Shown here: positions 1 to 37,402 of the stretch, in pieces
Numbering within the stretch: the stretch's first letter is position 1
How the letters are laid out: each line of letters starts with the position of its first letter
Assembly: GCA_945787635.1 (NCBI GenBank)
Contig: CALZIK010000128.1
Span: 1-37,402, forward strand
DNA: 37,402 nt
Reading direction: 5' to 3'
DNA from: Thermoanaerobaculia bacterium
Lineage (GTDB): Bacteria > Acidobacteriota > Thermoanaerobaculia > Multivoradales > JAHEKO01
Made by a program: the position numbers and the translations under genes
The notes under the pieces: generated by a model
Databases searched by the model: none
What the model was told of the DNA's origin: nothing
The model's input: the letters and a program-made list of their open reading frames with translations, nothing else

Positions 1-1819
1 CCGCGGTCGCGCCGGCGCCGCCGAAGGCTCCACCGCCGCCCGTCCAAGAACCGCCTCTCGACCCGCTGCCCGACCCGCTCGAAGCCGATCTTTGGACCGC
101 CGCCGTACGGGCGCCAGCCGAGCCGAACGAACGAAACCAGCGATCGACTTTCTTGTCGAGGCCGAAAGCCAAGAGATAGGGTAGCCAGGCGTCGTCGAGC
201 TGGGGAAGCTCTCTGCCGAGCTCCTCGGCAAGAAGCCGTCGGGCTCGCCAGAGCTGTTTGCGTTTGGCGACCCGCGCTTGGCTTTCCCGCGTGCGCGCAT
301 AGTCGAGGACGCCTTTTGTGACCGTGACGAAGAAAAGCGCCACCGCGGCCAGCCCGAATCCTCCGAGCAGCATGCCGGTGGCCGCTGCCGAGCGCCCCGG
401 AGGCAATACGATCGCGACCAGAACGAGAAAAAGAAGCGCGAGCGGAACGGCCATCCAAAAGCCGGCGGGAGCCAGCTGCGCCCCCTTGCGCCGGTACCGG
501 TAGGCGAGGGCGTAGGCGATGCCGGTGGGAAGAAGACCGGCGAGGATCAGCAAGGCGCCCAGAGCCAGCGCGCTCTCGCGATTCCACCAGAACTCGAGGC
601 CGAGCAGCCCCGCGAACCCGATCAGCATCAGGCAACCGGGGGTGCGGTCGGGCGCGCCAATCGAGCGACCCAAGCCAGGCAGCTCGCGCAATCGGCGCTC
701 GAGGGGCGCGCGGAGGATCGACGCCGGTGCGAATCCGGTCGAGCTGTAGCGCTTGCGAATCGCGTCGGTGTCGGTGGTCTTTTGGCCGTCGAAGAAGAGT
801 TTGTCGATGAGCCGGCGCTCGTACCCCTCGAAGCTGTCGCGCTTGGCGATCAGCTCGAGCTCGAGGATCTTGCGATTCCAGAAACCGCCGGTCTCGCGAA
901 CCGCGCTCTTGACCCGGCCCTCGTGAACCCAGCGGGCTATGAGAGCGGAGACCTCCGCGGGTCCGACCGATCCGTCCCAGAGCGCCCCGGCCTCCTCGGG
1001 TCGCAACGAGAAGACGTTATCCTCGAGCCAGGCTCGATCCAGGGTTTCCGGCGCGTCGGGAGGGAGAAACCTGCCCTGTTTGCGCTCGTGGGCGACGAAG
1101 CCCCAGACGCAGGCCATGGCGACGAAAAGGCCGAGTCCAAGACCCGCCAGGCGCCACGAGTCGGACAGGAGGGTCACCGCAGCCGAAGGCGATCCACCGC
1201 CCCGGTAGGTGAGCTCCGCGGTCACGACGACGCTCGTGCCCGGGAACAACGCCTCCCGCGCGAGCCTGGCCGGAAAGCCGGCGGGAGCCTCCCAGCTCGG
1301 ATCGAGCTCGAGGTCCAGGCGAAACCGCTCGATCAATCCATCGCGTTCGGGGAATGCGAAGTCGTGGTCGAGCCGGTAAATGCCGCCGCCGCCGACCAGG
1401 ACACCCGACAACGAATAGTCGATTGTGTAGATGATCTCGGTGTTGTCGAACTCGGGATCGATCGGCAGCCGGCTGCGCCAGCGCAGCGTCTCTCGGTCGT
1501 ACCAGCTGTAGTTGTCGACGACGTCGAGGCCACCCCGTTCGAGTGCTCGCTCCCGGCCGGAGGCGGGATCCACACGAGACAAGCCGACGAGTTCCAGTTT
1601 CTGGCCGGAGCGCAGGTTGAACGCTCGCTCGCCACCGTTCCAGGCTCCGGTAAAAACCATGTGGTGGCGCTCGAGGACGTGGAGGACTCCGTCGCGGTCG
1701 ATGCTGGCTTCGACGTCGAGCGCTTTCCAGTGGAGCGTTCGGGCCGAGGCGGGGAACGCCACTGACCCCGCCGTGAGCAGCAAGACCAGGCCGACCGCCA
1801 GGCAGCGGCGCCTAGTCAT
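1..1819 (-). CDS. DUF2207 family membrane protein, C-terminus cut by window edge
   Basis: Reading the minus strand from the ATG at 1819 gives about 606 codons with no stop before the window edge, so the C-terminal end is missing. The protein starts with a signal peptide (MTRRRCLAVGLVLLLTAG) followed by a beta-rich extracytoplasmic domain of about 190 residues typical of DUF2207 proteins. A membrane segment lies near residues 218-238, and a cluster of further membrane segments near residues 400-497. A basic cytoplasmic stretch then runs into a Gly/Ser-rich tail (GGSWTGGGGAFGGAGATA at the edge), which is characteristic of this family. The ATG lies inside the end of the upstream flavin-reductase-like gene (8-bp overlap), so the two are probably co-transcribed. 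The role of DUF2207 proteins is not known. Family assignment is by overall architecture and tail. Confidence 0.8.
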   Translation of the reverse strand, partial: MTRRRCLAVGLVLLLTAGSVAFPASARTLHWKALDVEASIDRDGVLHVLERHHMVFTGAWNGGERAFNLRSGQKLELVGLSRVDPASGRERALERGGLDVVDNYSWYDRETLRWRSRLPIDPEFDNTEIIYTIDYSLSGVLVGGGGIYRLDHDFAFPERDGLIERFRLDLELDPSWEAPAGFPARLAREALFPGTSVVVTAELTYRGGGSPSAAVTLLSDSWRLAGLGLGLFVAMACVWGFVAHERKQGRFLPPDAPETLDRAWLEDNVFSLRPEEAGALWDGSVGPAEVSALIARWVHEGRVKSAVRETGGFWNRKILELELIAKRDSFEGYERRLIDKLFFDGQKTTDTDAIRKRYSSTGFAPASILRAPLERRLRELPGLGRSIGAPDRTPGCLMLIGFAGLLGLEFWWNRESALALGALLILAGLLPTGIAYALAYRYRRKGAQLAPAGFWMAVPLALLFLVLVAIVLPPGRSAAATGMLLGGFGLAAVALFFVTVTKGVLDYARTRESQARVAKRKQLWRARRLLAEELGRELPQLDDAWLPYLLAFGLDKKVDRWFRSFGSAGARTAAVQRSASSGSGSGSRGGSWTGGGGAFGGAGATA

Positions 1820-2477
1820 CTTCGGCAAGAGGTGGGCCGCCGGCAAGTGCGTCGCGGCCGCGGGGCATCTCGAAGCGATCGCGAGTGGTGGTGTAGCCCA
1901 GACCTCCCATGCGTCCGATCGCGCGCAGCTTGTCGGGATCGACGTGCATCCGGTCGTTGACGAGGTCGTCGCGAATGAAGACGTGAACCACGCGTCCGAG
2001 AACGACGTTGCCGCCCCCGGGCCGACCGGGATTGGTGCGAATGACCTCGGAGGTCTGGCACTCGAGCGCAAACGGAGACTCCGCCACTCTTGGGGGCCGA
2101 ACGAGCTGGGATCTCTTTCTGGTGAGGCCGACGAGATCGAACTCGCTTTCGTCGGCGGCCAGGTCTTCCGCGGCGGCCGCAACCGCCGATGCGTAGGCTT
2201 CTACGGCGGCGTTGATCACGAACTCGCCTGTGCCACCCTCTTCGATCGGCTTGCAATTGCGCAGCGTGTCTTTCTCGGTTCCGTCGGGCTGGTTGCCGGG
2301 ACAGAAGAGCACGGTCATTGGATTCGAACCGACGCCATTGAAAAACGAGAAAGGCGCGAGATTGTCCACCCCCTCGGTGGAAACCGTCGACACAAAAGCG
2401 ATCGGCCTGGGCACGATGGCTCCGATCAGAAGCTTGTACCGGTTGGCGACCGAAAGAGCCTCAGGGTGAAACTCCAT
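1812..2477 (-). CDS. Flavin reductase-like (DIM6/NTAB type) FMN-binding protein
   Basis: A 221-residue cytoplasmic protein of the flavin reductase-like domain family, which binds FMN in a split-barrel fold. The N-terminal half has the family signature: a basic/hydrophobic opening (NRYKLLIGAIVPRPIAFVST), then DNLAPFSFFNGVGSNP, the loop that normally contacts the flavin phosphate. The C-terminal half carries VIRTNPGRPGGGNVVLGRVV and a short tail with GGLGYTTTRDRFEMPRG, as in family members that act on unknown substrates. Length is normal for the long form of the family (about 200-220). The ATG at 2477 has only a weak ribosome-binding site. It is divergent from the BNR_4-Omp85 gene, and the DUF2207 gene starts inside its 3' end. 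The reaction (flavin reduction or another flavin-dependent step) cannot be told from sequence. Confidence 0.9.
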   Translation of the reverse strand: MEFHPEALSVANRYKLLIGAIVPRPIAFVSTVSTEGVDNLAPFSFFNGVGSNPMTVLFCPGNQPDGTEKDTLRNCKPIEEGGTGEFVINAAVEAYASAVAAAAEDLAADESEFDLVGLTRKRSQLVRPPRVAESPFALECQTSEVIRTNPGRPGGGNVVLGRVVHVFIRDDLVNDRMHVDPDKLRAIGRMGGLGYTTTRDRFEMPRGRDALAGGPPLAEDD

Positions 2478-2616
2478 TGCAGCGAGTCTACTTGAGTCAA
2501 GGCAGGCCGGTGCACGCTAGTATCTGGCCGCCCATGAATCACGTCCGCTCCGGAAAGTTACAGTCCGAGCGACCTTCTATTGAAGGGTTCGGTATGCTGC
2601 GCGCCTGCCGGAAGAA

Positions 2617-5600
2617 GTGTTGACTGATTCCCTCCCCGTCGTTTCGAGGTCGATCGCAAGGGCCGTCGCGATCCTGGTTGCGATGGCGTGGCTCGGGCAC
2701 GCCATCGCCGCGACCGTTCCCGGGGGGCTCGAGAGTGTGATCGTGGCTCCTGTCTGGTCGGGCCATCCGGTTGCATTCGCCATCGAGACCATCGGCGAGC
2801 GTCAGTACGTCGCCTACTACGATCGAGACCGCCGGATGACGGTCGCCGCGCGGCGGCTCGATTCGGCGGAGTGGACGTTCCAGAAGCTCCCCCAGACGCT
2901 GGGCTGGGACTCCCACAATCTGATCGCCCTTGCGGTGGATCGGGACGGCTTTGTGCACGTGAGCGGCAACATGCATGGCGATCCGCTGGTCTATTATCGC
3001 ACGCAGGCGCCGCACGATATCGGCAGCCTTCAAGAGGCGAGGATGGTCGGGTCTCGCGAGAAGCGGGTGAGCTATCCACTGTTCGTTCATGGACCGGACG
3101 GCGCTCTCTTTTTTCAATACCGCGATGGCAAGAGCGGAAACGGCGTGCAGATCGTGAATGCCTACGATCTCGAGACCGGCAGCTGGCGACGGCTCCTTTC
3201 CGAGCCGCTTCTCGACGGTGGCGGTCGGATGAGCGCGTATCCCGCAGGCCCGACGATTGGACCCGACGGGTACTTCCATCTCGCGTGGATGTGGCGTGAC
3301 GATCCCAGCGGGGCGACCAATCACGACCTCTCCTATGCCCGGAGTCCGGACCTCGTCCGCTGGGAAACGGCAGGGGGAGAGCCCTTGCGGCTGCCATTTC
3401 GTCCGAACGATCGCGCTGCGGTCGTCGATCCGGTACCTTCGGGGGGAGGCCTGGCCGGAATCGCCTTCGGGGTCGGCTGGGACACCGGGAGCCGGCCGAT
3501 TCTGACGTATTCGAAGTACGGACCCGACGGGGCGAGTCAGGCCTTCAACGCACGCTATGCCGGCCAGTGGGAGATTCGCCAGGCGAGTGCCTGGGGCTAT
3601 CGCTGGCCGCTCGACAGGACCGGGACGCTCGGTGACGACATCGTTGTCCGGCCGCCGATTGTCGATTCTGCCGGGCGTTTGATTCAGGAGTTTCGGCATC
3701 TCGAGGCGGGCCGCGGCCGCTGGGTACTGGATCCCGAATCCCTGGCTCCGGTCGAGACCCTGCCGGCTCTCGAAACGTTCGAGTCTCTGACCCACCCCGA
3801 GTCGGAGATCCCCGGCATGGAGGTGCGCGAGTTCATCCGTGATCGCGAGGGTCGGTACTTCCTACGCTGGGAAACGCTGCCGGTTCACCGTGATCGACCG
3901 CGCCGGCCCCCCTATCCCGAACCGAGCATCTTGCGGGTCTTTCGACTTCCGAATCCGGGTCCGGCCGGGTATCCGGGTGCCGAGAGGCCGGACAGCGACT
4001 CGCCGAGCGCGCAGGATCCGCCGAGAGCTGCGACCGAAGACAGCGAGCCTGAGACTTCAGAGCCATCTCTCGACCCGGCTCTTCTCGAGGCTCGTGGTGC
4101 ACGGATCGGAGAGGTCTCGATCGAGGTCGCCAATGTTTTCGACGAGCGCGATCCCACCGAGAATCGAGCGCTGTTTCGTTCGATCAACCGGTTGCGAAGA
4201 AAGACCAGGCCGCACGTCGTCCGAAATGACCTGCTGTTCGGAAGTGGAGACCCGTATTCGGCACGACTACTCGAGGAATCGGAACGAATCCTGCGCAGCC
4301 GGTCGTATCTGTATGAAGCCGATGTGCGCCCCGTCGCTTACCGGGAGGCCGAGGATAAGGGCGGCACCGGGGAGGTCGACGTCGAAGTCGTAACTCGCGA
4401 CGTCTGGACCTTGACCGGCGGGGTGTCCTTCTCGCGCAGCGGTGGTGAGAACAGCACGCGGTTCAACGCCCGAGATACGAATTTCCTGGGAACCGGCAAG
4501 GAGGTCGGCGTCAGCCGCGAGTCCGATGTGGATCGAATCAGAAGCGAGCTGTTTTACCGCGACTCTAATTTCTTGGGAAATCGAGGCCAGGTCGAGCTCT
4601 CGCTGCAGGAAAACAGCGACGGCCACCGCCGCCTGCTCAAACTGCAGCGCCCCTTCTACGCGCTCGATTCTCGAAGATCCAAGGGGCTGACGGTTCTTAC
4701 GGAGCGCAGAATCGACCCCTTGTTCGACCGTGGAGAGGTCATAAGAGAGTTTCGCCACGAGATCGATCTGCTGAATGCCCATTGGGGTTTTTCACGTGGT
4801 CTGCAGAAGCGCGGCGCCAAGCGGTGGACACTGGGATTCACCTATTCGAGGGACCAATTCGCCGAGCCTCTGACCGGACCACCGCTCGAAGGCCTACCGC
4901 CCGCTCGAACCCTCTCCTATCCCTCGATCGGTTTCGAGTGGGTCGAGGATCGGTTTCTCGAAGCTCGAGACCTCGACAAGATCGCGCGCACCGAAGACCT
5001 GAATTTGGGGACGGTCGTCTCGGTCGCGGCCGGATGGTCTTCGTCGGTTTTCGGCGGTGACGAAGACCAGGCCTTGGTCGGTTTCACGGTCTCGAGCGGG
5101 TTTCGTCCTTCGCGCGAGCGGGATTTACTCCTCGTGGACGGAAGCGGCGGTACCCGGTGGGGCCGGGACGGGTTCGAGGACGCCAACCTCAGAGGATCGC
5201 TGCGTTTCTTCCGTCGCAATCTCGGCAGGCATGCCTTCCTGGCGGAGCTCCAGGTGGCTGCGGTCGAGAATCTGGACGCCGAAGAACAGCTTCTCATTGG
5301 TGGTGACAGCGGCTTGCGAGGCTATCCGCTGCGCTTCCAGAGCGGCGACCGCCGAGTGCTCTTGACCCTGGAGCAGCGTTTCTATTCGAATGTCGAAGTG
5401 CTGAAACTGGCGGCGCTCGGAGCTGCCATCTTCGTGGATGTCGGTCGCGCCTGGTTTGCCGGCGGCGACAACGGCGACCTCGGAGTGTTGAAGGACGTGG
5501 GTCTTGGGTTGCGCTTCGTTCCGACCCGGTCAGGGCGCGGTTCGGTTCTCCATCTCGACGTTGCCCTGCCGCTCGATGGGGACGGCTCGATCGAGAGCCT

Positions 5601-5634
5601 GCAGTTTCTGGTGACCACCAAAGAGTCTCTATGA
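2617..5634 (+). CDS. Fusion of BNR_4-type beta-propeller with POTRA and Omp85-type outer-membrane barrel
   Basis: This 1005-residue continuous frame joins two unrelated modules. After a signal peptide (about residues 12-32), residues 40-440 resemble BNR repeat-containing BNR_4 proteins, the seven-bladed propeller fold of ulvan lyase families PL24/PL25: VSGNMHGDPLVYYR near residue 115 with a conserved His, YPLFVHGPDGALFFQYRDG with SGNG near 160-172, and repeated Asp-box-like blades. A Pro/Ser/Glu-rich linker (about 445-487) leads to one POTRA domain (495-600; FDERDP, VRNDLLFGSGDPYSARLLEE) and a BamA/TamA-like 16-strand barrel (605-1005) with the Omp85 hallmark GGDSGLRGYP near residue 894. The start is GTG at 2617 (TTG at 2620 is possible, with GGAAG five bases upstream). 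Its stop overlaps the GH105 start (ATGA). I infer an enzyme or glycan-binding propeller tethered to the outer membrane; activity is not shown. Confidence 0.85.
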   Translation: MLTDSLPVVSRSIARAVAILVAMAWLGHAIAATVPGGLESVIVAPVWSGHPVAFAIETIGERQYVAYYDRDRRMTVAARRLDSAEWTFQKLPQTLGWDSHNLIALAVDRDGFVHVSGNMHGDPLVYYRTQAPHDIGSLQEARMVGSREKRVSYPLFVHGPDGALFFQYRDGKSGNGVQIVNAYDLETGSWRRLLSEPLLDGGGRMSAYPAGPTIGPDGYFHLAWMWRDDPSGATNHDLSYARSPDLVRWETAGGEPLRLPFRPNDRAAVVDPVPSGGGLAGIAFGVGWDTGSRPILTYSKYGPDGASQAFNARYAGQWEIRQASAWGYRWPLDRTGTLGDDIVVRPPIVDSAGRLIQEFRHLEAGRGRWVLDPESLAPVETLPALETFESLTHPESEIPGMEVREFIRDREGRYFLRWETLPVHRDRPRRPPYPEPSILRVFRLPNPGPAGYPGAERPDSDSPSAQDPPRAATEDSEPETSEPSLDPALLEARGARIGEVSIEVANVFDERDPTENRALFRSINRLRRKTRPHVVRNDLLFGSGDPYSARLLEESERILRSRSYLYEADVRPVAYREAEDKGGTGEVDVEVVTRDVWTLTGGVSFSRSGGENSTRFNARDTNFLGTGKEVGVSRESDVDRIRSELFYRDSNFLGNRGQVELSLQENSDGHRRLLKLQRPFYALDSRRSKGLTVLTERRIDPLFDRGEVIREFRHEIDLLNAHWGFSRGLQKRGAKRWTLGFTYSRDQFAEPLTGPPLEGLPPARTLSYPSIGFEWVEDRFLEARDLDKIARTEDLNLGTVVSVAAGWSSSVFGGDEDQALVGFTVSSGFRPSRERDLLLVDGSGGTRWGRDGFEDANLRGSLRFFRRNLGRHAFLAELQVAAVENLDAEEQLLIGGDSGLRGYPLRFQSGDRRVLLTLEQRFYSNVEVLKLAALGAAIFVDVGRAWFAGGDNGDLGVLKDVGLGLRFVPTRSGRGSVLHLDVALPLDGDGSIESLQFLVTTKESL

Positions 5635-6728
5635 GCCGCCTCTCGCCAGGGGCTCGCTGGCCGGCGGTTGTGCTTGCGGTCGCCCTGGCTCTGGGCTGCA
5701 GCGTCGAGCCGAGAGAGCTCGGTGCCGGCGAAGATCCCCTGGCACCGGCCGAGATTCTGGCCGTGGCCGAACGGGTCGCCGGATGGCAGCTCGCGCATCC
5801 CAGACACGGTGATCTCGAGTGGACCAACGCGGTTTTCTACAGCGGGCTCGTGGCCGCCTACCGGGTGACGGGCGATGATCGCTACCTCGCCGTGCCGATC
5901 GAAGTGGGAGAGCGGCACGAATGGCGGATCGGGCCCCGAACCCGGCACGCCGACGATCACGCGCTGGCTCAGACCTATCTGGAGTTGTTCGGCCTGAAGC
6001 GGGATTCGCGCATGCTCCGTTCTTTCAGGGAAGTCGCCGATCGGATGATCGCCGAGCCGGCTGCTTGGCCGAAGGAGCATCAGGTCGTCGACTACTGGTG
6101 GTCGGACGCACTGTTCATGTCACCCCCGGCACTCGCCATGCTGGCGCGGGCCACCGACGACGAGCGGTATCTGGAATTGATGGATCGGCTGTGGCGCGAG
6201 TCCTACGATCTTCTCTATGACCGTAGTGGAGGGCTTTTCCATCGAGATCTAAGGTTTCGCGAACCCCAGGCGCGTTTCTGGTCAAGGGGTAACGCCTGGG
6301 TGCTGGCCGGGCTGGCTCGACTGCTCGAGGCTCTGCCGGAGGACTGGCCGACGCGTTCTTTCTACGAGACCGTGTTCCGGGACTTGTCCGGGCGGGTTGT
6401 GGACCTACAGGCCGGGGACGGCCTTTGGCGCTCGGATCTGGCCAGCGCAGACTCCTCTCGGCGGGGCGAGAGCAGCGGGTCGGCTCTGTTCTGCTACGCC
6501 CTGGCGTGGGGAGTCAACAACGAGTTTCTGAGCGCGGAGGCGTTTCGGCCGGCGGTCACTGCGTCCTGGGTCGCTCTCTACCGCAACGTCGACGCGGCCG
6601 GGCGGCTGGGCTGGGTGCAAAAGCCCGGCGCCAAGCCGGCGCGGGCGTCGAGCCGGGACTGGGAAGTCTACGGAAGCGGAGCTTTCTTACTGGCGGCGGA
6701 GCAAGTCCTCGATCTTCAAGCTCAGTGA
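5631..6728 (+). CDS. GH105/GH88-like unsaturated glycuronyl hydrolase, lipoprotein
   Basis: A 365-residue protein of the six-hairpin (alpha/alpha)6 glycoside hydrolase superfamily, most like GH105 (YteR-type, PF07470). These enzymes remove the unsaturated uronic acid that polysaccharide lyases leave at the non-reducing end. The N-terminus is a lipoprotein signal with a lipobox ending LALGC (Cys at about residue 23). Family signatures seen are the catalytic-Asp region RTRHADDHALAQTYLEL, then DYWWSDALFMSPPALAML, FWSRGNAWVLAGLARLLE, GLWRSDL, and the C-terminal SRDWEVYGSGAFLLAAEQV. Length matches the family (about 350-390). Its ATG overlaps the stop of the propeller-barrel gene, so translation is probably coupled, and a lyase-like propeller next to GH105 is the usual pairing for uronate-containing glycans. 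The 3' end overlaps the convergent methyltransferase gene by seven bases. The substrate is not determined. Confidence 0.9.
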   Translation: MSRLSPGARWPAVVLAVALALGCSVEPRELGAGEDPLAPAEILAVAERVAGWQLAHPRHGDLEWTNAVFYSGLVAAYRVTGDDRYLAVPIEVGERHEWRIGPRTRHADDHALAQTYLELFGLKRDSRMLRSFREVADRMIAEPAAWPKEHQVVDYWWSDALFMSPPALAMLARATDDERYLELMDRLWRESYDLLYDRSGGLFHRDLRFREPQARFWSRGNAWVLAGLARLLEALPEDWPTRSFYETVFRDLSGRVVDLQAGDGLWRSDLASADSSRRGESSGSALFCYALAWGVNNEFLSAEAFRPAVTASWVALYRNVDAAGRLGWVQKPGAKPARASSRDWEVYGSGAFLLAAEQVLDLQAQ

Positions 6729-7369
6729 CCGGCCGAAGCGGCTTCGGGCCTTCGGAACAGCATCGCGAACCGATCGTCGTCACCGTTCCAGTCGGTCTCT
6801 TGCGTGACCAGCTCGAAACCGGCGCCGAGCATCTCGGCGAGGAGATCTCCGGTCGGAATGCCGTGCCCTCCGCGATTGGGAACTCCGGGAAGCTCGCGCC
6901 AGTTTTTCTGAGGCGTGATGTCGATGATGGCCATGAGGCCGTTCGGCTTGAGGGCATGCCACAGGCTGGAGCGCATGGTCTCCGGTTCTTCGAAGTGGTG
7001 GTACACGAGACGAAGGAGAATCGCGTCGCAGCAGCCGGGCGCCAGGCCGAGGTCGTTCTGGTCGCCGAGAACCGCGGTGACTTGCACAAGGCCGGCGTCG
7101 AGCATCCGCTTGTGAATCGACTCGACCAGGTCTGGCTTGACCTCCGTTGCGTAAACGTGTCCTTCGGAGCCGACCCTGTCGGCCAAGGCTTCGGCGAAGC
7201 CTCCGTCGCCCGCGCCGACGTCGGCCAAAATCTGCCCCGGCTCCAAACTCAGGAGATTACCGATCCGGTCGATCTCGGACGGGCTGGCGCCACTGAGGCT
7301 GCAGGCGGTGAAGGCGAGGGTCGCCAGGGTCGCGAATCGCCGGCGGGTGGGTTGGGGTATTGGTCTCAT
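6722..7369 (-). CDS. Class I SAM-dependent methyltransferase with an N-terminal export signal
   Basis: A 215-residue Rossmann-fold methyltransferase. Motif I is ILADVGAGDGGFAEALADRV (SAM-binding glycine loop), followed by an acidic motif II (VYATEVKP), a motif with GDQNDLGL, and LLRLVYHHFEEPETM. The C-terminal part has LKPNGLMAIIDI and a substrate-side loop. The N-terminus is unusual: PTRRRFATLATLAFTACSLSG reads as a Tat-like or lipoprotein signal (RRRF, then a hydrophobic stretch ending in Cys), so the enzyme may be exported although SAM is cytoplasmic. The ATG at 7369 is the best start. A longer frame begins upstream without better support, and no later Met would restore a signal-free enzyme. 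It is convergent with the GH105 gene. The substrate is unknown; homologues of this type are usually annotated only as methyltransferases. Confidence 0.85.
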   Translation of the reverse strand: MRPIPQPTRRRFATLATLAFTACSLSGASPSEIDRIGNLLSLEPGQILADVGAGDGGFAEALADRVGSEGHVYATEVKPDLVESIHKRMLDAGLVQVTAVLGDQNDLGLAPGCCDAILLRLVYHHFEEPETMRSSLWHALKPNGLMAIIDITPQKNWRELPGVPNRGGHGIPTGDLLAEMLGAGFELVTQETDWNGDDDRFAMLFRRPEAASAGH

Positions 7370-7497
7370 GGGTTTTCTTACGTGCGACGGGAGATTCGGT
7401 TTGCCAGAGACAGAAAGCGGCCAGGAGACGATAGCAGCGCGCAAGCTTCGACCCGTGCGCCAGAGCAGGCGCGCCCGCTAGCGGTTAGAGTTGCGCG

Positions 7498-8589
7498 GTG
7501 AAAGACGCCGCCGGCCCAGGGCTTCGCGGCCGGGGAACCGCCGAGAATCCCCGATCGCGTTTCGAGAGACTCGAAGTCGAGCTCGACGCTCCGCCGACCG
7601 GCCAGCTCGCGACCGAGTATCTGGAAGACGCCAGCCGGTCGATCATTGCTCGCAACCAGAGCCCGGACGTCGGCTTCGACGCGTCGATCAACCCGTACCG
7701 GGGCTGCGAGCACGGGTGCTCCTACTGCTACGCGCGGCCCACCCACGAGTATCTCGGCCTGTCGGCCGGGCTCGACTTCGAGTCCCGGATTCTGGTCAAG
7801 AAGCACGCTCCTGAGCTCTTGGCCCGCGAGCTGGCTTCGCCGCGTTGGCAGCCGCAGACTCTCGGCCTCTCCGGCGTCACCGATCCGTACCAGCCGATCG
7901 AGCGCAAGCTCGAGATCACCCGGCGCTGCATCGAAGTGCTGGCCCGTTTTCGCAATCCGGTCGTCGTGGTGACCAAGAACCATCTGGTCACGCGCGATAT
8001 CGATCATCTTGCCGAACTGGCTCGCTCTCCGGATGGGACCGCCGCGAAACAGTCGGCGGCGGCGGTTTTTCTTTCGATCACGACTCTGGATGGGGAACTG
8101 GCCAGGAAGCTCGAACCGCGGACTTCGCGGCCGGCACGGCGTCTGGAGGCGATTACGGAGCTGGCCGGGCGAGGGGTTCCGGTCGGAGTTCTGGTCGCGC
8201 CGGTGATCCCGGCCCTGACCGATCACGAGATTCCCGACATCCTGTCCGCGGCGAGGCAGGCCGGAGCCGGTTACGCCGCCTGGGTCATGCTGCGCCTCCC
8301 CGGCAGAGTCGCCGGCCTCTTCGACGCCTGGCTCGCGAGATCGGTTCCGGAGCGCAGGGACCACGTGCTGTCTCGAATTCGAGAGATCCGCGGCGGTGAG
8401 CTGAACGACTCGAGATACGGCACGCGGGGTCGGGGCCAAGGAGTCTTCGCAGAGCAGATTCGCGACCTCTTTCGCACCTCGGCGCGGCGGTTGGGGTATC
8501 CCGTCCACCGCCCGACGCTCACGGCCGATGGGTTTCGGCGGGAGCCGGACCAGCTCGATCTGAGCAGATTGTTCGCTACTAATGAGTAA
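7498..8589 (+). CDS. PA0069/Rv2578c family radical SAM protein
   Basis: A 363-residue cytoplasmic radical SAM enzyme. The CX3CX2C motif that binds the [4Fe-4S] cluster is in NPYRGCEHGCSYCYARPTHE (about residues 75-85). The N-terminal GLRGRGTAENPRSRFE motif and the later LSGVTDPYQPIERKLEITRR and VVVVTKNHLVTRDIDHLA stretches are diagnostic of the PA0069 family, related to spore photoproduct lyase-like proteins. The C-terminal part has APVIPALTDHEIPDIL and a basic end. The start is GTG at 7498 with no strong ribosome-binding site. The 3' end overlaps the start of the GH2 gene by eight bases, yet the functions look unrelated. The physiological reaction of this family is unknown. Confidence 0.92.
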   Translation: MKDAAGPGLRGRGTAENPRSRFERLEVELDAPPTGQLATEYLEDASRSIIARNQSPDVGFDASINPYRGCEHGCSYCYARPTHEYLGLSAGLDFESRILVKKHAPELLARELASPRWQPQTLGLSGVTDPYQPIERKLEITRRCIEVLARFRNPVVVVTKNHLVTRDIDHLAELARSPDGTAAKQSAAAVFLSITTLDGELARKLEPRTSRPARRLEAITELAGRGVPVGVLVAPVIPALTDHEIPDILSAARQAGAGYAAWVMLRLPGRVAGLFDAWLARSVPERRDHVLSRIREIRGGELNDSRYGTRGRGQGVFAEQIRDLFRTSARRLGYPVHRPTLTADGFRREPDQLDLSRLFATNE

Positions 8590-11254
8590 CCATATAGCCG
8601 CAAGTCGGCGAGTCATATATGTGAGCATAGGGTTACTGATAGTTTCGGTCGGGAACAGGGACAACCTCAGCGCGGAGCCACACTCCGTCGAGACCGAGGT
8701 GCTTTTTCTTTCGGGTAGCGGCTCTGATCAGACCGTACCGTGGCAGTTTCGAGTCGATCGCGGGCGCCGAGCCGGGACCTGGAGTTGGATTCCGGTTCCG
8801 TCACAATGGGAGCTTCAGGGATTCGGCGCCTATGCCTACGGTCTGGATGATCCCGACCGAGAGCGCCATGCCGAAACGGGCCTCTACCGGCACGGCTTTG
8901 AGGTACCGGCGGCGTGGAGCGGGCGCCGCGTGCGGCTGGTCTTCGAAGGGGTGATGACCGACGCGTCGGTCAAGATCAATGGCCGAAGAGCCGGACCGAC
9001 GCATCGGGGCGGCTTCACCCGGTTCGCCCATGACGTGACGGATCTGCTCGACTACGGCGCCGGGAATGTCCTCGAGGTCGAGGTCCGGGAGGCCTCGACC
9101 GACGGCACGGTCAACGGTGCCGAACGCGAAGCCGACTACTGGCTTTTTGGTGGGATCTACCGGCCGGTCTACCTGGAGGCTCGGCCGGAGCGGTCGATCG
9201 AGCACGTGTCGATCGATGCGCGTCACGGCGGCGAGCTCGAGGTCGAGGTTGAGCTTTCGGGCGTGACCGGGGGCGAAGAGGTCACGGTTCAGGTTCGGGA
9301 TCCCGTCTCCGGTCTGGCGGTGGGTTCGGCGCTTGTCGGCCGGCTGGAAGCCGGTCAAGACACGAAGCGGCTTCAGGGGCGCTCTTCGGATGCGTGGAGC
9401 TGGAGCGCGGAGCGGCCGCACCTCTACCGGCTGGAGGTCACCCTCGCCGACGCGGGCAAAGCCCTTCACACGACGAGCCTCAGATTCGGTTTTCGCACGG
9501 TCGAGGTCAGGCTCAGCGACGGGCTCTACGTCAATGACCGACGGGTTCGACTGCGAGGAGTCAACCGGCACTCTTTCTGGCCCGATTCGGGAAGAGCGCT
9601 CGGCGTCGGTCGCAATCGCCGGGACGCCGAGCTTCTCAAAGCGCTCAATGCCAACGCGGTTCGAACGTCGCACTACCCGCCGGACCGCGAGTTTCTCGAG
9701 GCTTGCGACGAGCTCGGCCTATACGTGATCGACGAGCTGCCCGGCTGGCATGACGCCTATAGGGCCGGCGTCGGCAGCCGGCTGATCGCGGAGATGGTCC
9801 GCCGCGATCTCAACCATCCGTCGATCATCCTGTGGGCCAACGGCAACGAAGGCGGCTGGAACAGCCTCCTCGACAACGAGTTCCAGCGCCATGATGTGCA
9901 GTCACGGACGGTCATCCACCCTGGCTCGATCGCCGGCGGCATCGACGCGACTCACTACCCGGACTACCCGACGCTCGAGGCCATGCTCGGCGAGGACAAT
10001 CTGATCCGGAAAGTGGGGCGGCTCGGGAGACCGCGGCATCTGGTGCTGCCTACCGAGATGCTTCACGGGCTCTACGACGGCGGCGGCGGGGCCGGCCTCG
10101 AGGACTTCTGGCGTTTGCTCGAGGCCTCGCCACTGGCAGCCGGGGGCTTTCTATGGTCGCTGTTTGACGAAGGTGTCGTCCGCACCGATCTCGGAGGCGC
10201 CCTCGACACGCGAGGCAACTACGCTCCGGACGGCATCTTCGGTCCGTTCCGAGAGCCCGAAGCGAGCGTCGACACGATCCGCCGGCTGTGGGCTCCGGTT
10301 CGCCTTGAACACGCGGACTGGGAGACCGGGCGGGTGCGCCTCCAGAACCGGTACGCCGAGACGAATCTTTCCGAGCTGCGATTTCGCTGGCAGGGCCTGA
10401 CCCTTCCAGGTCCGGGCTCGGGCGCGACCGAAACGACCGTCTTCGACCTCGAGACTCCGGGCCCCGATCTCGAACCGGGGACGAGCGGTGAGCTTCGCTT
10501 GAGCGCCATGCCCGACGTTTTCTTTCATGCCCTGCGCCTGACAGCGCTTCACTCGAGTGGCCGGACGGTGAGCTCCTGGACCGGTTGGTCGGTCAATCCC
10601 TCGACCTTTCTGGCGCAATGGTTGGAGCCCAACGAAAGGGGGGAGCCGCAAGGCGGGACGAGGCCGTCGTGGCTCGAGGGGCCGACACCCCTTGGGGCTT
10701 CTGTTGACCCACCGGTCGAAGGTCGGGACTCGGACAGCGCCTGGCAGGCCTTCTCCTCCGGTTGGGTGCGGCTCGAGGTCGCGCACTCCGACCCGACTGG
10801 TTTCGCGCTCGACTTTGGGGACTTCGAGGTCGAGACCATCGAATGGCTGGGGGACGGCCCCGGGTCGGTGTGGGCCAACCGGCTCGTGGGGCCGACCCTG
10901 GGGGTCTGGCGGCGAGGTCTCGACAACCCGACAGCTCCCTGGCGAGGAGCGCGTGGCTTCTACCGTGGGGTCCGCTGGATTCGATTGCTGGGAGCAACGG
11001 GTAGCTTGACGGTGGTGGTCGAGCCCGAAGATCTGTTCGTGGGAGTCTCGTCGCCCAGCTTTCCGACCGATGCCCGAAATGCTCGGGCCGAGCTGCCGCC
11101 GCTGGGGACGGTATCGTTTCTGCGCAGGATCCCCGCCATCGGGACCAAGTTCCACGCCGCGACGAGCCTCGGGCCCGCGCCGGCGCCGGCGCATGCCGCG
11201 GGTCCCGAGGTGGCCCGCGTCGACGTCGTGTGGTTCAAGCGCGATCCGGTTTGA
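8582..11254 (+). CDS. Glycoside hydrolase family 2 enzyme (beta-galactosidase/beta-glucuronidase type)
   Basis: An 890-residue secreted GH2 enzyme. After a signal-like N-terminus (hydrophobic IYVSIGLLIVSVG), the sugar-binding jelly-roll domain covers about residues 45-205 (VPSQWELQGFGAYAYG, GLYRHGFEVP, DYWLFGGIYRPVYLEA). The immunoglobulin-like domain covers about 205-310 and the TIM barrel about 310-560. The catalytic acid/base is Glu423 in LWANGNEGGWN and the probable nucleophile is Glu492 in LVLPTEML. RGVNRHSFWPD and VRTSHYPPDREFLEACDELG are standard GH2 barrel motifs. The remaining 330 residues form extra beta domains. The ATG at 8582 overlaps the end of the radical SAM gene. The first 25 codons are unusually AT-rich (several ATA and one TTA codon), unlike the rest; GTG at 8621 is an alternative start that would shorten the signal. 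Sugar specificity cannot be read from sequence. Confidence 0.93.
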   Translation: MSNHIAASRRVIYVSIGLLIVSVGNRDNLSAEPHSVETEVLFLSGSGSDQTVPWQFRVDRGRRAGTWSWIPVPSQWELQGFGAYAYGLDDPDRERHAETGLYRHGFEVPAAWSGRRVRLVFEGVMTDASVKINGRRAGPTHRGGFTRFAHDVTDLLDYGAGNVLEVEVREASTDGTVNGAEREADYWLFGGIYRPVYLEARPERSIEHVSIDARHGGELEVEVELSGVTGGEEVTVQVRDPVSGLAVGSALVGRLEAGQDTKRLQGRSSDAWSWSAERPHLYRLEVTLADAGKALHTTSLRFGFRTVEVRLSDGLYVNDRRVRLRGVNRHSFWPDSGRALGVGRNRRDAELLKALNANAVRTSHYPPDREFLEACDELGLYVIDELPGWHDAYRAGVGSRLIAEMVRRDLNHPSIILWANGNEGGWNSLLDNEFQRHDVQSRTVIHPGSIAGGIDATHYPDYPTLEAMLGEDNLIRKVGRLGRPRHLVLPTEMLHGLYDGGGGAGLEDFWRLLEASPLAAGGFLWSLFDEGVVRTDLGGALDTRGNYAPDGIFGPFREPEASVDTIRRLWAPVRLEHADWETGRVRLQNRYAETNLSELRFRWQGLTLPGPGSGATETTVFDLETPGPDLEPGTSGELRLSAMPDVFFHALRLTALHSSGRTVSSWTGWSVNPSTFLAQWLEPNERGEPQGGTRPSWLEGPTPLGASVDPPVEGRDSDSAWQAFSSGWVRLEVAHSDPTGFALDFGDFEVETIEWLGDGPGSVWANRLVGPTLGVWRRGLDNPTAPWRGARGFYRGVRWIRLLGATGSLTVVVEPEDLFVGVSSPSFPTDARNARAELPPLGTVSFLRRIPAIGTKFHAATSLGPAPAPAHAAGPEVARVDVVWFKRDPV

Positions 11255-11359
11255 TCGGCCTTCTGCCATATACGGGCGCAACCCGGGGGTCTGCGGGCGC
11301 CGGATGAAACTTTCGCCGACGGTTTTTCGTCCTAGCTAGTTGAAACGGAGGACTCCCGC

Positions 11360-12349
11360 ATGCCTACCCTCACCCGATCGGTACGAATCGCCCTCGCATT
11401 GGCTCTTGTATGCGTGGCTTCGGCCGCGAACTCCGCCTTTGCCGGAGAGTTCCGGCTCGAGAGAACCTTGTCGTTGGCGCCGGGAGGAGTCGTCGATCTC
11501 AAGACGGATACCGGCCGTGTGTCGGTGCGGGGTACCTCTCGCAGCGACGTGCACGTAGTCGTGACCGCCGAGGAAGAGGACATCGAGGACAACTATGAGT
11601 TCAGCTTCGAGGAACATGGCGACCGAGTGGTGATTCGGGTCGAGAAGCGTGGCAGCTTTGCGCGCCGTTGGTTCAATTGGAGGAACTCACTCCGATTCGA
11701 CATCGAGGTGCCGCGACGCGTGGATCTCGACATTCGCGCGTCACGGGGCCGAGTCTCGGGCGAATTCGACGTCGACATCCCACGAGTCGTCGATCTGGAC
11801 ATCAGCACGGCGGGTGGCCGAATCTCCGCTCAAGACATCGACGGCAACGCGAGGCTCCACACCTCCGGTGGCCGCATAGAGCTGGAGTCGATCAGCGGCG
11901 CCGTGGACGCATCGACCAGCGGCGGTTCGATCTCCGCCGCCGAGCTGGGCGCGCGAGCCGACTTGTCCACCTCGGGCGGCTCGATCGCGGTCGAGGGAGT
12001 CGGGGGCGACCTGTCGGCGGAAACCTCGGGCGGTTCGATCAAGATCACCGACGCGGCCGGGCGAGTGCACGCCGATACCTCGGGCGGCTCGGTCACCGCT
12101 TCGTTCACGCCCGGCAACAGCGCCGGCGGCTCGCTGTCGAGCTCCGGTGGGCGGATCACCGCCTATATCGACCCTGCGGCGGGACTCGACATCGACGCCT
12201 CCACCTCGGGAGGCGGCGTCACCGTTGATCTTCCGATCACGATCCAGGGAAAGATCTCGCGACGAGCGGTGCGAGGAAGCCTGAACGGCGGCGGCGCGCT
12301 GCTGAGGCTTCACACCAGCGGCGGCGGGGTCACGATCAGGCCGCTGTAA
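11360..12349 (+). CDS. Secreted DUF4097 family beta-strand repeat protein
   Basis: A 329-residue exported protein with a clear Sec signal peptide (ALALALVCVASAANSAFAGE). The body is a DUF4097 / putative adhesin-type beta-strand repeat: short strands separated by a recurring TSGGSI, TSGGR or TAGGRI turn at least nine times between about residues 150 and 325, as expected for a right-handed beta-solenoid. An N-terminal non-repeat part contains VDLKTDTGRVSVRGTSRSDV, the usual start of this domain. The start is well supported by GGAGGA seven bases before the ATG. It is transcribed in the same direction as the GH2 gene but 105 bp downstream. The family often sits in cell-envelope or stress loci; no activity is known. 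Confidence 0.88.
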   Translation: MPTLTRSVRIALALALVCVASAANSAFAGEFRLERTLSLAPGGVVDLKTDTGRVSVRGTSRSDVHVVVTAEEEDIEDNYEFSFEEHGDRVVIRVEKRGSFARRWFNWRNSLRFDIEVPRRVDLDIRASRGRVSGEFDVDIPRVVDLDISTAGGRISAQDIDGNARLHTSGGRIELESISGAVDASTSGGSISAAELGARADLSTSGGSIAVEGVGGDLSAETSGGSIKITDAAGRVHADTSGGSVTASFTPGNSAGGSLSSSGGRITAYIDPAAGLDIDASTSGGGVTVDLPITIQGKISRRAVRGSLNGGGALLRLHTSGGGVTIRPL

Positions 12350-12384
12350 CCGCACTGGTTCCCGGCGCCGGCAGTCTCAGGTAG

Positions 12385-12406
12385 CGGTCGACCTCCGTGT
12401 CGACCG
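12385..12406. terminator. Hairpin between convergent genes, possible two-way terminator
   Basis: A perfect 8-bp inverted repeat (CGGTCGAC, loop CTCCGT, GTCGACCG) lies between the stop of the DUF4097 gene and the stop of the convergent MFS gene. The position suits a shared terminator. There is no T-run on either strand, so an intrinsic mechanism is not shown. Confidence 0.4.
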
Positions 12407-12494
12407 AAGACCGATAGGCGTTGCGAAGACGGTAGAGACAGGGACGTGGATCGCCACGACGCGGAAAGCTGACGAATCCTTACTCGGTGCCGGG

Positions 12495-13703
12495 TCACTG
12501 GACAGGGCGACGCACCCGCATCAGGCGTCGGATCGCCACGATGCCGAAGGCGGGCCCAAGCGCGAGCATCGCGAACGCCCAGCGCCAGGTCACCAGCTCG
12601 ACCAGGTGCGGAACCAGCTGGATCGTTGCCAAGGTCAGCAGAAAGCCGAGGGAAGTCTGGAGAGTGAGCGCGGTTCCTACGGCGTGCTGGGGGCATACCT
12701 CGGTGACCAGGGTGCTGAACTGCGCCGAGTCCGCGACCACGAAAAAGCCCCAGCTCCAGGCCACTAGTGCCAAGACCCAGGAGCTGGAGCCGAAGGTGAA
12801 GCCGATGCCGATGGAAAGCGCACCGCTCGCTGCCATGGCGAGATTCACCAGGCGTTCGCGGCCGGTGCGGTCCGCTTGCCAGCCTCCCCACACGCATCCG
12901 AGGCCGCCGGCGGCGATCGCGCCGAAGGAGAGGACGTCGAGGCTCGCGGTGTGCCCGCCCGCGGCATGCGAGCGCGTGCCGATCGACGCCGCCAGGAAAG
13001 CCGGAATCCAGGTCCACATCGCGTAGAGCTCCCACATGTGCCCCAGGTATCCTGCCGTGGCGAGCCGGGTCTCCCGGTGACGGACCACCGTTCCGGCGAG
13101 ACGCCACGAGAAGGGGCGTCTTTCGAATGGAAACGGCCCTTCCCGGTAGAAGACGGCGACCAGGGTGGCGGCTACGAGCGAGCCGGCCGAGGTCGCGAAA
13201 ACCACACCGCGAAAGTCGGCGGGATCGAGCGCGCGGACCAGATAGGGAGTCGCCTTGCCGATGGTAAGCGCTCCCACCACGGTTCCGATAGCCAAGCCGC
13301 GGCGATGTCGGAACCAAGTGGCGATCATCTTCATCGCCGGTGGGTAGACGCCGGCCAGAAAGACACCGGTCAGGAATCGCAGTCCGAGGGCGGCCTCGTA
13401 GCCGGGAGCGAACGCGAGGCAGGCGTTGGCCAGAGTCGTGCCCAGGGCGCATACGGAGAAATAGGCCCGAGAGGACAGCAGGTCGGCCAGGTTGAGAAGG
13501 GCTGCCAGGGCGGTTCCGACGACGAACCCGAGTTGGACGCTTCCCACCAGCCAACCCACCTGTCCCTGTCCCAGGTCCCAGGCCGACGTCAGTTGAGGCG
13601 AGACCGCCGCGGCGGAGAACCACGGCGACATGCCGAGAATCTCGGCCGTCGCGAGAAGGACCAGCATGGCCCAACGCTGCGATCCCTCAGTGCTCGGTCG
13701 CAT
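12495..13703 (-). CDS. MFS transporter, 12 transmembrane segments
   Basis: A 402-residue integral membrane protein with twelve hydrophobic segments in two six-helix halves, as in the major facilitator superfamily. The first helix region reads WAMLVLLATAEILGMSPWFS, and the loop between helices 2 and 3 resembles the MFS signature (NLADLLSSRAYF). Further signs are GLRFLTGVFLAGVYPPAMKM in helix 4 and GGWQADRTGRERLVNLAM between helices 8 and 9. It looks like the CynX/nitrate-type branch of general MFS proteins, but no substrate can be assigned, and it is far from the Nxr-like operon. The start is ATG at 13703. A longer frame begins at 13745 but its extra residues are not membrane-like. It is divergent from the archaemetzincin-like gene across 93 bp. 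Confidence 0.88.
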   Translation of the reverse strand: MRPSTEGSQRWAMLVLLATAEILGMSPWFSAAAVSPQLTSAWDLGQGQVGWLVGSVQLGFVVGTALAALLNLADLLSSRAYFSVCALGTTLANACLAFAPGYEAALGLRFLTGVFLAGVYPPAMKMIATWFRHRRGLAIGTVVGALTIGKATPYLVRALDPADFRGVVFATSAGSLVAATLVAVFYREGPFPFERRPFSWRLAGTVVRHRETRLATAGYLGHMWELYAMWTWIPAFLAASIGTRSHAAGGHTASLDVLSFGAIAAGGLGCVWGGWQADRTGRERLVNLAMAASGALSIGIGFTFGSSSWVLALVAWSWGFFVVADSAQFSTLVTEVCPQHAVGTALTLQTSLGFLLTLATIQLVPHLVELVTWRWAFAMLALGPAFGIVAIRRLMRVRRPVQ

Positions 13704-13796
13704 CTCTCGAGCTCTCTTCGGCTCGCTTGCGATCGCTCGCACCACTATCGAATGACCTTTGGCACTTGCGCTCCGCGAGTGCTGCTGACTTCTTGA

Positions 13797-14429
13797 ATGG
13801 CCTCATATGGGCTAGCGTTTTCGCTCGACAGTATGCACGAGATCGGCAAGCCGGCGGACACTCTATCGAGGCTCAACCTGGTGCGCATCGGCAAGCCGGT
13901 GAACCGGGCCGAGGTCGAAGCCATCGCGGAGCGCATCGGAGATGCCTTTCCCGGCTTTCTCCGATCGGTTCGAATCGTTGATTACGAGCCCCCAACGGTG
14001 GACGAGATCGAAGCCGATCTGCTCACCCAAGCGTTGGATCAGGAGGTAGGAGGCCACATCCTGGGGATCACCGACGCCGATCTCCTCGATCGGTCCGCGA
14101 GCGATTTCTTCCGGTTCATGTTCGGATGCAAGGACAACCGCAACCACGTGGCAGTCGTCTCGACGCGCCGCATCTCGACCGCCGACCCGGGTCGCTCGAT
14201 CGCTCGATTGCTCAAGGTGGGATTGCACGAGCTTGGGCACAACTTCGGCTTGACCCATCACTACTCGTATGAATCCGCCGGCGACGGTGGCTACTGTCCG
14301 ATGAGTAAGGGCGACTACAACCGGCACGGAGAGCGCAGCTACAAGCGCTCGGTCATCGACGGGCGGGGCCTTCGCTTCTGTCGCGCCTGCCGCCGGTTTC
14401 TCAACGTCGCTCACGGCCAGCTGGCGTAG
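13797..14429 (+). CDS. Archaemetzincin-like zinc metalloprotease with an altered second metal site
   Basis: A 210-residue protein with the extended metzincin motif HELGHNFGLTH (His144, Glu145, His148, His154), which binds catalytic zinc, and a following CPM (Cys167-Met169) and CRAC (Cys195, Cys198). In archaemetzincins the third His is followed directly by a Cys that helps bind a second zinc. Here that position is His155, and the spacing from CPM to CxxC is 25 rather than the usual 17 residues. The N-terminal part (LSRLNLVRIGKPVNRAEVEAI) is the alpha/beta half expected of the family, and DNRNHVAVVSTRRI precedes the active site. The ATG at 13797 is used; Met at 13833 is a possible later start. 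No signal peptide is evident, so it is probably cytoplasmic. Its substrate is unknown. Confidence 0.82.
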   Translation: MASYGLAFSLDSMHEIGKPADTLSRLNLVRIGKPVNRAEVEAIAERIGDAFPGFLRSVRIVDYEPPTVDEIEADLLTQALDQEVGGHILGITDADLLDRSASDFFRFMFGCKDNRNHVAVVSTRRISTADPGRSIARLLKVGLHELGHNFGLTHHYSYESAGDGGYCPMSKGDYNRHGERSYKRSVIDGRGLRFCRACRRFLNVAHGQLA

Positions 14430-14496
14430 CGGGCTCCCGATCGAGTCGTCGATCCCGCGATAGACTCGCGGTTTCCTTGGGATGGTGGCTCGCCTC

Positions 14497-17400
14497 ATGA
14501 TCGGCTCGACCCTCGCGCACTACAAGATCACGGCCAAGCTCGGCCACGGCGGCATGGGCGAGGTCTACCTGGCCGAGGACACCCGGCTCAAGCGCAAGGT
14601 CGCGCTCAAGGTGTTGTCGGCGGATGTGGCCGGCGACGCGGACCGCCTGGCGCGTTTTCAACGCGAGGCCGAGACCGTCGCCGGGCTGAACCATCCCAAC
14701 ATCGTCACCCTGTATTCGGTGGAATCGGAAGAGGAGGTCCACTTCATCACGATGGAGTTGGTGGAGGGCCGCACACTCGACGAGATCATCGCCCCGGAAG
14801 GCCTCTCGCTCGAGAAGGTGTTCGAACTGGCGATTCCCTTTGCCGACGCGCTCAGCGCCGCCCACGAGAGGGGCATCATCCATCGTGACTTGAAGCCCGC
14901 GAATGTCATGGTCACCGACGAGGGGCGGGTGAAGGTGCTGGACTTCGGTTTGGCAAAGCCGGTCGAGGAGCCCGGCTCCGAAGAGGAGGCCACCCAGCTT
15001 CTCACTGAGGAAGGCAGGGTGCTCGGGACGGTGCCCTACATGTCGCCCGAGCAGGTCAAAGGACAGCCTCTGGATCGGCGCTCGGACATCTTCTCGATGG
15101 GCGTGATGCTCTACGAGATGGCGACCGGCTCGCGACCGTTTCAGGGAGAAACCTCGGCGGAGTTGATCTCGTCTATCCTGCGCGACGAGCCGGCTCCGGT
15201 GAGCGAGGTCAAGGTCGACTTGCCGCACCATCTCGGCCGCGTCATCCGTCACTGTCTCGAAAAGAATCCCAAGCGCCGGTACCAGTCGGCACTGGATATC
15301 CGCAACGAGTTGGTGGATCTGCGCAGGGAGGTCGAGTCCGGCTCGGTTGTCAGCGAAAGCGCGATTGGCTCGGTATCGACCTCGGCGCTGCCTGCGGCCA
15401 AGGCTCACCCGGACGGCGAGCAGCCCACGACTTCGCGCACTGGGCGCAAGAGTTGGTGGATGCAGGCCGCGGGCGTGGCCGTGATCGTGGCCGTCGTTCT
15501 GATCGGCCTCAAACTCGCGCAAGGGTCCCGAGACTCGGACAACGTCTCCTCGAGGTCGGGCGCAATGGCCGCTGACACCTCGGACAAGCCTTCGATCGCG
15601 GTCATGTTCTTCGACAACCTCTCGGGTGATCCGAATCTCGACTGGCTCCGCAACGGCCTGACCGACATGCTGGTCACCGATCTTTCCCAGTCGCCCGACC
15701 TGCGCGTGTTGTCCACGAACCGCGTCTACCAGATCCTCTCCGACATGAAGAAGCTCGACGAGCGCATCGCCTCCTTCGAGGTCATCCGGGAAGTTGCCGA
15801 GCAGGCCTCCGCCGACAAGGTGATTCTCGGGAGCTTTGCCAAGCTGGGTGAGACGATTCGGATCTCGATCACCATCCAGGAGGCCGCGACCGGCGAGATC
15901 CTGAAATCGGACAGCGTCGACGCCAGCGCTCAGGAGGACATCTTCGCGCGAATCGACGATCTGTCGCGAGGCATCCGCCACAGCATCAGGCTTCCGGGCA
16001 AGCCCACGGTCGTTGCGGATCGGAATCTGGCCGAGGTCAGCACCCAGTCGGTCGAGGCGTACCGGCACTATATGGAGGCGGAGCGACTCCACTACGAAAG
16101 CCGCGATCTCGAGGCGATCGAGCACTACAGGAAGGCGGTCGAGGCCGACCCCGAGTTCGCGATGGCCTGGGCGAAGCTCTCGACCGCCTACAGCAACACG
16201 GGCAGGCAGGCCGAGGGGATCGAGTATGCCGAGCGGGCGATCGAGCATCTGGATCGCTTGACCGAGCCGGAACGGGCCTACATCGAGGGCCGCTACTACG
16301 GTCGCACCTTGGCGACGTTCGGGCGGGCGATCGAGACCTACAACGCGACGCTCGCCAAGTATCCGCATCTTACGAGCTTGGCCAACAACGTGGGGATTCT
16401 CTATTCAAGTGTGTGGCTCTACGAGGAGGCGATTGCCGCCTTCGAAGGAGCCCTCGTGCACGGCGACCGGTTTCCGGGCACCCACGGCGGACTGGCCGAG
16501 GCACATTTCTCGCTCGGCGAGACTGCCGAGGCGTCCGCTGTGCTCGACCGTTTTCTCGCCGAGAATCCGACGCAGTTCACCGGCTATCTCTACCGCGCCG
16601 AAATGAAGTTGGCGATGGGCGACATCGCCGGCGCCAAGGCCGACCTCGAGCGGGTCGAAGAGCTGCAGCCGGGGTACTTCGCTCTGGAGTTCTCACGGTA
16701 CGCGATCGGGGTGCTCGAGCGGGATTGGGATCGGGTCTCCGAGTCGATCGAAAAGCTTCGAGCTCTGCCGTTTGCCTTTGCGAAGGCGGCTGCCTACGGC
16801 CTCGAGATCAACAAGCTCTTCTATCTCGGCAATTGGACCGAAGCGATCGCGCTCATCGAGCCCGCAATCGAGGCTTGGGGCGGTCCCAGCGTTCAGCGCG
16901 CCGGTGTGTTGCTGAACATCGCGATGGGTTTTTACTTGAATGGAGAAGCGGAGCCGGCGCTCCGATACGCCCGGGCGGCTCGCGAAGAGGGCCGTGACGA
17001 CGCGCCGGACTACCTCGCCCATGGCATCGAAGCGCTTGCCCACCAGGCCCTGGGCCAGGAGCGACGCGCCGACCTTCTCATCGAGGAGCTAGCGCGGCGG
17101 GCGCAAGCCGTGCCGGGCCACACTCTCGAGTTCTGGCTGCATGAAACGCGCGGCCGGCTGGCGCTGGCGAGAGGCGCGACCGGCGAGGGCATCGCTGAGC
17201 TCGAAAAGGCTGAAGCCCTGCTTCCGAGCTTCGACCAGAACAGCTGCCGGGTCTGGTTCGCGCTCGGTGACGCGTACCTTGAAGCCGGACGATCGCGCGA
17301 CGCAGAGGCGAGGTTTCGCAAAATCCTCGAGTCCAATTCGGCCCGGGCGTTTTCCGGAGCCGAGTACGTGAGAAGCCATCTGCGCCTGGCGGAGCTCCTG

Positions 17401-17523
17401 AGGGAGCGCGGCGAGCTCGATGCCGCGCGCGAGCTCTACAAAACGTTTCTCGACTACTGGGAGAACGGCGATACCGACCGCTCGCAAGTCGCTCGGGCGC
17501 GGGAGTTTCTGGCTCGATCCTAG
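14497..17523 (+). CDS. Membrane Ser/Thr protein kinase with TolB-like and TPR extracytoplasmic part
   Basis: A protein of 1008 residues. The N-terminal kinase domain (about 5-270) has the glycine loop LGHGGMGEVYLAED, the VALKVL lysine, the catalytic loop HRDLKPANVMV (about 128), DFGLAKPV and the activation-loop end GTVPYMSPEQVKG. One membrane segment follows at about 318-343 (WMQAAGVAVIVAVVLIGLKL). The outer part begins with a TolB-N/adenylate-cyclase-associated module (SIAVMFFDNLSGDPNLDWLR, LGSFAKLGETIRISITIQEA) and continues as many TPR repeats to the C-terminus. The start is ATG at 14497 (MIGSTLAHYKI is the family's usual opening); ATG at 14482 is also in frame. Kinases with this layout are abundant in Acidobacteriota. 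The ligand and targets are unknown. Probably a single-gene transcript. Confidence 0.92.
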   Translation: MIGSTLAHYKITAKLGHGGMGEVYLAEDTRLKRKVALKVLSADVAGDADRLARFQREAETVAGLNHPNIVTLYSVESEEEVHFITMELVEGRTLDEIIAPEGLSLEKVFELAIPFADALSAAHERGIIHRDLKPANVMVTDEGRVKVLDFGLAKPVEEPGSEEEATQLLTEEGRVLGTVPYMSPEQVKGQPLDRRSDIFSMGVMLYEMATGSRPFQGETSAELISSILRDEPAPVSEVKVDLPHHLGRVIRHCLEKNPKRRYQSALDIRNELVDLRREVESGSVVSESAIGSVSTSALPAAKAHPDGEQPTTSRTGRKSWWMQAAGVAVIVAVVLIGLKLAQGSRDSDNVSSRSGAMAADTSDKPSIAVMFFDNLSGDPNLDWLRNGLTDMLVTDLSQSPDLRVLSTNRVYQILSDMKKLDERIASFEVIREVAEQASADKVILGSFAKLGETIRISITIQEAATGEILKSDSVDASAQEDIFARIDDLSRGIRHSIRLPGKPTVVADRNLAEVSTQSVEAYRHYMEAERLHYESRDLEAIEHYRKAVEADPEFAMAWAKLSTAYSNTGRQAEGIEYAERAIEHLDRLTEPERAYIEGRYYGRTLATFGRAIETYNATLAKYPHLTSLANNVGILYSSVWLYEEAIAAFEGALVHGDRFPGTHGGLAEAHFSLGETAEASAVLDRFLAENPTQFTGYLYRAEMKLAMGDIAGAKADLERVEELQPGYFALEFSRYAIGVLERDWDRVSESIEKLRALPFAFAKAAAYGLEINKLFYLGNWTEAIALIEPAIEAWGGPSVQRAGVLLNIAMGFYLNGEAEPALRYARAAREEGRDDAPDYLAHGIEALAHQALGQERRADLLIEELARRAQAVPGHTLEFWLHETRGRLALARGATGEGIAELEKAEALLPSFDQNSCRVWFALGDAYLEAGRSRDAEARFRKILESNSARAFSGAEYVRSHLRLAELLRERGELDAARELYKTFLDYWENGDTDRSQVARAREFLARS

Positions 17524-17682
17524 GCTCGGGCGAGACTGACCCTTCGAGCGACTCGATCACAGCGGTTGACGTGACGTTATGAGAGCCGTAACGAGGGTGA
17601 TCGAGGCTCGCGATAAGATTCCCGTAACGCGAGAGCAAGCCCCGCCTCTTCTGGGCGGCGGCAGAATTCATAGGAGTCGAAA

Positions 17683-18465
17683 ATGTTGAAGAGACTAACG
17701 CAGAGATCGGTGCCTTTGTTGGCAGCGATCGTTCTGGCGACGCCGGTTTCGGCGCAGCTCAATCGCTTCGCGCAGGGTTTCAACTCGGCGATGCCCGAGG
17801 GGACCTGGCCCGAGGCGGTGATGTGCGGCGAGCCCTTTACGGTCGACGTCACGATGACCAACCCGCACCGGGCGCCGTGGACCGAGGCGGAGTTCCACAA
17901 GCTGGGGCCGCTCATGGGCGACAAAGAGCCCTTCCGACCGGACGGCCTCCGGGTCAAGATGCCGGACGGCACCAGCGTTCCCTACGGCGGCAAGCACACT
18001 TTTACTCTCGAGCTGACCGCTCCCGAGGAGGCGGGCACCTACGAGACCCAGTGGTCGATGATGCAGAAGGGCGAGCCCTACGGCATTCCGATCAAGAAGT
18101 CGATCCGTGTCTACTGCGACCACGTCGAGCTCGGGCGAGCGCTGTTTCCAGAAGAGGTCGCCTGCGGCGAGTCCTTCACCGCGGAGGTCCGGATGAAGAA
18201 CGCGGGCAAGTCGGCCTGGACCGAGGCCAGGTTCTACAAGTTGGGGCCGGTGATGGGCGAGAAGGAGCCGTTTCGACCCGACGGGCACAAGTTCAAGATG
18301 CCGGACGGCACCGAAGTAGTCCCGGGCGATAAGTACGTCTTCGAGCTCGAGCTGACCGCCCCTGCGACCAACGGCACCTACGAGACCAAGTGGGTGATGA
18401 TGCAGGGCGGCACACCCTTCGGCGAGGAGATCTCGAGGACCATCCAGGTCAAGTGCAAGAGATAG
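17683..18465 (+). CDS. Secreted protein of two tandem NBR1-type Ig-like domains
   Basis: A 260-residue exported protein: a signal peptide (LTQRSVPLLAAIVLATPVSA) followed by two homologous domains of about 113 residues each. Both contain the CGE start strand, a central W-T-E-A motif followed by KLGP, EKEPFRPDG or DKEPFRPDG, KMPDGT and the closing GTYET-x-W-x-MMQ. This pattern (paired Trp strands, PGxxxxFxxxLTAP) matches the NBR1-Ig-like domain, a four-tryptophan beta sandwich. Each copy carries Cys residues near its ends, which could form disulfides. The start ATG is at 17683 after a 159-bp gap from the kinase gene in which no clear promoter was recognised. A strong terminator follows. The function is unknown; in bacteria these domains occur on cell-surface and carbohydrate-related proteins. 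Confidence 0.8.
   Translation: MLKRLTQRSVPLLAAIVLATPVSAQLNRFAQGFNSAMPEGTWPEAVMCGEPFTVDVTMTNPHRAPWTEAEFHKLGPLMGDKEPFRPDGLRVKMPDGTSVPYGGKHTFTLELTAPEEAGTYETQWSMMQKGEPYGIPIKKSIRVYCDHVELGRALFPEEVACGESFTAEVRMKNAGKSAWTEARFYKLGPVMGEKEPFRPDGHKFKMPDGTEVVPGDKYVFELELTAPATNGTYETKWVMMQGGTPFGEEISRTIQVKCKR
17788..18456 (+). repeat. Tandem in-frame duplication, period 339 bp
   Basis: Two DNA copies (about 17788-18117 and 18127-18456) encode the two NBR1-type domains. Landmark words recur at a fixed offset of 339 bases (113 codons), for example TGCGGCGAG at 17824 and 18163, and AAGATGCCGGACGGCACC at 17956 and 18295. The high nucleotide similarity suggests a fairly recent or gene-converted duplication. Confidence 0.85.
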
Positions 18466-18495
18466 CCCGGGTAGCGACCGCACGCGCGGTGCGCC

Positions 18496-18524
18496 AAGGC
18501 GGAGCTCGGCTCCGCCTTTTTTTT
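18496..18524 (+). terminator. Intrinsic (rho-independent) terminator
   Basis: A perfect 10-bp stem (AAGGCGGAGC / GCTCCGCCTT) with a TCG loop is followed by eight T residues (18517-18524), 30 bases after the NBR1-type gene. This is the clearest intrinsic terminator in the window. It acts on the plus strand and also separates this gene from the convergent oxidoreductase gene. Confidence 0.92.
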
Positions 18525-18535
18525 GCGAGCGCTAC

Positions 18536-19618
18536 TCAGGCTCGCCGCGTCTCGAGTCCCCCTACCGTAACCCCCTCGAGGTTGTCGACGAAGTCCGAGC
18601 CGAAGGCCTGAGACGGCGTCCATGCGCCGGGCGGTACATCTCCCTCGAGCACCCGACGGGCGCATTCGACCGATGAGACCGCGGTGAACGCGTAGCCCTC
18701 CGGTGTCTCCAGAGTCGAGCTGACGCGCTCGCCGGAAGGGTTCGCGACTTCGCCCCAGAGGAAGGTGCGCGCGGAGTTCCTGGTTTCCGAGTCCGGCCCG
18801 GTCACGGTCTTGTCGATTCGCCACTCGAGGAAGCGCTTCACGGCCCGCAATCCGGCGAGCGGCAGGAAGGCCCGGAGCCGCCGCGCCCGCCGGATGGCCG
18901 CCGGTGACTGCCCGGTGTAGACCCGGATGTTGGGAATCCCGGTGGAATGAAACGCCGTCGACACGTCTCCCCACGGAATGGTCATCGCCCACCGGGGACC
19001 GCAAGAGAACTCGATCTCCTTCGCGTCCCAGGCGAGGGGCACGGGTCTGATCCGGCCGTCCTTGCGGATGGCCCCGGCATCGGGAAGCGCCGCGATCATG
19101 GTCTTGAGCGTGCCCCGGCTGGCCGAGCCCCCGCTCGCGGTGAAGGCGAGCTCGAGGTGGGTCGCATCGGGCAGGGCTTGCGACAGCCGGGCCGCCAGGC
19201 AGTCGGTCGGCACAACGTCGAAGCCGACCCCGGGCATAAGCGCGATGCCGGCGTTCTCGGCTTCTCGGTGCCGCGCGAGCACGCTCTCGAAGACCGCGAT
19301 CTCGCCGGTGATGTCGAGATAGTGGGCTCCGGTTGCAAGGCAGGCCGCGACCATCGGGGCGCTGGTGCGAACGAAGGGTCCGGCGCAGTGCAGCACGCAA
19401 TCGACGTCCTGGAGCGTGCGCTCGAGCCCTCTGCGATCGGCGAGGTCGGCCGAACGCCAGGGCAGGTCGTGCTCACCGGCCATCGCCTCGACGCGCTCTG
19501 GGCTCCGGCCCGCGAGGATCGGCGTCATTCCCCGCCGCCGGGCCTCCTCGACCGTCAACCGGCCGGTGTAGCCGGTCGCGCCGTAGATCATCCAGTTCAA
19601 AACCGCCACGAGGAGCAT
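18536..19618 (-). CDS. Saccharopine dehydrogenase-like NAD(P)-binding oxidoreductase
   Basis: A 360-residue cytoplasmic protein of the saccharopine dehydrogenase NADP-binding family, close to the trans-acting enoyl reductase branch. The N-terminal Rossmann motif is MIYGATGYTGRLTVEEARRR, then PILAGRSPERVEAMA and DVDCVLHCAGPFVRTSAPMV. The middle contains HYLDITGEIAVFESVLARH and GFDVVPTDCLAARL, both typical of the family, and the C-terminal part has VSSVECARRVL. The ATG at 19618 is used. The core motif begins only ten residues later, so a slightly later start is possible. It is divergent from yceH across 27 bp, so promoters must overlap the starts. The substrate is not known. Confidence 0.88.
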   Translation of the reverse strand: MLLVAVLNWMIYGATGYTGRLTVEEARRRGMTPILAGRSPERVEAMAGEHDLPWRSADLADRRGLERTLQDVDCVLHCAGPFVRTSAPMVAACLATGAHYLDITGEIAVFESVLARHREAENAGIALMPGVGFDVVPTDCLAARLSQALPDATHLELAFTASGGSASRGTLKTMIAALPDAGAIRKDGRIRPVPLAWDAKEIEFSCGPRWAMTIPWGDVSTAFHSTGIPNIRVYTGQSPAAIRRARRLRAFLPLAGLRAVKRFLEWRIDKTVTGPDSETRNSARTFLWGEVANPSGERVSSTLETPEGYAFTAVSSVECARRVLEGDVPPGAWTPSQAFGSDFVDNLEGVTVGGLETRRA

Positions 19619-19645
19619 TGTAGTTCGGGTAAGGTATCCCGGATC

Positions 19646-20287
19646 ATGAAGATCATCGACGATCTCGACCCGGTCCAGACCCGCGTTTTGGGAGCTCTCT
19701 TGGAGAAGGAGCAGGCGACGCCTGACTACTACCCTTTGACGGTCAACGCTCTGATCGCCGCCTGCAATCAGAAGAGCAACCGCGAGCCGGTGACCGAGCT
19801 CACCGAAACCGAGATCGTCGAGACCCTGGACGGCCTGGCCGCCGACACGCTCGTCTGGCGCAGCGACGGAGCGCGGGTCGAGCGCTGGCGCCAGTCGATC
19901 AGCCGCAGGCTCGAGCTCGACCCCGAGGAGAGGGCGGTCCTGACGCTGCTCATGCTGCGTGGACCCCAGACCGTCGGCGAGCTGCGTACGCGCAGCTCAC
20001 GCCTCCATCAATTCGAGAGCCTGAGCGAGATCGAGCAAGCGCTCGATCGACTACGCACCGAAGGGCGTGAGCTGGTCGTCGAGCTACCGCGCCGTCCGGG
20101 ACAGAAAGAGAATCGCTGGGCCCAGGTCCTGAGCGGCCCGGTCGAGGAGCCGGCGCCTGCAGTCGGAGCGCCGACCCGCTCGAGGCTCCCAGGGCTCGAG
20201 GAGCGGATCGCCTCTCTCGAGTCCCGGGTCGAGGAACTGGCCGCGCGGCTCGAGCGCCTCGGCGCCCCGGGCGATAGTCGCGACTGA
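19646..20287 (+). CDS. yceH: YceH family protein (DUF480)
   Basis: A 213-residue cytoplasmic protein of the YceH/DUF480 family. The signature opening LDPVQTRVLGALLEKEQATP is followed by DYYPLTVNALIAACNQKSNR and EPVTELTE, and in the second half LMLRGPQTVGELRTRSSRLH. The fold is two winged-helix domains. The C-terminal 45 residues (LEERIASLESRVEELAARLE) form a coiled-coil extension. The frame stays open far upstream, but the ATG at 19646 is the right start because the family begins there. Its molecular role is unknown. Confidence 0.93.
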   Translation: MKIIDDLDPVQTRVLGALLEKEQATPDYYPLTVNALIAACNQKSNREPVTELTETEIVETLDGLAADTLVWRSDGARVERWRQSISRRLELDPEERAVLTLLMLRGPQTVGELRTRSSRLHQFESLSEIEQALDRLRTEGRELVVELPRRPGQKENRWAQVLSGPVEEPAPAVGAPTRSRLPGLEERIASLESRVEELAARLERLGAPGDSRD

Positions 20288-20295
20288 TCAGCCGA

Positions 20296-20562
20296 TCAGA
20301 CGCCGAAGTCCTCCGGGGGCACTCCGAGGAGATCGCAGAGAGCTCGGACCGTGCTCGGTGAGAGGGCCTCGTCGCCGTCCATCCTGGTCAGAGAAAGCGA
20401 GGACAGGTCCACGGCGTCCCCGAAGGTGTGCTCGACCTGACGGGCGAACTCGGCGAGCGTGGGGCGCCTCCAATCACGAAGCAGCTTGTCTTCGAACGAG
20501 CGCCGCGGGCGCCGGGGAATGACGCTGGGAAGCGTGTGCTGGAATCCTGTGGATTGGCGCAT
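20296..20562 (-). CDS. Small conserved-looking protein of unknown function (88 aa)
   Basis: An 88-residue frame with a good ribosome-binding site (AGGAAGG about ten bases before the ATG), convergent with yceH and divergent from the rhomboid gene. The N-terminal third is basic (RRPRRSFEDKLLRDWRRPTL). The C-terminal part (SPSTVRALCDLLGVPPEDFGV) could form a short helix-turn-helix-like unit, but I do not recognise a family. It is the only plausible gene in this stretch, and the 156 bp upstream of it hold nothing else I can identify. Confidence 0.55.
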   Translation of the reverse strand: MRQSTGFQHTLPSVIPRRPRRSFEDKLLRDWRRPTLAEFARQVEHTFGDAVDLSSLSLTRMDGDEALSPSTVRALCDLLGVPPEDFGV

Positions 20563-20718
20563 GATGCTGCTCCCTTCCTTCTCATGAATACGGGGCTTCG
20601 GCGAAGCGGGCTCTCTTGCTAGATCTGATCTGGACGCGGTTCATGTAGCTGAGCCGCGCCTTCACCTCTGTAGTTTGAACTTGCATATTGCGGGCCAGCC
20701 TCCGACAATCAGCCCGCG

Positions 20719-21483
20719 ATGATCCCGATTCGAGACGAGAATCCGACCCTCCGGCCACCGTACGCGACGCTGGCGCTCGTGGCCGCGAACGTTGTTGTAT
20801 GGCTCGTGATCCAGGGAGGCGGTCTCGGACCGGTCCTGGCCGAGTCGATCTGCAGCTACGGCCTCATCCCGGGAGAGCTTCTGGGCAAGCTTCCCTCAGG
20901 CTCGGCGATCCAACTCGGCGGTGGACTCCTCTGCCCGGTGGACGCCTCGGGAGCCTGGTGGACCGCGGTCAGCTCGATGTTCATGCACGGTGGTTGGATG
21001 CATCTGATTGGCAATCTCTGGTTTCTGTGGGTTTTCGGAAACAACGTCGAGGACGTGATGGGGCGAGCCAAGTTCGTCGTCTTCTATCTGCTCTGCGGCT
21101 TTGCCGCCGATGCGGCGCAAATCCTGTCGAACCCGGACAGCGCGATTCCAATGGTCGGAGCCTCGGGCGCGATCGGCGGCGTGATGGGCGCTTATGCCGT
21201 GCTTTTTCCCAAGGTCCGGGTGCACACCCTCCTGATTCTGGGATTCCTGGTGCGGATGATCAGCGTGCCGGCTTGGGGAATGCTGGGTTATTGGTTCGGC
21301 TTTCAGGTGATCATGGGTCTGCCCAGCCTCGGCAGTGAAGCGGGTGGGGTTGCGTTCTGGGCTCACGTCGGCGGATTCTTGGCGGGCGTGGTCCTGGTTC
21401 TCGCGTTCCGGAGTCCGCGTCTGGTCGCTGCCCACCGCCGCCTGACCTCGCGCTCCGCGCCGCAATTCCGCGGTTGGCCGTGA
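20719..21483 (+). CDS. Rhomboid family intramembrane serine protease
   Basis: A 254-residue membrane protein with about six to seven transmembrane segments. Rhomboid landmarks are all present: the FMHGGWMHLIGNLWFLWVFG segment (HxxxN motif), the catalytic serine in VGASGAIGGVMGAY, and the catalytic histidine in AHVGGFLAGVV near the last helix. The N-terminus MIPIRDENPTLRPPYATLAL is typical of the bacterial single-domain form. The start ATG is at 20719. It is likely followed in the same transcript by the RarD-type gene 20 bases downstream. Substrates are unknown. Confidence 0.94.
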   Translation: MIPIRDENPTLRPPYATLALVAANVVVWLVIQGGGLGPVLAESICSYGLIPGELLGKLPSGSAIQLGGGLLCPVDASGAWWTAVSSMFMHGGWMHLIGNLWFLWVFGNNVEDVMGRAKFVVFYLLCGFAADAAQILSNPDSAIPMVGASGAIGGVMGAYAVLFPKVRVHTLLILGFLVRMISVPAWGMLGYWFGFQVIMGLPSLGSEAGGVAFWAHVGGFLAGVVLVLAFRSPRLVAAHRRLTSRSAPQFRGWP

Positions 21484-21503
21484 TGCGCGGGCGCTAGAGC
21501 CCC

Positions 21504-22397
21504 TTGCGAACCGATCCGAGAGGCCTGGCGCTCACCCTGGGCGCGTTCCTGATCTGGGGCCTGAGCCCGGTGTTCTGGAAGCTTCTGATCGCCGTTCCTT
21601 CAAGTCAATTGCTCGCCCACCGAATCCTGTGGGCGGCGCTCATGCTGCTCGTGCTGATGTTCGTCCAGAGCCGTTGGAGCGAGGTGCGCCGGGTGCTCGG
21701 CTCGCGCAGGGTGGTTCTGACACTCCTGGCCACGACCTTTCTTATCGGCTCGAACTGGCTGCTCTACATCTGGGCGATCGTCAGCGACCGGATTCTCCAG
21801 GCCAGTCTCGGCTATTACATCAATCCCCTGGTCACCGTGGTGCTCGCGATGGTCTTCGTCAAGGAGCGGCTCAATCGCACGCAATGGTGGTGCATCGCCC
21901 TGGCATCGGCCGGAATCACGCTGCTGGTGTGGAGACAGAGCGAGTTACCGTGGATCGCGTTGGTTCTCGCGGTGACCTTCGGTTTCTACGGTCTGCTGCG
22001 CAAACAGGTAGGAGCCGAGGCGGAGGTCGGGCTCTTCGTCGAGACCTCGGTGCTCCTACCCTTGGTCCTCGGCTATCTGATCTGGCTCGAGAAGACGGGC
22101 CTGGGTGCGATGGGGCACAGCGGCGTCGCCATCGACGCGCTGTTGGTCGCCTCGGGTCTGATCACCGCGGTGCCGCTTCTGCTCTTCACCCACGGCGCCC
22201 GGAGAATTCCACTCTCGACCGTGGGGTTTCTTCAGTTCTTCGCTCCGACTCTTCAGTTTTTGCTGGCGGTCTTTCTCTATCGGGAGCCGTTCACGGCGAT
22301 GCACTTGGCGGCGTTTTCGCTCATCTGGGCGTCTCTTGCGCTTTTCAGCTGGGATCTTCGCCGGCGATGGCGCAGGCGCCGGCTGCCAGCGATCTGA
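21504..22397 (+). CDS. rarD: EamA family transporter, RarD type
   Basis: A 297-residue protein with ten hydrophobic segments in two EamA repeats (drug/metabolite transporter superfamily). RarD-specific features are the opening GAFLIWGLSPVFWKLL, the stretch SNWLLYIWAIVSDRILQASL followed by GYYINPLVTVVL, and the late LLLFTHGARRIPLSTVGFLQ and FAPTLQFLLAVFLYREPF. The predicted start is TTG at 21504; no ATG is available in frame before the first membrane helix. It is 20 bases downstream of the rhomboid gene and ends one base before the stop of the convergent CPBP gene. RarD is named for chloramphenicol sensitivity, but its natural substrate is unknown. Confidence 0.93.
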   Translation: MRTDPRGLALTLGAFLIWGLSPVFWKLLIAVPSSQLLAHRILWAALMLLVLMFVQSRWSEVRRVLGSRRVVLTLLATTFLIGSNWLLYIWAIVSDRILQASLGYYINPLVTVVLAMVFVKERLNRTQWWCIALASAGITLLVWRQSELPWIALVLAVTFGFYGLLRKQVGAEAEVGLFVETSVLLPLVLGYLIWLEKTGLGAMGHSGVAIDALLVASGLITAVPLLLFTHGARRIPLSTVGFLQFFAPTLQFLLAVFLYREPFTAMHLAAFSLIWASLALFSWDLRRRWRRRRLPAI

Positions 22398-22398
22398 G

Positions 22399-23259
22399 CT
22401 AGCCCGCGAACGCGACTTGAGGCAGCAGGATGATGCCGTGCGCGATGGAACTGGCAAACACCGCGCCGGTCTTCGCGCGGACGAATCCGAAGATGCAGCC
22501 GACGGCGCCGGTCCAGAGCGCCCATGGCCAATCACCGCCGGTCGAACTCATGATCGGGTGGAAGAGACCAAAGAGCACGCCCGCAACCAGCAGCCCCGGG
22601 CCGAAGCTGGTGTGGAACAGGCGGTAGGTTGTCCCAAAGACATCGTCGAGTCGTCCCTGTAGGTAGCCGCGAAAGAAGAACTCTTCGAGAAGCGCCACGA
22701 AGAGCAGCACGTAGATCGTCCGGGTCAAGAGCGGCGCCCGGGCGTGAACCAGGGCACCGACTGCGAGGCCCGCGGCGAGGGCGCCCGCGTAGAGGAGCAC
22801 CGAATGCGCGCCAACGGCCTGTGGAGCAAGCGAAGGCCGCTTGGAGATCGTCCACAGCGCCAGAAGCCCGGCGAGGGCGAAGCCCGAGGCTAGGATTCCC
22901 GCGCCGGGCCAGCTCTTGGGCTCGAGCCCGAGGCTCATGGTCACCGGAAAAAGCATCGTGGCCGGAAGCAGAACGCTTCCGACGATCGCGCCGACCTTGG
23001 CGTGGTAGCCGAGTCTGTTGCTCGCCAGAGCGTAGCTGTTCGAACCGGTGCCACTTCGCAGAAGGGCGACGGCCGGCAGTGCCAGAAAGAGAAGACCGTT
23101 TGAGAGAAAAGAAGCGCCCAGCTTGGCCTGCTGCCAGTCCATGAATCCGGTGCTTCGGAAAGTGCGGCCGATGATGACGAAGCTCACGAGCACGGCAACG
23201 ACCTCGACCAGGGCCGGCACCCTGCGCGTCTCGGACGGAGGATCGGTCATTCGGCCCAT
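22399..23259 (-). CDS. CPBP family intramembrane metalloprotease
   Basis: A 286-residue membrane protein of the CPBP (Abi/CAAX-protease-like) family. The three metal-site motifs are seen in order: LLEEFFFRGYLQGRLDD (EExxxR), VLFGLFHPI (FxxxH) and ASSIAHGIILL (HxxxN/B-like position). Eight hydrophobic segments are apparent. The ATG at 23259 has AAAGG six bases upstream; ATG at 23250 is an alternative start. It is divergent from the slipin gene across 45 bp. It may act in protein processing or simply be a housekeeping membrane protease; the target is unknown. Confidence 0.9.
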   Translation of the reverse strand: MGRMTDPPSETRRVPALVEVVAVLVSFVIIGRTFRSTGFMDWQQAKLGASFLSNGLLFLALPAVALLRSGTGSNSYALASNRLGYHAKVGAIVGSVLLPATMLFPVTMSLGLEPKSWPGAGILASGFALAGLLALWTISKRPSLAPQAVGAHSVLLYAGALAAGLAVGALVHARAPLLTRTIYVLLFVALLEEFFFRGYLQGRLDDVFGTTYRLFHTSFGPGLLVAGVLFGLFHPIMSSTGGDWPWALWTGAVGCIFGFVRAKTGAVFASSIAHGIILLPQVAFAG

Positions 23260-23304
23260 GCTAACCTTTCGCTCGGCATAACGAATCCCGAAGGAGGCTC
23301 GAAC

Positions 23305-24255
23305 GTGGCCAACATCACGATCGGTAGTGGGACGACGCGCAGCTTGAACACGGTTCAGGCGTTCTTGCGCCTGGTCATTTTCCTGTTCTCGCTGGCCGTG
23401 TTCTTCGGCCTGACCATTCTGCTTTCCGGAATCATGACGGCGGTCGCGCCGTTCTTGGGTCCCGCGACGCTGGCCGTCGGCGGCTTCGTGTCGCTGATCC
23501 TGGCGATCATGGTCAGCCGCACGCTCTACGTCATTCCCGAGTACGAGCGGGTGGTTCTTCTGCGACTGGGCAAGTTCGTCGGGGTCAAGGGCCCGGGGCT
23601 TTTCTGGGTCATCCCCTATCCGCCTTTCTTTCGCTCGGTTGCCGCCATTCTGGACATCCGGGTGCAGACGCGCATCATCAAGGCCGCCGAGACCCTCACC
23701 AGGGACAACGTGCCGGTGGGCACCGAGGCGGTGATCTTCATGCGGGTCGAGGATCCCGAGCGCGCCGCGCTGCGGGTTGCGAACTACAACGAGGCGGTGT
23801 TCCAGGCTGCGAACAGCGCGCTAAAAGACACCGTCGGCACGATGGATCTGAGCGACTTGCTCGGGGATCGGCAGACGGTATCCGACAAGCTCAAGAAGAT
23901 CATCGATTCGGCTGCCGCTTCCTTCGGTGTGGACGTCACCTCGGTCGAGATCACCGACGTTCACGTGCCTGCAGACCTGATCCAAGAGCTGAGCGTGCTC
24001 GCGCAGTCGCGGCGCGCGGCACAAGCCAAGATCGCCGAGGCCGAGGCCGAAAAGCAGATCGCCGAGAAGCTCTCCGAAGCGTCCGAGTCGCTCACCCCGA
24101 GGGCAATGGAGATGTATCGGCTGAACGTTCTCGAGCGCCTCGGCCGCGAGGAAGGCAGCCAAATCGTGGTCTACGGTCTGGGTGGTCGCGGCGACGACAT
24201 GGAGACCACGATCAGCGCCGCGGCCGCCGGCTCGACGGTGGGCCGGCCCGGCTAA
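23305..24255 (+). CDS. Slipin (SPFH/band 7 domain) membrane protein
   Basis: A 316-residue protein of the SPFH/stomatin-prohibitin family. Two hydrophobic stretches (about 20-75) anchor the N-terminus. The SPFH domain (about 78-240) has YVIPEYERVVLLRLGKFVG, KGPGLFWVIPYPPFF, RVQTRIIKAAETLTRDNVPV and VDVTSVEITDVHVPADL. A long charged helix follows (AEAEKQIAEKLSEASE). The start is GTG at 23305, set by an excellent ribosome-binding site (AAGGAGG seven to eight bases upstream). The stop codon region overlaps the stop of the convergent small Cys-rich gene. Slipins organise membrane microdomains and often work with a NfeD-type or protease partner; none is adjacent here except the divergent CPBP protease. 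Confidence 0.94.
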   Translation: MANITIGSGTTRSLNTVQAFLRLVIFLFSLAVFFGLTILLSGIMTAVAPFLGPATLAVGGFVSLILAIMVSRTLYVIPEYERVVLLRLGKFVGVKGPGLFWVIPYPPFFRSVAAILDIRVQTRIIKAAETLTRDNVPVGTEAVIFMRVEDPERAALRVANYNEAVFQAANSALKDTVGTMDLSDLLGDRQTVSDKLKKIIDSAAASFGVDVTSVEITDVHVPADLIQELSVLAQSRRAAQAKIAEAEAEKQIAEKLSEASESLTPRAMEMYRLNVLERLGREEGSQIVVYGLGGRGDDMETTISAAAAGSTVGRPG

Positions 24256-24602
24256 TTCTCGCCGGCCTGCCCGGCCGGGATCTCGAGCGTTTCGAGGTGG
24301 TGGATGAAGTCGTCCACCAGAGCTCGAAGAGAGCCCCAGTTCCTTTCGACGATGCGTTCGCTCATCTCGAGATTGATCGCTCGACATCCGCCGAACTGCT
24401 GAAAGGCCAGACAGCGCTCACAGCGGGTGAGATCGTGAGGCTCTCGCTCGCCGGCAGCTTCGCAAAGAGCGCAGATCGCGTTGACTTCGGTCAGCAGTGC
24501 GATCTCGTCCGGGCGGTCGATCATGCCGCGTATCTTGCGCCACAGAACCAGAGTCTCGTCTCTTGCCGTCTGCCAGCTCATTGATGGCTCCGGACTCTTC
24601 AT
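24252..24602 (-). CDS. Small cysteine-rich protein of unknown function, last gene of the Nxr-like cluster
   Basis: A 116-residue cytoplasmic protein with five cysteines in an ordered pattern: CALC (Cys44, Cys47), CERC (Cys61, Cys64) and Cys73 in FGGC. This pattern would suit a zinc knuckle or an iron-sulfur or redox site. The rest is helical and charged (RDETLVLWRKIRGMIDR, ERNWGSLRALVDDFIHH). I do not recognise a named family. Its ATG overlaps the stop codon of the universal stress protein gene (ATGA), so translation is coupled. Met at position 8 is an alternative start. The position at the end of the oxidoreductase cluster suggests an accessory or electron-carrier or assembly role, which is inference. 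Confidence 0.75.
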   Translation of the reverse strand: MKSPEPSMSWQTARDETLVLWRKIRGMIDRPDEIALLTEVNAICALCEAAGEREPHDLTRCERCLAFQQFGGCRAINLEMSERIVERNWGSLRALVDDFIHHLETLEIPAGQAGEN

Positions 24603-25516
24603 GCCGCCGCCCATTCCGGGGGGTTGCGCCGGGCTGCCGAGGACATGAACCACACCGGGCAGTCCGCGCCGTGGAGGACGCCGAGTGTCGTGGTGCCGAA
24701 TAGAAAACGCTTGAGCGGGCTCTTGCCGTGGGCCGGCATCAGGATAAATAGGGCGCCGAGCTCGCGCGCGGCTTTCACGATCCTCGGTACCGGCTCACCA
24801 ACCACGACGTCCACCGCCATCCGGTGCGCGAACTCGTCAGGGACAAGGGCTTCGAGCTTGCTGCGTAGGGTCTCGATGCCCAGTGGGCCCTCGGGCTCGC
24901 CGGCGAGATTCGACTTGGGCCGCACGACGTGGAGGAGGTGGATGCCATGCGGCATACGGCGCGCCATAGCCAGAGTAGTGTCGAGGCAGGCGCGCGCCCG
25001 GCTGGAGAAATCGTAGGGAACGAGCATCGACATATGCTCGGGCCGGTCCTTGCCGACGCCGAAGACTCTCTCCGGGCGGTAGCTCTCGCCTATGGTCAGC
25101 ACCGTGCACGGTGCCCGAATGATGATTTTTTCGGTGAGTGACTGATGCTCCGCCCCTGAGGGGCCGTGGGTTCCCATGACGATGAGACCGGCCGGCAAGA
25201 CCTTGGCGAGGTGCAGGAGACTGTCGTCGATAGGGCCTCGGGTGAGCTTGGCCTCGTATTCGATACCCTCCGGGATCTTCTTGAACATCTCCTGGATGCG
25301 GCGGACCGCGAGCTCACCCTTTTCTTGCTCTTTCGACTCGTGCTCCTCGGACCACATCCAGCCGACGCCGAGATAGGCCGGCGGCTGGCTCTCGAGATTG
25401 TGCTCGAGGACCAGCTTGGCGTCCGTGCGCCGGCAGATCTCCACGGCGAGTTTCAAGGTTCGCTCTGAAAGGTCGCTGAAGTCGACCGGACAGAGGACGG
25501 TTTCGATCGTGCTCAT
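24599..25516 (-). CDS. Universal stress protein with two UspA domains
   Basis: A 305-residue cytoplasmic protein with two UspA alpha/beta domains in tandem. Domain 1 starts IETVLCPVDFSDLSERTLKL and ends with GLIVMGTHGPSGAEHQSLTE. Domain 2 starts MSMLVPYDFSSRARACLDTT and ends LFILMPAHGKSPLKRFLFG with the ATP-binding-like G-x2-G-x9-G spacing partly kept in each. A longer frame exists upstream, but the ATG at 25516 has a good site (GAGGAAG) and matches the family start. It is 186 bp after the HExxH gene, a gap large enough for its own promoter; only weak GC-rich hairpins are seen there. USPs are common beside respiratory gene clusters in bacteria that face changes of electron acceptor. Confidence 0.9.
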   Translation of the reverse strand: MSTIETVLCPVDFSDLSERTLKLAVEICRRTDAKLVLEHNLESQPPAYLGVGWMWSEEHESKEQEKGELAVRRIQEMFKKIPEGIEYEAKLTRGPIDDSLLHLAKVLPAGLIVMGTHGPSGAEHQSLTEKIIIRAPCTVLTIGESYRPERVFGVGKDRPEHMSMLVPYDFSSRARACLDTTLAMARRMPHGIHLLHVVRPKSNLAGEPEGPLGIETLRSKLEALVPDEFAHRMAVDVVVGEPVPRIVKAARELGALFILMPAHGKSPLKRFLFGTTTLGVLHGADCPVWFMSSAARRNPPEWAAA

Positions 25517-25702
25517 GTAGCTTCCTCGCGAAAGCGGTTTCTCCTGCATCATCACGGAGGCGGCCGTTGCCGCCAACAGCCGCTCGGGTGGGGGACTCGG
25601 CAACCCACCGGGGTGGTGAAGAGGGCCGGATGCGTTACTCGACCGCCGGAGGCGCGTCGATGAGTGGCCCGTTCTTGGCGGGTGTGTGGCGTCGCGAAAC
25701 GG

Positions 25703-26620
25703 CTATCCTGCCGCAGAGTAAAGGTCTGCGCACTGGCGGCACAGGCTCTGTCGCGGTTCCCAGGACGGGAAATCGGCGCGAATCAGCCCGAGAACTCGGG
25801 CAGTGAGGTCTGCCGGATTCGATTGGAGCCGCGCGCAGGGCATCTGGCATAGGGGGCACCGGCCGGTTGCCCCCGAGTCGGCGGCCGGAGTCGGTTGCGC
25901 CGCGAAAGCCGCAAGCTCGGCGTGGTTCGGTCGTTGCGAATGAAAGAACCGCTCGAAGACCGCAGGACCTCGGGCTCCGAGCATTCGAAACGTGTTCAGA
26001 AAATCCGATCGGCGCAGCCGTTTCTGGCCGGCCGTAAGTCGGCCACGAGACTCGAGGCGACCGTCGATCGTCGTGTCCCAGAGGGCTCGATAGCGCTCCC
26101 GCAAGAGGCTCTTCATGACCGACCCGTCGTCGTCGGTTCCGAGAGTCCGGGTGAAGCCGAACTCGGGATCGAGCATGTCGGCGATGTGGAGTAGTTCGTG
26201 GTGCAACCACGGCATCAGCCGGTCCGGATTCGCCAGGGTCGTCGCCCGAATCCTCAGCAGCAAGATCGGTCGGCTGTGGTCTCGGTGGTTCTCTTGAAGG
26301 TCTGCGAATTCCTCGCCCGCTTTGACTACTGGCACCGCGAGAGCTCGAGAGGTAGCGGCGGTGATCGAGGTGCACTCTTCGATCGCCGCATGCACCGGTT
26401 CTCCCAGAGCCAGCCGCACGAACCAGCGGTTGTGAAGCTCGCCGAAGCTCGATTCTCTCGCTGCGGCCGACGCGACCTCGTAGATGGGCTCGCGCTCCCG
26501 ATGGAACGTCCGCCGCTCCTCGATCGCCGCGGCCTCGATGGCCGCGAGGACCGCGTCCTCAACCAACCGGGGATCGAACTCGGTCGAGTAGGCGATCCTC
26601 GGTTCCGGTGAAGCGCCCAT
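25703..26620 (-). CDS. HExxH and zinc-ribbon protein of unknown family in the Nxr-like cluster
   Basis: A 305-residue protein that I cannot place in a named family. It has a metal-binding HELLH motif (His141, Glu142, His145) followed by acidic residues (Asp148, Asp151, Glu153), as in zincin-type metallopeptidases. The C-terminus holds a zinc-ribbon-like set: Cys255, Cys258 and Cys262 (CPLCQMPC) and Cys294, Cys297 (CRQC). No signal peptide or membrane segment is seen, so it is probably cytoplasmic. The start is ATG at 26620, five bases after the TorD-type stop, with GAGGT upstream; this tight spacing shows it belongs to the operon. A role in maturation, insertion of a metal or cluster, or quality control of the oxidoreductase is possible but is inference. 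Confidence 0.82.
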   Translation of the reverse strand: MGASPEPRIAYSTEFDPRLVEDAVLAAIEAAAIEERRTFHREREPIYEVASAAARESSFGELHNRWFVRLALGEPVHAAIEECTSITAATSRALAVPVVKAGEEFADLQENHRDHSRPILLLRIRATTLANPDRLMPWLHHELLHIADMLDPEFGFTRTLGTDDDGSVMKSLLRERYRALWDTTIDGRLESRGRLTAGQKRLRRSDFLNTFRMLGARGPAVFERFFHSQRPNHAELAAFAAQPTPAADSGATGRCPLCQMPCARLQSNPADLTARVLGLIRADFPSWEPRQSLCRQCADLYSAAG

Positions 26621-26625
26621 GGCGG

Positions 26626-27423
26626 CTACCTCGAGCTGCGGTTCTCGACGCCTCCGATGTGAACCAGCTCGTCCTGGCTGGCGTCGCTCGAGCCGCAGGC
26701 CATGGGCATGTTGTCGGCCTCGCTCGAGCGGAGCTCCAGAACCGCAGGTCCGATCGAAACCCCCAGCCGAGCGCACTCCGCCAGAAGGAAGGCCTCGCAA
26801 AGACCACCCAAGCCGCCGTAAAACCCCTGGGGATCGGCTTGTTGGACGGATCGGGCGAATGCGCGACCAAAGCGGGCCAGATGCCGGTCCAAGAAGGTCC
26901 CGACCGCCTTCGCCGTGACCTCGGCCATCTCGATGTCGTCGTGCTCGATTGCCCAGCACTCCTTGCGTGACAGAAACTCCAGGAACTCGAACTCGCAGGC
27001 GACGTGGTCATGGCGCTCGTGGCGGGTTTCGCTCGAGCGCAGGCCAAACGCTGCGTAAAAACCGCCCAGATCGGCGAGCTCGTTGCTGCGCATGAGCAAG
27101 GCCTGGCGCCCATACTCGCACTCGTAAGGGCAGACCTGTCCGCGCAGGGTGTGGCCGAAGAGCCGGGCGTAGGCCCTGGTCAGCGGCTCCAGTCCGAGTG
27201 TCTTCGAGGAGCAAGCTCGCTCTACCGCGTCGGTCAGTCCTTGCGGCGGTCCGCTCTCCAGATGGCGAGCCGCGCTCCGCTGGGCGTCGCGGCCGTCGGC
27301 GGAGAAGAAGGCCTCGAGGAGGGCTTCCCCGGGGTTGTCGAATCCCAGCTTCAGCGCACGGCACAGCACTCCGCGAGCGAGAGCGCCGGTGTAGACGGTC
27401 GGCGTGTCGATGGGGATCGTCAT
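26626..27423 (-). CDS. TorD/DmsD-type molybdoenzyme chaperone
   Basis: A 265-residue cytoplasmic all-helical protein of the TorD family, the group of system-specific chaperones that bind the signal peptide and help insert the molybdenum cofactor into DMSO-reductase-family enzymes before Tat export. Seen: YARLFGHTLRGQVCPYECEYG, the acidic/hydrophobic loop NELADLGGFYAAFGLRSSE, then RHDHVACEFEFLEFLSRKE, which is the characteristic E-x-D/H-H-hydrophobic pattern, and FLDRHLARFGRAFARSVQQA. Length is slightly above the family norm. The ATG at 27423 is nine bases after the NxrB-like stop. Its place directly behind the iron-sulfur subunit gene matches the job of maturing the catalytic and iron-sulfur pair. 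Confidence 0.9.
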   Translation of the reverse strand: MTIPIDTPTVYTGALARGVLCRALKLGFDNPGEALLEAFFSADGRDAQRSAARHLESGPPQGLTDAVERACSSKTLGLEPLTRAYARLFGHTLRGQVCPYECEYGRQALLMRSNELADLGGFYAAFGLRSSETRHERHDHVACEFEFLEFLSRKECWAIEHDDIEMAEVTAKAVGTFLDRHLARFGRAFARSVQQADPQGFYGGLGGLCEAFLLAECARLGVSIGPAVLELRSSEADNMPMACGSSDASQDELVHIGGVENRSSR

Positions 27424-27432
27424 CGCCGTGTC

Positions 27433-28701
27433 TCAGATCGAATTGGCGTGGACATTGGTCCGCACGTGAAGCGGTTCCTCAACGGTGGTTCGAAACAGCT
27501 CGCGCCCATCCTCGCCGAAGGCGATCACCGTATCGTTGTAGAGCGTAAACGGGCGGCCTCGGTAGTTGCCTTCGTAGATCTTCGGCCCCTCCTCGATTTC
27601 ATACCGGAAGATGATCCGATTGTCGCGCCGGAACAGATTCAGGACGCAGAGGAGCTCGCGATCGGGAAACTTATAACGCTCGACGGCGCGCTCGACTCCG
27701 GGTCCGAACATCTGTTCAAGGTAGGGCTTGGGCACCCACCGAGGAGGTATGTAGTAGCCGTTGGGTTGGGTGCCGAGCTGTGGGTAGAGCGGCAGGGCGA
27801 CCTTGGCCTCGTGGACCAGGTAGTAGAGGGGATTCTGCCGGTCCTCGGCCCAGGTGCCGTCCTCGTCCAGCTTCGCCAGACCCTGGAGGCGGATTTGACC
27901 GATGCAAGCCGCCATGCAGCGGGTTTCCATCGGCACGCCGTCCGATTCCGGATCCGTGCCTTCGACACGGGGATAGCAGGCGATGCACTTCTCGCTCACG
28001 CGGGTGTTGCCGCGGTACATCGACTTCTTGTAAGGGCAGGCTTCAACGCACTTGCGGTAGCCGCGACACTGCTCCTGGTCGAGCAGCACGATGCCGTCCT
28101 CGGGTCGCTTGTAGATTGCCTTGCGCGGGCAGGCTGCCAGACATGCGGGATAGCTGCAGTGGTTGCAGATTCGCGCCAGGTAGAAGAACCAGGTGTCGTG
28201 GACGGGCAGTTCCGTGCCGACCTTGTCGAGCTGGTCGCGCACGCCCTTCTTGCCGACCGGATTGTCCTCATAGATGTTGGGCGAGCTCCATTCCTCGTCG
28301 GCAGGCAGATAACCCACCACTCTGGAGCTTTCCGGATCGAGCGTCGTTTCGGCCGCTTCGAAGATCGTCTTGCCTTCGAACTGGCCATAGGGACCCGTGC
28401 GCTCGTCGGAGACAACACCGTCCCAGTACTGTCCCCCGGGGTCGGCCTCGTGGAGTTTGTGCAGGATCTTGATGTCCCAGGACTGCGGGTAGCCGCCATA
28501 GGGCTTGGTCTCGACGTTGGCCCACCACATGTGCTCCTGGCCCTTGCTGAAGGTCCAGGTCGATTTGCACGCCATCGTGCAGCTCTGGCAGGCGATGCAG
28601 CGGTTGATGTTGAAGACGAAGGCGAACTGCCGTTCGGGGAAGCGCGCTTCGTAGGGGTAGCTCATCTCGCGCCCCAGGTGCCAGTTGTTGACTCTCGCCA
28701 T
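27433..28701 (-). CDS. nxrB: Iron-sulfur (beta) subunit of Nxr/Nar-type molybdenum oxidoreductase
   Basis: A 422-residue ferredoxin-like electron-transfer subunit. Four cluster sites are visible: CIACQSCTMAC (Cys35, 38, 41, 45), CNHCSYPACLAACPRKAIY, CRGYRKCVEACPYKK and CIACYPRVEG with a distant METRCMAACIG. The Tyr in CRGYRKC takes the place of a fourth Cys, as Trp does in NarH, so this site is likely [3Fe-4S]. Stretches such as FVFNINRCIACQ, GQEHMWWANVETKPYGGYP, RKAIYKRPEDGIVLLDQ and RVSEKCIACYPR are those I know from NxrB of Nitrospira rather than from NarH of enterobacteria, and the length agrees (about 430). No signal peptide is present, so it is probably exported with the Tat-bearing catalytic subunit. 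A strong AGGAGG precedes the ATG. Function as nitrite oxidase or nitrate reductase is undecided. Confidence 0.9.
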   Translation of the reverse strand: MARVNNWHLGREMSYPYEARFPERQFAFVFNINRCIACQSCTMACKSTWTFSKGQEHMWWANVETKPYGGYPQSWDIKILHKLHEADPGGQYWDGVVSDERTGPYGQFEGKTIFEAAETTLDPESSRVVGYLPADEEWSSPNIYEDNPVGKKGVRDQLDKVGTELPVHDTWFFYLARICNHCSYPACLAACPRKAIYKRPEDGIVLLDQEQCRGYRKCVEACPYKKSMYRGNTRVSEKCIACYPRVEGTDPESDGVPMETRCMAACIGQIRLQGLAKLDEDGTWAEDRQNPLYYLVHEAKVALPLYPQLGTQPNGYYIPPRWVPKPYLEQMFGPGVERAVERYKFPDRELLCVLNLFRRDNRIIFRYEIEEGPKIYEGNYRGRPFTLYNDTVIAFGEDGRELFRTTVEEPLHVRTNVHANSI

Positions 28702-28712
28702 TGCCGTTCCTC

Positions 28713-29066
28713 CTAGTCGTCTTCGCCGATGAGTCTTGGTCCGTCGCCGATCTGAACCAGCCGTTTCTGACTGCCGGCCGGTTGCGGCTCGGCGTCTCGC
28801 ACCACGAATCGGAAGCGGCCCCAGATCTCGAGCGCTTCGCTGATGATGCGCCGCACCTCGACCTCGCCCAGAACGCTCCAGGCGCGGTGGGCGCCCGCGT
28901 TCTGCGGCTTGCGAAAGAGGTTCAGCAACTGCGCCTCGTCGAACCCCAGCGCGGCGAACTCCTCGGCGAACGTGGCCGCCATCTCACGCATCGATTCTCG
29001 GTCGCCGGGAAGGGTGACCCCGATGAGCGCGTGTGGATCTTGTGGGTCCGGCTCTCCGTAGGGCAC
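28713..29066 (-). CDS. Small protein of unknown function between the catalytic and iron-sulfur subunit genes
   Basis: A 117-residue cytoplasmic protein starting at GTG, whose G is the last base of the catalytic subunit's TAG stop (TAGTG overlap), with GGAAG just upstream. The sequence is a compact helical domain: LPGDRESMREMAATFAEEFA, GFDEAQLLNLFRKPQNAGAH and GEVEVRRIISEALEIWGRF. No Cys clusters or signals. I have the impression of similar small proteins near other respiratory iron-sulfur enzymes, but I cannot name the family. Its invariable place between the two core subunit genes here suggests a role in assembly or stability of the enzyme, which is inference. A longer upstream frame exists but lies inside the catalytic gene. 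Confidence 0.78.
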   Translation of the reverse strand: MPYGEPDPQDPHALIGVTLPGDRESMREMAATFAEEFAALGFDEAQLLNLFRKPQNAGAHRAWSVLGEVEVRRIISEALEIWGRFRFVVRDAEPQPAGSQKRLVQIGDGPRLIGEDD

Positions 29067-32000
29067 TAGCTCTTCCTTACCCTGGTAGCCCGGCCCGCCA
29101 GATAGGTCTGCATGAAGTCGTTCTCGTTGTCCGGGGTATAGCCGGTCGTCGCCGGCTGCCACGTTCCTTTGCCCCCGAGTCCGCCGTCCTCGGCCTTGGT
29201 GACGCGTACCAGAGTCTCCTTGGGCACGGTGTTGAGGGCATGGTTGTCGGCTTCGCCGCCGAAGATGAACTTCATGAAGACCTTGGACTTGTGAAACAGA
29301 GTGTCGGTCTGGTGCATGGGCATGTGCCAGTTGCGGGTGATCGACTGTTGTGAGCCGTAGCGCAGATTCGCCTGGTAGCCGGTGTTCGCCGACAGCGCGC
29401 GCCCATCGGGCCGGCTCTCGTGGGCCCTGACGCTCTTTTCCGTGGCGATGAACGGGGCGTGCTTCATCATGACGATGTTGTACGGGTAGGCGTGGTTGTA
29501 CTTGACTCGCAGCATGCAGCGGGCGACGCGGTAGAAGAACTCGTCGGGCTTGGCGCCGAGGTAGGGTCGATCCGCGGGGTTGGCGTCGACGTAGACGTAG
29601 TCGCCGTCGTTGATGCCCAGGTCACGAGCAGCCTGCGGGTTGACGTGGAGCTGGTGCTCGCCGACCGAGGGTGAGCGTTTGTCGATGCGGTAGGGATCGC
29701 CGAAATTGGAGTCGTAGAGCATGTGCCAATCGACGTTCGACCATCCACTGTGCACGCGATGTCGGGTCTTGGGAGTCAGGCAAAAGAACTGGAACCCCTT
29801 TTCCCACAAGAAGTTCTTGGTTTTCTTGACCTGCGCCCACGGCATCTTCGTGTTGCGTACCGTTCGGTCGTCCCAGTGCTCGGCATCCGCCGCCAGTCCA
29901 TAGTCATCCGGACGCACGAACGGGTTGGTGCTGACGATCACGTTGGGCAGATACGGGGTCGCCTCCGGGCCCTCACGGTGAACGATGAAGTTTTCGCCGT
30001 ACTCGATGGCCTCGGGCACGTCCGAATAGGCGTGCAGCCTTCCGGTATCCGTGTGGAAAGGCTCACTGTCGTGGATCTGCTCGTAGAACGGAATCCGTGG
30101 GTAGGTGCGAAAGTTCATGAGCGCCCCGCCGGGCGGCCCGTACTTGCCGGCCATGAGATCGTCGACTTTGTAGCCCGAGGTCGTGGTCGAGCTGTCCAAC
30201 AGGCGTTGCAGGTAGATGTCCCGACGCCCCTCGTGTTCGAACTTGAACGCCTGCTCGAAACGTGCATCTCCGGTGACCTTGCCCAGGGAGCGCCCAATAC
30301 CCGCCAGAATCGCGAGATCGTCCTTGCTGTCGAATAGCGGCGGGATGCCGCCCTTCCAAACCTGCAGGAACGGATTGGAGCAGCTGGCGGTGACCTCGAG
30401 GCCCTCGAACTCGAGCCAGGAGTTGGCCGGTAGAGCGAGGTCCGAGTACTCGATCGAGGCGGTCATCTGGATATCGAAGGAGACGATCAGCTCGATGTTG
30501 GGGTTGACGTTCTTGATCATGCCGTACGCCCACTTGGCGTTGTTGATCAGGTTGACGTTGTTGAAAATGATCGACTTTGTCGGCGTCGGCATGTGACTCG
30601 CGCCCGTGAAGCAACGGCGGCCGTACTTCGGGGTCTCGACGATCAGGGCCTTGTCGCCGTGGTTCCAGTAGGCGGGCTCTTCGTCCTTGGTGTAGGCGTG
30701 AGCGCGAATATCCTTGCCCGAAGTTTCGGCGTCGAGGTCGAGATCGAAAGGATCTTCGGCCACCCAACCCTTGAAGCCCGGTCCGGTCCACGGCGAGCCC
30801 TGGAAGAGGGCCGCCTTGTAGTTGCCCGCCCAGGTGTGACAGCCGGCGCCGGGCTTGCCGATGTTGCCGGTCAAGAGCAACGGAAGGTAGGCGGCGCGAT
30901 TCATCTCGGTAGCGTGGAACCAGTGGTTGATGCCTTCGCCCTGGTGAATGGCAACGGGTTTTATCGTGGCGATGTCTTCGGCCAGCCGCTCGACCATCTC
31001 TCTGGGGCAATGAGTGATATCGCAGACCGTGTCGAGATCGTAGTCTTCGAGATGGGTCCGGTAGAGCTTCCATAGGGTCGAGCAACGAACCGTCGTGCCG
31101 TCGGCCATCCGAACGTCGTAGCTGCCGTCGAGCGCCGGCGACAGGCCTCTTGCCCGCATGGTGTCGCCGACGTCGTCGCGATTGAGCGCCCGCGGGCCGC
31201 CCGCGGTTTGGTCCCAGACGACGTAGTCACCGAGCTGCTCGTGCTGCTCGGCGGTCAGTCCCTGGATCTTCATCGACGGTCCCTCGGGGTCGAGATCGGT
31301 AACGTAGTCCGGGAACACCTCGTGGGCTCGCAGTCGCCTCAGGTTGTCGTGGCGTACCAGGAGCGGAAAGTCGGTGAAGCTCTTGACGAAGGACTCGTCG
31401 TATCGTTTGTTTTCGATCATCAGCCGCGTGACGCCCAGCCAGAGTGCTGCGTCCGTCGCGGGCCGGATCGGGATCCAGTAATCGGCTTTAGTGGACGGCG
31501 GTCCGTACTCAGGTGCGATCACGACGATCTTCCCGCCGCGCTCCATGCACTCGATGAACCAGTGGGAATCGGTCAGCTTGTTCTCGACCAGGTTCTTGCC
31601 GTCCATGATGATGAGCTTCGAGTAGCGCAGGTCGTTGAAGTCACAGTCGGAGGCCTGCAGCCCATGTACCCACGGATGACCCGGCGCCTGATCGCCATGC
31701 CAGGTGTAATTGGACCAGGTGCGGCCGGCGCGAGCCTGATCGGGGCCGACGCCGCGGACCTTGGCGTCGAGCAGCGCCAGCGAGTTGCACAGGCGATACA
31801 TGCCGTACTTGCCCAGGACGCCCAGGAGCCCCATGCCACCGCGCATCTTGATCGTGCGAGTGCCTGCGCCGCCCATGGCGTCGACCATCTCGGGCTGATA
31901 GCCCTGGGCCAGCAGACGTTCGGCGCCGTCTTGGCCACTGTAGCGCTGGGTGATCGCCTGGAGCGCCGAAGCGATCTTGTCGAAGGCCTCGTCCCAGGGG

Positions 32001-32530
32001 ATCTGGATGAACTCGTCGTCGCCCCGGCTGTCGAACATGTACTTGGTCTTGAGCTCCGGCGTGAGCTCGGGAAAGCCGGCGTCCGCCCATGCCTTCCATC
32101 CCTTGCGGACGATCGGATGGCGCAGCCGGTAGGGGCCGTAGAGCACGCGGTGGAAGGTGTAACCCTTGGCGCACTGGCGCGGGTTCCAGTTGACCGTGGC
32201 GTGGTTTCCGTAGAGGTCTGCGTAGTCCTGGTAGTCGTAGGTCGAGCCGCTGCGCACCACGATGCCGTTGCGAACGTAGGCCCGAATGCGGCAAGCGTGG
32301 GTGTCGTTGGGCGAACAGACCCAATCGAAGGTGCGGTCGTAGCGGTACTGATCGTGGTAGATCTTCTCCCAGTCGCGGCCGACTCTGCGTGACAGGGGGT
32401 TGTCGTCGGGCGCGAGTGGTTCCAGGAAGGTGCACGCGCCCTGGACTCCGAACAGAGCCGCCCCTACTCCTCCGCCGAGGAATTTCATGAAGAGTCGTCG
32501 GTCGAGAGAGACATCGTCCGTTGTCAGCAT
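29066..32530 (-). CDS. nxrA: Catalytic molybdopterin (alpha) subunit, Nxr/Nar type, Tat-exported
   Basis: A 1154-residue type II DMSO reductase family subunit. A Tat signal (SLDRRLFMKFLGGGVGAALF) opens the protein. The FS0 iron-sulfur site reads Cys72-x3-Asp76-x3-Cys80 with Cys120 in NPRQCAKG; an Asp replaces the middle Cys. Asp280 in SNYTWHGDQAPG aligns with the Mo-ligand Asp of NarG. The cofactor domains continue with SKLIIMDGKNLVENK, WIPIRPATDAALWLG, LLTGNIGKPGAGCHTWAGN and, near the C-terminus, the dinucleotide-binding LHVNPQAARDLGINDGDYVY. Length and motifs such as VCSPNDTHACRIRAY match Nitrospira-type NxrA. The start chosen is ATG at 32530, with GAGGAGG upstream; a GTG at 32566 gives 12 more residues. 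The likely reaction is nitrite oxidation to nitrate or its reverse, in the periplasm. Confidence 0.9.
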   Translation of the reverse strand: MLTTDDVSLDRRLFMKFLGGGVGAALFGVQGACTFLEPLAPDDNPLSRRVGRDWEKIYHDQYRYDRTFDWVCSPNDTHACRIRAYVRNGIVVRSGSTYDYQDYADLYGNHATVNWNPRQCAKGYTFHRVLYGPYRLRHPIVRKGWKAWADAGFPELTPELKTKYMFDSRGDDEFIQIPWDEAFDKIASALQAITQRYSGQDGAERLLAQGYQPEMVDAMGGAGTRTIKMRGGMGLLGVLGKYGMYRLCNSLALLDAKVRGVGPDQARAGRTWSNYTWHGDQAPGHPWVHGLQASDCDFNDLRYSKLIIMDGKNLVENKLTDSHWFIECMERGGKIVVIAPEYGPPSTKADYWIPIRPATDAALWLGVTRLMIENKRYDESFVKSFTDFPLLVRHDNLRRLRAHEVFPDYVTDLDPEGPSMKIQGLTAEQHEQLGDYVVWDQTAGGPRALNRDDVGDTMRARGLSPALDGSYDVRMADGTTVRCSTLWKLYRTHLEDYDLDTVCDITHCPREMVERLAEDIATIKPVAIHQGEGINHWFHATEMNRAAYLPLLLTGNIGKPGAGCHTWAGNYKAALFQGSPWTGPGFKGWVAEDPFDLDLDAETSGKDIRAHAYTKDEEPAYWNHGDKALIVETPKYGRRCFTGASHMPTPTKSIIFNNVNLINNAKWAYGMIKNVNPNIELIVSFDIQMTASIEYSDLALPANSWLEFEGLEVTASCSNPFLQVWKGGIPPLFDSKDDLAILAGIGRSLGKVTGDARFEQAFKFEHEGRRDIYLQRLLDSSTTTSGYKVDDLMAGKYGPPGGALMNFRTYPRIPFYEQIHDSEPFHTDTGRLHAYSDVPEAIEYGENFIVHREGPEATPYLPNVIVSTNPFVRPDDYGLAADAEHWDDRTVRNTKMPWAQVKKTKNFLWEKGFQFFCLTPKTRHRVHSGWSNVDWHMLYDSNFGDPYRIDKRSPSVGEHQLHVNPQAARDLGINDGDYVYVDANPADRPYLGAKPDEFFYRVARCMLRVKYNHAYPYNIVMMKHAPFIATEKSVRAHESRPDGRALSANTGYQANLRYGSQQSITRNWHMPMHQTDTLFHKSKVFMKFIFGGEADNHALNTVPKETLVRVTKAEDGGLGGKGTWQPATTGYTPDNENDFMQTYLAGRATRVRKS

Positions 32531-32567
32531 CCGGGCCTCCTCACGGGTTGTCATCTGTTCCACCACT

Positions 32568-34241
32568 TCAACCGCCGATCACGAACTCCTGCCAGATGGT
32601 CACGGATTTCTTGCCGTCCCGGTCACCGGCACTTCCGTCCCAGATCGCGAAGGCCACAGGAACGCTGCGGCCCGGCGTCAGTGAACGCGTGTCTGCCCCC
32701 GCCGAAGTCAACGATCGGCGGAAGAGGACGCGATAGGAGCCGGTACTGTGGACGCCGGTGGAGGTCACTGCGCGATCGGTGAGCGGCCGTGCGCGTAGTG
32801 TGCCGAACCCTTGGGCGACGAGGTCCTCGACCGAGGTGCGGTCGGTCGGATCCGAGACGATGTTGCCCGCACCCCAGGCGGTGACGTAGGTGGGGTCTGA
32901 ATCCAAAGTCAGCGCGCGCCGGGTCGGCTGCTCGAGCGGCGAGAGCGAAAAGTTGGGGTAGGAATCGATGCCGATGTTGGGGTAGACCTTCTCGAGGTCT
33001 TGATAAGCGGGTTCGAGATCGGCCTGACGCTCGGATTTCCACATCCAGATGTTGACCTTGCCGCCGCGCTGCCCCATGGCGAAGAAGGGGGGATCGTCGC
33101 TGAGTGCGAATTGCACCGCCGCGGCGTCCCGGAAATCCTGAGGCCGCATCACGGTGTGGTCCCACGACGTGTCCGACCAGGTGAGAAGCAACGCCAGCTC
33201 GCTGCCGTCATGGACCGCCTGCACAGTCAGCTCTTCGGGGCGGTTGCCACGCCACCACAGCGGCATGAGGTGGAGCGAGGCTGCCTCGGCCGAGCGCCAG
33301 ATGCCCGAGTCGGGGTGGTTGGGAACCTCGTCGACGCGCACGGCCACCAGGCGGTACCGCTTCATTTCCACCTTTTCGCGCTGCTCGGGACTCGACAGGC
33401 CGAGCACCAGGCGGGTCAGATTCCAGCCGTCGTCGCCGTGGAGGTACGGATTCGAGGGCATGGGTGAGCCCGGCAATCCGGCGACGATCCGTCGATAGAC
33501 GTCTTCGGGATCGTAGGTGCCCTTGAAGACCCCGGCGGTCAGATCGCGTGGACGGGTCGGCCGCCCCTTGGAGTCGACCTGCTCTTGGGCGCCGTCTCCT
33601 CGACCCGTTGCGCCGTGGCACGGCGCGCATCCTTTGGTGAACAACTCGCGGGCTCGAGCCTCTCCTTCAGCGGTTTCCCGGGGCGGTTCGGGAACTGCGA
33701 TGACTCCCTTGCCGGAGGCGAACTGCTTGGCAGGCTCTTCCGGCTCGGGAATCTCGAACGAGCGATCCGAAAGCGACTTGATGTAGTGGACCAGGCCCCA
33801 GCGATCCCTTTCCGGCAGGTGTCCCCAGGAGGGCATCGCCGAGCCCGGCATGCCGCGGGAGATCGTCTTGAATAGATCTTCGTCGGTCGGAATGGTTTCC
33901 CAGGTCGAGACCAGACGGTACTGGCCGCGCGTGAAGTCTCTCGGCTTCGGGTACAGCAGATAAGCTGCTTCTCCGGCACCGTCTCCGGTCACACCGTGGC
34001 ACGATGCGCAGTGCTTGGTATAGCGATCCTCGCCACTGGCCAAGAGGGCCGGAGTGGCGGTGAGAGTCTGCGAGGGGAGTATCGGGGCTTCGACCTCACC
34101 GGTCACCGCATCTTGGATCGAAGCAGGGCATCCGGCCAGACATAGCACCGTCATCGTCAGCAGAAGGGGTTTTGTAGCCAGGGCGAGCGGCCGCTCGCGC
34201 CGGTCTGGCACTCTTGGGGTAGGTAGCACGGCAGTGCGCAT
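32568..34241 (-). CDS. Gamma subunit candidate: lipoprotein with two cytochrome c domains and an EB_dh-type haem domain
   Basis: A 557-residue lipoprotein (lipobox LAGC, Cys38). Residues 60-165 form a class I cytochrome c domain with CASCH (78-82) and a Met-ligand candidate at Met136 (PGSAMPSWG). Residues 190-285 form a second, with CAPCH (205-209) and Met261 (PGSPMPSNP). Residues 295-557 resemble the ethylbenzene-dehydrogenase-type gamma subunit fold that holds haem b (HLMPLWWRGNRPEELTVQAV, LLTWSDTSWDHTVM, DAAAVQFALSDDPPFF, NIWMWKSERQADLEP, ending SGDRDGKKSVTIWQEFVIGG). The start ATG at 34241 has AAGGAGG eight bases upstream. This layout would move electrons from the catalytic pair directly to c-type haems in the periplasm. 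It is the NxrC candidate, but the name is by position and domain, not proof. Confidence 0.88.
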   Translation of the reverse strand: MRTAVLPTPRVPDRRERPLALATKPLLLTMTVLCLAGCPASIQDAVTGEVEAPILPSQTLTATPALLASGEDRYTKHCASCHGVTGDGAGEAAYLLYPKPRDFTRGQYRLVSTWETIPTDEDLFKTISRGMPGSAMPSWGHLPERDRWGLVHYIKSLSDRSFEIPEPEEPAKQFASGKGVIAVPEPPRETAEGEARARELFTKGCAPCHGATGRGDGAQEQVDSKGRPTRPRDLTAGVFKGTYDPEDVYRRIVAGLPGSPMPSNPYLHGDDGWNLTRLVLGLSSPEQREKVEMKRYRLVAVRVDEVPNHPDSGIWRSAEAASLHLMPLWWRGNRPEELTVQAVHDGSELALLLTWSDTSWDHTVMRPQDFRDAAAVQFALSDDPPFFAMGQRGGKVNIWMWKSERQADLEPAYQDLEKVYPNIGIDSYPNFSLSPLEQPTRRALTLDSDPTYVTAWGAGNIVSDPTDRTSVEDLVAQGFGTLRARPLTDRAVTSTGVHSTGSYRVLFRRSLTSAGADTRSLTPGRSVPVAFAIWDGSAGDRDGKKSVTIWQEFVIGG

Positions 34242-34328
34242 GAAGCCCCTCCTTGATTTTCGATCTGCGCCGTCCAAACTGACGGGAGGGCCCGTGCGCG
34301 GCAATACCCCAACGGACAGTGGCGCGCG

Positions 34329-34346
34329 CCCACCCTGGCGGGTGGG
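34329..34346. promoter_or_regulatory. Perfect hairpin in the gap inside the Nxr-like operon
   Basis: CCCACCC-TGGC-GGGTGGG, a 7-bp perfect stem with a four-base loop, sits in the 148-bp gap between the outer-membrane protein gene and the gamma-subunit gene, the largest gap among the first five genes. No T-run follows. It could mark a partial terminator, a processing site or a second promoter region; the evidence is only structural. Confidence 0.4.
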
Positions 34347-34389
34347 ACGGCGTGGCGCCAGCGCCAGTGCGGCCGGAGGAGTCGTTCGG

Positions 34390-35301
34390 CTAGCGAACGC
34401 GGTAGTCGATCAACACCCTGGCGGTGAGGAGAGGATCGTCTGTCGAGTCGGGTGGATCTCGGACGACCTCCAAGGGCGCGTAGAAGATCTCGCCGGCGAG
34501 TGCGATGCCGGGTTGTATTCGGCGTCGGGCTCCGAGCGCGAGGGTCGGGTTCCAGCCATCCGCCACGAGCCGCCCGCGGTCGAGGAACAGGCTATAGCGC
34601 GCTCGAACCTGGAACTCGAGATCGAAGTAGTTGGCCGCGACCGATAGGTAGGGTCGCCAGGGGCCGCTCGTGCTCCGAGTGAAGGTCCAATCGATCCCCA
34701 GGTAGTCCATGGTGACCTCGTCATTCGAGGCCTCGAGGCAGTTGTCGGGATTGACCGCCGGATCGGTCGAACCGACGATGTCCTGAGGACAGGTGAGGTC
34801 GCCTTCCAACGAGCCCGACTGTCCATGCAATCGGGCCGATATCGACCATTTGGATCTGGAGACCAAGGGGCGCTCCAGAGCCAGGTTGTAGACCCGCGGG
34901 GTCACCCCTCCGATCTCGACCGGAGGAACCCAGCCCAGCGTCAGAGTCCAGCTCGAGGGGAGCCCGAAGCTGGCGCGCACACGGCCAAAGCCGGAGGTGC
35001 GGTTGAGATCTTCGACCTTGCTGCCGATGAATCCGACCCGCCGTTCGTCTTCGCTCAGGCTCGGCACCCAGCCGGCATCGAAGCCGACCGATATGGCACC
35101 TTTGTCGAGGCTGTCGGAGGCCCCGAATCCGCTCATCATCGAGACCGCGGTGAAGTACTTCATCGCCCAGGCTTCGGGTCGATCCCAGGCCAGCCGCTCG
35201 GTCGAGTCGAGGAGAATCTGGGAAGACCCGGGGGCGGCCGAGACCGCGAGAAGCCAGAACAGCACGAATGCGCGCTGCTGCGGTTGCAGTGGGATGGTCA
35301 C
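34390..35301 (-). CDS. Outer-membrane beta-barrel protein of unknown family
   Basis: A 303-residue exported protein: a hydrophobic signal (FVLFWLLAVSAAPGSSQ) followed by alternating beta strands rich in aromatic residues, such as WTLTLGWVPPVEIGG, WSISARLHGQSGSLEGDL, YLGIDWTFTRS, WRPYLSVAANYFDLEFQVRA and IALAGEIFYAPLEV. This is the pattern of a monomeric outer-membrane barrel of 10-14 strands. Two Cys residues (LTCPQDIV, DNCLEAS) could form a loop disulfide. The start is GTG at 35301 with a poor ribosome-binding site, nine bases after the preceding stop, so translation may be coupled. I do not recognise a specific family; a porin or substrate channel for the periplasmic oxidoreductase is one guess. 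Confidence 0.7.
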   Translation of the reverse strand: MTIPLQPQQRAFVLFWLLAVSAAPGSSQILLDSTERLAWDRPEAWAMKYFTAVSMMSGFGASDSLDKGAISVGFDAGWVPSLSEDERRVGFIGSKVEDLNRTSGFGRVRASFGLPSSWTLTLGWVPPVEIGGVTPRVYNLALERPLVSRSKWSISARLHGQSGSLEGDLTCPQDIVGSTDPAVNPDNCLEASNDEVTMDYLGIDWTFTRSTSGPWRPYLSVAANYFDLEFQVRARYSLFLDRGRLVADGWNPTLALGARRRIQPGIALAGEIFYAPLEVVRDPPDSTDDPLLTARVLIDYRVR

Positions 35302-35310
35302 GGATTCGGC

Positions 35311-36186
35311 CTAGTTGTCGAGCGCTCCCGCTTCGATCCAGGAGATCACCTCCGCGATCCGTTCGTCGCTCAGAAACGGGCCGCCTTCGGGCATGCGCTC
35401 GCCCTCGATGTCAGGGTCCCCGCGGAGCTTCTTGACCATGTAGCTGCGCTCCGGATCGTTGGGCTCGATGATGTCGAGCTCAGGGCGTTCGCTCGAGGCG
35501 ACGTTGACGGTTTCGCCGAAGGTCCGCCCGGCCTCGAGAATCAGTCCGGCGCGGGCGGTGGCGGCGCTGTGGCAACCGGCGACCGCACAGGTAGGCGTGA
35601 AAAGCGAAGTCTGCAGCTGGGTCAGGGTTACCGGTTCCGGTTGACCAGCCCCGTTATCCTCGGGCTCCAGGCAATCGGGAATCGAGCCGAGGTCTTTCTT
35701 GGTCGCGACCAGATCGACGCAGAGGGCCAGGGCCGTGCCTTCTTCCAGGTCAAGGTTGTCGGGCTCGACCGTGACCATCATCAGCGAGTCCGAGGCGATG
35801 TTCTTCTTGAGCTTTTTGCTCGCCGAGAAGGTGCCGTCCTCCGCGATGCGCACCTTGATCGAAACCCTGGCCTGCTGCTTGCCGGTCTCGACGTCTTCGA
35901 AGCGCGCTTCGACGGTGATGCTGGCCGGTGGAGTCTGCTCCTCCGGTGCGATCACTTGGCCGGAGACCCGGACCCAGCGCTTGCGAACTTTGAGCTCGGT
36001 GGGGAAGAACCACGAGTGCACCAACGTGGCCTCGCCGGCACCAAGGGCTTGGGTGAGGGTGAAGAAGATCCTGAAGCGTTGGAACTTATCGCTCGAGAAA
36101 TCGAAAGAGCAGCCCTGCAGGATGAGGACCCCGGAAAAAATTGCCGTACCGACTCTGAGTAGGGCGGATTGCCGAAGATTTCTCAA
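35311..36186 (-). CDS. Lipoprotein with a C-terminal CX4CH haem-binding domain
   Basis: A 291-residue lipoprotein (signal ending LILQGC, Cys26). Residues 65-165 look like a beta-rich Ig-like domain (VRVSGQVIAPEEQTPPASIT, VRIAEDGTFSASKKL). The C-terminal 95 residues resemble a planctomycete/acidobacterial-type cytochrome c domain with Cys200-x4-Cys205-His206 (TPTCAVAGCHSAATARAGL) and a possible Met ligand in GERMPEGGPF; the closing helix is SDERIAEVISWIEAGALDN. CX4CH is a known but uncommon haem attachment motif. The start is TTG at 36186, with GGAGG about 11 bases upstream; no ATG or GTG fits. It is probably the first gene of the Nxr-like operon, nine bases ahead of the barrel gene. A role as electron carrier is inferred. 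Confidence 0.8.
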   Translation of the reverse strand: MRNLRQSALLRVGTAIFSGVLILQGCSFDFSSDKFQRFRIFFTLTQALGAGEATLVHSWFFPTELKVRKRWVRVSGQVIAPEEQTPPASITVEARFEDVETGKQQARVSIKVRIAEDGTFSASKKLKKNIASDSLMMVTVEPDNLDLEEGTALALCVDLVATKKDLGSIPDCLEPEDNGAGQPEPVTLTQLQTSLFTPTCAVAGCHSAATARAGLILEAGRTFGETVNVASSERPELDIIEPNDPERSYMVKKLRGDPDIEGERMPEGGPFLSDERIAEVISWIEAGALDN

Positions 36187-36224
36187 CGATGACTGGACCT
36201 CCAGAAGCTATACGATTGGAACGT

Positions 36225-36248
36225 CCGTTCGGCTCACTCTCCGAACGG
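36225..36248. promoter_or_regulatory. 24-bp perfect inverted repeat, candidate operator
   Basis: CCGTTCGG, eight-base spacer CTCACTCT, CCGAACGG: two perfect 8-bp arms in the intergenic space between the first gene of the Nxr-like operon (minus) and the YceI-like gene (plus). The arm length and spacing suit a dimeric regulator site. I could not place convincing -35/-10 boxes around it. Confidence 0.5.
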
Positions 36249-36354
36249 GCAATTCGGTCTCTTGAAAGTCTTTCTCGCGGGCGGAGAGACTGCCGCGTCG
36301 GTCCTGGTCCGCGCGATCCGCTTGGCCGCCCGATTCGTATTGTCGGAAGATGCC

Positions 36355-36942
36355 GTGATTCGATTTGGCGCGATTCTCTCGATTGCCTGGTGTTCGGTCT
36401 CCGGTCCGGCTCTTGCCGCCGAGCAGGTTCTGATCATCGAACCTCAGGCTACCGAGATCGAGTTCACGCTCGGGGCCACCGGGCACGACGTGCACGGCCG
36501 GCTGTTCCTCGAATCGGGCCAGATTCAGTTCGATCTCGAGACGGGTGCGGCGACCGGGGAAGTGGCAATCGACGTCCGCAAAGCCGTGACCGGCAACAAG
36601 AAACGAGACAAGACCATGCACCGCAAGGTGCTGGAGAGCGAACGCTTCCCTCTCTTCGTATTCACGCCGACCGGGATCGAGGGGGAGCTGCGGAGCAGCG
36701 GTGCGAGCGAACTGACGCTCTCCGGCACGCTGGCGATTCACGGCGACGACCACCCGGTCTCGATTCCGGTTCGCCTCGAGCGGCAGGGCGATCGGGTGTC
36801 GGCGAGCGCGACCTTGACCGTGCCCTACGTCGAATGGGGGCTCCACCAGCCGAACGTTCTGTTCCTCAAGGTTTCACCCGAGGTCGAGGTGCATATCGAG
36901 GTCCGGGCGAACCTAGGCCCGGCGCCCCGAGTGCCCCGATGA
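36355..36942 (+). CDS. YceI-like periplasmic lipid/quinone-binding protein
   Basis: A 195-residue exported protein of the YceI family, a lipocalin-like barrel that binds polyisoprenoids in the periplasm. The signal peptide is IRFGAILSIAWCSVSGPALA and the barrel starts at about residue 26. Family signs are IEPQATEIEFTLGATGHDVHG, GEVAIDVRKAVTGNKKRDK, the MHRKVLESERFPLFVFTPTG stretch, and LSGTLAIHGDDHPVSIPV. The start chosen is GTG at 36355 because it begins a proper signal peptide and has GGAAG just upstream; a TTG at 36262 would add a non-signal-like extension. It is divergent from the Nxr-like operon. A quinone or isoprenoid-related role beside a respiratory cluster is possible but unproven. 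Confidence 0.88.
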   Translation: MIRFGAILSIAWCSVSGPALAAEQVLIIEPQATEIEFTLGATGHDVHGRLFLESGQIQFDLETGAATGEVAIDVRKAVTGNKKRDKTMHRKVLESERFPLFVFTPTGIEGELRSSGASELTLSGTLAIHGDDHPVSIPVRLERQGDRVSASATLTVPYVEWGLHQPNVLFLKVSPEVEVHIEVRANLGPAPRVPR

Positions 36943-37000
36943 TTTCTGGCTGTCGACTCACCTCGGCTGCTAACGGTCGAGGTCGGCTAGGATCGCGGTC

Positions 37001-37402
37001 ATGCCGGATCGAGATCTCGAAGCCTGCCGATCGGATTTTCCTTCTCTCGGGCGGACTCACGCCGGTCACCCAATCGCCTTTCTCGACGGTCCCGCCGGGA
37101 GCCAGATGCCGGAGGCGGTGATCGGCGCGATCGCCCACTACTACCGCACATCGAACGCGAACACCCACGGCTTGTTTCCGACTTCGAGCGAGACCGATGC
37201 CCTCATGGACTCGGCCCGCTCGACGGTGGCGATTTTCTTGGGCTCGGCCGATCCTCGGACGGTGTCCTTCGGAGCCAGCATGACGACCCTGACGTTTTCC
37301 CTGAGTCGCGCCTTGGCTCGCGATTGGGAGAAAGGCGATGAAGTCGTGATCACCGCTCTCGACCACGAGGCCAACCGTGGGCCGTGGCTCCGCCTCGAGG
37401 AG
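37001..37402 (+). CDS. Cysteine desulfurase-like (class V aminotransferase fold) protein, cut by window edge
   Basis: From ATG at 37001 the frame is open to the window end (134 codons). The product starts MPDRDLEACRSDFPSLG, then IAFLDGPAGSQMPEAVIGAI and HYYRTSNANTHGLFPTSSE, the opening of PLP-dependent class V aminotransferases, most like the cysteine desulfurase-like TIGR01976 group. TVSFGASMTTLTFSLSRALA and DEVVITALDHEANRGPWLRL include the region before the conserved His that stacks on PLP. The PLP lysine lies beyond the window. True desulfurase activity cannot be judged without the C-terminal part. Confidence 0.85.
   Translation, partial: MPDRDLEACRSDFPSLGRTHAGHPIAFLDGPAGSQMPEAVIGAIAHYYRTSNANTHGLFPTSSETDALMDSARSTVAIFLGSADPRTVSFGASMTTLTFSLSRALARDWEKGDEVVITALDHEANRGPWLRLEE

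Follow-up and report, generated by a model that had tools for sequence, protein, structure and literature searches.

A GH145/PL42-like beta-propeller in one frame with a POTRA domain and an Omp85 barrel

In a 2014 survey of the architectures of Omp85 proteins, the N-terminal partners of the barrel are patatin, metallo (PF00149) and WD40 domains, and the main text mentions neither lyases nor glyco- domains (PMC4104836). In the patatin-Omp85 proteins PlpD and FplA, also known as type Vd and defined by their N-terminal patatin domain, the order is enzyme, linker, single POTRA and C-terminal Omp85 barrel: the enzyme is a patatin phospholipase, and the linker is a predicted helix. The patatin domain of PlpD has been located in the periplasm, packed on the POTRA, a result that challenges the export model; where type V passengers are known to be translocated, they are beta-helical or coiled-coil (PMC11116518). 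PlpD is further characterised as a homodimer. In the WD40-Omp85 proteins (Heinz and Lithgow 2014), a TolB-like WD40 propeller precedes the barrel in an architecture that has no POTRA.

Propellers of another kind are found in the families PL42 and GH145, among them FoRham1, BT3686, BACCELL_00856 and BACPLE_00338, which combine a BNR_4 propeller with an anterior Asp-His-His-Tyr-Arg set. These anterior residues have been linked by mutagenesis to the beta-elimination of L-Rha-alpha-1,4-GlcA (PMC8377490, PMC10951650), and GH145 members that lack the posterior catalytic residue His48 of BT3686 proved to be lyases (PMC8406133). The solved members of these families and the plasmid-borne relatives that were found have no Omp85 part.

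The protein described here carries such a propeller fused to a POTRA and a barrel. It is encoded in a contig of a Thermoanaerobaculia bacterium, of which the whole stretch that was analysed, 37,402 nucleotides, is called the window. The reading frame starts with GTG, stops with TGA, and runs through 1005 codons without interruption, for a product of 1005 amino acids (Table 1). The order of its parts is that of PlpD, but a polysaccharide-lyase-type propeller stands in place of the patatin, and a Pro/Ser/acid-rich linker in place of the helix. As in the WD40-Omp85 proteins, a propeller precedes the barrel, but here it is of the BNR_4 type and belongs to an enzyme family, and a POTRA is present. 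Since the defining features of both groups fail, the protein is neither a patatin-Omp85 nor a WD40-Omp85: the layout enzyme, POTRA, Omp85 is already known, and the lyase-type propeller in it is a new variant. No report of an earlier lyase-Omp85 fusion was found in the open-access papers of the literature.

Table 1. Coordinates of the features discussed in the text, in the window or, where a locus is named, in other genomes.
Feature	Position	Strand	Basis
Whole fused gene, from the signal peptide to the Omp85 barrel	2617..5634	+	open frame, domain matches
Signal peptide, residues 1-31 (ending ...SIARAVAILVAMAWLGHAIA, followed by AT)	2617..2709	+	sequence inspection; hydrophobic maximum 2.36
GH145/PL42-like seven-bladed beta-propeller, about residues 40-425	2734..3891	+	PF15892, PDB matches
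Predicted PL42 catalytic set, D98 to R227	2908..3297	+	alignment with FoRham1
Linker rich in Pro, Ser and acidic residues, 431-490; no second signal peptide	3907..4086	+	hydropathy
Single POTRA, about residues 497-592	4105..4392	+	PF07244 match, residues 529-590
Barrel of the Omp85 type, about residues 593-1005; its L6-type motif, LRGY, at about 900-903	4393..5631	+	profile matches
GH88/GH105-type unsaturated glucuronyl hydrolase, lipobox (LALGC)	5631..6728	+	PF07470 E 7.6e-67; PDB 4ce7 E 2.3e-65
GH2, beta-galactosidase-like	8582..11254	+	domain matches
Alpha/beta-hydrolase fusions	L069:1955-4363, L071:2062-4467, L072:1560-3980, L073:1748-4096

An earlier note, made from the letters of this DNA, had read one continuous frame through propeller, Pro/Ser-rich linker, POTRA and Omp85 barrel, and had proposed to confirm the junction in independent assemblies and to look for the same architecture elsewhere. 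The domain matches agree with that reading, and so do four stop-free assemblies: besides the genome of the window (G000), the full-length fusion is a single open frame in three of the 148 related genomes searched, namely G001 (67% identity) and G002 (66%), of the same genus, and G004 (57%), of another genus. The length of the linker varies among the fused homologues, always in frame, and the codon-position pattern on either side of it is that of coding sequence. These three observations together establish that the junction is not a sequencing error, and that the fusion is a genuine, conserved single protein. An artefact of sequencing or assembly that merged two genes would find some comfort in the fact that every genome used is a draft, and in the existence of a split state in a fifth genome, G009; but four separate assemblies share the fusion at 57-67% identity with changes of linker length that keep the frame, and the barrels of the fusions have no signal peptide of their own (the maximal 12-residue hydropathy is 0.2 in the linker, versus 2.2 ahead of the separately encoded G009 barrel), which reduces the probability of such an artefact to practically nil. 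The earlier note was prepared to give up its reading if homologues always came as two separate genes: there are four fused copies and one split copy.

The BNR_4 profile (PF15892) covers residues 62-326 at its full length, with an E-value of 1.3e-79, and the NCBIfam model of the BT3686 rhamnosidase also matches the propeller. Its nearest solved structures are the Bacteroides GH145/PL42 chains (BACINT, BACCELL and BT; PDB 5mum, 5mvh, 4irt and 5muk), with E-values of about 1e-40, followed by FoRham1 at 1e-12, with the ulvan lyases far behind; it is thus a BNR_4-type propeller related to GH145/PL42, as members of PL42 are. The domain had been labelled lyase-like, with a guess at uronate polysaccharides such as ulvan. 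It does have lyase kin, and the guess was correct in kind, but by sequence closeness the family is PL42 and not that of the ulvan lyases, PL24/25; GH145/PL42-like is the more exact label, and among characterised substrates the nearest is Rha-alpha-1,4-GlcA, of gum arabic/AGP caps, not ulvan.

The alignment with FoRham1, corrected for a numbering of the PDB chain that runs two ahead of the numbering of the paper, pairs D83, H85, H105, Y150, R166, Y202 and R220 with D98, H100, H120, Y153, R169, Y208 and R227 of the window's protein, and all seven are invariant across five diverged homologues. The His-His-Asp triad of PL42 (H100, H120 and D98), its neutralising arginine (R169) and the counterparts of Tyr150 and Tyr202 (Y153 and Y208) are thus in place. 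The posterior histidine that marks GH145 alpha-L-rhamnosidases, His48, is missing: its position is held by Ile59 here, and by Ala, Thr, Ser and Val in the other homologues. The sugar-binding arginine aligned with R333 of BT3686 is R345 here, but Asn in G004, and activity may perhaps not be uniform among the members. From these residues, we infer both activity and substrate: the propeller is predicted to be an L-Rha-alpha-1,4-D-GlcA lyase of the PL42 kind.

In the window's protein, the POTRA (PF07244) is a weak match of 17.7 bits; the Pfam cut-off of 21.3 is exceeded by the same domain of the G001 fusion, at 28.6, and of the split G009 barrel, at 24.4. The C-terminal half matches the BamA/Omp85 models of NCBIfam, PF01103 is matched by 15 of the 21 members of the barrel family, and a profile of the 21 barrels matches solved BamA and TamA chains together with 9ccg, the nearest solved relative. 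The LRG of the L6-type motif is invariant in the family, and the protein agrees with the definition of the Omp85 superfamily, in which a barrel with an RG(F/Y) L6 motif comes after one or more POTRA domains. A complete barrel of 16 strands is presumed from its length and from the profile matches at its two ends. An AlphaFold model computed on the single sequence, without alignment, had a pLDDT of 32 and was rejected as the basis of a fold search.

In G009, which represents a third genus, the propeller and barrel halves are overlapping neighbour genes: the TGA stop of the first overlaps the TTG start of the second, in the tetranucleotide TTGA. Each half has its own signal peptide, that of the propeller being read across two overlapping contigs. 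This separation suggests that either half can be exported on its own, and thus that Sec could export the propeller without the barrel. Either G009 lost the fusion or it kept an older two-gene state, and the tree favours neither.

Strong BNR_4 genes are rare in the class: five among 149 genomes, all within the family of the window, and all tied to a barrel, four by fusion and one by adjacency. In the barrel tree, the barrels of these five genomes and that of G006 form one clade with support 100/99. The G006 barrel (L036:1-2433) has neither the propeller nor most of the POTRA, and is joined to a stretch that looks, by eye, of DUF218/SanA type; this odd join is either a misassembly, the result of decay, or an unusual fusion. 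Across the phylum, a search for BNR_4 turned up no other long frame resembling an Omp85 fusion: one candidate of 716 amino acids, in G203, was rejected because its extra C-terminal region does not read as a barrel. A tblastn search of plasmids found propellers and barrels separately only, with no fusion, and a scan of the contigs of the named genomes added one partial barrel and nothing more.

Barrels without an enzyme are common, at 42-50% identity within the order and about 30% within the class. Some of them lie in long frames: scoring of the coding potential reduced those of G117 and G084, for example, to barrel genes of the usual kind, and those of G036 and G103 were rejected as fusions for their spurious-looking sequence at the start. 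In one family, a conserved gene directly upstream of the unfused barrel encodes a protein beginning with MANPDH (L065:370-3497, L062, L066, L067, L076); the L065 copy, the sole one tested, is a pentapeptide-repeat protein. In both genomes of one family, a GH2 gene precedes the unfused barrel by about 15 bp (L048:8708-12813 and L050:6590-11262), followed in L050 by a PGI-like gene.

We now turn to the neighbours of the fused gene. The start of the GH88/105 gene overlaps the stop of the fusion by 4 bp (ATGA), its lipobox was read by eye, and 4ce7, the closest solved relative of its product, is an unsaturated 3S-rhamnoglycuronyl hydrolase. The same gene adjoins the fusion in G001 and G002, which makes three genomes with the window; it was not seen beside the propeller gene in G004 or G009. 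A similar pairing of GH145 and GH105 enzymes is described in Bacteroides plebeius, and there it is the GH105 that works on the product of the lyase (PMC8406133). Given this precedent, the gene pair predicts a lyase followed by an unsaturated-uronyl hydrolase as second step. The GH2 gene is not next to the fusion in G001 or G002, and in G018 and G026 a relative of it precedes the unfused barrel at a distance of 15 bp; a tie between GH2 and the fusion is suggestive, and the barrel may accompany glycan enzymes. Further along the window, positions 14482-17523 encode a Ser/Thr protein kinase whose C-terminal part is a long TPR region.

The genome of the window has no GH43 match and no RhaA isomerase, and so offers no support for whole arabinogalactan as a growth substrate or for the isomerase route. 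The same absences could be read in favour of an enzyme that trims a Rha-GlcA surface polysaccharide or exopolysaccharide of the host itself, a maturation role that a periplasmic location would suit. However, pairs of PL42/GH145 and GH105 enzymes have been described for foreign glycans (PMC8406133), and no polysaccharide synthesis genes were recognised among the scanned genes of the window: we hold this self-trimming role to be very improbable.

A propeller could also have ceased to be an enzyme. It would then be a carbohydrate-binding module, catalytically degenerate or recruited anew, that gives a protein-assembling barrel its docking domain in the periplasm, along the parallel suggested for WD40-Omp85 proteins and BamB. 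Omp85 proteins with a WD40 propeller are already known, the unfused barrel is widespread in the class without an adjacent enzyme, and the asparagine of G004 replaces a sugar-binding arginine. Yet the seven active-site residues have stayed invariant in five diverged homologues, and the GH88/105 gene is next in three genomes, which is consistent with an active lyase; docking seems to us a poor prospect, if somewhat less so than self-trimming.

There remains the side of the membrane on which the lyase would work. The earlier note had considered that the propeller might be passed out through the barrel: nothing here supports this, and its old precedent, PlpD, has been weakened (PMC11116518). In its general form, the proposal is that the barrel moves the attached propeller to the cell surface, as in type Vd autodisplay, or secretes a split partner. 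The architecture does resemble that of the protein behind the type Vd proposal, the polymers that serve as substrate are extracellular, and the split G009 next to the fused G000 recalls two-partner and fused systems. But the enzyme domain of PlpD is periplasmic only (PMC11116518), a closed propeller of seven blades could cross in the unfolded state only, unlike the known beta-helical or coiled-coil passengers, and we saw no sign of transport by the barrel. Surface display is, in our judgment, unlikely.

The likeness of layout to PlpD favours a periplasmic, tethered lyase. The enzyme would probably be periplasmic and the barrel its anchor, whether or not the barrel also forms a pore. In the proposed mechanism, the propeller-barrel protein would be exported by Sec, and the barrel, inserted by the normal outer-membrane route, would tether the lyase to the outer membrane on its inner face, with POTRA and propeller remaining in the periplasm as in PlpD. 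Glycan fragments would reach the periplasm, possibly through or near the barrel; the lyase would decap them by beta-elimination, yielding rhamnose and 4,5-unsaturated glucuronate, and the latter would be removed by the co-encoded GH88/105 lipoprotein. Our belief in this complete scheme, a PL42-kind lyase with the topology of PlpD that passes its product to the lipoprotein, is evenly balanced.

The barrel family has a second enzyme. A different family of the class includes four genomes, from two genera (G076, G106, G109 and G121), in which an alpha/beta hydrolase that is PETase/PAF-AH-like, with a GHS(L/V)G motif, is in one frame with POTRA and barrel. These proteins have the same order of enzyme, POTRA and barrel, and barrels of the same family at 27-29% identity, but their enzyme is esterase-like and their barrels sit on a distant branch of the barrel tree. 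Since the two kinds of fusion lie in distant parts of this tree, the fusion of an enzyme to the barrel family, as read from sequence, arose more than once. Among the hydrolase fusions, the two pairs are not sisters, and one gain with losses, or two gains, are possible. In G118 (L095:1797-5409), an alpha/beta hydrolase closely related to the fused ones, a PIG-L deacetylase and a barrel are encoded by three consecutive genes on the same strand: an apparent split version of the hydrolase fusion.

It is tempting to conjecture that the single-POTRA Omp85 family is a general chassis that has taken up varied enzymes time and again, by fusion (alpha/beta hydrolase, PL42) or in a shared operon (PL42 in G009, alpha/beta hydrolase and PIG-L in G118, GH2 in G018 and G026), the barrel being a substrate-specific entry gate from which fragments of glycan or lipid pass to the attached enzyme. 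This idea is tentative, and more doubtful than not; if true, it would describe an outer-membrane uptake-and-cleave machine in one polypeptide. With this fusion, the short list of known enzymes on Omp85 barrels gains a predicted sugar enzyme, and its natural split version in a sister genus makes its role directly testable. A lyase and an alpha/beta hydrolase on one barrel family would lend weight to the recent idea of an Omp85 scaffold put to uses beyond protein assembly and secretion.
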